This document shows, in pieces, positions 1 through 64,000 of a DNA stretch of 64,000 bases (its first letter is position 1; every line of letters begins with the position of its first letter). The position numbers and the translations under genes are program-made. Source of the stretch: Gemmatimonadota bacterium. GTDB lineage: Bacteria > Gemmatimonadota > Gemmatimonadetes > Gemmatimonadales > Gemmatimonadaceae. A model generated the notes under the pieces. The model saw only the letters and a program-made list of their open reading frames with translations. It made no database searches and was not told where the DNA came from. The DNA lies in contig JACQBG010000026.1 of the NCBI GenBank assembly GCA_016194585.1, forward strand, positions 1 through 64,000, read 5' to 3'.

Positions 1-49
1 GCGCGTAGCCGTATAACGCAGCTTGCTGCCGACGAGCGCGGGTGCGGTA

Positions 50-106
50 GCGGTTGCGGGGCCACTGCTCCACTTCATGAAAGGACGGCAGTGGCCCCAC
101 AACCGC
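50..106. repeat. long imperfect inverted repeat (hairpin)
   Basis: Arms 50-68 and 88-106 pair over 19 bp with a single mismatch (57 against 99); the 19-nt loop contains the palindrome TTCATGAA. There is no T-run after either arm, so a classical terminator is not supported. It lies 37 bp outside the left inverted repeat of the IS element and could be a structured insertion target, a REP-like palindrome or a terminator of an upstream gene that is not in the window. Only the pairing itself is seen. Confidence 0.6.
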
Positions 107-142
107 ATTTCATGGGAGCGCTCGCAGCAGAAGCAAACGTTG

Positions 143-152
143 ATATGACTGG
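143..152 (+). repeat. left subterminal inverted repeat of the IS
   Basis: ATATGACTGG, exact reverse complement of 1625-1634. In transposase orientation this is the downstream (right) end. Confidence 0.7.
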
Positions 153-392
153 AAGATTGTCAAGCACTCATTAGACGGCGAGCGAGCAGAGGTCCGGCGG
201 TGCCGGTGGCGGCTTCGACGATGAATCCTGCTGATATACGCCGATCAGCGGATCGCTCCGCCGGCGCGGCAAGAATTGGATTCGTCTGGAGCGGACTCGT
301 TCTAGGCGCGGAGATGCCGCGATCGGTTGCGGCCTCCATAACGAAGGCGAGCGTCCTCCTGTCGTGCCACCGGACACCGACGGACCGTCCGT
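153..392 (-). ncRNA. candidate guide (bridge/seek) RNA region of the IS
   Basis: These 240 nt between the transposase stop and the end repeat hold no convincing gene. In IS1111-type elements the guide RNA is reported to lie downstream of the transposase, which is this position. Short stems are visible: ACGGAC/GTCCGT at 380-392 immediately after the transposase stop, and GCTGAT/ATCAGC at 230-235/244-249. I could not assign target- or donor-binding loops, so transcript limits and function are inferred from position. Confidence 0.35.
158..163 (-). promoter_or_regulatory. outward-facing -35 box at the IS end
   Basis: A perfect TTGACA on the minus strand reads out of the element, ending 5 nt before the inverted repeat. 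No matching -10 lies downstream in the linear flank. At the opposite end TAGAAA (1640-1635, minus strand) would fall about 17-19 nt away if the ends joined in a circle. Junction promoters of this kind are known for IS110-family circles; the assignment here is inferred. Confidence 0.35.
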
Positions 393-1520
393 TCATGCGG
401 CGACGGCCTGCGGGTCAAGGTCCTGCATGACGGCCCAGAGAAATCCGACGAGCTCCCGCGCGACGGCGACCACGGCGATCTGCGGTTTGGTGCGCGCCGC
501 GAGGCGGCGATAGAGTGTGTGCAGTCGATGCTGCGCTTTCCAGGCGTGCGCGATCACCACGGGCGACTGGCCGCGTTGTCGCGCCTTGAGGGCGATGCCG
601 ATCTTCGGTTGATACCGGTACGCCCACCCCGCCTGCACGAGCACGTGACGACAGTGACTGTTCCCGGCTTTCGTGAGGGAGCCCCGTCGCTCGCGGTCGC
701 CCGACGAGTGCTCGCGCGGCACGAGCCCGAGATACGCCATCAGCTGCCGCGGTGACTGGAAGCGGCGCCAATCGACGAGCTCGGTGGCAAGCACCATCGC
801 GGCGTGCAGCTGCACACCGCGGAAGCACTGGAGACGCTGCACCGCGTCGGCCACCGGCGGCGTCAGCGCGAGCGCCGCGAGCTGACGGTCGAGTTCGTCG
901 CGGCGCGACAGCTTGTATTCGAGGAGCCCGAGATACTCGCCGAAGACGCGGCGATCTTCCGGCGCGAGCGGCGAGCGGACGCTCGCCAGCTGCCGGAGCC
1001 ATTCGTAGTGCGCCTGGCGCCACGGCGTGCCCTCGCGATAGACGAAGCCGCGCCGGGCGAGGAACTTGAGAATGTAGTGTCGGCTCCGCAGCACCTCGCG
1101 CTGAAACGTCTCGCGACAGCGCACGACGTCGCGCACGCGCTCCTCCGCCTCGGAGGGGATGCGCACCACGGTGAGCTCCCCGGCGCGATAGAGCCGCGCG
1201 AGCTGGATGGCGTCGTGCTTGTCGTGCTTGCGCTGGTGGCCGGGCTTCGTCGGGATCAACGAAGGCGCGATCACGTCGCACGCGATGCCCCACGTCGCCA
1301 TCGCGCGGTGGATCACGTAGCCGGCGCCGCTCGCTTCGTAGCAGGCGTGGACCTCGCCCTGCGCGCGGAGCCGCTCGCAGAATCGCTTGAGTTTCGCTAA
1401 ATCATTGGGGAGGCGTTCGACGCGGGTGGGCGCAATTGCGCCACCGGGGAGCACCGCGATGGTGACGGACTCCTTGTGCACGTCGAGGCCGAGGTAGATC
1501 GTTGTCGCAGCAGATGACAT
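393..1520 (-). CDS. IS110-family transposase (375 aa)
   Basis: RNA-guided DNA recombinase of the IS element. The N-terminal RuvC-like DEDD domain begins with YLGLDVHKES (Asp13), followed by YEASG (Glu62) and HDKHDAIQLARL (Asp100, Asp103). The C-terminal transposase_20 domain holds the block RGSLTKAGN (Ser281 region), which carries the catalytic serine in this family. The ATG at 1520 starts MSSAATTIYLGLDV; an upstream in-frame ATG at 1574 would add 18 residues unlike the family. All acidic residues expected of DEDD are present and the frame is intact, so it looks active. Confidence 0.93.
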   Translation of the reverse strand: MSSAATTIYLGLDVHKESVTIAVLPGGAIAPTRVERLPNDLAKLKRFCERLRAQGEVHACYEASGAGYVIHRAMATWGIACDVIAPSLIPTKPGHQRKHDKHDAIQLARLYRAGELTVVRIPSEAEERVRDVVRCRETFQREVLRSRHYILKFLARRGFVYREGTPWRQAHYEWLRQLASVRSPLAPEDRRVFGEYLGLLEYKLSRRDELDRQLAALALTPPVADAVQRLQCFRGVQLHAAMVLATELVDWRRFQSPRQLMAYLGLVPREHSSGDRERRGSLTKAGNSHCRHVLVQAGWAYRYQPKIGIALKARQRGQSPVVIAHAWKAQHRLHTLYRRLAARTKPQIAVVAVARELVGFLWAVMQDLDPQAVAA

Positions 1521-1624
1521 GGGCTGGTCTTCGCGAAGGGGCGACCGCTGGTGCGTCGCCGGTGGCTCTGGCAACTCCGACTCATCTCGTGAGGAGCTAA
1601 CCCACGCGAAAGCCGGAGGCCAGC

Positions 1625-1634
1625 CCAGTCATAT
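1625..1634 (-). repeat. right subterminal inverted repeat of the IS
   Basis: CCAGTCATAT, exact reverse complement of 143-152. In transposase orientation this is the upstream (left) end, about 104 nt before the start codon. Confidence 0.7.
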
Positions 1635-1652
1635 TTTCTAGCCCGACCTGGA

Positions 1653-1877
1653 ATGGCATCTAAACCGGAATCCACCCACCCGAATGCCGCGGCGTTTCCC
1701 TCGGGGATGTCCGGCCCCGCTCTGCGAGCTCTGGCAAATGCGGGAATCACGTCATTGACGCATCTCACGCGCTGGACTCGTGCAGATCTGCGCGCGTTGC
1801 ACGGCATGGGGCCGAAAGCCATCATCGTACTCGACGCCGCGCTCCGCGAGCGCGGCCGGCGGTTCAAGGACGGTTGA
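1653..1877 (+). CDS. small helix-hairpin-helix protein (74 aa)
   Basis: The C-terminal two thirds (LRALANAGITSLTHLTRW, LHGMGPKA) has the spacing of a helix-hairpin-helix like the RNA polymerase alpha C-terminal domain. Such stand-alone 60-75 aa proteins are common and probably bind nucleic acid; the partner is unknown. It begins about 18 bp outside the IS end, so its native upstream region may have been displaced. A second ATG at 1707 would still leave the HhH intact. No clear ribosome-binding site is seen. Confidence 0.65.
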   Translation: MASKPESTHPNAAAFPSGMSGPALRALANAGITSLTHLTRWTRADLRALHGMGPKAIIVLDAALRERGRRFKDG

Positions 1878-1947
1878 TGGGCGGCGGGCCGCGCAGCAGT
1901 ACTCTTCTCGTTGGCTGGACCAAGCTGACTTCAACCCCGCCTCGGAC

Positions 1948-2334
1948 GTGATCTCTTCCATCGTTTCCCGTATCAGTGCAGTGATCCTGGCTCTGGGTGG
2001 GCTGGTGCTGCTGTTCGCGTCTGACGCGTTGCTCCCCATTCTGCTGCCTGGCCTACCACCTTCTGCCGGTTGGCTGGGGCAGTGCGTCGCAGCCGGTTGG
2101 TTGAGTGTGGCGCTATTCAATTGGAACGCGCGCGAGACCACGCTCGGCGGCATCTACGGGCGCCCGGCCGTGAATCTCAATCTCGTGCTCTATCTCGTGA
2201 GCGCCCTCGCGCTGCTCAAGGCAAAGGATCCGACAGTCGCCATGCGGCTGCTGACGCTGCCGGTGGCCGTTATGGCGCTGGTCTACGCGACGCTCCTGCT
2301 ACGTGGACCATTCGATCGATCTGCCGCCAGCTGA
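1948..2334 (+). CDS. four-helix membrane protein, unknown function
   Basis: The open frame extends upstream into the HhH gene. Membrane character begins only at VISSIVSRISAVILALGG, so a GTG at 1948 is the likely start (128 aa). Hydrophobic segments lie at about residues 2-33, 41-62, 75-92 and 97-118, with the motif NWNARETTLGGIYGRP between the second and third. No family is recognised with confidence. The start is uncertain because no Shine-Dalgarno sequence is visible. Confidence 0.55.
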   Translation: MISSIVSRISAVILALGGLVLLFASDALLPILLPGLPPSAGWLGQCVAAGWLSVALFNWNARETTLGGIYGRPAVNLNLVLYLVSALALLKAKDPTVAMRLLTLPVAVMALVYATLLLRGPFDRSAAS

Positions 2335-2392
2335 CCCGGCGCTGCTGCAGCCGCGGATCGGCGGCGACGCACTACTTCTTCGAGATGGTGCC

Positions 2393-2659
2393 ATGACGCA
2401 TCGCTTCGCCGTCGGGGACTGCGTGCGCGTACCGGACGGGCGCATCGGGCGAGTCCGCGCGGTGGAGGCGGGTCAGTACCGCATTCGCGTTCAGCGCCGG
2501 ACGAGCAATACGCACCAGTTCCTGCGACTGCGCGCGGCGGAGTTGTCGCGGGTGGACTGTCCGAGCGGCTGGATGAGCCCCGAGGGGTATCGTCGGTATC
2601 TCCACGCGACCCTGGCCAAGCTGCGCGAGCGTCAGCGGGCGAGAAGGAACAGCGAATGA
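2393..2659 (+). CDS. small KOW/SH3-barrel-like protein (88 aa)
   Basis: Begins MTHRFAVGDCVRVPDG and continues IGRVRAVEAGQYRIRVQRR, a pattern like KOW or Tudor-type beta barrels that contact nucleic acid or ribosomal surfaces. The C terminus is a charged helix (LAKLRERQRARRNSE). An upstream in-frame ATG at 2303 would overlap the previous gene by 32 nt, so 2393 is preferred. Function unknown. Confidence 0.6.
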   Translation: MTHRFAVGDCVRVPDGRIGRVRAVEAGQYRIRVQRRTSNTHQFLRLRAAELSRVDCPSGWMSPEGYRRYLHATLAKLRERQRARRNSE

Positions 2660-2732
2660 AGACGCCAGCGCCTCAGAGACTCGACCGCCCCTCGGTCACG
2701 GTGTGGAAGGCATAGGCATATGGCGCCGCTAA

Positions 2733-3095
2733 CGTCAATCGGCGAGTCGCGTGAACATTCAGGAGGCGTCGGCGTCAGCGTTGCCGTTCGCCGAAAACAC
2801 GTTCGACCTCGTCACGGCCGTCGAAACACATTTCTCGTGGCAGGATCTGAGTGGAGGCATGCGAGAGGCACTGCGTGTGTTGAAGCCGGGCGGCCGCATG
2901 GCCGCGATCGCGGAAATCTACAACGGCGGGAAGCACGCCAAGTATGCCGACCGATTGGCACAGTGGACGACGATGGCGGTTCTCGACGTCGCCCAGCACA
3001 GGGCGATGTTCGCGGACGCTGGCTTCGCCCAGATCGCCGTTGACGAAGACGTGCGCAGAGGATGGATCTGTGTGCTGGGCACAAAGCCGCAGTGA
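2733..3095 (+). pseudogene. 5'-truncated SAM-dependent methyltransferase
   Basis: Encodes only the C-terminal half of a class I methyltransferase: LPFAENTFDLVTAVETHF (post-motif II region), LRVLKPGGRM (motif III), then YNGGKHAKYADRLAQWTT and RRGWICVLGTKP, typical of small UbiE-like methyltransferases of about 210-230 aa. The glycine-rich SAM-binding motif I is missing. The homologous frame can be followed upstream only to a TAA at 2730. A GTG at 2751 could start translation, but the product would lack the cofactor site. Confidence 0.75.
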
Positions 3096-3132
3096 GGCCC
3101 GACCTCTCGAACCATTAGCCGGAAGTCGCATC

Positions 3133-3426
3133 ATGCTCCTTCTCGTCATCTCAGCGTTCGGCCTTATCGTCCCGAACGGATTCTTCGTCTACTGGCTGCT
3201 CTTCGAGTTCAATGGCCTCGGACCGGTGCTGCACGATAGACTGGCACTCGGATTCATCCTCGATGTATTCCTCGCACTGATCCTCCTCAGCGTCTACTTC
3301 GCTCGGCACCCGCTCGGACGCGTGAAGTGGTACTGGTTCGTGGTGCTCTCGTTGCTTGGCGGCTTCGGCTTCAGCCTGCCGCTCTACTACTGGCTCAATC
3401 GGCGTGGAGCGCGGAGCTCCGCGTAA
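3133..3426 (+). CDS. DUF2834-like membrane protein (97 aa)
   Basis: Three hydrophobic segments (about 2-23, 35-55, 63-85) with the conserved ending FGFSLPLYYWL that matches the SLALPLFL pattern of DUF2834 proteins. It starts at ATG 3133 with GGAAG 8 nt upstream. It lies 37 nt after the methyltransferase remnant and overlaps nothing. DUF2834 proteins are small inner-membrane proteins of unknown role. Confidence 0.65.
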   Translation: MLLLVISAFGLIVPNGFFVYWLLFEFNGLGPVLHDRLALGFILDVFLALILLSVYFARHPLGRVKWYWFVVLSLLGGFGFSLPLYYWLNRRGARSSA

Positions 3427-3458
3427 CTTTCCTCGTCAGCCAACTCCAATCGACTCTC

Positions 3459-4169
3459 GTGATACTTCAAGCGTGGAACATCCAAGCCGGCGGCGGGACG
3501 AGGATCGCCGAGATCATGAAGTCGATCGCGAGGAATGCGGCCGACACGGTCGTGCTGGGTGAGACGACGCCTACGCGACTGGAGGAACTCAAGACTGGCT
3601 TGCGGGCACTCGGGTTCTCCACGTTTCACGCTCCCGAGCCGCCCGCACGGAAGCGCGGCATCCTGCTCGCGTCGAAGCGACCATTCGAAAAGCGCGAAGC
3701 GTCCGCACTAGGGCCGGTAGAGCGCCATCGCTGGGTGGAAGCGTGGTTTCCCAATGAGCACTTGGGGCTGGCCGGCATCTACTTCCCGGACACGTCAAAG
3801 CCGATTCAAGCGCTCTGGCCGCGCGTTCACGAGGCGGCCACGCGTCGTCGTCACGAGCAGTTCCTGCTCGTCGGCGACTTGAACAGTGGTCACGGGGCAT
3901 TCGATACCGAGGGCGCTGATCTGAGCAGCGATCCGTGGTTCACGGCAATGCCTTTCCACGGGATGGTCGATCTCTGGCGGCACAAGCACCGTGATGAGCG
4001 TGAGTACTCCTGGTACAGCAAGCATTCGGGGAGAAGGCGAGGCTTTCGCTTGGATCATGCGTTCGGAACGCTGTCGGTGCGACGTCGAGTCCGCGGGGTT
4101 TGGTATTCTCATGAGGAGCGCCTCGCGAAGACCTCAGATCATTCCGCGCTTCTGCTATCGCTCCGCTGA
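3459..4169 (+). CDS. endonuclease/exonuclease/phosphatase-family protein (236 aa)
   Basis: Metal-dependent phosphodiesterase fold. Visible signatures in order: WNIQ (Asn7), LGETT (Glu35, metal ligand), VGDLNSG (Asp140, Asn142), RLDHAF (Asp199, His200) and SDHSALL (Asp227, His228), the full catalytic set of the EEP superfamily. The frame is open further 5', but GTG 3459 places AWNIQ at the N terminus as is normal in the family. No signal peptide, so cytoplasmic; substrate (nucleic acid, lipid or phosphoester) cannot be told. Confidence 0.8.
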   Translation: MILQAWNIQAGGGTRIAEIMKSIARNAADTVVLGETTPTRLEELKTGLRALGFSTFHAPEPPARKRGILLASKRPFEKREASALGPVERHRWVEAWFPNEHLGLAGIYFPDTSKPIQALWPRVHEAATRRRHEQFLLVGDLNSGHGAFDTEGADLSSDPWFTAMPFHGMVDLWRHKHRDEREYSWYSKHSGRRRGFRLDHAFGTLSVRRRVRGVWYSHEERLAKTSDHSALLLSLR

Positions 4170-4182
4170 GTCGACTAAGGAT

Positions 4183-4211
4183 GAGTGCCACCCGACGCCG
4201 CTATGGCACTC
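4183..4211. repeat. 8-bp inverted repeat after the EEP gene
   Basis: GAGTGCCA (4183-4190) and TGGCACTC (4204-4211) form a hairpin with a 13-nt loop, 14 nt after the stop at 4169; TTTT occurs 15 nt later. A second small palindrome (CACGAC/GTCGTG, 4247-4252/4259-4264) follows. Possibly a weak terminator; otherwise the 4170-4347 gap holds nothing recognisable. Confidence 0.35.
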
Positions 4212-4347
4212 GGCGATGTGAGCCCCTTTTGAGACACGTGCCGCCGCACGACTCGCGCGTCGTGAGCCGAGCAGGTAGCATCAAGTTGAGCGGCACCACG
4301 ACCGCGAAGCTGAACTCTCTTCGTCAGTTCGCCGAAAAGGAGATTCC

Positions 4348-4833
4348 ATGAGGTTGCGATGGCTCGCACTCGCGCTCGCGGTGGTCGCCTTCACTGGATC
4401 GTCCGCGCACGCGCAGGTTCCGTTGCAGTTCAGCACGCTGCAAGACCCCGCTACGCTCGATGCGCCTGTCCGCTCGGCGGTCGTCGCGACCTCCATCGGA
4501 TATCGCCTCGCTGGCTTTCGCCAGTTCGCGGCTGACTCCGTCCTTCTGGTGTACGACGATTCATCACTGACGGCGGCCGCGCTGCGCGCTCACAAGTGGA
4601 TGTTCGGCCCGCCGACGACCGTCGCCGAGAACGACGGCTGTCCCCCGGAGAAGGTCCTCGGCCGGAAGATCGCTCGCGCACTATGGCGCCAGCTCGGCAG
4701 GCCGAAGGCGCTCCAGCAAGTCATGATCGCCGTGCGCGGCACCGTCGGCACGGACCGGTGGACCACGGAAGCGATGTTCTACTATCCGGAGCAGCTTGAC
4801 GGGCCCTGGGTCGGCGATGCGAAACGTCCGTAG
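4348..4833 (+). CDS. secreted protein of unknown function (161 aa)
   Basis: Clear Sec signal peptide (MRLRWLALALAVVAFTGSSAHAQ, cleavage near residue 23). The mature part has no motif I recognise; notable blocks are VVATSIGYRLAGFRQF, VLLVYDDSSL and DRWTTEAMFYYPEQL. A GGAG box lies 8 nt before the ATG. It is followed 37 nt later by a lipoprotein gene, and the two may be co-transcribed. Probably periplasmic. Confidence 0.7.
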   Translation: MRLRWLALALAVVAFTGSSAHAQVPLQFSTLQDPATLDAPVRSAVVATSIGYRLAGFRQFAADSVLLVYDDSSLTAAALRAHKWMFGPPTTVAENDGCPPEKVLGRKIARALWRQLGRPKALQQVMIAVRGTVGTDRWTTEAMFYYPEQLDGPWVGDAKRP

Positions 4834-4870
4834 CCGCGAGCTGTCAGAAGGTTAGGGAGGCAGCCACTGG

Positions 4871-5302
4871 ATGAGCACCCGCGCCGCCATGCTATCTGGA
4901 GCGCTGCTCGCACTGAGTGCGTGCGTCCCACCACCGCAGCTTCGCGTCGTCGTTCGACCCGACCTGCCCGGCGATGCGCGCGTACGCGTGCGAGCGAGCT
5001 ACATCGACGTACCCCCGGCGATCCGGCAGGCGACAGTGAGCGCGGTGCGCGATGCCGGCATGGTCATCATGACGACCGAACCGCGGCAGACGGACGAAAC
5101 TGTTCTGACGCTCCGTGCGCACTGTGGCCGCGACTGGTTGTTGCGGTGGCGGTGCAGAGAGTACTCCGTGCGTCTCGTCGACGGCGAGACCACAGAGATC
5201 CGCGCCACCGCCACGCTCAATCCCATCGCGCGCTCGCCGGCGCGGATGGCCGCCATCCGCGATTCGCTCAGTGTCGGCCTTCGGCGCCGCGAGCGTCCGT
5301 GA
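4871..5302 (+). CDS. small lipoprotein of unknown function (143 aa)
   Basis: A short signal peptide ends in the lipobox LSAC (Cys18), predicting diacylglyceryl anchoring. The mature region is basic, with VRASYIDVPPAIRQATVSAV and a cysteine pair (LRAHCGRDWLLRWRC). AGGGAGG lies 9-15 nt upstream of the ATG. No family recognised; location in the cell envelope is inferred from the lipobox alone. Confidence 0.7.
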   Translation: MSTRAAMLSGALLALSACVPPPQLRVVVRPDLPGDARVRVRASYIDVPPAIRQATVSAVRDAGMVIMTTEPRQTDETVLTLRAHCGRDWLLRWRCREYSVRLVDGETTEIRATATLNPIARSPARMAAIRDSLSVGLRRRERP

Positions 5303-5345
5303 GGTGCTGCAGGCCGTCCTGACAATTCATTGGAGTGCACGCCAC

Positions 5346-5744
5346 ATGCCATCTCGCCGGAACCGCGCGCCGACGCGGCGAATGCCAGCCGATCACTTCG
5401 CCGTAGTGCGCGCCCTCGCCGCCGTGCTCCCCGGCGTCGAGGAGGCCATGTCGTACGGCACGCCGGCGCTCAAGGTGAAGGGCAAGTTGCTCGCGCGATT
5501 GCGCGAGGACGGCGAGACGCTCGTCGTGCGCACGACGCCGGAGGATCGCGAACTGATGCTTCGGACGTGGCCGAAGCTGTTCCATCTCACGGAGCACTAT
5601 CGAGATTATCCGTTCGTCCTGGTGCGGTTGGACAAGATCGACCGTAAGCAGCTCGCCGAGGTGCTCGAAGACGCGTGGGTTCGCGTCGCCCCCCTCCGCC
5701 TTCGAAAGGAACGGGAGGCGCGCGGCAAGCAGCCCGGCGCGTGA
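5346..5744 (+). CDS. MmcQ/YjbR family protein (132 aa)
   Basis: The segment LPGVEEAMSYGTPALKVKGKLLARL followed by VVRTTPEDRELML and YRDYPFVLVRLDKID is characteristic of MmcQ/YjbR (DUF419) proteins, whose double-wing fold is thought to bind DNA. The frame is open back to 5115, but the conserved part begins after ATG 5346 and the upstream portion overlaps the lipoprotein gene. Role unknown. Confidence 0.8.
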   Translation: MPSRRNRAPTRRMPADHFAVVRALAAVLPGVEEAMSYGTPALKVKGKLLARLREDGETLVVRTTPEDRELMLRTWPKLFHLTEHYRDYPFVLVRLDKIDRKQLAEVLEDAWVRVAPLRLRKEREARGKQPGA

Positions 5745-5862
5745 CGCGTGTTAGTGTCGACTTGCGGCGCACGGCCGTGGCCGCCTCTATTAGAAGCCCC
5801 GCAGCACCGGCCAGTCGTCGCTTCTCACTGATCGCCCTCTCCTATCCGAGCCGATCCGTACA

Positions 5863-6291
5863 ATGACCGATCGTTCCCCCGCTCTCCCAGCTCGACCGAT
5901 GGACGATCTCCTCACAGCGCGGAGCCTCGAGGTGGCGCTGACCGTGGCTGCGGTGCGGACGAGTGCGGAGTGGTATCGCGATACGCTCGGCTTCACTATC
6001 GATCGGGAATTCGAACGCGATGGGCGACTGCTTGCCATCCGCATCAGCGCCGGCGCCATCCAGATCCTCCTCGCGCAGGACGACGGGGCGAAGGGCGCCG
6101 ATCGGCCCAAGGGCGAAGGCTTCTCGTTCCAGATCACCACAGCGCAGCCGATCGATGCGATCGCCGCACGAGCCAAGCGGGCGGGAGCGGTCCTCGATCT
6201 CGAGCCCACCGACGCACGTGGTGCGCGCGTCTTTCGGCTAAGCGACCCGGATGGCTTCCGCATCACCATCTCCTCGCCGCGTGAGCCCTGA
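5863..6291 (+). CDS. VOC (glyoxalase/bleomycin-resistance) family protein (142 aa)
   Basis: A single vicinal-oxygen-chelate module: VRTSAEWYRDTLGFTID, RISAGAIQILL and VFRLSDPDGFRITI follow the paired beta-alpha-beta-beta-beta pattern. The metal-ligand pattern is not clearly that of glyoxalase I, so binding or detoxification of a small molecule is the safest role. Alternative start at ATG 5899 (MDDLLTARS). Cytoplasmic. Confidence 0.8.
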   Translation: MTDRSPALPARPMDDLLTARSLEVALTVAAVRTSAEWYRDTLGFTIDREFERDGRLLAIRISAGAIQILLAQDDGAKGADRPKGEGFSFQITTAQPIDAIAARAKRAGAVLDLEPTDARGARVFRLSDPDGFRITISSPREP

Positions 6292-6310
6292 CCAACCTTT
6301 TTGCTGACGG

Positions 6311-6327
6311 CGCTTTCTACGAAAGCG
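6311..6327. repeat. small perfect hairpin CGCTTTC-tac-GAAAGCG
   Basis: Seven-bp stem with a 3-nt loop, 20 nt after the VOC stop codon. Could help end the VOC transcript, but no T-tract follows. Confidence 0.35.
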
Positions 6328-6412
6328 GTCGAGTGCGGGTGTTCATCTGTCGCCTTCGAGGTCGGAGGGCCGCAAGAGATCCCGCCGGACATCTATGCGG
6401 AGGTGTGAGGGG

Positions 6413-6958
6413 ATGGGTACGCTCGTCTTCGGCATGATGCAGTCTCTCGACGGCTACGTCGATGGCGTCTCAGGCGCGCTGGAGATGCCTCCGCCCGACG
6501 CCGTGCTTGGCCGTCATTTCACGGATCACGTGCGCGGCCTGGCCGGCTGCCTGTACGGTCGACGGATCTACGAGATCATGCGCTACTGGGACGAGGATCG
6601 ACCGGAGTGGGACGAGGGAGACCACGAGTTCGCGGCGGCGTGGCGGGCAAAGCCGAAATGGGTCGTCTCACGTACGTTGAAGTCGGTCGGCGCGAACGCC
6701 ACGCTGGTCGGTAAGAACGTCGAGGCGTTCGTGCGCAGACTGAAGAAGGACGTCGAAGGTGAGATCGACGTCGCGGGGCCCGCCCTCGCGGCGAGCCTCA
6801 CCGACTTCGGCCTCATCGACGAGTACCGTCTCTACTTTCGCCCATTCGTGCTGGGCGGCGGCAAGCCGTACTTTGCCGGTGCCCGGCCACCGCTCCGCAT
6901 CATCGCCAGCGATCGCATCGGCGAGGAGGCGGTTCTGGTGACATGTGTCCCAGCCTGA
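6413..6958 (+). CDS. dihydrofolate reductase-fold protein (RibD C-terminal family)
   Basis: Starts MGTLVFGMMQSLDGYVDG, the classic N-terminal strand of RibD_C/DHFR-like reductases, and continues with KPKWVVSRTL, DVAGPALAASLTDFGLIDEY and FVLGGGKPYF (a dinucleotide-binding-type GGG). 181 aa, normal for single-domain members. GAGGGG overlaps the approach to ATG 6413, preferred over ATG 6395. These proteins bind NAD(P)H and reduce an unknown substrate; they are not essential folate enzymes. Confidence 0.85.
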   Translation: MGTLVFGMMQSLDGYVDGVSGALEMPPPDAVLGRHFTDHVRGLAGCLYGRRIYEIMRYWDEDRPEWDEGDHEFAAAWRAKPKWVVSRTLKSVGANATLVGKNVEAFVRRLKKDVEGEIDVAGPALAASLTDFGLIDEYRLYFRPFVLGGGKPYFAGARPPLRIIASDRIGEEAVLVTCVPA

Positions 6959-6977
6959 GCATCTAGTCCGCCCGGCT

Positions 6978-7000
6978 GCCGCTGCTGCTGAGCGGCAGGC
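6978..7000. terminator. 8-bp hairpin downstream of the RibD-like gene
   Basis: CTGCCGCT and AGCGGCAG flank a 7-nt loop shortly after the stop at 6958. No T-run follows, so this is a candidate intrinsic or factor-assisted terminator only. Confidence 0.35.
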
Positions 7001-7024
7001 ACGCATCCGAGAACGGAGCGCGAC

Positions 7025-7453
7025 ATGACGGTGCGCACACAGATCAGGGACTACATCGCCGCCCAACCCGAGCGCAAGCGAGCTGACTTGCAGGCGCTTC
7101 ACGACATCATCCTGGGGTTGATGCCGCGCGGTCGGCTGTGGTTCCTGGATGGCAATGACGAGCGCGGTCGAACGGTCACGAACCCGAACATCGGCTATGG
7201 ACTGCAGACCATGACGTACGCCGATGGGCGAACCCGGGAGTTCTATCAGATCGGGTTGAGTGCGAACACCACCGGCATCTCCGTCTACATCATGGGACTC
7301 GAAGACAAGAAGTACCTCGCCAAGACCTACGGCGGTGAACTTGGCAAGGCGAGCGTGACGGGGTACTGCATCAAGTTCAGCACGCTCCGCAACATCGACG
7401 TCGATACGCTCAAGGCGGCGATACGAGATGGGATCGAACAGACGAAAAGGTGA
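7025..7453 (+). CDS. DUF1801 domain protein (142 aa)
   Basis: Carries the DUF1801 pattern: an N-terminal helix (IRDYIAAQPERKRADLQALHDIIL), a beta-rich centre, and the ending GYCIKFSTLRNIDVDTLKAAIRDGI. GGAG lies 9 nt before the ATG. One of three DUF1801-clan genes within 4 kb (with 7475 and 10920). Function unknown; the fold resembles frataxin-like alpha/beta sandwiches. Confidence 0.75.
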   Translation: MTVRTQIRDYIAAQPERKRADLQALHDIILGLMPRGRLWFLDGNDERGRTVTNPNIGYGLQTMTYADGRTREFYQIGLSANTTGISVYIMGLEDKKYLAKTYGGELGKASVTGYCIKFSTLRNIDVDTLKAAIRDGIEQTKR

Positions 7454-7474
7454 CCTCGCGCGGAGTCGTGCCCG

Positions 7475-7945
7475 ATGAGCGATGCAGGCCGCGTGGACGC
7501 CGACGGGAGAGATTTCACGCACACAAAGGAGTATTTCGCGCTCGGTTTCTTCCAGGGCGCGCTGCTGAAGGATCCGAAGAAGGTGCTGGTGCAGCTCGGG
7601 CAGACGCACGCCGGGCGCGTCATGAAATTCAGCAGCGCGAGGGAGATCGCCGCGCGGGCGGCGACCATCAGGGCGTACGTGCGCGAGGCGATCGCCGTCG
7701 AGCAGGCCGGGCTGCGGCTGAAGCCGAGGCGGACCTCGGAGTTCCCGGTTCCTGCGGAGCTGACGGAGTGGTTCCGCCGGGATCCGCGCTTCAAGCGCGC
7801 GTTCGAAGCGCTGACGCCGGGGCGGCAGCGGAGTTACCTCTACCATTTTGCGGCGGCCAGGCAGTCGACGACGCGGACAGCACGGATCGAGAAGGCGATG
7901 TCCGCGATATTCGAAGGGAGAGGGTTCCTGGAGAGACGCCGGTAG
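7475..7945 (+). CDS. YdeI/OmpD-associated family protein, N-terminally short (156 aa)
   Basis: ALGFFQGALLKDPKKVL and VMKFSSAREI are DUF1801-type blocks, followed by the YdeI C-terminal Omdl region (PVPAELTEWF, FEALTPGRQRSYLYHF, RIEKAMSAIFEGRGF). Usual YdeI homologues have about 60 more N-terminal residues including a KWG-P-Y strand; here these are replaced by about 20 unrelated residues (SDAGRVDADGRDFTHTKE). It may be a 5'-eroded gene still in frame, or a short paralogue. Confidence 0.7.
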   Translation: MSDAGRVDADGRDFTHTKEYFALGFFQGALLKDPKKVLVQLGQTHAGRVMKFSSAREIAARAATIRAYVREAIAVEQAGLRLKPRRTSEFPVPAELTEWFRRDPRFKRAFEALTPGRQRSYLYHFAAARQSTTRTARIEKAMSAIFEGRGFLERRR

Positions 7946-7970
7946 TTCGCGACAAACGTCGGGTGCGGCC

Positions 7971-7999
7971 TTGACAAGAATATTTGTCAATGCTACCAT
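7971..7999 (+). promoter_or_regulatory. promoter with embedded ArsR-type operator (module A)
   Basis: TTGACA (7971-7976), 17-bp spacer, extended -10 TGC-TACCAT (7991-7999). The -35 and spacer coincide with the inverted repeat TTGACAA-6 nt-TTGTCAA (7971-7990), so a bound dimer would block polymerase. The -10 ends 6 nt before the ArsR ATG at 8006, so transcription should start at or next to the start codon, giving a leaderless mRNA. Confidence 0.75.
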
Positions 8000-8005
8000 C
8001 CCCCC

Positions 8006-8608
8006 ATGCTCGACATCCAAGTCATCGACGATCCGGCTGCGGCCACCGTCGCGCTGGAACCGATGCGCAGCCGCCTCCTCGCCGAACTGGCCGCGCCCGC
8101 CTCGGCGGCCACGCTGGCCACGCGCGTCGGCCTCGCTCGGCAGAAGGTCAACTACCACCTGCACGCGCTGGAGTCGCACGGGTTGGTGCGTCTCGCCGAA
8201 GAACGGAAGTGGGGCGGGCTCACCGAACGGCTGCTCGTCGCCACCGCCGCGTCGTACGTCGTCTCGCCGAGCGCGATGGGGCCGGCCGCCGGCGATCCGG
8301 AACGGAACGTCGATCGACTCTCCGCGAACTACCTCATCGCCCTCGGCGCACGGATCGTCCGCGAAGTGGCCGATCAGGTGCGTCGCGCGAAGAAGGCGGG
8401 CAAACGGCTGGCGACCCTCGCGGTCGACACCGAAGTGCGCTTCCGCTCGCCGGCCGACCGCGCGGCGTTCAGCGCCGAGCTCACCGACGCCATCACCAGA
8501 CTCGTCTCGAAGTACCACGATGCATCCGCCCCCGGCGGCCGCGCACATCGCCTCGTCATCGTGGCCCACCCACTGCCGGCGACGGCCCATCCCAAGGAGC
8601 ACTCATGA
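8006..8608 (+). CDS. ArsR-family winged-helix regulator (200 aa, module A)
   Basis: The winged helix occupies about residues 15-75: LEPMRSRLLAELAAPASAATLATRVGLARQKVNYHLHALESHGLVRLAE is a typical HTH with a recognition helix QKVNYHLHALE. The C-terminal 120 residues form a helical extension (LIALGARIVREVADQVRRAKK). No cysteine metal site is visible. It overlaps the SRPBCC gene by ATGA, and the promoter carries an inverted repeat, so it probably represses itself and its partner. The ATG lies at the predicted +1. Confidence 0.88.
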   Translation: MLDIQVIDDPAAATVALEPMRSRLLAELAAPASAATLATRVGLARQKVNYHLHALESHGLVRLAEERKWGGLTERLLVATAASYVVSPSAMGPAAGDPERNVDRLSANYLIALGARIVREVADQVRRAKKAGKRLATLAVDTEVRFRSPADRAAFSAELTDAITRLVSKYHDASAPGGRAHRLVIVAHPLPATAHPKEHS

Positions 8609-9423
8609 GCGTGAAGCACGATGCGTCCGGCCGCCGTTCGGTCGAATCGAAGTTCGAGGTCCCCGGCACACCGGAAGAAGTGTGGCAGGCCATCGCCACC
8701 GGGCAGGGGATCTCGTCGTGGTTCGTGCCGGCGGAGATCGAAGAACGCGACGGGAAGCCCGCCGTGATGAAGTTGAGCTTCGGCCCGGGCATGGACGTCA
8801 GCTCTACGCTGACGGCGTGGGATCCGCCGCGGAAGTTCGTCGCGCAGGGCGAGAGCTGGGGTGGCGCGCCGCCCGTCGCGACCGAGTGGAGCGTCGAGGC
8901 ACGCGCGGGTGGTGTGTGCATCGTCCGCGTCGTCCAAAGTCTGTTCGCCAGCACTGATGAGTGGGACGACCAGCTGGAAGAAGCCCGCGCCGCCTTCGCT
9001 GGTTTCTACCGCACGCTTCAGCTCTATCTCACGCACTTCCGCGGCCAACGCTCGGCGAACATGCAGCTCGTGGCGCCCGCCGCCGGTACCGTGGCGGAGG
9101 CGTGGGACAAGCTGACCACGGCCGTGGGAGTGAAGGGCGTGAGCGTCGGCCAGCGGTTCACGGTTCCCGGCGGTGGTCCGGCGCTCAGCGGCGTCGCGAC
9201 GTACCTCACAGAGAGTCCGTTCGACGCGCTGCTGAGGATCGACCAACCGGCGCCGGGCATCGCCGCGCTCGGTGCCTACACCTTCCCTGGCGGCGAACAG
9301 ACGATGGTGGTGTTGGGCTTCTATCTGTACGGCGATCAGGCGGCCGAGACCGTCGCGCGCGTGACCCCGCAGTGGCAAGCGTGGATGCAGGAGCGCTTCC
9401 CGGCCCAGAACACGGCGCGCTGA
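8605..9423 (+). CDS. tandem SRPBCC (AHSA1-like) protein, module A (272 aa)
   Basis: The first domain (about 8-150) is AHSA1-like: SVESKFEVPGTPEEVWQAIATGQGISSWFVPAEIEE. The second half (about 155-270) has no clear family of its own but keeps the length and beta pattern of a second START-type module. Translationally coupled to the ArsR gene by an ATGA overlap; AAGGAG precedes it. AHSA1-type proteins bind hydrophobic ligands; pairing with ArsR suggests a ligand-responsive effector, but ligand and reaction are unknown. Confidence 0.8.
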   Translation: MSVKHDASGRRSVESKFEVPGTPEEVWQAIATGQGISSWFVPAEIEERDGKPAVMKLSFGPGMDVSSTLTAWDPPRKFVAQGESWGGAPPVATEWSVEARAGGVCIVRVVQSLFASTDEWDDQLEEARAAFAGFYRTLQLYLTHFRGQRSANMQLVAPAAGTVAEAWDKLTTAVGVKGVSVGQRFTVPGGGPALSGVATYLTESPFDALLRIDQPAPGIAALGAYTFPGGEQTMVVLGFYLYGDQAAETVARVTPQWQAWMQERFPAQNTAR

Positions 9424-9479
9424 ACGCCAACGGATGGCGTGGGCTCGTCCTCTCCGAGAGCCCCACGCCGTCCGGCGTT
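9423..9479. terminator. compound stem-loop after module A
   Basis: GGCGTGGGCTC (9436-9446) pairs with GAGCCCCACGCC (9458-9469) with one bulge; outer arms AACGCC (9423-9428) and GGCGTT (9474-9479) can extend it. It begins on the SRPBCC stop codon. There is no T-tract, so the role as terminator is inferred from position. Confidence 0.5.
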
Positions 9480-9565
9480 GTGATCAACACGTACAAGGTC
9501 ATCGGGCCTCTGAAGGCCGCGTAGTCGACGCGAGCGGGCCCGGATCGCGGCGATGCCCGGCGGCC

Positions 9566-9594
9566 TTGCGTTATTACACCCTAGGGTGTAATAT
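9566..9594 (+). promoter_or_regulatory. promoter with perfect palindromic operator (module B)
   Basis: ATTACACCCTAGGGTGTAAT (9573-9592) is an exact 20-bp palindrome, 22 bp if the flanking T/A pair is counted. The -10-like TAATAT (9589-9594) overlaps its right arm; a weak -35 TTGCGT lies at 9566-9571 at 17-bp spacing. The -10 ends 6 nt before the ATG at 9601, so the message is probably leaderless and the ArsR dimer would cover the promoter core. Confidence 0.75.
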
Positions 9595-9600
9595 CACGTC

Positions 9601-9933
9601 ATGACCGAACTGAGCGTCGTCCTGACCGCCATTTCGCACCCCACGCGCCGCGCGATGATCGACCGGCTGGCCAAAGGCCCAGCCGGCTTCCTCGAACTCG
9701 CCAAGCCGTTCGACACCGCCCTCAACTCCGTCACCAAGCATCTCAAGATGCTCGAGCGGGCAGGGCTCATCGCGCGCAAGAAGCACGGTCGCGAAGTGAT
9801 CATCTCGCTGCGCGCGGAGCCGCTCAAGAACGTCGCCGGATGGGTGCACCACTACGAACGCTTCTGGAACGAGCAGCTCGACGAGTTCGAGCACCACTTC
9901 AAATCCACCAAGGGAAAGGAGAAGAAGAGATGA
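9601..9933 (+). CDS. ArsR-family regulator (110 aa, module B)
   Basis: Compact ArsR repressor of normal length: LTAISHPTRRAMIDRLAKGP, HTH with recognition helix TALNSVTKHLKMLERAGLI, and wing ARKKHGREVIISLRAEPLKN, then a C-terminal helix VHHYERFWNEQLDEFEHHF. It belongs to the metal-independent SRPBCC-associated group: no CxC motif. Coupled to the next gene by ATGA; the perfect palindrome upstream is its likely operator. Confidence 0.92.
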   Translation: MTELSVVLTAISHPTRRAMIDRLAKGPAGFLELAKPFDTALNSVTKHLKMLERAGLIARKKHGREVIISLRAEPLKNVAGWVHHYERFWNEQLDEFEHHFKSTKGKEKKR

Positions 9934-10364
9934 CGGATGCCATGAAGACCGTCGAGGTCAAGGTCGAGCGCACGATCCCGGCGCCGCTCGAGCAGGTGTT
10001 CGACGCCTGGCTGGATCCAAAGACGCCGGGCACGACGTGGCACATCGCGGACGAGTACGTGCTCGACGCGAAAGTGGGCGGACTCTTCTTCTGGTCCATC
10101 AAGGGGACGTCACACTACGGCCGTTTCACGGCGGTGCAGCGGCCCACCAAGCTCCAGCACACCTGGATGTCACCGAACACGTCGGGGCTGGAGTCGAACG
10201 TGTCGGTGACGTTCACGAAGCGGGGGAACGAGACGCTCATGACCCTCGTCCACTCCGGACTCCCTGACACCAATCAGGGGAAGGGGCACGAGAAGGGGTG
10301 GAATTCCTTCTTGGGGAACTTCTGCGAGCGGTTCTCCGCGCGCGCCTCGGTATCGGCCGGGTGA
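9930..10364 (+). CDS. SRPBCC/AHSA1-domain protein (144 aa, module B)
   Basis: Single AHSA1-type START-like domain: VERTIPAPLEQVFDAWLDPKT, VGGLFFWSIKG, TAVQRPTKLQHTWMSP, VTFTKRGNETLMTLVHSGL and the final helix KGWNSFLGNF. GGAAAGGAG precedes the ATG, which overlaps the ArsR stop as ATGA. The hydrophobic cavity would bind a small lipophilic molecule; its identity is unknown. Confidence 0.9.
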   Translation: MTDAMKTVEVKVERTIPAPLEQVFDAWLDPKTPGTTWHIADEYVLDAKVGGLFFWSIKGTSHYGRFTAVQRPTKLQHTWMSPNTSGLESNVSVTFTKRGNETLMTLVHSGLPDTNQGKGHEKGWNSFLGNFCERFSARASVSAG

Positions 10365-10375
10365 GTTGCCGAATC

Positions 10376-10411
10376 GGGGACGGCGGCGCACTCTTGTGTG
10401 CCGCCGTCCCC
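10376..10411. terminator. 16-bp GC-rich hairpin after module B
   Basis: GGGGACGGCGGCGCAC (10376-10391) and GTGTGCCGCCGTCCCC (10396-10411) pair with one mismatch around a TCTT loop, starting 12 nt after the SRPBCC stop. Probable transcription terminator, although no U-tract follows. Confidence 0.65.
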
Positions 10412-10438
10412 GCGTCCCCACCGTAGGACCGACACACC

Positions 10439-10855
10439 ATGACCCATCTGACCGTACGGATCGGCTCGCTGTCGTTCGCCGCGACGCTCGAATCCGAGCG
10501 CGCTAGGCGGACGGCGGCCGCATTCCTTTCCCGCCTCCCGTTCGACGGGCGACTCGTGCAGGCGCGCTGGAGCGGCGAGGCGGGATGGGTGCCGCTCGCC
10601 GACTACGACCTCGGCGTCGACTATGAGAACGCCACGAGCCACCCGGCTCCCGGGCAGGTGCTCTGGCATCCACCGGGACTCAGCGAGGCGGAGCTGCTGG
10701 TGCCGTACGGCAGCGCGTGCTTCTCGAGCCGCGTCGGCCAGCTGGCGGGGAACCACTTTCTGACGATCCTCGACGAACACGACGGTCTCGCCGAGGTCGG
10801 GCGAAGACTGTTGTGGGAAGGCGCGCAGTCCATCCGGTTCGAGCTGACTGGCTGA
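10439..10855 (+). CDS. DUF3830 cyclophilin-like protein (138 aa)
   Basis: The block FSSRVGQLAGNHFLTILD with a C-terminal LLWEGAQSIRFEL, and the central PGQVLWHPPG, are characteristic of DUF3830, a family with a cyclophilin-like barrel. No signal peptide. It has its own 74-nt upstream gap containing the module B terminator, so it is probably transcribed separately. Biochemical role unknown. Confidence 0.75.
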   Translation: MTHLTVRIGSLSFAATLESERARRTAAAFLSRLPFDGRLVQARWSGEAGWVPLADYDLGVDYENATSHPAPGQVLWHPPGLSEAELLVPYGSACFSSRVGQLAGNHFLTILDEHDGLAEVGRRLLWEGAQSIRFELTG

Positions 10856-10919
10856 GCGAGGTTTGCGGCGCTCGACCATCGTCCGTACCGTTACGTGACG
10901 CGCCTGCGAGGAGCTGTTC

Positions 10920-11312
10920 ATGAAGAGGACGCCGAAGAGCGCCGGATCGCCGTCGAAGCTGATCGACGCGCGGATCGCGGAGCTGAACGACTGGAGAGGG
11001 GAGACGCTCGCCCGGCTCCGCGCCATCATCAGGAAGGCGGATCCCGACGTGGTCGAGGAGTGGAAGTGGTCGATCCCCGTCTGGTCGCACAGCGGACTGA
11101 TCTGCACCGGCGAGTCATACAAGAAGGTCGTGAAGACGACGTTCGCGAAGGGCGCGTTCCTGAAGGACCCGTCGGGCCTCTTCAATTCGAGTCTCGAAGG
11201 GAATGTCCGGCGCGCCATCGACTTGCACGAAGGGGAGAAGATCGACGAGAAGGCGCTGAAGGCGCTCATCCGGGAAGCGGTGGCGTACAACGAGGCGGCG
11301 GCCCGTGATTGA
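10920..11312 (+). CDS. DUF1801 domain protein (130 aa)
   Basis: Complete DUF1801 protein: KLIDARIAELNDWRGETLARLRAIIRKADPDVVEEWKW, SIPVWSHSGLICTGESYK, TFAKGAFLKDPSGLF, and the ending IDEKALKALIREAVAYNE. It has the KW-S-P-V strand that the shortened YdeI-like gene at 7475 lacks. AGGAG lies 5-9 nt before the ATG. Its last 8 nt overlap the next gene. Confidence 0.85.
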   Translation: MKRTPKSAGSPSKLIDARIAELNDWRGETLARLRAIIRKADPDVVEEWKWSIPVWSHSGLICTGESYKKVVKTTFAKGAFLKDPSGLFNSSLEGNVRRAIDLHEGEKIDEKALKALIREAVAYNEAAARD

Positions 11313-11889
11313 GCCGCGGACACCGCCTCGCGCTGGAACCGCAGGCGCATCCCTGCGACTTCGCGTCGCGATCGCCCTGCTGATGACAGCCGGCCTCCCC
11401 CTCGCGGCGCGCACGCAAGGCGCCGCCCCGGCACCGCTCACGCGCACCCAGGTCATCGCCGCGGCGAAAGAGATCATGGCCGCTGCGCGATACGCGACGC
11501 TCGTGACGCTCGACGCCGACGGGCGGCCGCAGGCGCGCGTCGTCGATCCCGCCGCCGCGGAGCCGGACCTGACGATCTGGGTCGCGACGAATCCGCTGAC
11601 GCGCAAGGTCGCCGAGGTCCGGCGCGACGGCCGCGTCACGATGCTCTACTTCAATGCGAACGCCGGTGAATACGTCACGGTGGCGGGGACGGCGACGCTG
11701 GTGAGCGACTCCGCGGCGAAGGTCCAGCATTGGAAGGCCGCCTGGGCGTCGTTCTACATGTCCGGACCTCGCGGCGACGACTACGTGCTCATCCGGGTGA
11801 AGGCGACCCACCTCGAGGTGGTGAGTCCCAAGCGCCATGTGTCGAGCGACCCGAAGACGTGGCGCCCGACGATCGTCGACCTGCCCTGA
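11305..11889 (+). CDS. exported pyridoxamine 5'-phosphate oxidase-like protein (194 aa)
   Basis: A hydrophobic signal segment (LRLRVAIALLMTAGLPLAA) precedes a split-barrel flavin-binding-type domain: IMAAARYATLVTLDADGRPQARVVDPAAAE, IWVATNPLTRKVAEVRRD, VTMLYFNANAGEYVTVAGTATLV. GTG 11305 overlaps the DUF1801 gene by 8 nt. PNPOx-like general stress proteins are usually cytoplasmic, so the leader is unusual. FMN, F420 or heme binding is possible. Confidence 0.8.
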   Translation: MIEPRTPPRAGTAGASLRLRVAIALLMTAGLPLAARTQGAAPAPLTRTQVIAAAKEIMAAARYATLVTLDADGRPQARVVDPAAAEPDLTIWVATNPLTRKVAEVRRDGRVTMLYFNANAGEYVTVAGTATLVSDSAAKVQHWKAAWASFYMSGPRGDDYVLIRVKATHLEVVSPKRHVSSDPKTWRPTIVDLP

Positions 11890-11907
11890 CGTTCTTCGAG
11901 GAAGCCG

Positions 11908-12276
11908 ATGAATCAGCACGCGTCAACGAAGGCCTTCCTGGTCATCGCCTACGGATTGGCCGCTCTCCCGATCGGCTTCGGCGCACTGCGGTTGCTCACG
12001 ACAGGGCGCGATGCCCGATACCTGATCATCGCGATCGCGTCGCTCGTCACGGCCGTGACGGTCTTCCGCACGGGAGCCTCGCGGGGATCGCCGCGGTGGC
12101 TGCTCGCGCTCGTCGCCGTCGTCGCGTCGACGCTCGTCGGTGTGGCCATCGCGGCGTGGCAGGGTGCCGGCTCTAGGGCGGCGGTGCTGTTCGTGACCCT
12201 GTCATTCAGTCTCTGCTTCACGGTGAGCGGGATGCTCGGCGCCTTCTCAGGACGCCGCCAACCGGAGAGTGGCTAG
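11908..12276 (+). CDS. four-helix membrane protein, unknown function (122 aa)
   Basis: Hydrophobic segments at about residues 9-30, 37-54, 64-84 and 89-111; the loops are short and basic (TTGRDAR, RTGASRGSPR). GAGGAA lies 6 nt before the ATG. No conserved family recognised. It starts 18 nt after the PNPOx-like gene and may be its operon partner. Confidence 0.65.
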   Translation: MNQHASTKAFLVIAYGLAALPIGFGALRLLTTGRDARYLIIAIASLVTAVTVFRTGASRGSPRWLLALVAVVASTLVGVAIAAWQGAGSRAAVLFVTLSFSLCFTVSGMLGAFSGRRQPESG

Positions 12277-12346
12277 CCGATCGAGCGGTTCGCGCTATGT
12301 TATCCGTCCCGCTGGAAAGTCCATCCACCTCCCCCCGGAGCACGCG

Positions 12347-12619
12347 ATGCCGCAATATCTGATCGAGCGCAACATTCCCGGTGCCGGAAAGTTGACGGCC
12401 GCCGAGCTGAAGGGCATCTCGCAGAAGTCGTGTGGCGTACTGAATCAGATGGGACCGCAGATCCAGTGGGTGCACAGCTACGTCCTGGGCGACCAGATCT
12501 ACTGCGTGTATCGCGCGCCGAACGAGGCGATGGTGCGCGAGCACGCGCGGCAGGGGGGCTTCCCGGCGGATCGCGTGCTGGAGATCCAGACAGTCATCGA
12601 TCCGACGACGGCGGAGTAG
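12347..12619 (+). CDS. DUF4242 family protein (90 aa)
   Basis: MPQYLIERNIPGAGKLTAAELKGISQKSC and WVHSYVLGDQIYCVYRAPNEAMVREHARQGGFPADRV match DUF4242, small ferredoxin-like proteins of which one Streptomyces member binds nickel. CGGAG lies 6 nt upstream of the ATG. Cytoplasmic; the physiological role is unknown. Confidence 0.85.
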   Translation: MPQYLIERNIPGAGKLTAAELKGISQKSCGVLNQMGPQIQWVHSYVLGDQIYCVYRAPNEAMVREHARQGGFPADRVLEIQTVIDPTTAE

Positions 12620-12677
12620 CACGGCGACGGGTCGGCCGGTCCGCCCGGCCACGGTGACCACCCTGAGAGGAACGTCC

Positions 12678-13745
12678 ATGATCACGCGCCGCCGCTTTCT
12701 GCAAGACAGCATGCTCGCCACCGCGGGGCTGTCGATCCTTCCCGCCACGGGCGCGTTCGCCGAGCCGGCGCAGCCTGACGCGTACCTGTCGTTCGACCTG
12801 CACACGCACCCGGGCGCCTTCTTCAACAAGGGGCGCCCGGAGTATGCCGGTGACGCCGCCGCGGTGAAGACGGTCACGAACATGCGAGACGGACGACTGA
12901 CGGGTGCGTTCTTCAGTCTCGTCGCCGACGCCGCGCTGATCGAACTCACGCCGACGGGCGTCGTGACCCACGGCGAATACGCGGCGGGAGAAGCCGCCCG
13001 CGAATACGAACGCCAACTCGCGACGGTGGCGGCGTTCATGAAGACGGTTCCCGCCTTCCAGGCGACGAAGACGTCCGACCTCCTGCGGGCGCAGCGGGAG
13101 GGCAAGGTCGCGGCGTACCTCGCCTGTGAGGGGGGCGACTTCCTCGATGGCAAGCCGGAACGGGTCGACCGGCTCTACGCCGACGGCGTACGCTCGCTGC
13201 AACTCGTGCATTACGTGCCGAGCGCGCTGGGCGACCTCCAGACGCACGCTCCGCAGCACGGCGGACTCTCTCCGTTCGGCAAGGCGGTCGTCAAGCGGAT
13301 GAATGCCACGCGGATGCTCATCGACGTCGCCCACGCCTCCTTCGAGACGGTGCGCGACGTGGTGTCGTTGACCTCGGCGCCCATCATCCTCTCGCACAGC
13401 ATCCTCAAGATGGAGGAGAGCCGGCTCCTCGCGGCGCGGGCGATCAGCAAGGAACACGCCCTGCTCGTGGCGAAGACCGGCGGCGTCATCGGTCTCTGGC
13501 CGAGCGGCTTCAACGCGAGCTTCGCGGAATTCGTCGACAACACCAAGCGCCTGATCGACGTCGTCGGCATCGACCATGTGGGGCTTGGCACGGACATGGA
13601 CGGCAACCTCAAGCCGGTCTTCACCTCTTACACGCAGCTCGGCGATTGGGCATCGGACCTGCAGGCGCACGGGCTGACCCGCGCCGAAGCGGCGAAGGTG
13701 TTGGGCGGCAACGTGCAGCGGGTGCTCGGCCAAGTGATCGGCTGA
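12678..13745 (+). CDS. membrane dipeptidase, peptidase family M19, Tat-exported (355 aa)
   Basis: Zinc-dependent renal-dipeptidase-type hydrolase of dipeptides. A twin-arginine leader (ITRRRFLQDSMLATAGLSIL) predicts folded export. Active-site features: FDLHTHPG (His42, His44), YLACEGGDFL, LQLVHYVP, IDVAHASFE, IILSHSILK and VGLGTDMDG. GAGAGG precedes ATG 12678. The DHTH form replaces the commoner DGHND, as in a subset of bacterial M19 proteins. It ends 11 nt before the NCS2 permease, with which it is probably co-transcribed. Confidence 0.88.
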   Translation: MITRRRFLQDSMLATAGLSILPATGAFAEPAQPDAYLSFDLHTHPGAFFNKGRPEYAGDAAAVKTVTNMRDGRLTGAFFSLVADAALIELTPTGVVTHGEYAAGEAAREYERQLATVAAFMKTVPAFQATKTSDLLRAQREGKVAAYLACEGGDFLDGKPERVDRLYADGVRSLQLVHYVPSALGDLQTHAPQHGGLSPFGKAVVKRMNATRMLIDVAHASFETVRDVVSLTSAPIILSHSILKMEESRLLAARAISKEHALLVAKTGGVIGLWPSGFNASFAEFVDNTKRLIDVVGIDHVGLGTDMDGNLKPVFTSYTQLGDWASDLQAHGLTRAEAAKVLGGNVQRVLGQVIG

Positions 13746-13755
13746 GCGCGCGCGC

Positions 13756-15057
13756 GTGAGACGCTACTTCGAATTCGAGCGGCACGGCACGTCGTATCGT
13801 ACGGAGCTGCGCGCCGGCGTCGCGACGTTCCTGACGATGGCGTACATCATCGTCGTCAACCCGGCGATCCTCGAAGCCGCGGGCATGCCGCGAAGCGCGT
13901 CGATCACCGCGACGATCCTCTCGGCGGCGTTCGGGACGCTCGTGATGGGGGTGTACGCCAAGCGGCCGTTCGCCATCGCGCCGTACATGGGGGAGAACGC
14001 CTTCATCGTCTTCACCGTGGTGAAGGGGATGGGGTTCCCGTGGCAGACGGCGCTCGGCGCGATCTTCCTCGCCGGCGCGCTGTTCACGGTGCTGACGGTG
14101 CTCCGTGTGCGAAGCTGGCTCGCCAACGCGCTGCCGGCGTCGCTCAAGATCAGCTTCGCGGTGGGCATCGGCCTCTTCCTGACCTTCCTCGGACTCAACC
14201 AGATCGGGGTCGTGACGCTCGGCGTGCCCGGGGCGCCGGTGGCGCTCGGTGCGCTCAGCCGGCCGGCGACGCTGCTCGCGCTCGGCGGGTTCGTGCTCAC
14301 GGCGTGGCTCATGGCGCGTGAGGTGACCGGCGCGCTGATCATCGGGATCGTTGCGACGACCGCGGCCTCCGTGCTCACCGGCGTGACGCAGTTGCCGAGT
14401 GCGGTGATGAGCTGGCCGCCGAGCGTCGCGCCGCTGTTCGGGCAGCTCGACATCGCGGGCGCGCTCACGCTCAAGGCGCTCCCCGTGGTGGTGATCGTGT
14501 TCGTGATGGCGTTCGTCGACACGATCGGCACGCTCATCGGGCTGTCGGCGCGCGCCGGCCTGCTCGACGAACGGGGGAACCTCCCCGACATCGAGAAGCC
14601 GATGCTCGCCGACGCGCTCGTCAACATGTTCGCGCCGGTCGTCGGCACCACCACCTGCGGTGCGTTCGTGGAATCGGCGGTCGGCATCGCGGAGGGCGGG
14701 CGCACCGGCTTCACGGCGCTCGTCGTGGCCGCGCTCTTCTTGCTCTCGCTCGGCTTCGCGCCGCTGTTCACGGCGATGCCGGCGCACGCGACCGGAGTGG
14801 CCCTCGTCGCGATCGGCCTGCTGATGGTCGGCCCGGTCGCCACGATCGAGCGGCACGACCAGACGGAGTGGATCCCTGCGCTGCTGACGATCGTGTTGAT
14901 GAGCTTCACCTTCAACATCGGCGTCGGGATGACGGCGGGGCTGCTGCTGCACCCGGCGCTGAAGCTGCTCACCGGGCGCGGGCGCGAGGTGCCACCAGCC
15001 ATGTGGGTGCTGGCAGGGATGTCGCTGCTCTTCTATATGGTGTATCCGTACCGCTGA
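13756..15057 (+). CDS. NCS2-family (AzgA-like) purine permease (433 aa)
   Basis: Proton-coupled uptake of adenine, guanine or hypoxanthine across the inner membrane. AzgA-group signatures: TYRTELRAGVATFLTMAYIIVVNP, YMGENAFIVFTV, and VFVMAFVDTIGTLIG followed by PDIEKPMLADALVNMFAPVVGTTTCGAFVESAVGIAEGGRTG. About 12-14 hydrophobic segments; length normal. It starts at GTG 13756. The pairing with a dipeptidase suggests scavenging rather than a shared pathway. Confidence 0.88.
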   Translation: MRRYFEFERHGTSYRTELRAGVATFLTMAYIIVVNPAILEAAGMPRSASITATILSAAFGTLVMGVYAKRPFAIAPYMGENAFIVFTVVKGMGFPWQTALGAIFLAGALFTVLTVLRVRSWLANALPASLKISFAVGIGLFLTFLGLNQIGVVTLGVPGAPVALGALSRPATLLALGGFVLTAWLMAREVTGALIIGIVATTAASVLTGVTQLPSAVMSWPPSVAPLFGQLDIAGALTLKALPVVVIVFVMAFVDTIGTLIGLSARAGLLDERGNLPDIEKPMLADALVNMFAPVVGTTTCGAFVESAVGIAEGGRTGFTALVVAALFLLSLGFAPLFTAMPAHATGVALVAIGLLMVGPVATIERHDQTEWIPALLTIVLMSFTFNIGVGMTAGLLLHPALKLLTGRGREVPPAMWVLAGMSLLFYMVYPYR

Positions 15058-15123
15058 GTCATGGCGGCCTCGGCGTTCCGGTCACCCGTTCGTCCGTCGC
15101 CGGAACGTTGGTAGATTTGGTCC

Positions 15124-16185
15124 ATGGAACTTCCCCCCGAACTCGAACTCGGCCTCGATACCTTCGGCGACGTCACGGTCGACGATGCCGGCCGTATGCT
15201 CCCGCAGGCCCGCGTCCTCCGGGACGTCATCACCGAAGCGGAGCTCGCCGATTCGGTGGGCGTGGACTTCTTCGGCGTCGGCGAGCATCACCGCCCCGAC
15301 TTCGCCATCTCGGCGCCCGAGGTGCTTCTCGCGGCGATCGCGAGCCGCACGACGCGCATGCGGCTCGGCTCGGCGGTGACGGTGCTCAGCTCCGACGACC
15401 CGATCCGCGTGTTCCAGCGCTTCTCGACGCTCGACGCCGTGTCGGGCGGGCGCGCCGAGGTGATCCTCGGGCGCGGTTCGTTCATCGAGTCGTTCCCGCT
15501 CTTCGGGTTCGACCTCGACCAGTACGAGACGCTGTTCGAGGAGAAGCTCGACCTGTTCGCGACGGTGCGCGCGCACGACGGCACGGGCGAGCCGGTCTCC
15601 TGGTCAGGCACGACGCGCGCGCCGCTCGAGGGGCGGAAGGTGTTCCCGCCCACCGAGTCGGGCACGCTCCGCGCGTGGATCGGTGTCGGCGGGAGCCAGG
15701 CGTCGGTGGTGCGTGCCGCGCGTTACGGACTGCCACTCATGCTCGCGATCATCGGTGGCGATCCGCAGCGGTTCGCGCCGTACGTCGCGCTGTACCATCG
15801 CGCGCTCGCGCAGCTCGGCGTGCCGGCGCTGCCGATCGGCGTGCATTCGCCCGGTCATGTGGCCGAGTCGGACGCGCAAGCGCGCGAGGAACTGTGGCCC
15901 GCCTACCGCGTGATGCGCGACCGCATCGGCGCCGAGCGCGGCTGGCCGCCGACGAGCCGGCGCGAATTCGAGCAGGAGATCGAGCACGGATCGCTGTACG
16001 TCGGCTCGCCGGACACGGTGGCGCGGAAGATCGCGGCCACGGCGACCGCGCTCGGCATCGCGCGGTTCGACATGAAGTACAGCGCCGGTACGTTGCCACA
16101 TGCGGCCATGATGCGCAGTATCGAACTGTATGGGCGGCAGGTAATCCCCAAGGTGCGGGCGTCGCTGGCGGCGACCCCGGCCTGA
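15124..16185 (+). CDS. LLM-class flavin-dependent oxidoreductase (353 aa)
   Basis: Bacterial luciferase-like TIM barrel: LADSVGVDFFGVGEHHRPDF, MRLGSAVTVLSSDDPIRVFQRFSTLDAVSGGRAEVILGRGSF, WIGVGGSQASVVRAARYGLPLML, and a C-terminal LYVGSPDTVARKIAATA. It would use FMNH2 or F420 with an unknown substrate. The ATG has no Shine-Dalgarno, but a -10-like TAGATT (15112-15117) ends 6 nt before it, so it may also be leaderless. Cytoplasmic. Confidence 0.88.
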   Translation: MELPPELELGLDTFGDVTVDDAGRMLPQARVLRDVITEAELADSVGVDFFGVGEHHRPDFAISAPEVLLAAIASRTTRMRLGSAVTVLSSDDPIRVFQRFSTLDAVSGGRAEVILGRGSFIESFPLFGFDLDQYETLFEEKLDLFATVRAHDGTGEPVSWSGTTRAPLEGRKVFPPTESGTLRAWIGVGGSQASVVRAARYGLPLMLAIIGGDPQRFAPYVALYHRALAQLGVPALPIGVHSPGHVAESDAQAREELWPAYRVMRDRIGAERGWPPTSRREFEQEIEHGSLYVGSPDTVARKIAATATALGIARFDMKYSAGTLPHAAMMRSIELYGRQVIPKVRASLAATPA

Positions 16186-16266
16186 ATCGCACGACGAAAC
16201 ACGCCGGCTGACCGGCCGCCACCGCGTCGGCTCCGAGACGTTCTCCTCTCCTCCCAGGTGCAATCC

Positions 16267-17673
16267 ATGAGACGCCCCCCGCTGCTCCCGCTCGCGATCG
16301 CCGCACTCGTCGCCGTTCCCGCGCTCGCGCAGACCACGCGCCCCGCCGACGAGCAGGCGTTGGCCCGCGCGATCTACAAGGAGTTCATCGAGATCCCGTC
16401 GGGTTTCACGACGGGTTCGACGACGCCGGTCGCTCAGGCCGCGGCGGCGCGACTGAAGGCCGCCGGCTTTCCCGACGCCGACATCCACGTGGACGGCGCC
16501 AGCCCGAAGAAGCTCAATCTCGTGGTGCGCTACCACGGCTCCGGGGCGCGCAAGCCGCTGCTGCTCGTCGCCCACACTGACGTGGTGGAGGCCAAGCGTG
16601 AGGACTGGAGCATGGATCCGTTCACGCTGAACGAGAAGGACGGCTACTTCTACGGCCGGGGCACCGGCGACGACAAGGCGCAGGCGGCGGTGTGGATCGC
16701 CAACCTCATCCAGTACAAGAAGGAAGGATTCACCCCCGACCGCGACATCATCGTCGCGCTCACAGCCGACGAGGAAGGGGGCGGCCCGTTCAACGGCGTC
16801 GACTGGCTCCTCAAGAACCATCGCGACTGGATCGACGCCGAGTATGCGCTGAACGAGGGCGGGTGGGGCGAGTCGGTGAACGGCAAGCAGATCGCGAACG
16901 ACCTGCAGGTGAGCGAGAAGTGGGTGCTCAGCCTGCGTCTCGAAGTGCGCAACAAGGGCGGCCACAGTTCGCTGCCGACCACGGACAACGCGATCTATCA
17001 TCTCGCCGGCGCGCTCGACCGCCTCTCGCGGTTCGGCTTCCCGTTGAAGACCAATGAAGTGACGGCCGCGTACTTCAAGCAGATCGCGAGGACGGAATCG
17101 GGCGCGCTCAGGGCCGACCTCGAGCAGGTGGCGGCCGGCTCTCAGGCGGCGATGCAGCGCGTCGCGAAGGGTTCGGTGAGCTGGAACGCGACGTTGCGCA
17201 CCACTTGCATCCCGACGATGCTCGAGGGCGGGCATGCGCTGAACGCGCTGCCCCAGCTTGCGGCGGCGACGGTGAACTGTCGCGTGCTCCCCGAGGACGG
17301 CGAAAAGTATGTGGTCGATGCGATCCGCAAGATCGTGGCCGACTCGGAGGTCACCGTGACGGTGATGGGCAAGCCCGAGGCCGGTCCGGCATCGCCGCTC
17401 CGCCCCGACGTGGTGCAGGCCGTGACGGGTGCGACGAAGCAGCTGTGGCCGAACGCGCTGACGATCCCGATCATGGTGATGGGCGCGACCGACGGACGGG
17501 CGCTCCGCGCCGCCGGCATCCCGACGTACGGCGTGCAAGGCTTCTTCTTCGATCGCGACGACATCCGGTTCCACGGCCGCGACGAGCGGATGCGCGTGCG
17601 TTCGTTCTACGAGGGGCAGGCGTTCCTGTACGACCTCGTGAAGCGGCTCAGCCGCGTGACGCCGGCGTCGTAA
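16267..17673 (+). CDS. secreted M20-family metallopeptidase (468 aa)
   Basis: Signal peptide (MRRPPLLPLAIAALVAVPALAQ) and the di-zinc M20 core: LLLVAHTDVV (His103, Asp105), YGRGTGDDKAQ, ADEEGGGPFNG (catalytic Glu), a GHSSLPTTDNAIY dimerisation-lid segment, and GATDGRALRAAG. Length and order match carboxypeptidase/ArgE-like M20 proteins. ATG 16267 with AGGTG upstream is preferred to GTG 16258. Likely a periplasmic amidohydrolase or carboxypeptidase feeding peptide scavenging. Confidence 0.88.
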   Translation: MRRPPLLPLAIAALVAVPALAQTTRPADEQALARAIYKEFIEIPSGFTTGSTTPVAQAAAARLKAAGFPDADIHVDGASPKKLNLVVRYHGSGARKPLLLVAHTDVVEAKREDWSMDPFTLNEKDGYFYGRGTGDDKAQAAVWIANLIQYKKEGFTPDRDIIVALTADEEGGGPFNGVDWLLKNHRDWIDAEYALNEGGWGESVNGKQIANDLQVSEKWVLSLRLEVRNKGGHSSLPTTDNAIYHLAGALDRLSRFGFPLKTNEVTAAYFKQIARTESGALRADLEQVAAGSQAAMQRVAKGSVSWNATLRTTCIPTMLEGGHALNALPQLAAATVNCRVLPEDGEKYVVDAIRKIVADSEVTVTVMGKPEAGPASPLRPDVVQAVTGATKQLWPNALTIPIMVMGATDGRALRAAGIPTYGVQGFFFDRDDIRFHGRDERMRVRSFYEGQAFLYDLVKRLSRVTPAS

Positions 17674-17689
17674 GGGTCCGCGCGCCCGC

Positions 17690-18703
17690 TCAGCGCGGCG
17701 GCTGCGCGGGCGCGACGGTCGGAACCATCAGCCGTCGCACCACCATCGAGGGCGGCTCGTCGTGGATGAGGTCCTCGAGTAGCTGCAGGACGAGCGGGCC
17801 GCCTCCGGCGCCGCGGAACGGATCGACGATGTTGTGCGGGAGGCGGAGCGAGTCGGGCAGCTCGTACAACGAGACGCGCGCGCCGTGGCGCGCCCACTGG
17901 CGCGCCAGCTCCTCCGCCGCTGACTCCTTCACCGTGCGGTCGTTGGCGTTCACGAGGATCGTCATCGCCGGCGTCGGGGCCGCGGTGCGCCGCGACTCCT
18001 TGAGGACGGACATGCCGAGCTGGAGGATGCGGGCGATGGCATGCGTCGCGATGCCGGGCTCGCGGTCGGGGCGCGCCGTATCGCTCGGCGCGCGCCGCGT
18101 GATGTTCGGGATCCGGTCGGCCAGCCCGACGATGGGGCGCTCGAGGATCGACGGGATGCGGCCGGCCTCGATCGCCGGGGCGATGATGACGGCCCGCGCC
18201 ACCTCGCGATGCTGCGCGATCCACGCGGCCATCGTGCCGCCGAGGCTGAGGCCGGCGACGATGACGGTGTCGCCCAAGCCGCTGGCGATGTCGACGGAGG
18301 AATCGGCGCACTGACGGAGCTCGTCCGCCGTGAGTCCGGCGAACGTGTGGGCGCTCCCGCCGCGCACGCCGTGGCGCGGCAGCCGCGGGACATACACGTT
18401 GTCGCCCGCGTCGTGCAGCAGCTGGGCCAGCGACTCGAACTGGCGCGGCGAGTCGGTGAGCCCGTGGAAGAGCACGACGACGCGCGCCGTCCGCGCGCCG
18501 TTCGTGAGGAAGATCGTGCGCGCGCCGCGCGCCGCGACGCTGTCGTCGACCGCCTGCTGCCGGGCGATCCGCGCGAACGATTCCTCGTAGGTGGGTCGCT
18601 CCTGGCTCCACGCGAGCGCGGGGAGCGAGAGGAGCGCCGCGGCGAGCAACGATCGCCGCGTGCCGACGGGAGCCGACGCACCTGCCCGATCACCCCACTT
18701 CAT
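17690..18703 (-). CDS. exported alpha/beta hydrolase (337 aa)
   Basis: Serine hydrolase with an N-terminal signal sequence (TRRSLLAAALLSLPALAWSQ). Oxyanion region LFHGLTDSPRQFESLA (His80), nucleophile elbow VAGLSLGGTMAA (Ser153), acid region ILVNANDRTV, and a late LRLPHNIVDPF giving the histidine. The pattern resembles carboxylesterase/monoacylglycerol-lipase-like enzymes. It is convergent with the M20 gene, with only 16 nt between stops. Substrate unknown. Confidence 0.82.
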   Translation of the reverse strand: MKWGDRAGASAPVGTRRSLLAAALLSLPALAWSQERPTYEESFARIARQQAVDDSVAARGARTIFLTNGARTARVVVLFHGLTDSPRQFESLAQLLHDAGDNVYVPRLPRHGVRGGSAHTFAGLTADELRQCADSSVDIASGLGDTVIVAGLSLGGTMAAWIAQHREVARAVIIAPAIEAGRIPSILERPIVGLADRIPNITRRAPSDTARPDREPGIATHAIARILQLGMSVLKESRRTAAPTPAMTILVNANDRTVKESAAEELARQWARHGARVSLYELPDSLRLPHNIVDPFRGAGGGPLVLQLLEDLIHDEPPSMVVRRLMVPTVAPAQPPR

Positions 18704-18736
18704 CTCGATCCTCCGTTCGGGATCCGCCGCGTCGGC

Positions 18737-19195
18737 TCAACCGAGCCGGCGGGCCCTCGTGAGCACCCGGTCGAGCGCGTTCGCGAACGCCTGCTTCTCA
18801 CGCGCGCCGTATGCGGCCTGTCCGCCCGTCTCGACGCCCGTGCCGCGCAGGCTGTCCATGAAGTTACGCACCGACAAGCGCTCCCCGATGATCTCCGGCG
18901 TGTACTCCTCGCCTCTCGGATCGATGACGACGACGCCCTTCGGCACGAGGAGCGCGGCGAGCGGGATATCGGCCGTCACCGCGACGTCGCCCGCCTCGGC
19001 GTGCTCGGCGATGTAGCGATCGGCTTCATCGGCGCCATGATCGACGCGCACCGTGGAGAGATGCGAATAGCCGGGCGGGAGCACCACCCGCTGGTTCGCC
19101 ACGAGCACTGTGTCGAGTGCCAGGCGATCGGAGGCGCGGAAGCACACGTCCTTCACCATCACGGGGACGGCGTCGGCGTCGATCCAAAGCTTCAT
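18737..19195 (-). CDS. YaiI/YqxD (DUF188) family protein (152 aa)
   Basis: Begins [24 protein letters not shown] and contains [36 protein letters not shown] and [24 protein letters not shown], the diagnostic order of the UPF0178/YaiI family, a PIN-like fold of unknown function. The usual cofactor-like acidic residues (D6, D8) are present. Divergent from the decarboxylase gene at 19321. TAGATT sits 8 nt before the ATG as a possible -10. Confidence 0.9.
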
Positions 19196-19257
19196 GGCGG
19201 AGCAATCTAGGCGGCGCGCCGACCCGCCGCCGTCACGTCACCTGAAGACGGCACGGC

Positions 19258-19307
19258 CGCGGCGCCCCCCGACGGCTATCAACCGTTCGTGCGAGGCGCG
19301 GCGCCCC
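19258..19307 (+). repeat. 11-bp direct repeat in a divergent intergenic region
   Basis: CGCGGCGCCCC occurs at 19258-19268 and again at 19297-19307, 39 bp start to start, between the divergent YaiI and decarboxylase-like genes. It may be a pair of regulator half-sites or only base composition; no other element is seen in 19196-19320. Confidence 0.3.
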
Positions 19308-19320
19308 GGAACGTGCGAGC

Positions 19321-20496
19321 TTGCGGAAGCTGCTCCTGACCACGGCAGTGGACTTCACCCCGGAGCAGACTGTGCACGACATCGTGAAGAAGCTCGTCGC
19401 CCTCATCAAGACGAACGGCTGGACGGATGACTTCGCGCTCGCGATCCGCAACGCGCAGGCGCACGACGTGCCCGGCATCGCCGATCTGCAGACGCTCGAC
19501 GACTACCTGCGCTATGTCGACGAGCTCGTGACGTGGACGCCGCGCGAGAACGTCGACTCGCGATGCATCCACGATCACCTCGTGAAGTTCTACTTCATCC
19601 TCGACCAGCCGCCGCTCAAGGCGCTGCAGAGTCCTATCACGCCGGGGACGCAGCCGCAGGTGCTCACGCCGCTCTCGGCGTGGATCGTGGAGTTCGCCCG
19701 CGCCTGGGGGTCGTATCTCGACACGCTGGAATCGGCGTGGGAGGTGGACGGCTTCCGCGCGGATCCGGCGTTCAACTGGGACGAGTACATGCCGTCACCG
19801 AGCGGCTACAAGACGTTCAACCAGTTCTTCGCCCGGCATGTGAAGCCCGGCATGCGGCCGGTGGCGGCGCCGTGCGACGATGCGGTGCTCGTCGCCCCGG
19901 CCGACTCGACGTTCGTCGGATGGTGGCAGGTGAGCGAGCGCTCCACGATCCAGGTGAACGACACCCCGTTGTCGATCAAGGGGATGGAGTGGTCGATCCA
20001 CGAGCTGCTCGAAGGGAGCGAGTACGCGGACCGGTTCCGCGGCGGGATCTTCACGCACTCGTTCCTCAACACCTTCGACTATCACCGCTGGCATGCGCCG
20101 GTGCGGGGCAAGGTGCTCGAAGCACGGGTCCTGCAGGGGCAGGCCTACCTCGACGTGGACTGCCGGCCGTCGACGGTCGATGGAAAGACGGTGAACGTCC
20201 TCCACACGCTCGACGGCACGGGCTACCAGTTCGTGCAGACGCGTGGGCTGATCGTCCTCGAGTCACCGGCCGGTCTCGTCGCATGCCTGCCGATGGGGAT
20301 GGCGCAGGTCTCGTCCGTGGTCATCACCGCGGAAGTGGGGGTGACGCTGCGCAAGGGCGAGGAACTCGGCTACTTCCAGTTCGGCGGCTCGGACTTCGTC
20401 ATGGTGTTCGAGCGGGCGAGCAACGTCGAGCTGACCTCGCAGGCGGGCGTGCACTACCAGCAGGGGACGAGCATCGGGAACGCGTACCCGGTGTGA
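19321..20496 (+). CDS. phosphatidylserine decarboxylase-related protein with PSDC N-domain (391 aa)
   Basis: The C-terminal half matches pyruvoyl decarboxylases: PSPSGYKTFNQFFARHVKPGMRPV, FLNTFDYHRWHAPVRGKV, and the self-cleavage region YFQFGGSDFVMVFE, where Ser357 would become the pyruvoyl group. The N-terminal half (residues 20-150) corresponds to the phosphatidylserine-decarboxylase-associated domain found in soluble fungal-type enzymes. No membrane helix. The start is TTG 19321; no ATG or GTG is well placed. The substrate may be an amino acid rather than phosphatidylserine. Confidence 0.75.
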   Translation: MRKLLLTTAVDFTPEQTVHDIVKKLVALIKTNGWTDDFALAIRNAQAHDVPGIADLQTLDDYLRYVDELVTWTPRENVDSRCIHDHLVKFYFILDQPPLKALQSPITPGTQPQVLTPLSAWIVEFARAWGSYLDTLESAWEVDGFRADPAFNWDEYMPSPSGYKTFNQFFARHVKPGMRPVAAPCDDAVLVAPADSTFVGWWQVSERSTIQVNDTPLSIKGMEWSIHELLEGSEYADRFRGGIFTHSFLNTFDYHRWHAPVRGKVLEARVLQGQAYLDVDCRPSTVDGKTVNVLHTLDGTGYQFVQTRGLIVLESPAGLVACLPMGMAQVSSVVITAEVGVTLRKGEELGYFQFGGSDFVMVFERASNVELTSQAGVHYQQGTSIGNAYPV

Positions 20497-20508
20497 CGCG
20501 GCGGGAGT

Positions 20509-20525
20509 GGGGCGGCCGTCGCCCC
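20509..20525. terminator. short hairpin between convergent genes
   Basis: GGGGCG (20509-20514) and CGCCCC (20520-20525) enclose a 5-nt loop, with partly paired flanks, in the 54-bp gap between the convergent decarboxylase-like and DUF1028 genes. CTCTTC follows on the plus strand. Possible bidirectional terminator. Confidence 0.4.
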
Positions 20526-20550
20526 TCTTCCGCGCGCCGACGGGCTGCGG

Positions 20551-21336
20551 TCAGTTGCAGTTTCGCCGCTGCGCCGCCGCCTTCTCGACGAGGCGGCGCA
20601 ATTCCTTGATCGGTTCCGGGTTGTCGTCCACCTGCAGCCGCAGCACGACGTCGTTGTGCAGCCACACGCCGCAGTTCTTCTTCACGATCAGCATCGCGGC
20701 CGACTGCATGCCGCGCTTGTCGCCGCCGGCCATCTGGCCGCCTTCGAGCGCCGCCATCAGGCGCAGCGAGATGTGCTGTCCGGCCGTGTGCTCGAACGCA
20801 GCGACCATCGAATCGACGACCCCCGGCCCGGCGAGGATGTTCCCCTGCGCGGTGCAGTGCGTGTTGGGCGCCGTGCACGCCTTGTTCCCGGCCCACGGCG
20901 TCGCCTTGGGTCCCGTGTACGCGAAGACGTTCCCCTTCGCGTCGATGACGGCGAACTGGCGTCCCTCCTTGCTCCAATCCTCGGGACGCGGGTCGGGATC
21001 GTCGGCCCAGATCTTCTTCACGATCTCCTCCGCCGTCAGTCCCTTGCGGAGGAGGTCGATCGCCTGCGGACCATAGCTGACGTCGACGATGGCCTGCGTC
21101 GCGGCGGCTCCCACGCCGGCTTCCGCCCACAGCACGCCATTCCCGACGGAGAACACGCGCGACTGCACGGCGGCGCCGATCTCGCCGGTCACGGGATCCA
21201 TCGCGAGGATCGAGAAAGTCGCGACGGGAGGCCACGGCAGCGGCTTGCCGCTCGGACTGAGATGCGGCACCTGCTGTGCGTGCAACGCGCCGGCGAGCGC
21301 GGCGAAGGAGAGGAGACGGCCGATCGTGGTTCGCAT
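20551..21336 (-). CDS. secreted DUF1028 protein (261 aa)
   Basis: Signal peptide (RLLSFAALAGALHAQ), then the DUF1028 signature: ATFSILAMDPVTGEIGAAVQSRVFSVGNGVLWAEAGVGAAATQAIVDVSYGP, RQFAVIDAKGNVFAYTG, AGNKACTAPN, AQGNILAGPGVVDSM. DUF1028 has an Ntn-hydrolase-like fold; mature Thr at ATFS is a plausible nucleophile only if processed there. In other genomes it neighbours peptidases. Here it is flanked by an amidohydrolase on the other strand. Confidence 0.85.
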   Translation of the reverse strand: MRTTIGRLLSFAALAGALHAQQVPHLSPSGKPLPWPPVATFSILAMDPVTGEIGAAVQSRVFSVGNGVLWAEAGVGAAATQAIVDVSYGPQAIDLLRKGLTAEEIVKKIWADDPDPRPEDWSKEGRQFAVIDAKGNVFAYTGPKATPWAGNKACTAPNTHCTAQGNILAGPGVVDSMVAAFEHTAGQHISLRLMAALEGGQMAGGDKRGMQSAAMLIVKKNCGVWLHNDVVLRLQVDDNPEPIKELRRLVEKAAAQRRNCN

Positions 21337-21505
21337 GAGACGAGGGATCCCGGCGGTTCGAGGGGGAACGTGCGCGACGACGCGCTGGATGCCGCAAACT
21401 TACGAGCACCACCACACTTCGGCGACTGGCGGTTCGTGCGCCTTCCGCATCGGCCGGTCCGGCGTAGTTTGGGAAACGGTCGTCGTCCCCCCGCCCGGAG
21501 CCAGA

Positions 21506-23536
21506 GTGCCCATCGTCGCCCGTTCGAATGCCCTCCTCGCCGCCGCCGCGCTGCTCCTCCCATGCGCCTCGGCATCGGCACGACAACCGCACGCGGACGG
21601 GGGCGCGCTGCGCGTCCGCGCGGCCGCCGAGTCCGACACGCTCCGCCTGTACTACCTCGGCTACGCGATCGGACGGGAGCGTTACGCGCTCGAGCGCACG
21701 GCGGAGGGCTACGCGCTCACCTCCGACTTCGACTACGTCGATCGCGGGCGCCGCACGCATGTGCAAGGCACGATGCGTCTCGCGCCCGATTGGGCGATGC
21801 GGCAGCTCGAGGTGGCGCGCCTCACCGACACGTCGCGCACCGTCGACACGCGGATCGACGTCGACGGGCGGCGGGCGACCGTGCGGCGGCGCGACTCGAC
21901 GACGACGGTCGAACTCCCGGCTGTCGCCTTCGCCATCTCACCGTACGCGCCGGTGGCGCAGCATCTCGCGCTGCTCCGCTACTGGAAAGCGCACGGCAGT
22001 CCGGCGGCGGTCGCCGTCGTGCCCGGTGGGCCGACGAACCGCGTGGGCATCTGGCATAGCGGGCGCGACACAGTGCGGCTCGGCACGCGCGCGGTCGTTC
22101 TCGACCGCTACGCGATCGATGGCGTGGTGTGGGGGATCGAGTACGCGTGGCTCGACGCCGACGGCCGGCTCGCGGCCTTCACGACCGCGGGAGGCGGGGG
22201 GCTCTCGATGGAGGCAATCCGGCTCTCACTCGAGCCGGCGTATCCCGCGCTGATGCAGCGCGCCGCCGTGGCCGCGATCGCCGACCTCGAACGCATCTCG
22301 CGCGCCGTGAAGCCGGTCGCCACTGGGACCGTCGCGTTCGTGGGGGCGACGCTGATCGACGGGACGGGCGCCCCGTCGGTGCCGAATGCCACCGTCGTCA
22401 TCGAGAACGGGCGCATCGCGGCCGCGGGCGCGACGGTCAGCATCCCCGCCGGAGCGCGCCGCATCGACGTGCGCGGCAAGACGATCGTCCCCGGCCTGTG
22501 GGACATGCACACGCACCTGAACCAGATCGAGTGGGCGCCCGTGTACCTCGCGGCCGGCGTGACGACGGTGCGCGACATGGGGAACGAGATCCCGTTCATC
22601 ACCGCGCTGCGCCGCGCCGTGCATTCGGGGCGCGCCGTGGGACCGCGGATGCTCCTCGCGGGCCTCGTCGACGGTGGCGGCCCCAACGCGTTCGGCGCCG
22701 TGAACGCGACGACCCCCGAGGAGGGACGGCGCGCGGTACAGCGCTATCACGAGCTCGGCTTCGAGCAGATGAAGCTCTACTCGCTGCTCAAGCCCGACGT
22801 CGTCGGGGCCATCACCCGCGAGGCGCACCGGCTCGGCATGACGGTCACCGGACATGTGCCGACTTCGCTCTCGCTGCTCGCCGCCGTCGACTCCGGGATG
22901 GATCATATCGCGCACCAGCCCGTGCGCGGCGATCCGGCGTCGGACAGCGTGCGGCAGGTCATCGCCGCGCTCAAGGCGCACGGCACGGTGATCGACCCCA
23001 CGGCCTCATGGGGCGAGCTGCTGGGCCACTCGACGTCCGTTCCCGTCTCCGCGTTCCAGCCGGTCATCGAGCGACTGCCTCCGGTGCTGGCCCAACGCAT
23101 CGTCGCCATGGGCACGCCGACCGTCGACGCCGCGACCGCCGCAGCACGCCTCGACCGCACGCTGGCCATCATCCGCGCGTTGCACGAGGCCGGCGTGCCG
23201 ATCGTCGCCGGCACCGACGAAGGGATCCCGGGGTTCAGCGTGTATCGCGAGATCGAACTCTACGCGAAGGCGGGGATGTCGCCGATGGACGCCATCCGCG
23301 CGGCGACGGCGGTCGCGGCGAAAGCGATGCGTCTCGACGGGGAACTCGGAACGCTGGAGCCCGGCAAGCGGGGCGATCTCGTCGTGCTCGATGGGAACCC
23401 GCTCAACGACATCGCGAACATCCGCACGGTGCGGCTCGTCGTGAAGGGCGGGCGCGTGTACGAGAGCGCGGCGCTCTGGCGTGCCGCGGGGTTCGTCCCC
23501 GCCGCGGGCCCGACGCCGTCGCGGCGGCAACCGTGA
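21506..23536 (+). CDS. secreted amidohydrolase with N-terminal beta-rich domain (676 aa)
   Basis: GTG 21506 (GGAG upstream) gives a signal peptide (NALLAAAALLLPCASASA). Residues about 40-270 form an uncharacterised beta-rich region (YYLGYAIGRERYALERTAEGY). Residues 280-660 are a metal-dependent amidohydrolase: VGATLIDGTGAPSVPNATVVIENGRI, WDMHTHL (His335, His337), TGHVP (His450), IAHQPV, GTDEGIPG (Asp571) and a C-terminal LEPGKRGDLVVLDGNP. Similar exported imidazolonepropionase-like enzymes are common in soil bacteria. Likely periplasmic hydrolysis of a cyclic amide or dipeptide. Confidence 0.85.
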   Translation: MPIVARSNALLAAAALLLPCASASARQPHADGGALRVRAAAESDTLRLYYLGYAIGRERYALERTAEGYALTSDFDYVDRGRRTHVQGTMRLAPDWAMRQLEVARLTDTSRTVDTRIDVDGRRATVRRRDSTTTVELPAVAFAISPYAPVAQHLALLRYWKAHGSPAAVAVVPGGPTNRVGIWHSGRDTVRLGTRAVVLDRYAIDGVVWGIEYAWLDADGRLAAFTTAGGGGLSMEAIRLSLEPAYPALMQRAAVAAIADLERISRAVKPVATGTVAFVGATLIDGTGAPSVPNATVVIENGRIAAAGATVSIPAGARRIDVRGKTIVPGLWDMHTHLNQIEWAPVYLAAGVTTVRDMGNEIPFITALRRAVHSGRAVGPRMLLAGLVDGGGPNAFGAVNATTPEEGRRAVQRYHELGFEQMKLYSLLKPDVVGAITREAHRLGMTVTGHVPTSLSLLAAVDSGMDHIAHQPVRGDPASDSVRQVIAALKAHGTVIDPTASWGELLGHSTSVPVSAFQPVIERLPPVLAQRIVAMGTPTVDAATAAARLDRTLAIIRALHEAGVPIVAGTDEGIPGFSVYREIELYAKAGMSPMDAIRAATAVAAKAMRLDGELGTLEPGKRGDLVVLDGNPLNDIANIRTVRLVVKGGRVYESAALWRAAGFVPAAGPTPSRRQP

Positions 23537-23576
23537 TCGGCGCGGGACACCTCATCGTTCCATCCAGCTCACTGCC

Positions 23577-24137
23577 ATGACCGACCTTCCCACGATCTTC
23601 ATCCTGCCCGGGCTCGGCGATTCCGGCCCCGATCATTGGCAGAGCGTGCTCGAACGAAGCGACCGCCGTTGCGTGCGCATCGCGCAGGACGAATGGGATG
23701 CACCGCGCTGCGGCGCGTGGGTCGCGCGCCTCGACGAAGCGATCGCGCGCAGCGAGACGCCCGTGGTGCTCGTCGGCCACAGCTCGGCCTGCGCACTCGT
23801 CGCGCACTGGACGGCGTCGGCATCGCGCGAGCAGATAGCGCGCGTGCACGGGGCGCTCCTCGTGGCGCCGAGCGACCCGGACGGTCCGAATTACCCCGCC
23901 GGACCCACGGGCTTCGGCCCCGTGCCGCTCAGCCGCTTGCCGTTCCCCTCCATCGTGGTGGCGAGCGACGACGACCCGTACGTCACCGCGGCTCGCGCGA
24001 CCGAATACGCCGAGGCGTGGGGGAGCGAATTCGTCATGCTCGCCGGTGCGGGTCACATCAACGTCGCGAGCGGGTTCGGCCCGTGGCCACTCGGGCGGGA
24101 CCTGCTGGAGCGATTGCGCGCGGTCGCCGGTCGCTGA
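23577..24137 (+). CDS. RBBP9/YdeN-family alpha/beta hydrolase (186 aa)
   Basis: Short serine hydrolase: IFILPGLGDSGPDHWQSVLE at the N terminus, nucleophile elbow VGHSSACALVAHW (Ser69), acid segment VVASDDDPY (131-133) and GAGHINVASGFGPWPLG (His160), a complete triad in the order typical of RBBP9/YdeN. No signal peptide. It lies 40 nt after the amidohydrolase and 21 nt before the NIF3-like gene, so the three are probably one transcript. Substrate unknown. Confidence 0.87.
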   Translation: MTDLPTIFILPGLGDSGPDHWQSVLERSDRRCVRIAQDEWDAPRCGAWVARLDEAIARSETPVVLVGHSSACALVAHWTASASREQIARVHGALLVAPSDPDGPNYPAGPTGFGPVPLSRLPFPSIVVASDDDPYVTAARATEYAEAWGSEFVMLAGAGHINVASGFGPWPLGRDLLERLRAVAGR

Positions 24138-24158
24138 CCCCCCTTCCATCTCTCCCCG

Positions 24159-25052
24159 ATGAACACCACCGCCCGCAGACTCACAGCATGGACGATCGTC
24201 CTCGTCGCTTTCGCCACGCCGTGGCCTCGAGCCGCCGCGCAGACAGCTCCGTTCACGGCGCGACAGGTCGTCGAACGGGTCAAGGCCGAGCTCAAGGGAC
24301 GCTGGACCGACGACGGCATCGACAGCTTCAAGGACGGCGATCCCGACACGCCCATCACGGGCGTTGCGGTCACCATGATGGCGACGATGGACGTGCTGCA
24401 GCGCGCCAGCGCCGCGGGCCTGAACCTCGTCATCACGCACGAGCCGACGTTCTACTCGCACGAGGACCGCCTCTCCGCACTCGAGGAGCTGCACGATCCG
24501 GTGACGGAGGCGAAGCGGGAATTCATCAAGGCGCACCACCTCGTCGTGTTCCGGCTGCACGACCACTGGCACTTCCCCGCACGGCCGATCGACCCGGTGG
24601 TGACCGGCGAGTTCCGCGCGCTCGGCTGGCAGCGATACCAACGCACCCCCGAGGCGAACGTCATCGAGCTCCCGGGAACGACGCTCGGCGCCCTCGCCTC
24701 GGAGGTGAAGGAGAAGCTCGGCGCGCATGCGATGCGCGTCATCGGCGATCCGTCGATGCGCGTGTCGAAGGTCGCGTTCCTGCCCGGCGCGGCCGGCTTC
24801 CCGGCGCAGCGGGCGACGCTCGCCCGCGCCGACGTCGACGTGCTGCTCATCGGCGAGGCGCGCGAGTGGGAGACCGTGCCCTACGCGGCCGACGCGATCA
24901 CGCAGGGCGGGCACAAGGCGCTCATCGTCATCGGCCACGTGCTGTCCGAACAGGCGGGGTCCGACGAACTCGCGCGCTGGCTGCAGCCGCTCGTTCCCGG
25001 ATTGCCGGTACGGCTCATCGCGGCGGCGGATCCGTTCTGGTCGCCCAAGTAA
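24159..25052 (+). CDS. NIF3-family protein with a signal peptide (297 aa)
   Basis: NIF3/YbgI-type metal-binding fold: DGIDSFKDGDPDTPITGVAVTMMATMDVLQRASAAGLNLVITHEPTFYSH corresponds to the family's ITHHP site with Glu for one His, and EAREWETVPYAADAITQGGHKALIVIGHVLSEQAG supplies the second half of the di-metal site. The N terminus (LTAWTIVLVAFATPWPRAAAQ) is a clear export signal, whereas most NIF3 proteins are cytoplasmic. Enzymatic activity of the family is unsettled. Confidence 0.83.
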   Translation: MNTTARRLTAWTIVLVAFATPWPRAAAQTAPFTARQVVERVKAELKGRWTDDGIDSFKDGDPDTPITGVAVTMMATMDVLQRASAAGLNLVITHEPTFYSHEDRLSALEELHDPVTEAKREFIKAHHLVVFRLHDHWHFPARPIDPVVTGEFRALGWQRYQRTPEANVIELPGTTLGALASEVKEKLGAHAMRVIGDPSMRVSKVAFLPGAAGFPAQRATLARADVDVLLIGEAREWETVPYAADAITQGGHKALIVIGHVLSEQAGSDELARWLQPLVPGLPVRLIAAADPFWSPK

Positions 25053-25065
25053 CGGGCGCGCCGCC

Positions 25066-26715
25066 TCAGCGCATGCGCGTGAGTTCGAACACGAGCCCGG
25101 CGTGCGGCGCGAGCGTGGGAAGCGGCACGTCGTTCATCGCGCCACTGGCTCGGATGGCGAACGCGTCGAGCGCCGCCGGCCCGAAGAGAATGCGGCCGGC
25201 GTACCGCCCGCGCGCGAAGACCGCGACATCGGAGCGCAGCGTGACGCCGGCGAGCGGCTCCGCGCCGAGGTTCGCGACGACGAGCACCGTGCGCGTCCCG
25301 GCGCGACGGAGGAACGCGATCACCGCGGGTTGGCTCGTCGTGAGCGGCAGCAGGGTGCCCGCGCCGAGCGCGGGATCGGAGGCGCGCAGGTGGATAAGGC
25401 GCCGGTGCAGCGCGAGCAGCGACGACGCATCGCCGCTCTCGACCTCGACGTTCGCCTCGAGCGAGTCGGCGGCGAGCGGCTCCCATGGCGTGCCGGTGGT
25501 GAAGCCGGCGTGCGGAGCGTTCCGGGACCACGGCATCGGCGTGCGGATACGCGGATCGGGCTTCGCTCCGGTCATGCCGAGCTCCTCGCCGTAATACACG
25601 AAAGGCACGCCGGGGAGCGTGAGCAGGAGGAACGACGCGACGCGCGCCTTTCCCCAGTCGCCGCCGAATTCGGTGCGGGCGCGCGGCTGATCGTGGTTGC
25701 GGAGGAAGGGCGACCACCGGTCGGCCGGCACCGATGCCTGCAGTCGCAGTACCGGCGCGAGCATACCGCGTCCGTCGCCGCGCCGCACGGCGGCGACGAG
25801 ACTATCAGCGACTTCGAACGCGAAGTAGTCGTCGAGCTGGTCGGGATAGTACGAGAGCAGCGTCCCCGTGCTGTCGTACACCTCGCCGACCGTGAACGCC
25901 CCCGGCTTCGTCGCGCGGACGAATGCCGCATACTCGCGCAACACGGCGTGCGTCCCCGGCGTGTCGTCCACCTGAGCACCGTCCTCCACGAGGTACTTCA
26001 CGGCGTCGAGCCGGAATCCGTCCGCCCCCATCTCGTTCAGCCAGAACGCCGCGACCTTCTTCATCTCCGCGAGCGCGTACGGCTGTTCATAGTTCAGGTC
26101 GGGCATGTGCGACGAGAAGAAGCCGTAGTAGTACTCGTCGCGCACCGGCGAACGCCGCCAGTTGTTGTCGCCGAAGCGGTTGTTCGGCCCCGGCGTCGGC
26201 CGCCAGCGGAACCACGCGCGGTAGGGTGACGTCGTGTCGCGCAGCGCTTCCTGGAACGCGGGATGCTGCACCGAGAGGTGGTTCAGCATCATGTCCACGA
26301 GCACCTTGATGCCGCGCGCGTGCGCCGCGGCGACGAGCGCCTTGAAGTCGTCGTTCGTCCCGTACGCACGGTTGACGTGGTAGTAATCGCTCACGTCGTA
26401 CCCGTGATAGCTCGGCGATGCCGCTACGGGCATCAGCCACAGGCAGCGCGCGCCGAGGCTCTTCGTGCTCTTCGGGTCGCCGTCGTCGATGTAGTCGAGC
26501 GATGCAGTGAGCCCCTTGAGGTCGCCGATGCCGTCGCCGTCGCTGTCGCGGAACGACCGCACGAACACTTCGTAGCAGGTCGCGCCCGAGAGCCACGCCG
26601 GCGCGGCCGGCGCGACCTGCGCCCGTGCCCCCGGGGCGATGGCGATGATGGCGAGCACGCACGCCGTCCATATCGCGCGGCAGCGGAGCGCGGATCGGGC
26701 GGCGGCGCGCGTCAT
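25066..26715 (-). CDS. secreted GH13 alpha-amylase/alpha-glucosidase (549 aa)
   Basis: Signal peptide (IWTACVLAIIAIAPGARAQ), then a GH13 barrel: VFVRSFRDSDGDGIGDLKGL, LWLMPVAASPSYHGYDVSDYY, VLVDMMLNHLS (region I), DGFRLDAVKYL (nucleophile Asp237), TVGEVYDS (acid/base Glu278), FLRNHDQPR (His341, Asp342). All catalytic residues are present. Domain C follows to the end. ATG 26715 overlaps the VOC stop as ATGA, so translation is coupled to the ArsR operon. It would release maltose or glucose from malto-oligosaccharides in the periplasm or medium. Confidence 0.92.
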   Translation of the reverse strand: MTRAAARSALRCRAIWTACVLAIIAIAPGARAQVAPAAPAWLSGATCYEVFVRSFRDSDGDGIGDLKGLTASLDYIDDGDPKSTKSLGARCLWLMPVAASPSYHGYDVSDYYHVNRAYGTNDDFKALVAAAHARGIKVLVDMMLNHLSVQHPAFQEALRDTTSPYRAWFRWRPTPGPNNRFGDNNWRRSPVRDEYYYGFFSSHMPDLNYEQPYALAEMKKVAAFWLNEMGADGFRLDAVKYLVEDGAQVDDTPGTHAVLREYAAFVRATKPGAFTVGEVYDSTGTLLSYYPDQLDDYFAFEVADSLVAAVRRGDGRGMLAPVLRLQASVPADRWSPFLRNHDQPRARTEFGGDWGKARVASFLLLTLPGVPFVYYGEELGMTGAKPDPRIRTPMPWSRNAPHAGFTTGTPWEPLAADSLEANVEVESGDASSLLALHRRLIHLRASDPALGAGTLLPLTTSQPAVIAFLRRAGTRTVLVVANLGAEPLAGVTLRSDVAVFARGRYAGRILFGPAALDAFAIRASGAMNDVPLPTLAPHAGLVFELTRMR

Positions 26716-27491
26716 CCCTCGCTCCGCGGGAGGAACTTGATGAGGTAGAAGAAGACTCCCTGCGGGGAGTCGATGCCGCAGAACCGTCCCACCCCCGGGA
26801 TGTCGCGAACCGGCACGGTGAGCGTCGCGCCGAGTTCGACGGCGACCTTCGCCGCGCGGTCCACGTCGTCCACGGCGAAGTAGGTGCCCCAATGCGGCTT
26901 CACCGCGTCCATCGACTGCGTGATCTGCATCATCCCGGCGAGCGGCGTCCCATCGAGCGCGAACGTCGTGTAGGCGCCCCCCTCCATGGGGGTCGTGACC
27001 GCCGTCCATCCGAACAGCGCCGTGTAGAAAGCCGCCGCGCGATCGACGTCGGTGGTGAGCGTCTCGAACCAGGTCGGCGCGCCGTGCAGATGGCTGTCGA
27101 CGTCGCTCCCCGTCATGCGCTTGGCCTGCCACACATCGAAGCGCGCGCCGTTCGGATCGGTGGCCGATACCATCCGGCCGGCCTCGCCGATCTCCATCAC
27201 CGGCATCGTCGTGCCGCCGAGCGAGGTGACCTTCGCGATGAACGACTCCGCGTCGTCGATCTTGATCATCACGCCGATGTGCGACGGCGTGCCCGGCGGC
27301 GTGCCGGGAGCCGCGATGTCGAACAGCGCGCCGATGTCGCGCCCCTGCCCCTGCACGCGATGCCCCATCCCCGGCATCTCGACGTAGGTCCAGCCGAGGA
27401 GCGTCGCGTAGAACGCCCGCGCCTTCGCGGGTTCCGGCGTGATCATGTTCATCCAGCAGAACTCACCGGCCCTGCGCATGCCGACGGTCAT
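26712..27491 (-). CDS. two-domain VOC (glyoxalase) family protein (259 aa)
   Basis: Two tandem VOC modules: MRRAGEFCWMNMITPEPAKARAFYATLLGWTY to about 125, and PTWFETLTTDVDRAAAFYTALFGWT to the end (GIDSPQGVFFYLIKF). This arrangement resembles hydroxylase-like VOC proteins such as the 27-kDa antigen Cfp30B group. GGGGAGA precedes ATG 27491. Third gene of the ArsR-SRPBCC operon, after a 70-nt gap; it overlaps the amylase start. Ligand unknown. Confidence 0.85.
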   Translation of the reverse strand: MTVGMRRAGEFCWMNMITPEPAKARAFYATLLGWTYVEMPGMGHRVQGQGRDIGALFDIAAPGTPPGTPSHIGVMIKIDDAESFIAKVTSLGGTTMPVMEIGEAGRMVSATDPNGARFDVWQAKRMTGSDVDSHLHGAPTWFETLTTDVDRAAAFYTALFGWTAVTTPMEGGAYTTFALDGTPLAGMMQITQSMDAVKPHWGTYFAVDDVDRAAKVAVELGATLTVPVRDIPGVGRFCGIDSPQGVFFYLIKFLPRSEG

Positions 27492-27561
27492 CGACGGTCT
27501 CCCCGGTTGAACGTGGGACGTGTGGGCGCGGGTGCATGACACGATGCCACGCGCGCGCGGT

Positions 27562-28050
27562 TCACGCCAACCCCTTGAGGTACGTTTCGAGGCGCACGTT
27601 CGACGCTTCCATCCCGGGCCGCATGCCGGTGCCGGACGCCGCGTCGCGCGCTTCCTTCGAAGCATAGGTGATGGTGAGCGTGGCAAGCGTCCTCCCGTCC
27701 TGCTCGGTGAGGACGAGCGTGTTGATGGTCTCGGGCCAGGGGCCGCCCCACGATTCGGACGAGACCAGCCGCTCCGGGGGTGCGACCTCGCGATAGACGC
27801 CACGCATCTCCATCTCGGAACCCGTCGCGCTACGCCACACGAAATGCCAGTGGCCGCCCGGCCGCAGGTCGACTTCGCACACGGGCATCGACCACCCCTC
27901 CGGTCCGAGCATCCACTGCTGGATGTGCTTGGGGTCGGTCCAGGCGGCGAACACGAGGTGGCGCGGCGCGTCGAACAGCCGCGTCATCCGCAGTTCGAGA
28001 TCGGACGGCGTCGTGAACGTGGCCTGCCCGACTTTACTCGGCGTCGTCAT
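27562..28050 (-). CDS. SRPBCC/AHSA1 protein (162 aa, module C)
   Basis: AHSA1-like START domain: LELRMTRLFDAPRHLVFAAWTDPKHIQQWMLGPEGWSMPVCEVDLRPGGHWHFVWR, followed by GGPWPETINTLVLTEQDGRTLATLTITY and ARDAASGTGMRPGMEASNVRLETYL, a well-known activator-of-Hsp90-like bacterial subgroup encoded with ArsR repressors. GAGGAGAAC lies inside the ArsR 3' end, and the two genes overlap by 17 nt. Ligand unknown. Confidence 0.92.
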   Translation of the reverse strand: MTTPSKVGQATFTTPSDLELRMTRLFDAPRHLVFAAWTDPKHIQQWMLGPEGWSMPVCEVDLRPGGHWHFVWRSATGSEMEMRGVYREVAPPERLVSSESWGGPWPETINTLVLTEQDGRTLATLTITYASKEARDAASGTGMRPGMEASNVRLETYLKGLA

Positions 28051-28387
28051 TCGTGTTCTCCTCGGTCTGCATGAGGTGGAGGTATTGGTCCAGGCGCACG
28101 AAGCTCGCGTCCCAGAAGCGGCGGTACTTCTCGGTCCAGTCGGCGACTTCCTTCAGCGGCGTCGCGCGGAGGCGACGCGGCCGCCACTGCGCCTTGCGTC
28201 CTCGCGCGACGAGACCGGCGCGTTCGAGCACGCGCAGGTGTTTGGAGACGGCGGGGCCACTCATGTCGAATGGCGCCGCGAGTTCCTTGACGGTGGCCTC
28301 GCCGTCGGCGAGTCGCGCGAGGATCGCGCGCCGGGTGGGGTCGGCGAGGGCGGCGAACGTGGCGCTGAGTGAATCCGTTGGCATCAT
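28034..28387 (-). CDS. ArsR-family regulator (117 aa, module C)
   Basis: Canonical small ArsR: SATFAALADPTRRAILARLADGEATVKELAAPFDMSGPAVSKHLRVLERAGLVARG, wing RKAQWRPRRLRATPLKE, and terminal helix WTEKYRRFWDASFVRLDQYLHLM. No metal-binding cysteines, like the other two regulators in the window. Two adjacent ATGs (28387, 28384) could start it. A TTGACA/TATATA promoter overlapped by a 14-bp inverted repeat upstream indicates autorepression of the operon through the amylase. Confidence 0.93.
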   Translation of the reverse strand: MMPTDSLSATFAALADPTRRAILARLADGEATVKELAAPFDMSGPAVSKHLRVLERAGLVARGRKAQWRPRRLRATPLKEVADWTEKYRRFWDASFVRLDQYLHLMQTEENTNDDAE

Positions 28388-28389
28388 AA

Positions 28390-28421
28390 ATAACCCATTA
28401 GTTACAGAACTAATCGGTTAT
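28390..28421. promoter_or_regulatory. inverted-repeat operator of ArsR module C
   Basis: ATAACCCATTAGTT (28390-28403) and AACTAATCGGTTAT (28408-28421) are inverted repeats with one mismatch around ACAG. The repeat covers the transcription start and touches the -10 of the minus-strand promoter. It also covers the -35 of a plus-strand promoter. Sequence differs entirely from the operators of modules A and B. Confidence 0.8.
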
Positions 28422-28426
28422 ATAAT
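28398..28426 (+). promoter_or_regulatory. divergent plus-strand promoter
   Basis: TTAGTT (28398-28403), 17-nt spacer, perfect -10 TATAAT (28421-28426). It reads toward the DUF2164 gene through a 200-nt stretch (28427-28626) with no convincing gene; a palindrome ATCTATAGAT lies in that stretch near 28540. Its -35 is inside the ArsR operator, so it may be co-regulated. Confidence 0.5.
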
Positions 28427-28447
28427 GCTTTACTGGCGTTGTGTCAA
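28419..28447 (-). promoter_or_regulatory. sigma70-type promoter of the ArsR-SRPBCC-VOC-amylase operon
   Basis: On the minus strand TTGACA (28447-28442) is followed after exactly 17 nt by TATATA (28424-28419). Transcription would begin near 28412, about 25 nt before the ArsR start, inside the operator repeat. Confidence 0.8.
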
Positions 28448-28626
28448 TGGGTTACGCTCCATGTGGATGGGGTCTGGGCGATCGGGGTTGCCGGCGGTCA
28501 GTCACCCCGACGCGGACCGGGCGCCGTCCGGTGGCGATATCTATAGATGTAGCGAGATGCGGCCCGGAATCCGGCGGACGGTCGCCGGCGTCCGTCTCGC
28601 ACGCGTTCACCTCCACGCCTTCGGTC

Positions 28627-28899
28627 ATGCGCGAGCAGCTCCCGATCACCATCCCCGATGATGCGCGCAAACGCGCCATGCTCTCCATCCAGCGCTACTT
28701 CGAGGAACAGCTCGACGAGAAGATCGGCGACCTGAAGGCCCTGCTGGTGCTCGACTACGTGCTCGCCGAGGTGGGGCCGTCGATCTACAACCAGGCGATC
28801 GCCGACGCGAAATCGTTCTTCGACGAGCGCGCCGCCGATCTCGGCGCACTCTGCCACCACGACGAATTCCCTTTCTGGAAGCCATCGAAGCGCGCGTGA
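28627..28899 (+). CDS. DUF2164 family protein (90 aa)
   Basis: ITIPDDARKRAMLSIQRYFEEQLDEKIGDLKALLVLDYVLAEVGPSIYNQAIADAKSFFDERAADLGALCHHDEFPFW is the full DUF2164 pattern, a small helical protein of unknown role. The frame is open back to 28441, but conservation begins at ATG 28627. It precedes glgP by 87 nt on the same strand, but no link to glycogen metabolism is known. Confidence 0.85.
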   Translation: MREQLPITIPDDARKRAMLSIQRYFEEQLDEKIGDLKALLVLDYVLAEVGPSIYNQAIADAKSFFDERAADLGALCHHDEFPFWKPSKRA

Positions 28900-28986
28900 C
28901 CCCCGGCGCACGGACGACGCACCGACGCCGGTGCGAGACATTAACTTGCGCTGGATCGGCTGTTCCGAAAATCGTTTTCCCCCTTC

Positions 28987-31455
28987 ATGCACACATCTCT
29001 CTCTCCCAGCGCCGCTCCGGCCCCCGTCGACGACATCGACGCGTTCCGGGCGACGATCGTCGAGAAGCTGGTCTACGCCGTCGGAAAGGACACGCAGCAC
29101 GCGCTCGATCGCGACTGGCTCGTCGCGACCTCGCTCGCCGTGCGCGACCGGATCGTCGGGCACTGGATGGACGCCACCCGCCGCACCTATCGGGACGGGA
29201 GCAAGCGCGTCTACTACTTCTCGCTCGAGTTCCTCATCGGGCGGCTGCTCTTCGACGCGCTCAGCCATCTCGACCTCACCGACACGGCGCGCGCGGCGCT
29301 CGCCGACCTCGGCGTCGACCTCGACCGTTTGCGCAAGCTCGAACCCGATCCCGCGCTCGGCAACGGCGGCCTGGGGCGGCTCGCGGCGTGCTTCATGGAG
29401 AGCATGTCGACGCTGCAGATCCCGGCGTATGGCTACGGCATCCGCTACGACCATGGCATCTTCCGCCAGGTGCTGAAGGATGGCTGGCAGATGGAGCTCC
29501 CCGAGGAGTGGCTCTCGTCGGGGAATCCGTGGGAGTTCGAGCGGCCGGAGTCGACGTACACGATCGGCTTCGGCGGGACGGTGGAAGTCGTGCCGAACGA
29601 CGACGGCACGACGCGATCGGTGTGGCATCCCGCCGACAGCGTGAAGGCGGTGGCGTACGACACGCCGATCACCGGCTGGCGCGGCGCGCACGTGAACACG
29701 TTGCGCCTCTGGTCGGCGCGCGCGGCCGATCCGCTGTCGCTCGTCGACTTCAACCGCGGCGACCACGTGGGCGCGCTCGCCGAGCGGGTGCGGCTCGAGG
29801 CCGTGTCGCGCGTGCTGTATCCGAGCGACGAGACGCCGGCGGGGCACGAGCTCCGGTTGCGGCAGGAGATCTTCTTCGCCTCGGCGTCGTTGCAGGACCT
29901 GCTGCGCCGGCACCTGCAGCAGCACGGCGACCTGCTCTCGCTCCCCGACCACGTGGCGATCCAGCTCAACGACACGCATCCGGCGATCGCGATCCCGGAA
30001 CTCATGCGGCTGCTCGTCGACGAGCATCAGATGCCGTGGGAGTTGGCGTGGGACATCGCGCGCTCGGTGTTCAGCTACACGAACCACACGCTGCTGCCGG
30101 AGGCGCTCGAGAAGTGGGACGTGCCGTTGCTCGAGGGGTTGCTGCCGCGGCACATGCAGATCATCTACCTGATCAACGCGCAGCACCTCGACGAGCTGCG
30201 CGCGCGCGGCCACGACGACGTGCGCCAGCTCGCCGCGGTGTCGCTCATCGAGGAGAACGACCGTCGCCACGTGCTGATGGGGAACCTCGCGTTCCTCGGG
30301 TCGCACCATGTGAACGGCGTCTCGGCGCTGCACACGGAACTGATGCGGCAGACCGTGTTCCGCGATTTCGCGGCGCTGTATCCGGGGCGCATCGTCAACA
30401 AGACGAACGGCATCACCTTCCGCCGCTGGCTGCACCAGTCGAACCCCGGGCTCACCGACCTGCTCGTCGAGGCGATCGGGCCGGAGGTGCTGGCCGATGC
30501 CGGCCGCCTGCGGGAGCTGGAGCGGTTCGCCGACGACGCGCCGTTCCGCGACCGGTTCGCGGCGGTGCGCCGCGCCAACAAGATCGCGCTCGGCCGCCTC
30601 GTCGCGGAGCAGCTGGCGATCCCGCTGAACCCGGACGCGATCTTCGACGTCCACATCAAGCGCATCCACGAGTACAAGCGGCAGCTGCTCAACATCCTCG
30701 ACACGATCGCGCTCTACCATGAGATGCGCGAGCATCCGGCGCGCGACTGGGTGCCGCGGGTGAAGATCTTCGCGGGCAAGGCGGCGGCCGGCTACCACGC
30801 GGCGAAGCTCACCATCAAGCTCGCCAACGACGTCGCGAAGGTGGTCAATCACGACCCGGTGGTGCGCGACCGCCTGAAGGTGGTGTTCCTGCCGAACTAC
30901 AACGTGAGTCTCGCCGAGTCGATCATCCCGGGGTCTGATGTGTCGGAGCAGATCTCGACGGCGGGGATGGAGGCGTCGGGCACCGGGAACATGAAGCTCT
31001 CGCTCAATGGCGCGCTGACGATCGGGACGCTCGATGGCGCGAACATCGAGATCCGGGAGCATGTCGGCGCGGAGAACATCTTCATCTTCGGGCTGCTCGC
31101 CGACGAGGTCGCGGCGCGGCGCAAGGCGGGACTCGATGCGACGGCGACGATCGCCGCCTCGCCGGCGCTCGCCGAGGCGCTCGAGGCGCTCGAGGCGGGC
31201 CGCTACTCGAGCGACGACCCGTCGCGGTACCGGGGGCTCGTGGATGGGCTGCGCCATCGCGATCATTTCCTGGTGACGGCGGACTTCGACGCCTACCGGG
31301 CCGCGCAGCGCGACATCGACACGCTCTGGCGCGATCAGTCGGCGTGGTGGCGCATGGCGATCCTCAACACGGCGCGCATGGGGTGGTTCTCGTCGGACCG
31401 GACGATCCTGGAGTACGCGCGCGAGATCTGGAATGCCGCCCCGAAAGCCGGCTGA
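28987..31455 (+). CDS. glgP: glycogen/maltodextrin phosphorylase (822 aa)
   Basis: Releases glucose-1-phosphate from alpha-1,4-glucan ends (GT35). Full length for the family. Visible: [80 protein letters not shown], and the PLP region [20 protein letters not shown] with Lys670 as the Schiff-base lysine. First gene of an eight-gene run; its 3' end overlaps glgB by 23 nt, implying coupling. Cytoplasmic. Confidence 0.97.
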
Positions 31456-33652
31456 CCCCGGACCGACGAAGAAGGCGGCACTCGGCGTTCGCGCGGTGGA
31501 GGCGATCGTCGCAGGCCGGCACCGCGACCCGTTCGCGGTGCTCGGCATCCACGAGGCCGGCACGCGGTTCGTCGTGCGTGCGTTCGTGCCCGGGGCGGAG
31601 ACGCTCGACGTCGTGGACTACGACGGAGCGCTGCTCGCCACGCTCGCGTGCACGCATCCGGCGGGACTGTTCGAGGGGATGCTCGCGCGGCGCGAGCCGT
31701 ACCGGCTGCGGGCGACGCGCGGGCGCGAGACGTGGACGACGGACGACGCGTATGCGTTCGGTCCGGTGCTCGGGCCGATGGACGACTGGCTCATGGGCGA
31801 GGGGACGCACGCGAACCTGTACGACCGGCTCGGCGCGCACGTCATGGTGCACGAGGGGGTGTCGGGGGTCCATTTCGCCGTGTGGGCGCCGAACGCGAAA
31901 CGCGTGTCGGTGGTCGGCGACTTCAACGTGTGGGACGGGCGCCGTCACACGATGCGGCTGCGCTTCGGCACCGGCGTGTGGGAGATCTTCGTCCCCGGCA
32001 TCGGCGAGGGGACGTTCTACAAGTACGAGGTGGTGGGCGCGAACGGCGACCTGCTGCCGCTCAAGTCCGATCCCGTGGGCTTCTCGGCGGAGCTGCGCCC
32101 GTCGACCGCGTCGGTGGTGCGCGACACGACGCGGTTCGCGTGGACGGACGCCGCGTGGATGGCGGCCCGCGGCGGGCACGACGCGCGTCGCGCGCCGATG
32201 TCGGTGTACGAGGTGCACGCCGGGTCGTGGCGGCGCGCCGAGGACGGGCGCTGGCTGACGTACGACGAGCTCGCCGACACGCTGGTGCCGTACGTGAAGG
32301 AGATGGGGTTCACGCACGTGGAGCTGATGCCGGTGAACGAGCATCCGCTCGACGCGTCGTGGGGCTACCAGCCCATCGGGCTGTTCGCGCCGACGTCGCG
32401 GTTCGGCGAGCCTGTGGCGTTCGCGCGCTTCATCGACCGCTGCCACGCCGCGGGCATCGGCGTGATCATCGACTGGGTGCCGGCGCACTTCCCGGTGGAC
32501 GAGCACGGGCTGGCGCGCTTCGACGGCACGGCGCTGTACGAGCACGAGGACCCGCGGCTCGGATTCCACCCCGACTGGAACACGGCGATCTTCAACTTCG
32601 GCCGTCGCGAAGTGGTGAACTACCTCATCGCGAACGCGCTGTTCTGGCTCGACAGGTATCACGTGGACGGCCTTCGCGTCGACGCGGTCGCGTCGATGCT
32701 GTACCTCGATTACTCGCGCAAGGACGGCGAGTGGCTCCCCAACCGGCACGGCGGGCGCGAGAATCTCGAGGCGGTCGACTTCCTGCGCCGCCTCAACGAA
32801 GTGGTGTACGCGCGGCATCCGGGAGCGATCACGCTCGCCGAGGAGAGCACCGCGTGGCCGGGGGTGTCGCAGCCCACGTACAACGGCGGGCTCGGGTTCG
32901 GCTTCAAGTGGAACATGGGGTGGATGCACGACACGCTGAAGTACATGGCGGAGGATCCCGTGCACCGTTCGTGGCACCACGACAAGATGACGTTCGGCAT
33001 GATGTACGCGTACACCGAGAACTTCGTGCTCCCGCTCTCGCACGACGAGGTGGTGCACGGCAAGCGCTCGCTGCTCGACCGCATGCCGGGCGACGCGTGG
33101 CAACGGTTCGCGGCGCTGCGCGCGTACTACGCGTTCATGTGGGCGTATCCCGGCAAGAAGCTCCTCTTCATGGGGGGTGAGTTCGCGCAGGGGCGCGAGT
33201 GGGACTTCGACGGCCAGCTCGATTGGGGGCTGCTCGGCGTCGACTGGCACCGTGGCGCGCAGGCGCTCGTGCGCGACTGCAACCGGCTCTACCGGGCCGA
33301 ACGCGCCCTGCACGAACGCGACTGCGAGCCGGAAGGATTCCGGTGGCTCGTCGTCGACGACGCGCCGAATTCGGTGTACGCGTGGACGAGGTACGGCGGC
33401 GAGGGCGCGCGCGCGGTGGTCTCGATCTCGAACTTCACCCCCGTCCCGCGCGTGGGGTATCGCCTCGGGCTGCCGTTCGGCGGGCGCTGGCGCGAGGTGC
33501 TGAACACCGACGCGTCGGCGTTCGGCGGGTCGAACATGGGGAACGCGGGCGGAGTGCAGGGGAGTCGCGCGCCGAGCCACGGCCTGCCGTGGTCGACGAC
33601 GCTCACGCTGCCGCCGCTCGCCACGCTCTGGCTGGTGCACGAGGGAGAGTAA
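31433..33652 (+). CDS. glgB: 1,4-alpha-glucan branching enzyme (739 aa)
   Basis: Creates alpha-1,6 branches in glycogen. Long-form GlgB with two N-terminal CBM48-like beta domains ([14 protein letters not shown] near residue 28; [23 protein letters not shown] near 145), then a GH13 barrel with [24 protein letters not shown] (nucleophile Asp417), [10 protein letters not shown] (acid Glu470) and [10 protein letters not shown] (Asp538). ATG 31433 lies inside the glgP 3' end. No exceptions to the catalytic set. Confidence 0.97.
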
Positions 33653-33674
33653 CACCGCTTTCGCTTCGAGGAGC

Positions 33675-34943
33675 ATGATGCCACAGGTCACCTACTCGAC
33701 CCCGATCTCGCGTTCGACGATGGCCTACGTCCTCGCCGGCGGGCGGGGCTCGCGCCTGATGGAACTCACCGACCGCCGCGCCAAGCCGGCGGTGTACTTC
33801 GGCGGCAAGTCACGCATCATCGACTTCACGCTCTCGAACGCGATCAACTCCGGCATCCGGCGCATCGCCGTGGCGACGCAGTACAAGGCGCACAGCCTCA
33901 TCCGGCACATGCAGCGCGGGTGGAACTTCCTGCGTCCCGAGCGCAACGAGAGCTTCGACATCCTGCCGGCGAGCCAGCGCGTGTCGGAGAGCCAGTGGTA
34001 TGCGGGCACGGCCGACGCCGTGTTCCAGAACATCGACATCATCGACGGCTACGCGCCGGAGTACATCATCGTGCTCGCGGGCGACCACGTCTACAAGATG
34101 GATTACGAGCGGATGCTCGTGCAGCACGTGAACTCGGGGGCCGACGTCACGGTGGCGTGCGTCGAGATCCCGGTGCACGAGGCGCGCGGATTCGGCATCA
34201 TGCACGTCGGCGAGGGCGACCGCATCATCGATTTCGTGGAGAAGCCGGAGCATCCGCCGGAGATGCCCGACCGCCCGGGGTTCGCGCTCGTCAGCATGGG
34301 GATCTACGCGTTCAAGCGCGAGTTCCTGCACGACCAGCTGCGGCGCGACGCCGCCGACCCGAACTCCGCCCGCGACTTCGGACGCGACGTCATCCCGTGG
34401 CTCGTCAAGCACGCCAAGGCGGTGGCCCACCGGTTCACGAACTCGTGCGTGCGGTCGCGGGCCGAGGCGGACGTGTACTGGCGCGACGTCGGCACGATCG
34501 ACGCGTACTGGGAGGCGAACATCGACCTCACCGACGTGGTGCCGGCGCTCGACATCTTCGACCGTGACTGGCCGATCTGGTCGTACGCCGAGATCACGCC
34601 GCCGGCGAAATTCGTGTTCGACGAGGCCGAGCGCACCGGCGTCGCCTATTCGTCGCTCGTCTCGGGAGGCTGCATCGTCTCGGGCGCGCTCGTGCGCCGG
34701 TCGCTGCTCTTCACGGGGGCGCACATCCACTCGTTCAGCCACATCGAGAACGCGGTGATCCTGCCGTACGTCGACGTCGGCCGCGGGGCGCGGCTCACCA
34801 ACGTCGTCGTCGACCACGGCGTGAAGATCCCGCCGGGACTCGTCGTGGGCGACGACCCGGCGCTCGACGCGCAGCGGTTCCGCCGGTCGCCCAATGGCGT
34901 CTGCCTCATCACGCAACCGATGATCGACCGGCTGAGCGCGTGA
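33675..34943 (+). CDS. glgC: glucose-1-phosphate adenylyltransferase (422 aa)
   Basis: Makes ADP-glucose, the committed step of glycogen synthesis. Nucleotide-binding [42 protein letters not shown], catalytic [13 protein letters not shown], glucose-1-P-binding [27 protein letters not shown], and a C-terminal left-handed helix repeat. Two consecutive ATGs (33675, 33678); GAGGAG fits the second slightly better. The stop overlaps glgA (GTGA). Confidence 0.97.
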
Positions 34944-36397
34944 ACAAGCTCCACGTCCTCTCCGTCGCGTCCGAGGTGTACCCGTGGGTGAAGACGGGCG
35001 GCCTCGGCGACGTGGTCGGCGCGCTGCCGGCCGCGCTCGCCGCCGAGGGGATCGCGACGAGGACGCTCGTGCCCGGCTATCCCGCCGTGATCGACGCGAT
35101 GCGTCACGCCACGACGGCGCACAGCTACGCCGAGCTGCAAGGCGGTCCGGCGCGCGTCATCGCCGGCCGCGCGGGCGGACTCGAGCTGTTCGCGCTCGAC
35201 GCGCCGCACCTGTTCGCGCGGCCGGGCAATCCGTACCTCGGACCCGACGGCCGCGACTGGCCCGACAACGCGCTGCGGTTCGCCGCGCTCGGTGCGGTGG
35301 CGGCGGACATCGGTCGCGGCGCCGTGCACGGATTCACGCCGCAGGTCGTGCATGCGCACGATTGGCAAGCGGGACTCGCGCCGGCGTTCCTGCATTATGG
35401 CGGCGGCCAGAGGCCGGCGACGGTGATGACCGTGCACAACCTCGCCTTCCAGGGGCAGTTCCCCCGCGAGCTGCTGGCGACGATCGGCCTGCCGCCGGGC
35501 GCCTTCGCCGTCGACGGCGTCGAGTACTACGGGACGATCGGCTATCTCAAGGCGGGACTCGCCCTCGCCGACCGCATCACGACGGTCTCGCCGACGTACG
35601 CCGCCGAGATCCGCTCGGTCGCGAACGGGATGGGGCTCGATGGCTTGCTGCGGGAGCGGCACGAGGCTCTCTCGGGCATCCTCAACGGGATCGATACCGG
35701 CGTGTGGGACCCGGCGACGGACCGCAATCTCGCGTCGCCGTACGACGCGAAGCATCTGAAGGCGCGCGCCGCGAACAAGGCGGCGCTGCAGGCGCGGCTC
35801 GGGCTCGCGCCGGATCCGGATGCGCTCCTCTTCGGCGTCGTGAGCCGGCTCACCTGGCAGAAGGGGATGGACCTGTTGCTCGCCGCGCTGCCGGCGCTCG
35901 ACGCGCAGGGCGCGCAGTTCGCGCTGCTCGGCACCGGCGACGCGGCGCTCGAGACGGGATTCGCGAACGCGGCGCTGGAGCGCTCCGGTCGCGCCGCGGT
36001 GGTGATCGGCTACGACGAGACGATCGCGCACATGATGCAGGGGGGTGCGGACGCGATCCTCGTGCCGTCGCGCTTCGAGCCATGCGGACTCACGCAACTG
36101 TGCGCGTTGCGCTATGGCGCGCTCCCCGTGGTGGCGCGGGCCGGCGGCCTCGCCGATACGGTCGTCGACGCCAACGAGATGGCGCTCTCGTCGCGCGCGG
36201 GGACGGGGATCGTCTTCGCGCCGGACTCCGCCGACGCGCTCGCCATCGCCGTCGAGCGCACGGCGATGCTCTGGCGCGACCGCACGGCATGGCGCGCCCT
36301 GCAGCGGCGCGCGATGGCGACGGATGTGAGTTGGTCGCGGGCCGCCGCACGCTATGCGGCGCTCTATCGCGCCCTCACCGCCAAGCGCACGGCCTGA
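34940..36397 (+). CDS. glgA: glycogen synthase, ADP-glucose-dependent (485 aa)
   Basis: GT5 enzyme extending alpha-1,4 chains from ADP-glucose. N-terminal [29 protein letters not shown] holds the KTGGL nucleotide-sugar motif; [50 protein letters not shown] and [14 protein letters not shown] follow in family order. GTG start overlapping the glgC stop by 4 nt. Three nt separate it from glgX. Confidence 0.97.
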
Positions 36398-36400
36398 GCG

Positions 36401-38503
36401 ATGCACCGCCTCGACTCCGGGAACCCCGAGCCACTCGGGCTGACTCTCACGGGAGACGGGGCGAACGTCGCGGTCTACTCGGCCCACGCCCGCGCCATCG
36501 AGTTGTGCCTGTTCGACGCGAGCGGCGAGAGCGAGATCGCCCGCATCGCGCTGCCCGAGCGGACGGGGGAGGTGTTCCACGGGTTCGTGGGCGGCATCGC
36601 CGCCGGCGCGCGCTATGGCTTGCGCGCCCGCGGGCCGTACGCGCCGGCGGAGGGGCATCGCTTCAATCCCAACAAGCTGCTCGTCGACCCATACGCCCGC
36701 GCCCTCGACCGGCCGTTCCGCTTGCATCCGGCGATGTTCGGCGAACAACACGACGGCACGCGCAACGACGCCGACAGCGCGCCGTTCGTACCGAAGGCGG
36801 TGGCGGTACGCGAGCGGCCACCGCGCGGCGCGGCCCGCCCGCATGTTCCGTGGGGCGAGACGGTGGTGTACGAGCTGCACGTGCGCGGCTTCACGCAGCG
36901 GCATCCGGGAGTCCCGGCGCACGCGCGCGGGACGTGCGCGGGCCTCGCGCATCCCGCGGCGATCGAGCATCTCACGCGACTCGGCATCACGACGGTGGAA
37001 CTGCTCCCCCTGCCGGCCGCCATCGACGAGCGTCACCTCGCGCACGCCGGGCTGACGAACTACTGGGGCTACAACACCATCGCATGGTCGGTGCCCGACC
37101 CGCGGCTCGCGCCCGGCGGCATCGACGAACTGCGTGACTGCGTGGCCGCGTTGCACGGCGCGGGGATCGAGGTGCTGCTCGACGTCGCGTTCAACCACAG
37201 CGGTGAAGGGGACGCGCTGGGTCCTACGCTCTCGCTACGCGGCCTCGACAACGCCACGTATTACCGCACGCGGCCGGACGCCTCGCATCGATACGTCGAC
37301 GATACCGGGTGCGGGAACACACTCGCGCTCGACCGCCCGCCCGTGCTGCGGCTCGCCCTCGACACGCTGCGCTACTACGCGGTGGCGGCGGGGGTCGACG
37401 GATTCCGCTTCGACCTCGCGACGACGCTCGGCCGCGGCGAGCATGGCTTCGACCCGGCGGCACCGCTCCTCACGGCGATCTCTCAGGATCCGCTGCTGCG
37501 CGACCTCAAGCTCATCGCCGAGCCGTGGGACGTCGGTCCCGGCGGATATCAGCTCGGCGCGTTCCCGGCTGCGTGGGGAGAGTGGAACGACCGGTATCGC
37601 GACACGCTCCGGCGGTTCTGGCGCGGCGACGCCGGCATCACCGGCGAACTCGCGACGCGGGTCGCCGGGTCGGCCGACGTGTTCGGGGTGCGCATGCGGC
37701 CGCCGTCGCGGTCGGTGAACTACATCACCGCCCACGACGGCTTCACGCTCGCCGACCTCGTCTCGTACGAGCACAAGCACAACGAGGCGAACGGCGAGGA
37801 GAACCGCGACGGCACCGACGACAACCTGTCGTGGAACCACGGCATCGAGGGAGTGACGAGCGATCCGGCGATCGTCGCGGCGCGGCGCAGCGACGTCCGC
37901 GCCCTGCTCGCGTCGCTGCTCCTGTCGCGCGGCACGCCCATGATCGCGATGGGAGACGAACTCGGCCACACGCAGCACGGCAATAACAACGCGTATGCCC
38001 AAGACAACGGCCTCAACTGGCTCGACTGGGAGCACGCCGACCGCGACCTCGCCGCCTTCGTCGCCACCCTCGCACGCCTGCGCCGGAACCATCCGGCGCT
38101 GCACGCCGACCACTGGCTCACGGGGATGCCCCACGACTCACGTGGCATGGCCGACGTCGAATGGCTGCGGCTCGACGGAACGGAGATGAGCGCCGGCGAT
38201 TGGACGGCCGCCACCACCCGCATGCTCGTGGCGGTGCTCTACGCCGGCCGGACGCACGACGACCGGGTGGTGGTCGCGATGCACGCCGGCGACGTGGCTG
38301 CCACGCTCCACCTGCCCGACCCCCGGGTGGGGTGCGCCTGGCATGTGGCGCTCGACAGCGCCCACCCCTCGCAGCCGCCGGAAGGCACCGCGCCGGTGGC
38401 GCACGGAACCATCACGCTCGCGCCCAGATCGGTGACCCTGCTCGTCGAGAAGGCCCGGCCGGCAGTGGCGAAACCGGTGGGCGGGCCCCAGCATATCGTC
38501 TGA
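36401..38503 (+). CDS. glgX: glycogen debranching enzyme, GlgX/isoamylase type (700 aa)
   Basis: Hydrolyses alpha-1,6 branches of limit dextrins. N-terminal CBM48-type domain (LTLTGDGANVAVYSAHARAIELCLFD), then GH13 subfamily 11 barrel: VYELHVRGFTQRHPGVP, LTNYWGYNTIAWSVPDP, LLDVAFNHSGEGD, DGFRFDLATTLGR (nucleophile Asp), LIAEPWDVGPGGYQLG (acid/base Glu), NYITAHDGFTL, DNLSWNHGIEG. Starts 3 nt after glgA. Complete and of normal length. Confidence 0.96.
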   Translation: MHRLDSGNPEPLGLTLTGDGANVAVYSAHARAIELCLFDASGESEIARIALPERTGEVFHGFVGGIAAGARYGLRARGPYAPAEGHRFNPNKLLVDPYARALDRPFRLHPAMFGEQHDGTRNDADSAPFVPKAVAVRERPPRGAARPHVPWGETVVYELHVRGFTQRHPGVPAHARGTCAGLAHPAAIEHLTRLGITTVELLPLPAAIDERHLAHAGLTNYWGYNTIAWSVPDPRLAPGGIDELRDCVAALHGAGIEVLLDVAFNHSGEGDALGPTLSLRGLDNATYYRTRPDASHRYVDDTGCGNTLALDRPPVLRLALDTLRYYAVAAGVDGFRFDLATTLGRGEHGFDPAAPLLTAISQDPLLRDLKLIAEPWDVGPGGYQLGAFPAAWGEWNDRYRDTLRRFWRGDAGITGELATRVAGSADVFGVRMRPPSRSVNYITAHDGFTLADLVSYEHKHNEANGEENRDGTDDNLSWNHGIEGVTSDPAIVAARRSDVRALLASLLLSRGTPMIAMGDELGHTQHGNNNAYAQDNGLNWLDWEHADRDLAAFVATLARLRRNHPALHADHWLTGMPHDSRGMADVEWLRLDGTEMSAGDWTAATTRMLVAVLYAGRTHDDRVVVAMHAGDVAATLHLPDPRVGCAWHVALDSAHPSQPPEGTAPVAHGTITLAPRSVTLLVEKARPAVAKPVGGPQHIV

Positions 38504-38560
38504 CGCGAAACGCGAAAAAAGAATGCTCGCGCGCTCCCTCATCCACGCCTCGACCCTCGC

Positions 38561-40027
38561 ATGACGTTTCCTCGCTCCGCCGGCATCCTGCTGCATCCTA
38601 CGTCGCTCCCCGGTCCCAACGGCATCGGCGAGTTCGGGCCCGAGGCGCATCGTTTTCTGGACTTCCTCGCGGATGCCGGGATGCGGATCTGGCAGATGCT
38701 CCCGCTCGGCCCCACGGGGTATGGCGACTCGCCGTATCAATGCTTCTCCGCGTTCGCCGGGAACCCGTTGCTCATCCACGTGCCGGGTACCGGCGGCGAC
38801 TTCGCGGTGCACACGGTCGATTTCGGCCGTGTGATCGTCGAGAAGGAGGGGCTGCTGCGGTCGGTGACGAGCGAGTTCGTCCCCGACGATGCGTATCGCG
38901 CGTTCACCGCGCATCAGGCGTGGTGGCTCGACGATTACGCGCTGTTCATGGCGTTGAAGCACGCACATGGCGGCGTGTCGTGGACGTCGTGGGACACCGG
39001 GGCAGCCCGGCGCGATCCGGCGGCGCTCGCGTCGTGGCGCGAGCGGCTCGCCGGCTCGATCGAGCATTACCGCCGCGAACAGTATTTCTTCTTCTCGCAG
39101 TTCCACGCGCTCAAGCGGGCGTGCGCCGACCGCGGCATCCACCTGATGGGCGACCTCCCTATCTACGTCGCGCACGATTCGGCGGACGTGTGGGCGAATC
39201 CATCGCAGTTCAAGCTCGACCACGCGGGCCATCCCGTCGTGCAAGCCGGCGTGCCCCCGGACTACTTCAGCGCGACGGGGCAGCTGTGGGGCAATCCCAT
39301 CTATGATTGGGAGGCGATGCGCGCCGACGGGTTCAGCTGGTGGATCCGCCGCATGCGGGCCGCGTTCGAGCTGTTCGACATGGTGCGCATCGACCATTTC
39401 CGCGGCTTCGAGGCATACTGGGAGGTGCCGGGCGCCGACACCACGGCCGTGAACGGCCGGTGGGTGAAGGGGCCCGGCGCGGCACTGTTCGACGCGATCA
39501 CCGCCGCCCTCGGTTCGCTCCCGATCGTCGCCGAGAACCTTGGCGTGATCACGCCGGAGGTCGAGGCACTGCGGGAGCAGTTCGGCTATCCCGGCATGAG
39601 CATCCTGCAGTTCGCGTTCGGCGCCGACGGGCAGGCGAACGACTTCCAGCCGCACAACTTCCCGCGCGAACGCGTGGTGTACACCGGCACGCACGACAAC
39701 GACACGACGGTGGGTTGGTGGACTTCCACCGGCGAGGGCGATTCGACGCGCAGCCCCGACGACGTGGCCAAGGAGAAGGAACACGCGAAGCGCTACCTCG
39801 GCGTCGACGGCCGCGAGATGCACTGGACGCTCATCCGCACGGCCCTCGCCTCGGTAGCGAACACCGTCCTCATCCCGCTCCAGGACGTGCTCGGACTCGG
39901 CAGCGAAGCGCGCATGAACCTCCCCGGTCGCCAGTCAGGCAACTGGGGTTTTCGTTTCACGTGGGACCAACTGACGCCCGACCTCACCCGCCGCCTTCGC
40001 GAGCTGGTGGATCTTTACGAACGCTAA
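38561..40027 (+). CDS. malQ: 4-alpha-glucanotransferase, amylomaltase (488 aa)
   Basis: GH77 disproportionating enzyme moving glucan segments between maltodextrins. FPRSAGILLHPTSLPGPNGIGEFGPEAHRFLDFL, WQMLPLGPTGYGDSPYQCFSAFAGNPLLI, GDLPIYVAHDSADVW, MVRIDHFRGFEAYW (catalytic Asp), PIVAENLGVITPEVEALR (Glu) and YTGTHDNDTTVGWW show the complete active site. It joins the imported maltose pool with the glycogen enzymes upstream; the MFS gene follows after 13 nt. Confidence 0.97.
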   Translation: MTFPRSAGILLHPTSLPGPNGIGEFGPEAHRFLDFLADAGMRIWQMLPLGPTGYGDSPYQCFSAFAGNPLLIHVPGTGGDFAVHTVDFGRVIVEKEGLLRSVTSEFVPDDAYRAFTAHQAWWLDDYALFMALKHAHGGVSWTSWDTGAARRDPAALASWRERLAGSIEHYRREQYFFFSQFHALKRACADRGIHLMGDLPIYVAHDSADVWANPSQFKLDHAGHPVVQAGVPPDYFSATGQLWGNPIYDWEAMRADGFSWWIRRMRAAFELFDMVRIDHFRGFEAYWEVPGADTTAVNGRWVKGPGAALFDAITAALGSLPIVAENLGVITPEVEALREQFGYPGMSILQFAFGADGQANDFQPHNFPRERVVYTGTHDNDTTVGWWTSTGEGDSTRSPDDVAKEKEHAKRYLGVDGREMHWTLIRTALASVANTVLIPLQDVLGLGSEARMNLPGRQSGNWGFRFTWDQLTPDLTRRLRELVDLYER

Positions 40028-40040
40028 GGGGAGAGGCCAC

Positions 40041-41351
40041 ATGGCGGAGCAGCGCACGAAGTTCTCGACGATCTGGAACATGAGTTTCGGCTTCCTCGGC
40101 ATCCAGTTCGGCTGGGGATTGCAGATGGCGAACATGAGCGCGATCTACGAGTACCTCGGCGCGAAGCCCGACCAGATCCCGATGCTCTGGCTCGCGGCGC
40201 CGCTCACCGGTCTCCTCGTGCAACCCGTGATCGGCCATCTGAGCGACCGCACCTGGTCGCCGACGTTCGGCCGGCGTCGGCCGTACTTCCTCGTCGGCGC
40301 GATCCTCAGCTCGTGCGCGCTCCTCGCCATGCCGAACTCGAGCAGCCTCTGGATGGCGGCCGGGCTGCTGTGGATCCTCGACGCCTCGATCAACATCTCG
40401 ATGGAGCCGTTCCGCGCCTTCGTCGCCGACCTGCTGCCGGCCAACGAACGGACGCGCGGGTTCGCGATGCAGAGCTTCTTCATCGGGTTCGGCGCCGTGA
40501 TCGCGTCGGCGCTCCCGTGGATGATGACGAACTGGTTCGGCGTCGCCAGCAGCGCGCCGGGCACGATCCCGATGACCGTGCGGCTCTCGTTCTACATCGG
40601 ATCGGCGGCGTTCTTCGGCGCCGTGCTGTACACGATCCTCACGACCAAGGAGAAGCCGCCCGCCGACATGGAGGCGTTCCAGCGGCAGAAGGCGGCAGGC
40701 GCGGGCGCCGGCGCGATGGCGCGCGAGATCATCCTCGCCGTGAAGCAGATGCCCGACACGATGCGGCAGCTCGCCGTCGTCCAGATCTCGACCTGGCTCG
40801 GCCTCTTCTGCATGTGGCTCTACTTCCCGGTCGCGGTGGCGACGAACGTGTTCGGTGCGCCCGACGCGAGTTCGCCACTGTACCAGAAGGGGGTGGAGTG
40901 GGCCGGCCTGTGCTTCGGGGCCTACTCGCTCGTCTGCTTCGGCTTCGCGTTCCTGCTGCCGCCGATGGCGAAGAGCCGCGGGCGGAAGGGCACGCACGCG
41001 ATCTGCCTACTGGCCGGCGCCGCCGGGCTGATCTCGGTATCGGTCATCACGAACCCGAATTGGCTGCTGCTCTCGATGGTCGGCGTCGGCATCGCCTGGG
41101 CGAGCACGCTCAGCATGCCGTACTCGATCCTCGCCGGGTCGATTCCGGCGGGGAAGACCGGCATCTACATGGGCATCTTCAACTTCTTCATCGTGATCCC
41201 GGAGATCATCGCGTCGCTCGGCTTCGGCTGGGTGATGTCGCACCTGCTCAACAACAACCGCATGGCCGCGGTGGTGGCCGGTGGCGTGTTCCTTGCGCTC
41301 GCCGCGCTCCTCGTGACCCGGGTGAACGACCGCACGGAGGCAGTGACATGA
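40041..41351 (+). CDS. GPH/SLC45-like MFS sugar transporter (436 aa)
   Basis: Twelve hydrophobic segments. Motifs typical of sucrose/maltose carriers: [30 protein letters not shown] at the N terminus, [25 protein letters not shown] (the MFS RxGRRRP loop), and [33 protein letters not shown] precedes the ATG, which follows malQ by 13 nt; its stop overlaps the maltodextrinase-esterase start as ATGA. Most likely imports maltose, glucose or short maltodextrins; specificity is inferred from context. Confidence 0.9.
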
Positions 41352-44044
41352 GTCGGACGATCGTACGCGCGCTGGCCGCCACCTCGATGCTCGCGGCCGC
41401 GACCGGGGCGCCGTTCGCGCGAGTCGCCGGTGCGCAGGCACCCGTCGTCGACAAGGTCGACCCGCCCAACTGGTGGACGGGGTCGACCATCAATCCGGTG
41501 CGCGTGCTGATCCGCGGCAAGAACCTGGGTGGGGCGAGCGCGCGGTGCGCGCAGGTGAAGTGCACCGACCTCAAGGTGAACGCCGCCGGCACGTACGCGT
41601 TCGTCGACGTGACGGTGCCGAGCACGCAGAAGCCCGGCAAGTTCCCGTTCTCGCTGAAGACCGCCGCCGGCACCGCGACCGTGCCTTTCGAGATCACCGC
41701 GCCGCTCCCGGGCGCCGGGCGCTTTCAGGGCTTCGGCAACAACGACGTCGTATACCTCATCATGCCCGACCGGTTCGCCAACGGCGATCCGTCGAACGAC
41801 GATCCCCCCGAGTCGCGCGGGCTCTGGGATCGCACGAAGAAGCGCTACTACCACGGCGGCGATATCGCCGGCGTCCGGCAGAAGCTCCCGTACCTCAAGG
41901 CGCTCGGCGTCACGACGATCTGGCTCAACCCGATCTACGACAACAACAACGCCCTGAACACCAAGGAGACGTACGACGGCGAGGCGATCACCGATTACCA
42001 CGGCTACGGCGCGACCGACTTCTACAAGGTAGAAGAGCACTTCGGGACGCTGGACGATTTCCGGAAGCTCACCGACGAGGCCCACGCGCAGGGGATGAAG
42101 ATCGTCCTCGACATGGTCGCCAACCACACGGGGCCGTTCCATCCGTGGGTGAAGGACTCGCCCACGCCGACCTGGTACCACGGCACCGCCGAGCATCATC
42201 CCGACAACGACTGGCAGACGTGGAACCTCGCCGACCCGCACGGCACGCCCGACACGCGGCGGTCGGCGCTCGACGGGTGGTTCATCAACATCCTCCCCGA
42301 CCTCAACCAGGACGACCCAGAGGTCGCACGTTACATCACCCAGAACACGCTCTGGTGGGTGGAGATGAGCGGGTTGGACGGCATCCGACAGGACACGTGG
42401 CCGTACGTGCCGCGCACGTTCTGGGCGAGCTGGATGACGGCGATCCGCAAGGAGTTCCCGAAGCTCAAGGTGCTCGGCGAGGTCTCCGACGGCGATCCCT
42501 CGATGGTTTCGTTCTTCGAGGGCGGGCGCAAGCAGGACGGCATCGACGACAAAGTCGACATGCTGTTCGACTATCCTCTGTTCTATCCGCTCCGGCGCGC
42601 GTTCGGCGAAGGGAAGCCGCTGCGCGAGGTGGCGCAGATGCTCGGTCGCGATCACTTGTACCGCGACGCCGCGTCGTCGCTCGTGACGTTCGTCGACCTG
42701 CACGACGTGTCGCGCTTCATGAACGACAAGGGCGCGACGACGGCCGGACTCGAGCTCGCGTACACGTTCCTGCTGACGGCGCGCGGTACGCCGATGCTCT
42801 ACTACGGCGACGAGATCGGCCTCCCCGGCGGCGGCGACCCCGACAACCGTCGCGACTTCCCCGGCGGCTGGAAGGAGGACCCGCGCAATGCGTTCGAGGC
42901 AGCGGGGCGGACGCCGGACGAGCAGGCGGTGTTCGCGCACGTGCAGAAGCTCCTGCAGCTGCGCGCGGCCAACGCCGACCTGCGCGGTGCCGACACGAAG
43001 AACCTCCTCGTCACGAACCAGCAGTTCGTGTACCGCCGCGGAAGGTTCATCGTCGCGCTCAACAACGATACCCTGCCGGCGAACGTGCGCATCCCCATCG
43101 GCGACATCGGCGCCGACCTGCTCGGCATCTGCCCCAAGGCGCGCATCGACGCCAACGCGCCGCTGGTGACCATGCCGAAGCGCAGCGGCTGCATCTTCCT
43201 CATCACTTCGGAGAAGACGCCCGGCCCGTCACTCGGCGTGACCGGCACGGTGCGCCATCATCCGGACTTCGCGTCGAAGTTCGTGGCGCCGCGCAACGTG
43301 GACGTGTGGCTCCCGCCCGGCTACGACAAGAACTCCGCGGCGCGCTATCCCGTGCTCTACATGATGGACGGGCAGAACGTGTTCGATCCGTCGCTCTCGT
43401 TCGGCGGTGTCGACTGGGCCGCCGACGAGTGGATGACGACGTTGATCGCGCAGAACAAGGTGCGGCCGGCGATCGTCGTCGGCGTGTGGAACACGGCCAA
43501 ACGGTTCGAGGAGTACATGCCGCAGAAGCCGGTGGCGAATGACACCCTCATCTCGACCGGCATCGGCGGCGCGCCGATCGCCGGTCGCGCGATCTCCGAC
43601 GCCTACCTCAAGTTCATGGTGACGGAGCTGAAGCCGTTCATCGACAAGACGTACCGCACGAAGGCCGGCCGCGCCGACACCTTCATCATGGGCTCGAGCA
43701 TGGGAGGGCTCATCGCGGCGTACGCGATCACCGAGTATCCGGATGTGTTCGGCGGCGCGGCGTGCGTCTCGACGCATTGGCCCATCGGCGATGGCGTGAT
43801 GGTGGAATATCTGCGGCGGAACGCGCCCGATCCGAAGACGCACAAGTTCTACATGGATCACGGCACGGAGACGCTCGACGCGAACTACGCGCCATGGCAG
43901 GCGAAGGTCGATGCGGTGATGCGGGAGAAGGGGTACGTGGACGGAAAGAACTACCTGACGCGCGAGTTCAAAGGCGCGGACCACAGTGAGAGGGCGTGGC
44001 GGGCGCGGCTGGACGTGCCGCTCACGTTCCTGCTCGCGCCGTAG
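41348..44044 (+). CDS. secreted cyclomaltodextrinase-like GH13 fused to an esterase (898 aa)
   Basis: Signal peptide (to about residue 30); cyclomaltodextrinase N-terminal beta domain (WWTGSTINPVRVLIRGKNL); GH13 barrel about 130-610 with IVLDMVANHTGP, DGIRQDTWPY (nucleophile Asp349), VLGEVSDGD (acid Glu378), VDLHDVSRF (His452, Asp453), YYGDEIGLPGGGDP. From about 620 an alpha/beta esterase of the enterochelin-esterase-like type: VDVWLPPGYDKN, VLYMMDGQNVFDP, IMGSSMGGLIAAY (Ser784), DHGTETLD, GADHSERAW (His879). Both active sites are complete. Last gene of the glycogen run. Confidence 0.9.
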   Translation: MSRTIVRALAATSMLAAATGAPFARVAGAQAPVVDKVDPPNWWTGSTINPVRVLIRGKNLGGASARCAQVKCTDLKVNAAGTYAFVDVTVPSTQKPGKFPFSLKTAAGTATVPFEITAPLPGAGRFQGFGNNDVVYLIMPDRFANGDPSNDDPPESRGLWDRTKKRYYHGGDIAGVRQKLPYLKALGVTTIWLNPIYDNNNALNTKETYDGEAITDYHGYGATDFYKVEEHFGTLDDFRKLTDEAHAQGMKIVLDMVANHTGPFHPWVKDSPTPTWYHGTAEHHPDNDWQTWNLADPHGTPDTRRSALDGWFINILPDLNQDDPEVARYITQNTLWWVEMSGLDGIRQDTWPYVPRTFWASWMTAIRKEFPKLKVLGEVSDGDPSMVSFFEGGRKQDGIDDKVDMLFDYPLFYPLRRAFGEGKPLREVAQMLGRDHLYRDAASSLVTFVDLHDVSRFMNDKGATTAGLELAYTFLLTARGTPMLYYGDEIGLPGGGDPDNRRDFPGGWKEDPRNAFEAAGRTPDEQAVFAHVQKLLQLRAANADLRGADTKNLLVTNQQFVYRRGRFIVALNNDTLPANVRIPIGDIGADLLGICPKARIDANAPLVTMPKRSGCIFLITSEKTPGPSLGVTGTVRHHPDFASKFVAPRNVDVWLPPGYDKNSAARYPVLYMMDGQNVFDPSLSFGGVDWAADEWMTTLIAQNKVRPAIVVGVWNTAKRFEEYMPQKPVANDTLISTGIGGAPIAGRAISDAYLKFMVTELKPFIDKTYRTKAGRADTFIMGSSMGGLIAAYAITEYPDVFGGAACVSTHWPIGDGVMVEYLRRNAPDPKTHKFYMDHGTETLDANYAPWQAKVDAVMREKGYVDGKNYLTREFKGADHSERAWRARLDVPLTFLLAP

Positions 44045-44064
44045 GACGTCGTCGACGAACAATC

Positions 44065-44100
44065 CGGAGGGCCGCCGCGCACCGTCGCGGCGGCCCTCCG
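44065..44100. terminator. bidirectional terminator hairpin
   Basis: GGAGGGCCGCCGCG (44066-44079) and CGCGGCGGCCCTCC (44086-44099) pair perfectly around a 6-nt loop, with one further C/G pair outside. It sits midway in the 90-bp gap between the convergent maltodextrinase-esterase and acyltransferase genes and probably ends transcription from both sides. Confidence 0.75.
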
Positions 44101-44134
44101 TGCCTTCGCCGATTCGCACGGCGGCCTGCCAGCG

Positions 44135-45280
44135 TCAGGCGGCGAACCCGCGCCCGCCCGTCAGCACGCCATACAACTTCGGCGCCACACCCCGCAGTGC
44201 GGCGCCGGTCAGCACACAGACTGCCGTCACCGTCGTGGGGAGAAGCAGGTAGACGAGCAACCGATAGTGCGGAACGTGCTCCACCAGCGGGAACACCCAG
44301 ATCATGGCGTAGGTGAGGAGCGGCACGTGCAGGGCGTAGATCATGAACGAGAACCCGCTCAGCCACACGAACCAGCGCCGCGCCATGGCCCACCGCACGG
44401 CGTCGTCGATGCCGTACCACATCACGACCATGCCCAGGGCGACGACGGTCTTGTGGAGAAAGAGGAGCGCGACGACGCGCGCGATCGTCGTCGACGCCGG
44501 GCCCGTGGGGAGCCGTGGGTCGTGAAAGAACGCGAGCCACGTCTTCAACGCCGCGAGCCCGACCCAGAGCACCGCGGTGGGCACAGGACGGAACCACGAC
44601 GGGCGTGTCTCGATGTCCTGCTCCGTCTTGCACAGCCACACGCCGAGCGTGAAGAAGAGCAATCCCTCGCCCTCGAAGATCCAGGCGCCGAACGTCATGA
44701 CCCAGAGCACGCCAAGGACGCCGAAGGTGGCTCGCGGCGCGCGCAGCACCGCGGTCCTGATCCACGGATACGCGAGATTGTACACGAACAAACAGCGCAG
44801 GAACCAGAGCTGGAACGGGGTCGGTACGACGACGAGACTCACCCAGAGCTGCCAGATGCCGAGCCTCGCCACCGGCACGTCGCCGAACGGCTGAAGGTGC
44901 GCGCTCCGCACGATCGCGGCGGTCGCCTCCCACTGCTGCAACACGAGCGTGAAGACCAGCCCGATCGCGCTCCACAACACATACGGCACCAGCAGGGTGC
45001 GCACGCGCTTCCGGATGCGCGCACCATAGGGTTGGCGGTCGTTGAACGCGAACAGATATCCCGAAATGATGAACAGGATCGGGATGCGGAACCGGAGGAG
45101 CCCGTTCGAGAGCAGGTACTCGACGAATGTGGTGAACGTCAGCCGCTCGTCGACGAAACTCCACGGCTGGAGGTAGCGCTCGTGGAGGTCGTAGCCGTGC
45201 ACGTACACGAGCAGCGCCATCGCCAGAAAGGAGAAGAAGCGGAACTTCTGGCTCGTGAACGTGCCGATGCGTGCGTCCAT
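44135..45280 (-). CDS. acyltransferase-3 family membrane protein (381 aa)
   Basis: About ten membrane segments in the OafA/OpgC pattern: SFLAMALLVYVHGYDLHERYLQPW (active-site-type HxYD segment), RIPILFIISGYLFAF, RIRKRVRTLLVPYVLWSAIGLVF, PFQLWFLRCLFVYNLAYPW, GFSFMIYALHVPLLTYAMIW. Such proteins O-acylate sugars, with OpgC succinylating periplasmic glucans. It lies 54 nt downstream of the susC-led operon on the same strand and may be its last gene. Acceptor sugar unknown. Confidence 0.85.
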   Translation of the reverse strand: MDARIGTFTSQKFRFFSFLAMALLVYVHGYDLHERYLQPWSFVDERLTFTTFVEYLLSNGLLRFRIPILFIISGYLFAFNDRQPYGARIRKRVRTLLVPYVLWSAIGLVFTLVLQQWEATAAIVRSAHLQPFGDVPVARLGIWQLWVSLVVVPTPFQLWFLRCLFVYNLAYPWIRTAVLRAPRATFGVLGVLWVMTFGAWIFEGEGLLFFTLGVWLCKTEQDIETRPSWFRPVPTAVLWVGLAALKTWLAFFHDPRLPTGPASTTIARVVALLFLHKTVVALGMVVMWYGIDDAVRWAMARRWFVWLSGFSFMIYALHVPLLTYAMIWVFPLVEHVPHYRLLVYLLLPTTVTAVCVLTGAALRGVAPKLYGVLTGGRGFAA

Positions 45281-45334
45281 GTCAGTGCCTACGCGCCGTC
45301 ATCGGCGGTGTTTCAAGCGACGGCGCTCGCGTCG

Positions 45335-47983
45335 TCACCGTCGCGCCGGCGAGTCAGGCAAGCGCGTCACCCGCACGTGGTCGAGCAACGCCGAGCTCAC
45401 CGCGCGGTTCATGTTCTCGTCGAGCGCACTCCACACGATGGTGATCTCGTGCGCACCCGCCGGCAGCGTGACGACCAACGGGTTGCTGTATCCCCAGTCG
45501 TCCCAGCGCCCGGCGCCGCGTTGCGGCATCACGAGCACCCCCACCTCGCGCCCATCCACGAGCAAGGTGCGCACGGCGGCCTTGTCCTCGGTGTTGATGG
45601 GGCCACTGCCATTCGCGTACTGCACGTCGACCGCGTAGCGACCGGTCGCCGGGATCTGCACCGGCAGCCTTACCGACGTATTGCGATCGCGTTCCAGTCG
45701 CAGCGGAGCACCAGCTGGTCGTACGACCTGCTCCACGCCGGCCGACGCGACGCGCACCGGCTCGCTGAGGAACGACGCCACGCCACGATCGTCGAGCGCG
45801 CTCACCTGATATTCGGCGAGCCCTGCGCTCGGGTGTACGCGCACCGAGGTGGTGTGCACGGTGTCGACCGCCCGGCCGTCGCGCCACAGCACGTAACGCG
45901 CCGCCCCGGCGATGGCGGTCCACGTGAGCCCCGTATCGGCGCCGGTCACGGCGAGCGCGGCGACCGGCGTCGCGGGTGCCACCACCGTGCCCACGAGGTG
46001 CGTCGCCGCTGCCGGCCACCGCCCATCCATCTCGATGTCGACCGTGTGCGCGCCGGTGAGTGTCGCCGCGACCTCGGCGCGCGCCACGGGGCGCCCGTCG
46101 AGCAGGGCGCGGGCCACGCCACTGCCCGCGCCGCGCACCGTCACCGTGAGCTCGGCGCCGCGATATCGCACCCCGCGCAGGGTGCGCGTTCCAGCGTACG
46201 CGGGCGGTACCATCGGACGGAACACGAGCCGGTCCTCCTCCGCGCGCATCCCGAAGAGCACTCGATAGGTCATGGCGAGTGTGCCGGCCACGCTCCAGAG
46301 CTGGCGGTCGGAGTTGAGTGCGGTTCCCTCGAAGTGGCCGGTCTCGGCCACCATGTTCTCCTTGTTCGTCAGGAAGAGCGCGGTGGCGCGCGTGAGCGAC
46401 GCGAGTCCGTGCTCGACGGCCGCCGTGTGCCCGGCGTCGGCCGCCGCCCAGGTCCAGTACGCGGAGACGAACGGCCAGATGGTGGCGTTGTGGTAGTACG
46501 GGACGCCGGCGATGTACGGCCAGAACGTCGGCGTGCCGAAGGGGACGAGTGGCGCCGACGCGAGCACGCGCCGGCGATCCACCATCGGCGTCGCTCCGTA
46601 CACGAGAGCGAGTGCCTCACCCAGTGCCTCGGCGCGCGGCGAACGGCTGAGCGCGACCCGCCCATACCGGAACTGCGCGTGCCAGCCGAGCGCTGGCTGC
46701 CAGAGATCATTCGCGATGCCGTCGCGCACCGAGTCGGCGCGCGCGTCCCATGCGGCCGCGGGTTCACCGAGCGCGCGGGCCATCGACGCGAGCACCCGAT
46801 AGGCGCCGTGGTGCACCGCGTTGGTGCCGAGCGCTTCCGACTGATAGATGTCGGCGGGCTGCATCCAGCGCGGGTAACTCTGTTCGCGCCAGTCGAGGAA
46901 TGACGACTCGCCGCGGAACAACCCGGTCGTCGCGTCGAACGCCGCGTGGCGATCGGCCTCCGCGGACCGGCGGATGATGTCGTACGCCTGACGCAGCCAC
47001 ACCCGGTCGCCGGTCATGGCGTACACTTCCCATGCCGCCAGCGCCCATGTCATGCGGTCGGTGGAGACGGGCCACGATCCGCCAGTGCCCGTGTCCTGGA
47101 TGATGCGTCCCTCGGAGTCCACCTTCATCATGAGGCTCGTGCGCACCGCGTCGGGAGCGATGAAGGCGAGCGCGAGCACGCTGCTCAACGCGACGTCGCG
47201 CGTCCACACGCCGGGCCATTTCGCGCCCGCCGAGAGGGCGCCGTCGGGACGCTTCAGCTCGAGCAGCTCCTCGAGCGAGAGCCGGTAGAGTGCGTCGAGC
47301 AGCGGCTGCGGCGACGTCAGGGTGGGGAATACCGAGAGGTCGAGGCGCCGCGCCCATCGCGCGCGGCCGTCGGCGGCGAGTGGGCGCAGGTAATCCGTCC
47401 GGAACGGCAGCGTTGCCTCGTAGATGCCGTCGCCGTCCGGGTCGGTGAGCTGCTGCGGCATCCCAGGGCGCAGTGCGCGCGAATCCCAGACGAGCGGATC
47501 GGTGTCGCCGATGACGAACACGCTCTCGAGTTTCGTGATGCGCGTGCCGAGTGGCGGATCGTAGTAGCCACGCTCGGCGATGCTGCGGCGCACGGCACGC
47601 AGGTCGAGCCGGATGGTGACCTGGGCGACCCCGTCCTCCCCCTCGCCGGCGTCCTCGGGGCGGGGGAGAGCCGGCTCCGGCGGCACGCCGAACGCGTAGA
47701 GCACGGTGACGATCCGCCCTGAGTGCGGGCGCAGGTTGATCGTATGCTCGATGCCCGGCGGGAACTCGTCGTCCACGCCGTTGAGCGCGAACTTGAAGTG
47801 CACTTCGCGCGCCGCCCGAGGGTAGTTCGACTCGATCGTGTCGCGCGAGATCGCCCTCGCCTCGAACCGGCCCTGTCGCACGCTCGAGGCGGTGACCTCG
47901 AACGCCGGCGACCGATAGAGTGGCGACTGGGCGTGGAGGAATGGAGCCGTGACGAGTGCCGCGAGCGCGACGCGGAAGATCAT
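45335..47983 (-). CDS. secreted (alpha/alpha)6-barrel glycosidase (882 aa)
   Basis: Signal peptide (FRVALAALVTAPFLHAQ); N-terminal beta-rich region with DPDGDGIYEATLPFRTDYL; central six-hairpin glycosidase region about 220-600 (WPGVWTRDVALSSVLALAF, GSWPVSTDRMTWALAAWEVY, YYHNATIWPFVSAYWTWAA, ETGHFEGTALNSDRQLWSVAG); C-terminal fibronectin-like and carbohydrate-binding-like beta domains. It resembles MGH1/GH63-like enzymes found beside starch loci. ATG overlaps the GH97 stop (ATGA). Acts in the periplasm on glucans by inference from context. Confidence 0.8.
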   Translation of the reverse strand: MIFRVALAALVTAPFLHAQSPLYRSPAFEVTASSVRQGRFEARAISRDTIESNYPRAAREVHFKFALNGVDDEFPPGIEHTINLRPHSGRIVTVLYAFGVPPEPALPRPEDAGEGEDGVAQVTIRLDLRAVRRSIAERGYYDPPLGTRITKLESVFVIGDTDPLVWDSRALRPGMPQQLTDPDGDGIYEATLPFRTDYLRPLAADGRARWARRLDLSVFPTLTSPQPLLDALYRLSLEELLELKRPDGALSAGAKWPGVWTRDVALSSVLALAFIAPDAVRTSLMMKVDSEGRIIQDTGTGGSWPVSTDRMTWALAAWEVYAMTGDRVWLRQAYDIIRRSAEADRHAAFDATTGLFRGESSFLDWREQSYPRWMQPADIYQSEALGTNAVHHGAYRVLASMARALGEPAAAWDARADSVRDGIANDLWQPALGWHAQFRYGRVALSRSPRAEALGEALALVYGATPMVDRRRVLASAPLVPFGTPTFWPYIAGVPYYHNATIWPFVSAYWTWAAADAGHTAAVEHGLASLTRATALFLTNKENMVAETGHFEGTALNSDRQLWSVAGTLAMTYRVLFGMRAEEDRLVFRPMVPPAYAGTRTLRGVRYRGAELTVTVRGAGSGVARALLDGRPVARAEVAATLTGAHTVDIEMDGRWPAAATHLVGTVVAPATPVAALAVTGADTGLTWTAIAGAARYVLWRDGRAVDTVHTTSVRVHPSAGLAEYQVSALDDRGVASFLSEPVRVASAGVEQVVRPAGAPLRLERDRNTSVRLPVQIPATGRYAVDVQYANGSGPINTEDKAAVRTLLVDGREVGVLVMPQRGAGRWDDWGYSNPLVVTLPAGAHEITIVWSALDENMNRAVSSALLDHVRVTRLPDSPARR

Positions 47984-50040
47984 CGCACCGGGTGGATACG
48001 GATCGCCTGCCCGCCGCCCGGTGCCATGGCGATGCGCAGCTGCGTGGCGGAGCTCACGCGCTGCTTCGTGATGGTCAACGCCAACGGGTTATCGCGCCAA
48101 TTCGCGCCTGCGCCGTCGGCGTAGATCTCGGCCTCGTACCGGCGCCCCTTGGGCAGGAAGTCGAGCGCGACGTCGATCGTGCGCGCCGCCTCGTCGGTGA
48201 TGCCGCCGATGAACCACTCGTCCTTCCCCTTCGTCTTTCGGGCGACGATCACGTCGTCGCCGATCCGCCCGTGGAGCACGCGCGTCGTGTCCCAGTCCAC
48301 CGCGACGTCCCGGATGAACTGGAACCCAGGCTGCCCCTCGTAGTTCTCGATGAGGTCGGCGGCCATCTGCATCGGCGAGTAGAGCACCACGTACAGGGCG
48401 AGCTGCTTCGCCAACGTCGAGCGCGGTCGCGCTTCCTCGGGACGCCGCGGGACATTCGTCCCGCTGCGCGAGATCGTGAGGTTGAAGATCCCCGGCGTGA
48501 AGTCCATCGGCCCGGCGAGCATGCGCGTGAAGAACAGCATCGTCTCATGCTCGGGAGGATTCCCCCCCTCGCCCCCCCACGCGTTGTACTCCTGCCCCCG
48601 CGCGCCCTCGCGCGTGAGCATGTTGGGCCACGTGCGACGCTCTCCCGTATCCTTGATCGGCTCGTGCGCGTCGACGGTGATGCCGTACTTCGCGGCGGTC
48701 TCGATCACTTTCCGCTGGTGCCGCACCATGTACTGCGACTGGTGCGCGTTGCCGCCGGGGTTGGTCGTGTCGTTCACGTAGCCGGTCTTGATCGCCGTCA
48801 CGCCGAGCGAGCGGTAGAGCGCGAACGCCGAATCGAGCTGTCGCTCGTAGTTCTCCACGAACGTGCCCGTCTCGTTGTGCACGATGAGCGAGACGTGCTT
48901 CGCTCGCGCATACGCCGCCACCCCGCTCAAGTCGTAGTCCGGGTACGCCTTCGTGAACGAGAACGACCCGCCGGTCTTCATCCAGTCGGTGTCCCAGCCG
49001 AGGTTCCATCCCTCGACGAGCGTGCCGCCCAGTCCGTTCGCGGCGGCGAAATCGATGTAGCGCTTCGCGTTCGCCGTCGTCGCGCCGTGCTTCGCGCCGC
49101 TGGCCCAGGTCATCGTGTTGACGTGCATCCCCCACCAGATGCCGTCGTACTTCATCGGGTGGATCCACCGCGTGTCGGCGATGCGGCTGGGCGGATTGAG
49201 CTTGAGGCCCAGCACCGACGGCACGAGCCGCTCAGGGCTGTCGGCGAGCTGCACCGTGCGCCACGGTGTGACGAAGGGGGTCCGTCCCTTCACGGCGGTG
49301 CCATCGGCCCACCGCGCCAGCGTGATGCGGAGCGTGCGGCTCTCGCTGCGTCCGACGACGTACATCCCGGCGTAATCCTCGAGATCGGCCTCGTGGATCA
49401 CCACCATCGTCCCCGTGCTCGTCTGCATCGTGAGCGGCGTGTGCACCGTGTCGAGCTTGCTCACGGGCGACGTCGAATAGAGCATCTCCTGCCGGTCGGG
49501 CACTCGGATGTTCGCCGGGATCCACCAGGCCTTGGCGTCGTCGGCCATCGCGAATTCCGTCAACTCCTCGACGATCTCGAACGATGTGAGGTTCAGTTGC
49601 GCCGGTAGTTCGTAGCGGAAACCGAGCCCGTCGTCGAATACGCGCAGCGCGACCCAGAACGTCCGCTGGAGCGCCGAACGCTCGGCGACCCGCACGCGCA
49701 ACTCGCGGTGCTGGTCGCGCACGCGCGCCACCTCGCCGAGCGGGAGCGAGAACGTCTCGTCGGACTCGGCGTGGCTGCTGTCGGCGAGCTCGAGGCTGTC
49801 GCCCAGCGGGGGCGCGCCGCGGAAGGTGAACCCGAGGCGCGATGGCGTGATGACGGCCACGCCGTCGCGCGTCGCCGACCAGCGCAATCGCCCGTCGGCG
49901 AGCGTGAGTGCGGCGACGATGCGCCCGTCGGGCGACGCGACCGTGAACGTGCGAGCCGGTGCCGGCGACTGTGCGCGCGACGGCGGCGCCCAGCCGATGA
50001 CGAACAACGCGGCGATGGCGGCGATGCGACGATGGTTCAC
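47980..50040 (-). CDS. susB: GH97 alpha-glucosidase, SusB-like (686 aa)
   Basis: Calcium-dependent exo-glucosidase releasing glucose from maltodextrins. Signal peptide (RRIAAIAALFVIGWAPPSRAQ), GH97 N-domain (TFTVASPDGRIVAALTLADGRLRWSA), barrel with KYDGIWWGMHVNTMTW, VEGWNLGWDTDW, YVNDTTNPGGNAHQSQYMV, VDAHEPIKDTGERRTWPNMLTREGARGQEYNAWGG and AGPMDFTPGIFNL. The glutamates of the inverting SusB-type subgroup appear present. GTG start overlaps the amylase stop by 4 nt. Confidence 0.94.
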   Translation of the reverse strand: MNHRRIAAIAALFVIGWAPPSRAQSPAPARTFTVASPDGRIVAALTLADGRLRWSATRDGVAVITPSRLGFTFRGAPPLGDSLELADSSHAESDETFSLPLGEVARVRDQHRELRVRVAERSALQRTFWVALRVFDDGLGFRYELPAQLNLTSFEIVEELTEFAMADDAKAWWIPANIRVPDRQEMLYSTSPVSKLDTVHTPLTMQTSTGTMVVIHEADLEDYAGMYVVGRSESRTLRITLARWADGTAVKGRTPFVTPWRTVQLADSPERLVPSVLGLKLNPPSRIADTRWIHPMKYDGIWWGMHVNTMTWASGAKHGATTANAKRYIDFAAANGLGGTLVEGWNLGWDTDWMKTGGSFSFTKAYPDYDLSGVAAYARAKHVSLIVHNETGTFVENYERQLDSAFALYRSLGVTAIKTGYVNDTTNPGGNAHQSQYMVRHQRKVIETAAKYGITVDAHEPIKDTGERRTWPNMLTREGARGQEYNAWGGEGGNPPEHETMLFFTRMLAGPMDFTPGIFNLTISRSGTNVPRRPEEARPRSTLAKQLALYVVLYSPMQMAADLIENYEGQPGFQFIRDVAVDWDTTRVLHGRIGDDVIVARKTKGKDEWFIGGITDEAARTIDVALDFLPKGRRYEAEIYADGAGANWRDNPLALTITKQRVSSATQLRIAMAPGGGQAIRIHPVR

Positions 50041-51644
50041 GGACGCTGTCCGGTTGAAAGGAGCACGGCCGACTTCGCGTCGAGCGTGAGCGGCACGGTA
50101 CGGTCGGTCGACACCGTCACGGTGCGTCCCACGCATCCCGTCGCGCCCCGGCCGCCGGTCAACAAGTCGCAGTACGCGCCTGAGGGGAGGCTCGACGGGA
50201 TCGACGCGGTGAGCGACGCGGTGCCGTTGTTGATCGCCACGAACCCCTGTGTCCCACGCGAGAAGGCGACGGCGTCGGAGCCGTTGTCCCACATCGTGTT
50301 CATGTCGGTGCCGGCGACCGCCTTCCGGAACGCGATCGTGCGCGTGATCCACGCGTCGCGATGCTCGCACACCCACTGCCCGACCACCGCTGACTGCATC
50401 GGAGCGGCGCACGGCACCCCGGCGCCGTTGGCGAACGGCGGCGGTCCCGCGTCACGTCCGATCTGGCTCGTGAGGTCGAAGGCGTAGCTCGACATCACCA
50501 CCGGATAGCCATATGGCTGCGCGAGCATGAACACGTTCGCGAGCCGGTACGTGTCGCCATCGCGATAGCTGATGCCCCCTGACCGCTGCGTGTCGTGGTT
50601 CTCGAGGAACACCACCGCCTTGTCGGCGGGGAGGAGCCCCCACGTGCGCTGCGAGAACGACGAGAGACTCGCGACCCGTCCACCGTTGTTGAGGAACCGG
50701 TCACCCACGGCGCGGAAATTGAATTCGGTGATGTCGGCCGCGCCGCCGGAGCTATAGCCGAGCCCGAAATAGTCGGTGGGCTGCACCGCCTCGTTCGGGG
50801 CGCCGCTGATCTCGAGGAAGAAGTACGGCGCGGGCTTGCCGGCCGCCGTGACCGCCTCGTCGACGCGCTTGACGATCCCGTCGAGCTCCACCGGCTGGAT
50901 GTGCTTCGCCGCGTCCACGCGGAACCCGGCGACGCCGATCGTGGCGAGCGAGACGAGATAGTCGGCGATCTTCTGTTGGACGCTCGCGCTCCCGGTGTTC
51001 AGGTCGGCGAGTCCGAACAGCTCGCAGTCCTGCACGTTCGCGGCGTTCGTATAGTCGGTGACCAGGCACGGCGGATGGAAGTCCGTCGTGTCGTACAGCG
51101 GCGGATAGTGATACTTCGTGTAGACCGTGCCGTTGCTCCCCGTGCCGGAGCCGCCGGTCATGTGGTTGATCACCGCGTCGGCGTAGATATCGACGCCCAC
51201 GGCATGGCAGCGGCTCACCATCGCGACGAAGTCGTCGCGCGTCCCCGATTGGCTCTTGGCGATGGAATAGCTCACCGGCGCGTAGCGATTGCTCCACGGC
51301 CCGCCGGGCTGCACCATGTGCTCCTGCGGCGGGGAGACGTACGCGGCTTTGTAGCCGGCCGGGGCGAGCACGCGTTCGCACTCGGTGGCGACGTCGAGCC
51401 AGCTCCACTCGAACAGGAACACGAACACGTCGCCCGCCGCGGCGTGGCCGGTCGCGCGGTACGTCTGCGGCAGCACGGGCCGTCCGACGGGCACCGTCGT
51501 GCCGCCGTTGTTCGACGGACTCGACGGCCCCGCGCTGGAACTCGAACAGCCCGCCAGTCCCAGCGCGAGCGACAGCACCAAAGCGAACGCCCGGCCCGAG
51601 GCACTGCCTTGGGCCGGGCGGGTCGAACGACCAACTGCGAGCAC
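50037..51644 (-). CDS. lipoprotein alpha-amylase, GH13 animal-type (535 aa)
   Basis: Endo-acting alpha-amylase anchored by a lipobox (LALGLAGC, Cys33) followed by a Ser/Gly/Pro linker, like SusG in position and role. Catalytic features: DIYADAVINHMTG, GVAGFRVDAAKHI (Asp244), FFLEISG (Glu278), VFLENHDTQR (His350, Asp351). The ADAVINH and FRVDAAKH forms match animal/Streptomyces-type amylases. GTG 51644 overlaps the susD stop by one base. A strong hairpin (51588-51620) lies just inside the coding start. Confidence 0.92.
   Translation of the reverse strand: MLAVGRSTRPAQGSASGRAFALVLSLALGLAGCSSSSAGPSSPSNNGGTTVPVGRPVLPQTYRATGHAAAGDVFVFLFEWSWLDVATECERVLAPAGYKAAYVSPPQEHMVQPGGPWSNRYAPVSYSIAKSQSGTRDDFVAMVSRCHAVGVDIYADAVINHMTGGSGTGSNGTVYTKYHYPPLYDTTDFHPPCLVTDYTNAANVQDCELFGLADLNTGSASVQQKIADYLVSLATIGVAGFRVDAAKHIQPVELDGIVKRVDEAVTAAGKPAPYFFLEISGAPNEAVQPTDYFGLGYSSGGAADITEFNFRAVGDRFLNNGGRVASLSSFSQRTWGLLPADKAVVFLENHDTQRSGGISYRDGDTYRLANVFMLAQPYGYPVVMSSYAFDLTSQIGRDAGPPPFANGAGVPCAAPMQSAVVGQWVCEHRDAWITRTIAFRKAVAGTDMNTMWDNGSDAVAFSRGTQGFVAINNGTASLTASIPSSLPSGAYCDLLTGGRGATGCVGRTVTVSTDRTVPLTLDAKSAVLLSTGQRP
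51588..51620 (-). promoter_or_regulatory. 10-bp GC-only hairpin at the amylase gene start
   Basis: CGCCCGGCCC (51588-51597) and GGGCCGGGCG (51611-51620) pair perfectly around a 13-nt loop. In the mRNA it begins 24 nt after the GTG of the amylase gene and straddles the part encoding the signal peptide. It may damp expression of the downstream glycosidases relative to susCD; this is inferred. Confidence 0.45.
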
Positions 51645-53227
51645 TAGTAGCCCGTGTTCTGCTTGAGCTTCGGGTTGGCGAGCAGCTCACTCGCCGGCAG
51701 CGGGTACAGGTCGTGATAGGCGCCCGTCGTCTTGCCGGCCTGCACGTTCCCCTTCCACGCCCACACCCCGGCCGCCGAGAACTTGCCGAAGCGGATGAGG
51801 TCCATGCGGCGCTGCCCTTCCCACAGCAGCTCGCGGCCGCGCTCGGCGAGGATGAAGTCGAGCGTCAGCTGCGACGCGTTGATCTCGCCGCTCGCGTTGC
51901 CGTACGCGCGGTCACGAAGGGCGTTCACGTATCCGAGCGCCTGTGCCGCCGAACCGCCGCCGCCGCGGAGCACGGCCTCGGCGTAGATCAGATAGGCATC
52001 GCCGAGCCGGAACATCGGGTAGTCGGTATCCGGGAAGTTCGGATCGGAACCAGGCGTTCCCGTGGACGTCATGTTGGTGAACTTCGGCGCGCCGATGCCC
52101 TGGCTGAAGTCGCCGATGCTGTTCATCTGCACGTTCTGGCCCGGGTACCAGAAGAACGACGCGCGCTTGTCGGCGCCGTTCGGGCCACCGCCGTCGGCGA
52201 ACAGTGCCACGGCCTCCGGCTTCAGGCGCAGTCCCCACCAGCCGCCGTTGATGCCGTACTTCGACGGATCCATGCTGCCACCCACGGCCGCGTGGACGAG
52301 GAACGTCATGCCGCCCCACGTCTGGATGTTCTGCCCGTCCTCCGGGATCGCCCAGATGAGTTCGGGCGACGTGTTGTTGTCGGCCGAGAACATGCGGCGA
52401 TAGTTGTTGTCGAGCTGGTACGGGCCGGCGATGACCTTCTGGATCTCGGTCAGCGCGCCCGCCGCGTTCGCCGTGCCGGTGTACACGGCGGCGTTGAGAT
52501 AGAGCTTCGCGAGCAGCATCGCGACCGCGCCCTGGTCGACGCGCCCGTACTGCGCCGCACCGACGGCCGGGAGGTCGCCGCGGATCGCGTTCAGCTCGCT
52601 CACGATGTAGTTGTACACCGTCGCGCGGCTGGACTGCGCCGGCGGCGTCGCGCCAAGCACGTCGTTCTCGGTGACGAGCGGGATGTCACCGTAGAAGTCG
52701 ATCCCGTGCCAGTAGCTGAACGCGCGGAGGAAGCGCGCCTCGGCCCGGTACTGCTTGATCTGCGCCGCGAGCGCGGGCGGCGTGTTGCGGGCCGCGAGCT
52801 GCGCGTCGGTCGTCTGCCGCAGGAAGTCGTTCGCCAGCATCACCTGATAGTAGATGCGCCCGTACATCGCGCTCGTGAACGGGTTGTTCGACGACCACTG
52901 CTGCGTGTTCAGGTCCGCGACGCCGAGGTCGCCCCAGCCGAGCACCGCCTCGTCGGTCGGCAGTTCGTTGAGCTCCCACAGCATGCGGAAGTACTGGCCG
53001 AACCCTTCGTCGATGCCGGCGATGTCGGGGTTGCCCGACGGGCCCTGGATGCCCGAGGTGACCAACCCGGCGTAGATCTTGGCGACATACGCCCGGTACG
53101 AGCCCGGATCGTTGAAGATGTTCGCGCTGCTGACGCTGGACTTCGGGGCCACCGTCGGATCGGTGCACCCGGCCACCGCGAGTGTCATCGCGGCAGCCAC
53201 CATCGTGGTACGTAGGATGTTCTTCAT
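51644..53227 (-). CDS. susD: SusD/RagB-family outer-membrane lipoprotein (527 aa)
   Basis: Surface glycan-binding partner of the TonB-dependent transporter. Lipobox LAVAGC (Cys21). The TPR-rich SusD core is visible: EGFGQYFRMLWELNELPTDEAVLGWGD, QYRAEARFLRAFSYWHGIDFYGDIPLVTEND, VAMLLAKLYLNAAVYTG, RLGDAYLIYAEAVLRGGGGSAAQALGYVNALRDRAYG and LDFILAERGRELLWEGQRRMDLIRFGKF. Fourteen nt after susC. The specific glycan is inferred as starch from the co-encoded amylase and GH97. Confidence 0.95.
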   Translation of the reverse strand: MKNILRTTMVAAAMTLAVAGCTDPTVAPKSSVSSANIFNDPGSYRAYVAKIYAGLVTSGIQGPSGNPDIAGIDEGFGQYFRMLWELNELPTDEAVLGWGDLGVADLNTQQWSSNNPFTSAMYGRIYYQVMLANDFLRQTTDAQLAARNTPPALAAQIKQYRAEARFLRAFSYWHGIDFYGDIPLVTENDVLGATPPAQSSRATVYNYIVSELNAIRGDLPAVGAAQYGRVDQGAVAMLLAKLYLNAAVYTGTANAAGALTEIQKVIAGPYQLDNNYRRMFSADNNTSPELIWAIPEDGQNIQTWGGMTFLVHAAVGGSMDPSKYGINGGWWGLRLKPEAVALFADGGGPNGADKRASFFWYPGQNVQMNSIGDFSQGIGAPKFTNMTSTGTPGSDPNFPDTDYPMFRLGDAYLIYAEAVLRGGGGSAAQALGYVNALRDRAYGNASGEINASQLTLDFILAERGRELLWEGQRRMDLIRFGKFSAAGVWAWKGNVQAGKTTGAYHDLYPLPASELLANPKLKQNTGY

Positions 53228-53241
53228 GGATGATCTCCGGC

Positions 53242-56223
53242 TCAGAAGCCGACGTTGAGGCCGAGAGTGAACGTACGGGACGCGGGATACAGGTTGTTGT
53301 CGATACCGTTCACGCCCGCCGTCGGGTCGACTCCGGTGTAGCCTGTGATCGTGAAGACGTTCTGGATCGCGCCGTACACGCGGATGCTCTTGAACTCGCG
53401 CAGGTTCGGCAGGTTCTTGAACGTGTAGCCGGCCGAGATGTTGTCGAGACGCAGGAACGACGCGTTCTCGACGTACAGGTCGGAGAGGTACTGCGGCTGC
53501 GTGAACCCGTACTTCAGCGCCGACGTCTCGACGTTCACCGGCGCGACGCCGTTCGTGAGGCCGCGGTAGTTGCCGAAGTTCGACGCGATGTTGTTGTACG
53601 TGTAGTTGCCGAGGTACGCGCGCAGCGTCGCCGAGAAATCCCAGGCCTTGTACGACACCGTGCTCGTGTGCCCGATGATGAACTTCGGATCGGGGCTCTT
53701 GTACGCGACGCGGTCGGCCTGGTTGATCTGGCCGTCGCCGTTCTGGTCGACGTACATCTGGATATCCGTCGCGTTGCCGCCCACCGGCTTGCCATCGGCG
53801 CCGACCTTGTGGCGGTACACGAAGAACGAGTTCACCGGCTGGCCCGGCGTCAGCACCTGGATGTTGCTCCCCACGCCGCCCGAGATGGCGCCGGTGAGGA
53901 TCTGGTCGGAGCCATTCCCCGTGACCGAGAGCAGCTTGTTCTGGTTGCTCGAGAGCGCGAAGTTCGCGTCATAGCGCCAGTCCGACTTGCGGCCGTCGAG
54001 CACCACCCAGTTGATGCCGAGCTCGAAGCCCGTGTTCTGCATGCTGCCGATGTTCGTCGTGACGTAGTTCGAGAGGTTCGTGCCGGCGGCGACCGGGACG
54101 TAGAAGATGAGGTCCTTCGTCTTCTTCGTGTACCAGTCGATGGTGCCGGTGACGCGGTCGTTGAACAGGCCGTAGTCGAAGCCCACGTTCGTCGACGTCG
54201 TCTGCTCCCACTTGATGTTCGGGTCCACCGCGCTCGGGCGGATCGTGCTCACGTACTGGTTGCCGAACTGGTACTGCGCCTGCGGACCGCCGAACTGGTA
54301 CGTCGGGTCGAACAGGTAGTTGCCGATCGCCTGGTTGCCGTTCACGCCCCACGAGGCGCGGAGCTTCAGGTCGGAGAGCCACGACGTCTTGCCGAACCAC
54401 GGCTCCTCGATGAGGCGCCACGCGCCGGCCACGGACGGGAAGACACCCCACTGGTTGCCGGGGCCGAACCGCGACGAGCCGTCACGACGGATGCTCGCCG
54501 TGAGCAGCAGGCGGTCGTGCCACGTGTAGTTCGCGCGGCCGAAGAACGAGATCAGCTTGTTCTCGTCGACGTTGTACGAGCTCCCGTTGGTCTTCGCCGT
54601 GGGGATGCCGTACTGGCCGAGGAGGTTGGTCGCCAGGTTCTGCGCGTACAGGAACGCGTACGTGCCGTTCGACTGCTCGTACGAGTAGCCGGCCGTCATG
54701 TCGAACGCGTCGCCGGCCGTCTGGAGCTTCGGCGCCCAGTTGGCGAACGCCTCGAGCACCGTGCCGGACTTGTTGTTGTTGGAACGGTTCACGTAGCCGC
54801 CGCGTCCCGTCTTCGTGTCGGCGCCGGAGTTGCTCGGCGAGAAGTAGCCGCGCGTCGCGGCCGCGTAGTCATAGCCGAGCCGCGTCGTCGCCGAGAGCCC
54901 GCTGAGCCACGGCAGGTTGTACTTCGCCTCGAGGTTGCCGACGCTGCGGTACGTGTTGCCGTTGTCCGTCACCTGATTGAGGTCGGCCACCGGATTGTTC
55001 GGGGCGAGCGGATCGGTGAACTGGAAGAAGCTGCCGTCGGCGTTGCGGATCGGCGACGTGGGCGCCATCGCGATCGCGCTGCCGATGCCGCCGTTCGGCG
55101 TGTACTGGTCGTCTTCCTTGCTCCCCTTGATGTTCGCGCGGAACTCGAGCTTGTCGCCGAAGTAGTTGTCGCTGTACGTCAGCCCGAGGTTCACGCGGTG
55201 CACGTTCGAACCCAGCAGGATGCCGTCCTGGTTCAGATAGCCCAACGAGAGGCGGTAGTGCATGTCGTCCTTGCCGCCCGACATCGCGATATCCTGCTCC
55301 TGGCCACCCGATTGGTGCAGCATCGCGGCCAGCCAGTCGGTGTTGGCCCCGCCCAGCGCGGCGACCTTGCTCGGCGCGTACTGCGCCACCGCGGCCGCGA
55401 ACTGCGACGCGTTCATCATCTGCGGCTTGCGCACCACCGAGCTCGCCGAGTAGCTGCTGTTGTACGTCACCACGGGGGCGCCGGCCAACCCCGACTTCGT
55501 GGTGATGAGGATCACGCCGTTCGCGCCGCGCGATCCGTAGATCGCCGTCGCCGACGCGTCCTTGAGCACGCTCATGCTCTGGATGTCGCTCGGGTTCAGG
55601 AAGTTGAGCGGGTTGCGCCCCGACGTCACGTTGTCGAAGCCCACCGGCATCGGCACGCCGTCGACGACGATCAGCGGCTCGTTGCTGGCGTTCACCGACG
55701 TGCCGCCGCGGATGCGGATCGCGATCCCGCCGCCCGGCTCGTTGTTGTCGACCACCTGCACGCCCGGCACCTTCGCCTGGATCAGCTGCTCCGGGCTCAC
55801 GATGCGGCCGACGTTGAAGTCCTTCTCGGTCACGTTGTCGACGACGCCCGTGCGATCGCGCTGCTCGACCTTGCCATAACCGACAACGACGACCCCGCTG
55901 AGCTGGATCGTCGTCTGTTTGAGAGTGAAATCGACGTTGGTGACACCGTTCGCCGCCACGACCACGTTGCTGGCCGAATCCGGGGCGAAGCCGATGCGGC
56001 TCGCCTTCAGCCGATACGTGCCCGGCGCGATGTCGATGCTATAGCGACCATCATCGCGGGTGATCGTGCCCTGTCGGCCACCGATGACGATGACCGCGGC
56101 GCCAGCGATCGGTACGTTACCGTCGGACGAGCGCACGGTGCCGGTGATTCGCGCGTCTTGCGCAAGCGCCGGTCCGCTCGCGCAGATGAGTGCAAGGACT
56201 GCTAGGACTCCGGTCCGCCGCAT
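53242..56223 (-). CDS. susC: SusC/RagA-family TonB-dependent transporter (993 aa)
   Basis: Signal peptide (TGVLAVLALICASGPALAQ); carboxypeptidase-D-like domain (ITGTVRSSDGNVPIAGAAVIV to about 95); plug domain starting VVVVGYGKVEQRDRTGVV with LIQAKVPGVQVVDNNEPGGGIAIRIRGGTSVNASNEPLIVVDGVPMP and VLKDASATAIYGSRGANGVILITTKSG; 22-strand barrel ending TFTLGLNVGF. AGGAG lies 8 nt before ATG 56223. First gene of a tightly packed operon with susD, amylase, GH97 and glycosidase. Confidence 0.95.
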   Translation of the reverse strand: MRRTGVLAVLALICASGPALAQDARITGTVRSSDGNVPIAGAAVIVIGGRQGTITRDDGRYSIDIAPGTYRLKASRIGFAPDSASNVVVAANGVTNVDFTLKQTTIQLSGVVVVGYGKVEQRDRTGVVDNVTEKDFNVGRIVSPEQLIQAKVPGVQVVDNNEPGGGIAIRIRGGTSVNASNEPLIVVDGVPMPVGFDNVTSGRNPLNFLNPSDIQSMSVLKDASATAIYGSRGANGVILITTKSGLAGAPVVTYNSSYSASSVVRKPQMMNASQFAAAVAQYAPSKVAALGGANTDWLAAMLHQSGGQEQDIAMSGGKDDMHYRLSLGYLNQDGILLGSNVHRVNLGLTYSDNYFGDKLEFRANIKGSKEDDQYTPNGGIGSAIAMAPTSPIRNADGSFFQFTDPLAPNNPVADLNQVTDNGNTYRSVGNLEAKYNLPWLSGLSATTRLGYDYAAATRGYFSPSNSGADTKTGRGGYVNRSNNNKSGTVLEAFANWAPKLQTAGDAFDMTAGYSYEQSNGTYAFLYAQNLATNLLGQYGIPTAKTNGSSYNVDENKLISFFGRANYTWHDRLLLTASIRRDGSSRFGPGNQWGVFPSVAGAWRLIEEPWFGKTSWLSDLKLRASWGVNGNQAIGNYLFDPTYQFGGPQAQYQFGNQYVSTIRPSAVDPNIKWEQTTSTNVGFDYGLFNDRVTGTIDWYTKKTKDLIFYVPVAAGTNLSNYVTTNIGSMQNTGFELGINWVVLDGRKSDWRYDANFALSSNQNKLLSVTGNGSDQILTGAISGGVGSNIQVLTPGQPVNSFFVYRHKVGADGKPVGGNATDIQMYVDQNGDGQINQADRVAYKSPDPKFIIGHTSTVSYKAWDFSATLRAYLGNYTYNNIASNFGNYRGLTNGVAPVNVETSALKYGFTQPQYLSDLYVENASFLRLDNISAGYTFKNLPNLREFKSIRVYGAIQNVFTITGYTGVDPTAGVNGIDNNLYPASRTFTLGLNVGF

Positions 56224-56335
56224 GTTGCGAACTCCTGGGGATGATGGATGAGGAAGAGCTTCATCGCCCCCCGGCGGCTTCAGCGCAGCTTCGACGCCAC
56301 AGACGCTACATATATAAAGGAAAGGGGGGTTCTCG

Positions 56336-56364
56336 ATAATTCTCCGTTGAACTACCCATGTCAA
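56336..56364 (-). promoter_or_regulatory. candidate promoter of the sus operon
   Basis: On the minus strand TTGACA (56364-56359) is followed after 17 nt by AATTAT (56341-56336). This leaves a leader of about 105 nt before susC, which contains an AT-rich TATATA at about 56310 that could be a second -10. Nothing else is recognised in 56224-56467, and no Bacteroidota-type TTTG/TAnnTTTG promoter was seen. Confidence 0.5.
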
Positions 56365-56467
56365 GGTTGCGTCAGTTCGTAACTTCCCCTGCCAACGGCA
56401 CTTCCCCGCGCAAAAACCACGCAATTCGGGGGCGGTCGAGCGCCGGCCGCTCCACCCGGAGCGCTTC

Positions 56468-56857
56468 GTGATCAGCCTAGTAACCATCGTCGATCCCGAC
56501 TACGACGAGGCCATCGCCCACTTCACCGAAGCCCTCGGCTTCACCCTCGTCGAGGACCGGCCGGTGAGCCCGGCCAAGCGGTGGGTCGTGGTCCGCCCGG
56601 CTGCCAGTGCCGGAGGCGCGAGCGTCCTCCTCGCCAAGGGGGCGAACGAGCTCCAGCGCAGCCGCGTGGGGAGCCAGACCGGCGACCGCGTCGCCTTCTT
56701 CTTGGAAACATATGATTTCGACGAGTCGGTGGCCCGGATGCGCCGCCACGGGGTCGAATTCCTCGAGGAACCCCGAACCGAGGTGTTCGGCAGGGTCGTC
56801 CAGTTCCGCGACCGGTACGGCAACAGGTGGGACCTCATTCAAAGATCGACCCCCTGA
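56468..56857 (+). CDS. VOC family protein (129 aa)
   Basis: Single glyoxalase-like module: SLVTIVDPDYDEAIAHFTEALGFTLVED, RWVVVRPAASAGGASVLLAKG, VAFFLETYDFDESVARMRRHGVEFLEEPRTEVFGRVVQFRDRYGNRWDLIQ. The pattern is common among VOC proteins annotated as lactoylglutathione lyase-like without proof. GTG 56468 start. Divergent from susC but no functional link is evident. Confidence 0.87.
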   Translation: MISLVTIVDPDYDEAIAHFTEALGFTLVEDRPVSPAKRWVVVRPAASAGGASVLLAKGANELQRSRVGSQTGDRVAFFLETYDFDESVARMRRHGVEFLEEPRTEVFGRVVQFRDRYGNRWDLIQRSTP

Positions 56858-56999
56858 TCCGTTCGGCGCCCGACGCGCAACGGGCAGACCGTCCCGAACG
56901 ACGCGTGCGTGGAACGTCTCTCGCCAAGGCCTGACCGGCGAACCATATTCACGACAGTCGGTTACCTAACCGGCGCGACCCGCACCTGGAAGGCGGCAC

Positions 57000-59612
57000 G
57001 TGGCTGAATCCCCCGAGCAACTCGCAGCGATCCTCAGCGACCGCTATCGGGTCGAGCGCCAACTCGGCCAGGGCGGCATGGCGACGGTCTATCTCGCCGA
57101 CGACCTGAAACTCGAACGCCAGGTGGCGCTCAAGGTGCTCCGCCCTGAACTGGGCGCCGTGCTCGGCACCGAGCGGTTCCTCGCCGAGGTCAAGATCACG
57201 GCCCGGCTCGACCATCCGCACATCCTCACGCTCATCGACTCCGGCGTCGCCGGCGGACTGCTGTACTACGTGCTTCCGTACGTGCGCGGCGAGTCGCTGC
57301 GCGACCTGCTCGACCGCGAGCAGCAGCTGGGCATCGAGCAGGCGCTCACGATCACCAAGCACGTGGCGAGCGCGCTCGACTATGCGCACCGGCAGGGGGT
57401 GGTGCACCGCGACATCAAGCCCGAGAACATCCTGTTGCAGGAAGGGGAGGCGATGCTGGCGGACTTCGGCATCGCGCTCGCCGTGCAGGAATCGGGCGGC
57501 AACCGGCTCACCGAGACGGGACTCTCGCTTGGCACGCCGCAGTACATGAGCCCCGAGCAGGCCACGGGCGACCGCGATCTCGACGCGCGCAGCGACGTGT
57601 ACTCGCTCGCGGCCGTGCTGTACGAGATGCTCGTCGGCGATCCGCCGATGCAGGGGAAGACGGTGCAGGCGGTGATCGCGAAGCTGCTCACCGAGCAGCC
57701 GACGCACATCCGCACGGTGCGGCCGACGGTGAGCGAAGCGATCGATGCCGCGGTGCAGAAGGCGCTCTCGAAGGTGCCCGCCGACCGCTTCGCGAGCGCC
57801 GGCGACTTCATGCGGGCGCTCGAAGCCGCGCCGGTCGCGCCGGTGTCGGCGACCGGGGCGATGGCCGCTGCGCAGCCGCGCCCGCGCTCGCGCGCGCTCT
57901 GGGCGGCGGGTGCCGTCGGCGCGATCGCGGCGGTGAGCGCCATCGTGATACTCGGCGCCAAGGGGAAGTTCGGCGGCGAGAGCACGTCGGCCGCGCTGCG
58001 CGACCGCACACAGCTCACGTTCACGGGGAAGATCTACTCGCCGACGCTCTCGGCCGACGGCAAGCAGCTCGCCTACTTCACGAAATCGTGTCGTGGCGCG
58101 GACTGCAGCTATTCGGTGGACGTGCAGGACGTGGGGAGCACGGTCACGCGCCACATCCTCGAGGGGGTAACGACCGCGAACGGGCTCGAGTGGAGCCCCG
58201 ACCGCCGCAACCTGCTCATCGGCGGACTGGTCGGCGGGCGTGCGGGATCGTTCATCGTCTCCGCGCTGGGCGGGCCGGCGAACTTCCTCACCCCCGGCCT
58301 CGCGACGTTCTATGCGGGAGGGGATTCCCTCCTGCTCGCGCCCGCGTTCAAGCCCGACAGTTCGTTCGTCGTGCGCATCGCCGGGCTCACCGGCGCGGTG
58401 CGCGACAGCATCCGCATCCCGGGGCCGGGCATCGGTGTCGCGGCGCTCGCTTCGGTGCCGGGCACGACGCGCATCGTCACGATGGTGGTCCAGCCGCCGC
58501 ACGGACTCTGGCAGGTGCTCGACCGCGACGGGAAGGTGACCGACAAGCTCCTCAACTCCTGCACCTGCGGCGGCACCGCGGCGCACGACGCGATCTGGAT
58601 GACGCGCGCCGGTCCGACCGCGGCCGAAGCCGTGGTGCGCGTGGCGCTCGACCCGAACAGCGGCAAGCTCGCGTCGCGGCAGGACACGATCTACAGCGGA
58701 CGGTTCACGAATCTCTCGGTCACCGCCGACGGCACGCAGATGGCCGTCGACGACGGCAGCACGAGCTACTCCGAGGTCGCGGGCGGGCTCCCCGAACTGC
58801 TGAAGGGAGCGATGCCTGGCGGCGCGCCGCTGATGCAGGGATCGACGTCGATGAGCGGGGTCGTCTCGCCGGATGGCGGCCGCATCCTGATGATCCGCGT
58901 CGTGCCGGGCGCGAACGGCGCCGACGAACTGCGCTACTCGGTGACGCCGTTCGGCGGTGGCGCCGAGACGCCCGTGAACGTGAGCGGACGCGCGCGCGGC
59001 GCGGTGTGGGTGGATTCGGTCACGTTGCTCACCGCGGCGCTGTCGCCCAAGGGGACGCGGCTCGCGCTCATCGACGTGCGCAGTGGCGCCACCGGGCGTT
59101 CGCTCGAGCTCCCGGACTCCACGCGCGTGCGCGCCACGGCGCTCCCCGACGGATGGGCGTGGATCCCCAAGAACCGCGATCGCATCATCGTCGAGCAGAA
59201 CGGCCAACGCCATGAGATCGCCAAGCCGGCGTGGTACGACGCGCTGAACGAGGTGCGCGCTTCCGCCGATGGATCGAAGCTGCTCTTCTCGGGGTGGGGG
59301 TCGCCGACGAGCGACACACTGCGCGTCGACGTCGTGCCCGTGGCCGGTGGCGCGTCGACGCGGTGGTTCTCGAGCTTCGGCGACCATGTCGTCGCGACGT
59401 GGCTCGCCGACGGCGCGATCGCCGTGCAGCTCTGGTCGCGCCCCGAGGCGGTCACGTTGCTGAAGGTCACGGGACCCGGGCAGGCGCAGACGCTGGGCAC
59501 CGTGCCGCGTCCCTCGGAGGAACTCTCCGTGTCGGCCGACCTCAAGCGGGCGACGCTCGGCTGGGAAGAGTACCGCGGCGACGCGTGGATGTATCGCGTC
59601 GTGAAACCGTAG
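57000..59612 (+). CDS. transmembrane Ser/Thr protein kinase with beta-propeller sensor (870 aa)
   Basis: N-terminal PknB-type kinase about residues 15-275: LGQGGMATVYLADD (P-loop), VALKVL (Lys45), VVHRDIKPENIL (catalytic Asp138), LADFGIAL (Asp155), GTPQYMSPEQ. A single membrane helix at about 299-321 (LWAAGAVGAIAAVSAIVILGA) leads to a 550-residue extracytoplasmic TolB/WD40-like propeller (YSPTLSADGKQLAYF, VSPDGGRILMIRVVPG). GTG start with GGAAGG upstream. Likely senses an envelope signal and phosphorylates cytoplasmic targets. Confidence 0.92.
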   Translation: MAESPEQLAAILSDRYRVERQLGQGGMATVYLADDLKLERQVALKVLRPELGAVLGTERFLAEVKITARLDHPHILTLIDSGVAGGLLYYVLPYVRGESLRDLLDREQQLGIEQALTITKHVASALDYAHRQGVVHRDIKPENILLQEGEAMLADFGIALAVQESGGNRLTETGLSLGTPQYMSPEQATGDRDLDARSDVYSLAAVLYEMLVGDPPMQGKTVQAVIAKLLTEQPTHIRTVRPTVSEAIDAAVQKALSKVPADRFASAGDFMRALEAAPVAPVSATGAMAAAQPRPRSRALWAAGAVGAIAAVSAIVILGAKGKFGGESTSAALRDRTQLTFTGKIYSPTLSADGKQLAYFTKSCRGADCSYSVDVQDVGSTVTRHILEGVTTANGLEWSPDRRNLLIGGLVGGRAGSFIVSALGGPANFLTPGLATFYAGGDSLLLAPAFKPDSSFVVRIAGLTGAVRDSIRIPGPGIGVAALASVPGTTRIVTMVVQPPHGLWQVLDRDGKVTDKLLNSCTCGGTAAHDAIWMTRAGPTAAEAVVRVALDPNSGKLASRQDTIYSGRFTNLSVTADGTQMAVDDGSTSYSEVAGGLPELLKGAMPGGAPLMQGSTSMSGVVSPDGGRILMIRVVPGANGADELRYSVTPFGGGAETPVNVSGRARGAVWVDSVTLLTAALSPKGTRLALIDVRSGATGRSLELPDSTRVRATALPDGWAWIPKNRDRIIVEQNGQRHEIAKPAWYDALNEVRASADGSKLLFSGWGSPTSDTLRVDVVPVAGGASTRWFSSFGDHVVATWLADGAIAVQLWSRPEAVTLLKVTGPGQAQTLGTVPRPSEELSVSADLKRATLGWEEYRGDAWMYRVVKP

Positions 59613-59784
59613 CCGTCGCGGCGCCGTTGGAACAGGCACGACGACCGCGCCACGGCGTGATCGACCGGTCGCCATGATGTCCGTCCCGCCGGCGCGACGA
59701 CGCGCGAGATAGATCCATCTAACGTCCGCCCCAGGCACTCCGTAGATATCGCAGTCCGTCCGACCTCCTCAGGAGCCATCCGTC

Positions 59785-62700
59785 ATGTCGAAGCGCCTGC
59801 ACGCGCTCGTCACCCGCGCGCGCGCGAGCCTCGCGTTCGCGTCGTTGCTGTTCCTCGCCGCCGCGACGCCGATCCCCCCCGATCCGTTCTCGGGGTTGGT
59901 GTGGCGCAACGTCGGTCCCTTCCGGGGCGGGCGAGTGTCCTCCGCCTCGGGCGCCATCGGCGAACCGGGCACGTACTATGCCGGGTTCCCGTCCGCGGGC
60001 GTGTGGAAGACGACGAGCGCCGGGGAGACGTGGTACCCGGTGTTCGATTCCGTGAAGGACGTGTCGTCGGTCGGCTCGGTGGAGGTGGCGCCGTCGAACG
60101 CGAACGTGGTCTACGTCGGCACGGGCGATCAGGTGACGGGCGGCGTCATCAACGAGGGGAACGGCGCCTACAAGTCGACGGACGCCGGCAAGACGTGGCG
60201 GCACATCGGACTCGTCGCCACCAAGCAGATCCCGTCGATCGTCGTCGACCCGCGCAACGCCGACGTGGTGCTCGTCGCGGCGCAGGGCGACCTGCACGCG
60301 AAGAGCGATGCGCGCGGCGTGTTCCGCAGCACCGACGGTGGCGCGAGTTGGACGAAGACGCTCTACGTGAACGACTCGACCGGCGTGCAGAAGCTCGCCA
60401 TCGCGTACGACCGTCCCGACGTCGTCTATGCGACGACGGTGCTGCATTACGTGGCGCCGCCGCCGCCGAGCGGCATCGCGCCGCAGGGCGGTCGCGGCGG
60501 CGGACCCGGACAGGCCGCGCCGAGCGCGACGATGGTGTACAAGTCGACCGACGGTGGCGTGACCTGGAAGCAGCTCGCCGGCGGCGGGCTCCCCCGGCTC
60601 GCCGGGCGCACGTCGATCGCGGTGGCGATGAACACGGAGGCGCAGCGCGTCTACCTCATCACGAACAGCGGGTTGTTCCGCTCGGATGACGGCGGCACGA
60701 CGTGGCGGCAGATGGATGCGGCCGACCCGCGCGTGCGCAACGGACAGGGCGGCTACAACTGCGGCGTGTTCGTCGATCCGAAGAACCCCGACGTCGTCTA
60801 CACGTTCAACACCGCCGCGTACAAGTCGACGGACGGCGGCAACACGTTCACCGGATTCAAGGGGGCGCCCGGCGGCGACGACCCGCAAGCGCATTGGATC
60901 GATCCCACGAACGGCCAGCGCATCATGCTCGGCTACGACCAGGGCGCGATCGTCTCCCTCGATGGCGGCGCGACCTGGAGTTCGTGGTACAACCAGTCGA
61001 CCGAGCAGGTGTACCACATCTCCACCGACAACACCTTCCCGTACTGGATCTACGCCACGCAGCAGGACGCCGGCGCGATCCGCACGCGCAGTCGCGGCAA
61101 CCTTGGCGCCGTCACGCCGATGGACTGGAACCCGGTGAACGGCTGGGAGTGGGGGACGATCGTGCCCGACCCGCTCAACCCGAACATCGTGTACTCGAGC
61201 GGCAACGGCATCAATAAGATCAGTTATCCGAGCGAGCAGTGGATCTCGGTGAGTCCGGCGACCAACTCCGAGCTGCGGCTGCGCACGACCTCGTCGCAGC
61301 CGCTCGTGTGGGCGCCGTGGAACCAGCACGAGCTCATCACGGGGTTCCAGTTCGTGATGTCGACGATCGACGGCGGCGCGCACTGGAAGAAGCTCAGCCC
61401 AGACCTCGGCTATCCGAACGGGGTGAAGCCGCCCGCCGACACGGCGACTCCCGCTCCCGGCGCGGTGCCCGGCGGCGCGATCGAGGCGATCGCCGCGTCG
61501 CCGGTCGGCCGCGGGACGATCTGGGCCGGCACGAACAACGGGTTGATCAAGGTCACGAGGGACAACGGCGTGACGTGGGATGACGTGTCGATCCCCGGCC
61601 TCCCGTTCGCGGCGCGCGCGCTCGTCGAGGGGCTCGACGTGTCGCCGACGGTCGCCGGCGAGGCGTACGCGGCGGTGGACCTGCTGCGCACGGGCGATTA
61701 CGCGCCGTATCTCTACCGGACGCGTGACTTCGGCAAGACGTGGACGAAGATCACCACCGGCCTCGCCACCGGCGAGCCGAACGGCAGCACGGTGCGCGTC
61801 GTGCGCGCCGACCCCAAGCGGGCGGGGCTGATCTACGCCGGCACCGAGAGCGGGATGTACGTCTCGTTCGACGATGGCGACACGTGGCAGTCGCTGCAGC
61901 GAAACCTGCCGCTCACGTCGTACCGCGCGATCGTGTTCCAGGGGAACGACATCGTCGTGGGCACCTACGGCCGCGGCATCTGGGTGCTCGACGGCGGTGC
62001 CGTGCTGCGACAGATGACGCCCGCCATCGCGGCGGAACCGGTGCACCTGTTCAAGCCCGACCCGACCGTGCGCGTGCGACGGAACGTCGGCTACAACACG
62101 CCGTTCCCGCCCGAGGTCCCGCACGCGCTGAATCCGCCCGACGGGATGATCGTGTTCTACGCGCTGAGCGCGAAGCCGTCGGCGGAAGTCACGCTCGACG
62201 TGCTCGACTCCGCGGGCACGCTCGTGCGTCATCTCTCGAGCATCGCCAAAGCACCGGTGAAGGAGGCGGCGACGCCGCCGCATCCGAATTTCTGGGTGGC
62301 GCCCCCCGAGGCGCTCCCCGCGGCGGCCGGGCTGAATCGCGCGACGTGGGATCTGCGGCACGAGGCGCCGCCCGCCTTCACCCACACGTTCGAGATCAAC
62401 GCGAACCCCGGCCTCACGCCGCCGTCGCCCGAAGGCGCGCTGGTCGCGCCGGGTACGTACACGCTCAAGCTCACGGTCGACGGCAAGAGCTACACGCAGA
62501 AGGCGACCGTGGTGAACGACCCGCGTTCGCCCGCGTCGCTCGCCGACGTGCGCGCGCAGCACGCGCTGCTCGTGCGCATCCAGGCGGGCATCAACACGGC
62601 ATGGGACGGCTACCAGCAGGTCGCGGCGATGCGCACGACGCTCGCCGCCGCGATGCCCGCCGACTCGGCGTCGGAGATGGGGAAGGCGATCGCGGTGTTC

Positions 62701-63024
62701 CGCGCGAAGCTCGACAGCGTGGGCGGCAACGCGACCGGCGGGCGGGGATTCGGCGGTCGTTTCGGCGGGGCGGCTCCGCCACCGACGTTCCTCTCGTTGC
62801 ACGGGCGGTTCGTGCAGCAACTCGGCACGCAGGAGAACGGCGACCTCGCGCCGACGGCGTCGATGCAGCAGGGCTACGCGGCGGCGTGCCGCGATCTCAC
62901 GAAGGCCGTGGCCCGGTGGCGCGCCATCAATGCCTCGGATCTCAACGCGCTGAACGCCGCGCTGACGAAGGGAGGACGCCCGACGGTGACCGCGGCGGCG
63001 GTGGTCGCGGTGCCCAAGTGTTGA
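59785..63024 (+). CDS. exported BNR-repeat (VPS10/sortilin-like) protein (1079 aa)
   Basis: Hydrophobic leader (ASLAFASLLFLAAATPI), then LVWRNVGPFRGGRVSSASGA and repeated Asp-box/BNR blades (YKSTDAGKTWRHIG, FRSTDGGASWTKTL, YKSTDGGVTWKQLA, FRSDDGGTTWRQMD, YKSTDGGNTFTGF, TRDFGKTWTKI, VSFDDGDTWQSL), forming one or two large propellers. The last 350 residues hold a beta domain and a helical stretch. Similar proteins are expanded in Gemmatimonadota and Acidobacteriota. Despite frequent glycosyl hydrolase labels, no catalytic set is evident; a binding or peptidase-partner role is possible. Confidence 0.85.
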   Translation: MSKRLHALVTRARASLAFASLLFLAAATPIPPDPFSGLVWRNVGPFRGGRVSSASGAIGEPGTYYAGFPSAGVWKTTSAGETWYPVFDSVKDVSSVGSVEVAPSNANVVYVGTGDQVTGGVINEGNGAYKSTDAGKTWRHIGLVATKQIPSIVVDPRNADVVLVAAQGDLHAKSDARGVFRSTDGGASWTKTLYVNDSTGVQKLAIAYDRPDVVYATTVLHYVAPPPPSGIAPQGGRGGGPGQAAPSATMVYKSTDGGVTWKQLAGGGLPRLAGRTSIAVAMNTEAQRVYLITNSGLFRSDDGGTTWRQMDAADPRVRNGQGGYNCGVFVDPKNPDVVYTFNTAAYKSTDGGNTFTGFKGAPGGDDPQAHWIDPTNGQRIMLGYDQGAIVSLDGGATWSSWYNQSTEQVYHISTDNTFPYWIYATQQDAGAIRTRSRGNLGAVTPMDWNPVNGWEWGTIVPDPLNPNIVYSSGNGINKISYPSEQWISVSPATNSELRLRTTSSQPLVWAPWNQHELITGFQFVMSTIDGGAHWKKLSPDLGYPNGVKPPADTATPAPGAVPGGAIEAIAASPVGRGTIWAGTNNGLIKVTRDNGVTWDDVSIPGLPFAARALVEGLDVSPTVAGEAYAAVDLLRTGDYAPYLYRTRDFGKTWTKITTGLATGEPNGSTVRVVRADPKRAGLIYAGTESGMYVSFDDGDTWQSLQRNLPLTSYRAIVFQGNDIVVGTYGRGIWVLDGGAVLRQMTPAIAAEPVHLFKPDPTVRVRRNVGYNTPFPPEVPHALNPPDGMIVFYALSAKPSAEVTLDVLDSAGTLVRHLSSIAKAPVKEAATPPHPNFWVAPPEALPAAAGLNRATWDLRHEAPPAFTHTFEINANPGLTPPSPEGALVAPGTYTLKLTVDGKSYTQKATVVNDPRSPASLADVRAQHALLVRIQAGINTAWDGYQQVAAMRTTLAAAMPADSASEMGKAIAVFRAKLDSVGGNATGGRGFGGRFGGAAPPPTFLSLHGRFVQQLGTQENGDLAPTASMQQGYAAACRDLTKAVARWRAINASDLNALNAALTKGGRPTVTAAAVVAVPKC

Positions 63025-63084
63025 TGGCGCTTGCGAGGTACGAAGGGTAAACACCGACGTTGCACGGGGTTACTTCGGGAGACG

Positions 63085-63118
63085 CGTCACGGTCATCGGC
63101 CGCATGGTGATCGTGACG
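63085..63118. repeat. imperfect inverted repeat upstream of the cytochrome gene
   Basis: CGTCACGGTCATC (63085-63097) and GGTGATCGTGACG (63106-63118) pair at 11 of 13 positions around an 8-nt loop, 61 nt after the BNR gene and 20 nt before the cytochrome ATG. Terminator of the former or operator of the latter; not decidable by eye. Confidence 0.45.
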
Positions 63119-63138
63119 GTGTCTTCGACGGAGGACCC

Positions 63139-63531
63139 ATGCGAGTTCGACTCTTCGCCGTGGCGATGCTCGCCGCGGCTGCACCCGTCGTCGCGGCGGC
63201 GCAGCAGGATCGTGCGAGCGATGGCAAGACGACCTTCGAGACCGTGTGCGTCGTGTGCCACTCGGTCACGCCGCCGCCCAAGTTGGCGCCGCCGATGATG
63301 ATGGTATCGCGGCACTATCGGTTCGCCTTCGCCACCGAGCGGGAGGCGTCCGATGCGATGCTGCGGTACGTGCTCGCCCCCGACTCGCTCCGGTCGGCGA
63401 TGCCGAGCCACGTGATCCAGCGGTTCGGCGTGATGCCGAAGCCACCGGTGAACGATGCGCAGGCGCGGGCGGCGGTGCGGTACGTGCTGAGCCTCAGCGC
63501 GCCGCCGCCGGTGCCGGGCATGACGAAATGA
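63139..63531 (+). CDS. small secreted c-type cytochrome (130 aa)
   Basis: Signal peptide (RLFAVAMLAAAAPVVAAAQ) and one heme c attachment site CVVCH (Cys37, Cys40, His41) in the class I context DGKTTFETVCVVCHS. Candidate distal methionines are in PPMMMVS and SAMPSHV. CGGAGG lies 5-10 nt before ATG 63139. Probably a periplasmic electron carrier or an accessory heme domain; partner not identifiable. Confidence 0.85.
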   Translation: MRVRLFAVAMLAAAAPVVAAAQQDRASDGKTTFETVCVVCHSVTPPPKLAPPMMMVSRHYRFAFATEREASDAMLRYVLAPDSLRSAMPSHVIQRFGVMPKPPVNDAQARAAVRYVLSLSAPPPVPGMTK

Positions 63532-63536
63532 GACCA

Positions 63537-63573
63537 GGGGCGTGTATGTTGTGCGGATGCGCATACACGCCCC
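63537..63573. repeat. perfect 12-bp inverted repeat around a start codon
   Basis: GGGGCGTGTATG (63537-63548) and CATACACGCCCC (63562-63573) pair perfectly; the 13-nt loop 63549-63561 contains the ATG (63557) of the next gene. It begins 6 nt after the cytochrome stop. It may act as terminator, operator or translational gate. Confidence 0.6.
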
Positions 63574-64000
63574 CCTCCTTCGTCTGGCCCTCGTCGCGGC
63601 GCCGTTCGTGGCTGCCGCGCAGGGCACCGCCGCGCGCGTCGACCGCGCCGAGCATCATGAGTTCGTGATCGCGGATTTCCGCACCGAGAGCGGCGTCACG
63701 CTGCCGAAGGCGCGGATCGTGTACGGCACGTACGGCCACCTGAACGCCGCGCGCGACAACGTCGTGCTGCTCCCGTCGCACTACATGGCGAACCACCACG
63801 GCTACGAGTGGCTCATCGGGCCGGGGATGGCGCTCGACACGGCGAAGCTCTTCCTCGTGGCGACGGAACTGTTCGGCAACGGCTCGTCGTCGTCGCCGAG
63901 CAACACGCCGGAACCGTTCCACGGCCCGAGGTTCCCCGTGACGACGATCCGCGACAACGTCGAGGCCGTGCACCGGCTGCTCGTCGAGGACCTGAAGGTC
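63557..64000 (+). CDS. MetX-like exported alpha/beta hydrolase, cut by window end
   Basis: No stop is reached; 148 residues are visible. Signal peptide (LLRLALVAAPFVAAAQG), then FRTESGVTLPKARIVYGTYGHLNAARDNVVLLPSHY and LFLVATELFGNGSSSSPSNTPEPF followed by VTTIRDNVEAVHRLLVEDL. This is the N-terminal pattern of homoserine O-acetyltransferase-like hydrolases (ELFGNG; NGxSSSP). A signal peptide argues against methionine biosynthesis and for an exported esterase relative. The nucleophile elbow lies beyond the edge. Confidence 0.8.
   Translation, partial: MRIHAPLLRLALVAAPFVAAAQGTAARVDRAEHHEFVIADFRTESGVTLPKARIVYGTYGHLNAARDNVVLLPSHYMANHHGYEWLIGPGMALDTAKLFLVATELFGNGSSSSPSNTPEPFHGPRFPVTTIRDNVEAVHRLLVEDLKV

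What the first reader, a model, noticed from the sequence alone, without database searches (positions are those of the whole stretch)
143..1634. IS1111-type element with subterminal repeats beside a structured locus
A 10-bp exact inverted repeat encloses an intact IS110-family transposase, defining an element of about 1.5 kb. The repeats place it in the IS1111 subgroup, whose members choose targets by guide RNA. The transposase keeps all DEDD acids and the serine block, so this may be an active, programmable recombinase from a little-sampled phylum.
Basis: partly seen in the sequence, partly recalled or inferred. Interest (0 to 1): 0.6.

Follow-up and report, generated by a model that had tools for sequence, protein, structure and literature searches.

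The report
RNA-guided jumping gene inside integron site
This is a 1.5-kb jumping gene (IS1111 type) from a bacterium of the phylum Gemmatimonadota that has landed exactly inside the recombination site of an integron gene cassette, and comparison with its relatives shows that a small RNA it encodes picks the landing site; the kind of element is known, but this lineage gives unusually clear natural evidence of how the RNA chooses targets.

Summary
The 10-bp inverted repeat and intact IS110-superfamily transposase are there; the true ends are 142-1639 (or equally 141-1638; 1498 bp). About 20 relatives in Gemmatimonadota share the same ends. The 'structured locus' is the left part of an integron attC site (11-141): the element sits inside the attC R' core (empty site ACGT/TAGCC). 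A related genome with about 50 attC sites holds four copies, three identical, each in an attC, beside uninterrupted copies of the same cassette. Downstream of the transposase lies a 155-nt RNA of two covarying hairpins (215-369, minus strand). Its first loop carries segments matching each element's own right flank (19 elements: 93/114 matches against 44 +/- 6 shuffled; 17 held-out copies: 64/102 against 38 +/- 5) and, more weakly, the left flank; its second loop copies the element's own right end, including three variant ends. Guide order and RNA position are those of the IS1111 group. So: an RNA-guided, attC-targeting IS1111-type element in a phylum where I found no such report; a new member of a known kind. 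The window copy is single, its own guide fits its site only modestly, and activity is unproven.

The parts
11..141 (+). left part of an integron attC site: R'' GTATAAC 11-17, L'' GCTTGCTGC, L' GCAGCAGAAGC 124-134, R' GTT 139-141 cut by the element
   Evidence: same type as about 50 attCs of genome G073; folds as attC; identical 141 bases at end of contig C13 continue as GTTAGACC
142..1639 (-). IS1111-type insertion sequence, 1498 bp (141-1638 is equivalent)
   Evidence: ends from relatives and from occupied/empty cassette comparison in G073
144..152 (-). right-end subterminal inverted repeat (TATGACTGG as read on +)
1625..1633 (-). left-end subterminal inverted repeat
393..1520 (-). tnp: DEDD transposase/recombinase, 375 aa from ATG (ORF open from TTG at 1574)
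215..369 (-). guide (bridge/seek) RNA, two hairpins
   Evidence: alignment; covariation; model R1
288..359 (-). target-binding hairpin
339..346 (-). right target guide CUUCGUUA (CGUUA = 339-343 pairs with TAACG of the attC core)
303..307 (-). left target guide GCCUA
217..286 (-). donor-binding hairpin
232..238 (-). donor guide UAUAUCA, copy of the right end CATATCA
158..163 (-). conserved TTGACA near the right end, possible -35 of a circle-junction promoter (inference)
   Evidence: conserved in nearly all relatives; role inferred from ISEc11 (PMC11187229)
1639..1644 (+). remainder of the attC R' core, TAGCCC

Best explanation
An IS1111-group insertion sequence that has inserted, in the orientation shared by its relatives and without target duplication, into the R' core of an integron attC site (ACGT/TAGCC). 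The transposase (DEDD/RuvC plus serine domain) is guided by a 155-nt RNA encoded between the end of tnp and the right end. [quoted passage not shown] the second hairpin loop pairs with the element's own right end. Expected cycle: excision as a circle and RNA-guided integration at another matching attC core. Shown here: ends, target, RNA structure, guide/target and guide/end covariation. Inferred from published IS1111/IS110 work: the circle, pairing inside the protein complex, catalysis.
For: Same ends in about 20 relatives. attC identity of the left flank. G073: four copies in four attCs, three identical, with uninterrupted cassette copies beside them. Copies in G241, G212, G306 and G252 in attC-type hairpins; integron integrase near the copies in G241, G306 and G073. 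RNA structure covariation 88% paired against 33-41% slid. Right guide 93/114 own-target matches against 43.8 +/- 6.1 shuffled, replicated on 17 copies not used before, 64/102 against 38.4 +/- 4.7. Left guide 50/102 against 37.3 +/- 4.2. Donor triplet agrees in 39 of 41, with GCA, ACA and CGA variants. Close transposases with different guides and different targets.
Against: The window copy's own match is modest (5 bases right, 3 left). Two relatives (L020, L023) carry a guide that fits neither right flank. Left-end donor guide not resolved. Shuffle tests do not correct for kinship. No integrase or attC array in the binned genome.
Confidence: 0.88

Rival explanations
1. The transposase recognises the folded attC hairpin itself (structure-led targeting, as class C-attC group II introns are said to do), and the RNA plays no part in the choice of target.
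For: The target is a strongly folding site and several copies share it.
Against: Relatives with the same RNA framework sit in unrelated sites, and their guides match those sites; L013, inside the attC group of the tree, has guide ACACUA and flank TA-GTGTAG.
Confidence: 0.05
2. The window copy is a dead or drifting relic: inserted long ago, guide since mutated, no longer mobile.
For: Single copy; right guide fits its own site over only 5 bases; right repeat is shorter than in relatives.
Against: Intact ORF with all catalytic residues, intact RNA with the best model score of all, intact ends; a relative has three identical copies.
Confidence: 0.3
3. It belongs to the classical IS110 group and the repeat is incidental.
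For: Transposase length (375 aa) is above the 330-350 aa range given for IS1111 and within the 345-385 aa of the ISEc21 cluster of IS110 (PMC11187229).
Against: Repeats of 9-14 bp at the same place in about 20 relatives, RNA downstream of tnp, right-then-left guide order, GL-P----SG motif.
Confidence: 0.05

Closest known systems
IS1111-attC elements (ISKpn4, ISPst6, ISPa25, ISPa21; [quoted passage not shown]
   Same: IS1111 layout, target at one end of attC sites, RNA downstream of tnp
   Different: Host phylum; best plasmid-borne relatives share at most about 44% identity; exact insertion base and clade could not be compared because reference sequences were not at hand
seekRNA of ISEc11, ISKpn4, ISPa11 (PMC11187229)
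   Same: RNA downstream of tnp; segment pairing with the top strand lies 5' of the one pairing with the bottom strand; natural redirection among close relatives
   Different: Target sequence; a donor-end segment is supported here by covariation, which the passages I read do not describe
IS621 bridge RNA (IS110 group; PMC11208160)
   Same: Two-loop RNA with target and donor loops; the core dinucleotide is read by both target guides
   Different: RNA downstream instead of upstream of tnp, guide order reversed, long subterminal repeats, core TA instead of CT

Membership tests
IS110 superfamily (DEDD recombinases) | N-terminal DEDD/RuvC domain and C-terminal Transposase_20 domain with catalytic serine | tested here: met
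   Pfam above cut-off; residues invariant
IS1111 group | subterminal inverted repeats of sufficient length | tested here: met
   9-10 bp here, up to 14 bp in relatives; published usual length 11-13 bp, range 7-17
IS1111 group | asymmetric extensions, 7 bp left and 3 bp right | tested here: inconclusive
   TAGAAAA (7) and TCA (3) are conserved outside the repeats, but the empty-site comparison shows that the TA is also in the target, giving 5-6 and 2-3
IS1111 group | non-coding RNA region downstream of tnp | tested here: met
IS1111 group | top-strand-pairing guide 5' of bottom-strand-pairing guide | tested here: met
IS1111 group | transposase 330-350 aa with GL-P----S(t)G motif | tested here: inconclusive
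   motif GLVPREHSSG present; length 375 aa is longer
IS1111 group | transposase clusters with IS1111 references | not tested
   no ISfinder reference set at hand
IS1111-attC group | orientation-specific insertion into attC | tested here: met
   window and several relatives
IS1111-attC group | transposase nested among ISKpn4, ISPst6, ISPa25 | not tested
   sequences not available with these tools
classical IS110 group | RNA upstream of tnp, no or very short repeats | tested here: not met

The most novel reading that the evidence does not exclude
In Gemmatimonadota a separate IS1111 lineage has specialised on integron attC sites by tuning its RNA guides to the host's attC cores (GCAUA where the attCs read GTTATGC, GUCUA where they read GTTAGAC), and its donor loop reads the element's own right end, so that both target and end of an IS1111 element are RNA-recognised.
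Probability: 0.45. Interest if true: 0.6.

Novelty: new member of a known kind. Interest (0 to 1): 0.48.

Why it matters
Programmable IS110/IS1111 recombinases are sought as genome-editing tools. This lineage supplies about 40 natural RNA/target pairs, including near-identical transposases aimed at different sites, which locates the guide positions by comparison alone and makes the role of the donor loop in IS1111 directly testable. It also shows attC-specific jumping genes in the chromosomal integrons of Gemmatimonadota, where the integron integrase is common (155 of 395 genomes).

Tried and rejected
The whole genome was not available as a file, so it was searched instead. A generic attC scan of the window gave only chance-like hits; the site was identified from relatives. 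Rfam: no match. tRNA: none in the window. Plasmids: no close relative, and ISKpn4/ISPa21 could not be retrieved, so clade membership stayed open. The window's attC has no match in plasmids. Right flank: the small HHH gene at 1653-1877 has relatives in ordinary chromosomal surroundings, so it is not shown to be a cassette. A guide for the left end was looked for by eye; not convincing. The duplex-energy control for attC-like hairpins did not discriminate well in this GC-rich DNA, so attC identity rests on homology to the G073 arrays. L068 was fetched for its ISSso6 transposase and turned out to lie on a Shigella virulence plasmid; it was not used.

Full report
OBSERVATION. The exact repeat ATATGACTGG (143-152) / CCAGTCATAT (1625-1634) encloses one long ORF on the minus strand (393-1574; first ATG at 1520, 375 aa). 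The protein carries DEDD_Tnp_IS110 and Transposase_20 above cut-off; D31, E80, D118, D121 and S290-S291-G292 are invariant among 21 relatives, and the context GLVPREHSSG fits the GL-P----SG motif given for IS1111 transposases (PMC11187229). It is the only IS110-type transposase in the binned 3.34-Mb genome.

ENDS. Relatives at 60-76% identity occur in Gemmatimonadota (record titles; 28 of 395 phylum genomes at E <= 1e-60). In nearly all the element reads TAGAAxx-TATGACTGG (or TATGGAAGG) at the left and CCAGTCATA-TCA at the right, in transposase orientation, the 7-bp / 3-bp layout described for IS1111. In genome G073 the cassette start GTTATGCGGCAGGGTCCGAG occurs many times uninterrupted, and once split by the element: ACACGT + TGC...ACTTC + TATGCGG. 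Hence no duplication and one ambiguous base; the window element is 142-1639 or 141-1638.

TARGET. The 141 bases before the element are identical to the end of contig C13 of the same genome, where they run on as GTTAGACC; an overlap of exactly 141 bases looks like an assembler k-mer, so the two contigs branch at a repeated site (inference). Window 11-141 has the anatomy of an integron attC: R'' GTATAAC, L'' GCTTGCTGC, a long stem, L' GCAGCAGAAGC, R' GTT(AGCC). It is of the same type as about 50 attCs found in G073. Its bottom strand folds into the expected hairpin with unpaired bases in the L box. In G073 four copies sit in four attCs, three byte-identical over 1533 bp, which points to recent movement in that species. 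Copies in G241, G212, G306 and G252 also sit in attC-type hairpins. The integron integrase model matches about 3.5 kb from the copy in G241, about 2 kb in G306 and about 22 kb in G073. In the window's own genome neither the integrase nor further attCs of this type are binned, so the integron itself is not seen.

GUIDE RNA. The region between the tnp stop and the right end aligns across 21 elements in conserved blocks. A two-hairpin structure is supported by covariation: 88.2% of cells paired against 33-41% with the partner slid, 19 pairs with changes on both sides. In the first hairpin the 5' loop strand ends in UA(U), and the bases before it complement the element's own right flank: CTACACTA with TAGTGTAG (L018), ACCCCCCTA with TAGGGGGGT (L022), GCTAGCTA with TAGCTAGC (L026), TCAATCTA with TAGATTGA (L030), GCACACGTTA with TAACGTGTGC (G073). 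Over 19 elements 93 of 114 positions match, against 43.8 +/- 6.1 when flanks are shuffled. A covariance model built from these found further copies (43 of 395 genomes); in 17 copies not used before, with the register fixed, 64 of 102 match against 38.4 +/- 4.7. The 3' loop strand matches the left flank more weakly (50/102 against 37.3 +/- 4.2, p = 0.002). Kinship is not corrected for in these tests, but very close transposases (L022, L038) carry different guides that match different targets. In the second hairpin the strand UAUAUCA repeats the right end CATATCA; the terminal triplets agree in 39 of 41 elements, including GCA, ACA and CGA variants. The opposite strand (AAUUCUUG) should read the left end but does not fit well.

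TREE. On a tree of 25 transposases the elements with the attC guide CGUUA fall in one ten-row group (support 89/93, open), together with one member that has switched guide and target (L013).

HOW IT WORKS. Best supported: an RNA-guided recombinase whose RNA pairs with both strands of the attC core around a shared TA, with the right end read by the second loop. Circle formation and strand exchange are taken from published IS1111 and IS110 work (PMC11187229, PMC11208160), not shown here. A conserved TTGACA lies 17 bases inside the right end (158-163); joined to the left end TAGAAA it could form the junction promoter described for ISEc11 (inference). By splitting the R' core the insertion probably hinders cassette exchange at this site, as proposed for ISPa21 (PMC11616780).

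LIMITS. The window copy's own fit is modest: CGUUA (5) right and CUA (3) left, essentially the invariant part of the attC core. Two relatives (L020, L023) share a guide that matches neither right flank. No expression or movement was tested.

KNOWN OR NEW. IS1111 elements that target attC are known (PMC11187229, PMC11616780, PMC11089894), and integrons in Gemmatimonadota are known (PMC8618304). I found no report of attC-targeting IS1111 elements in this phylum, in an open-access library only. It is a new member of a known kind, with an unusually good natural data set for the guide code.

Noticed in passing
window 1-141 and L004 (contig C13 end): The two contigs share exactly 141 bases at their ends, then diverge after GTT; probably an assembly-graph branch at a repeated attC, or strain variation.
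   Followed up: partly
L054-L058 (genome G073): About 50 attC sites in four stretches of the chromosome, many in tandem copies of one 269-bp cassette; large chromosomal integron arrays in a 3.1-Mb genome.
   Followed up: partly
L020 and L023: Two elements share one right guide (ACUGCUA) that matches neither of their right flanks; unexplained.
   Followed up: no
window 2751-3095: Reading frame with only the second half of a Methyltransf_11 domain, apparently truncated.
   Followed up: no
L022, L038, L020, L023: Very similar transposases with different guides, a natural case of retargeting by guide replacement.
   Followed up: partly
L012 (G016:C22) and L109 (G016:C26): One contig ends inside an element's left end and another begins beside a second copy, so copies of this family probably break assemblies and are undercounted.
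   Followed up: no
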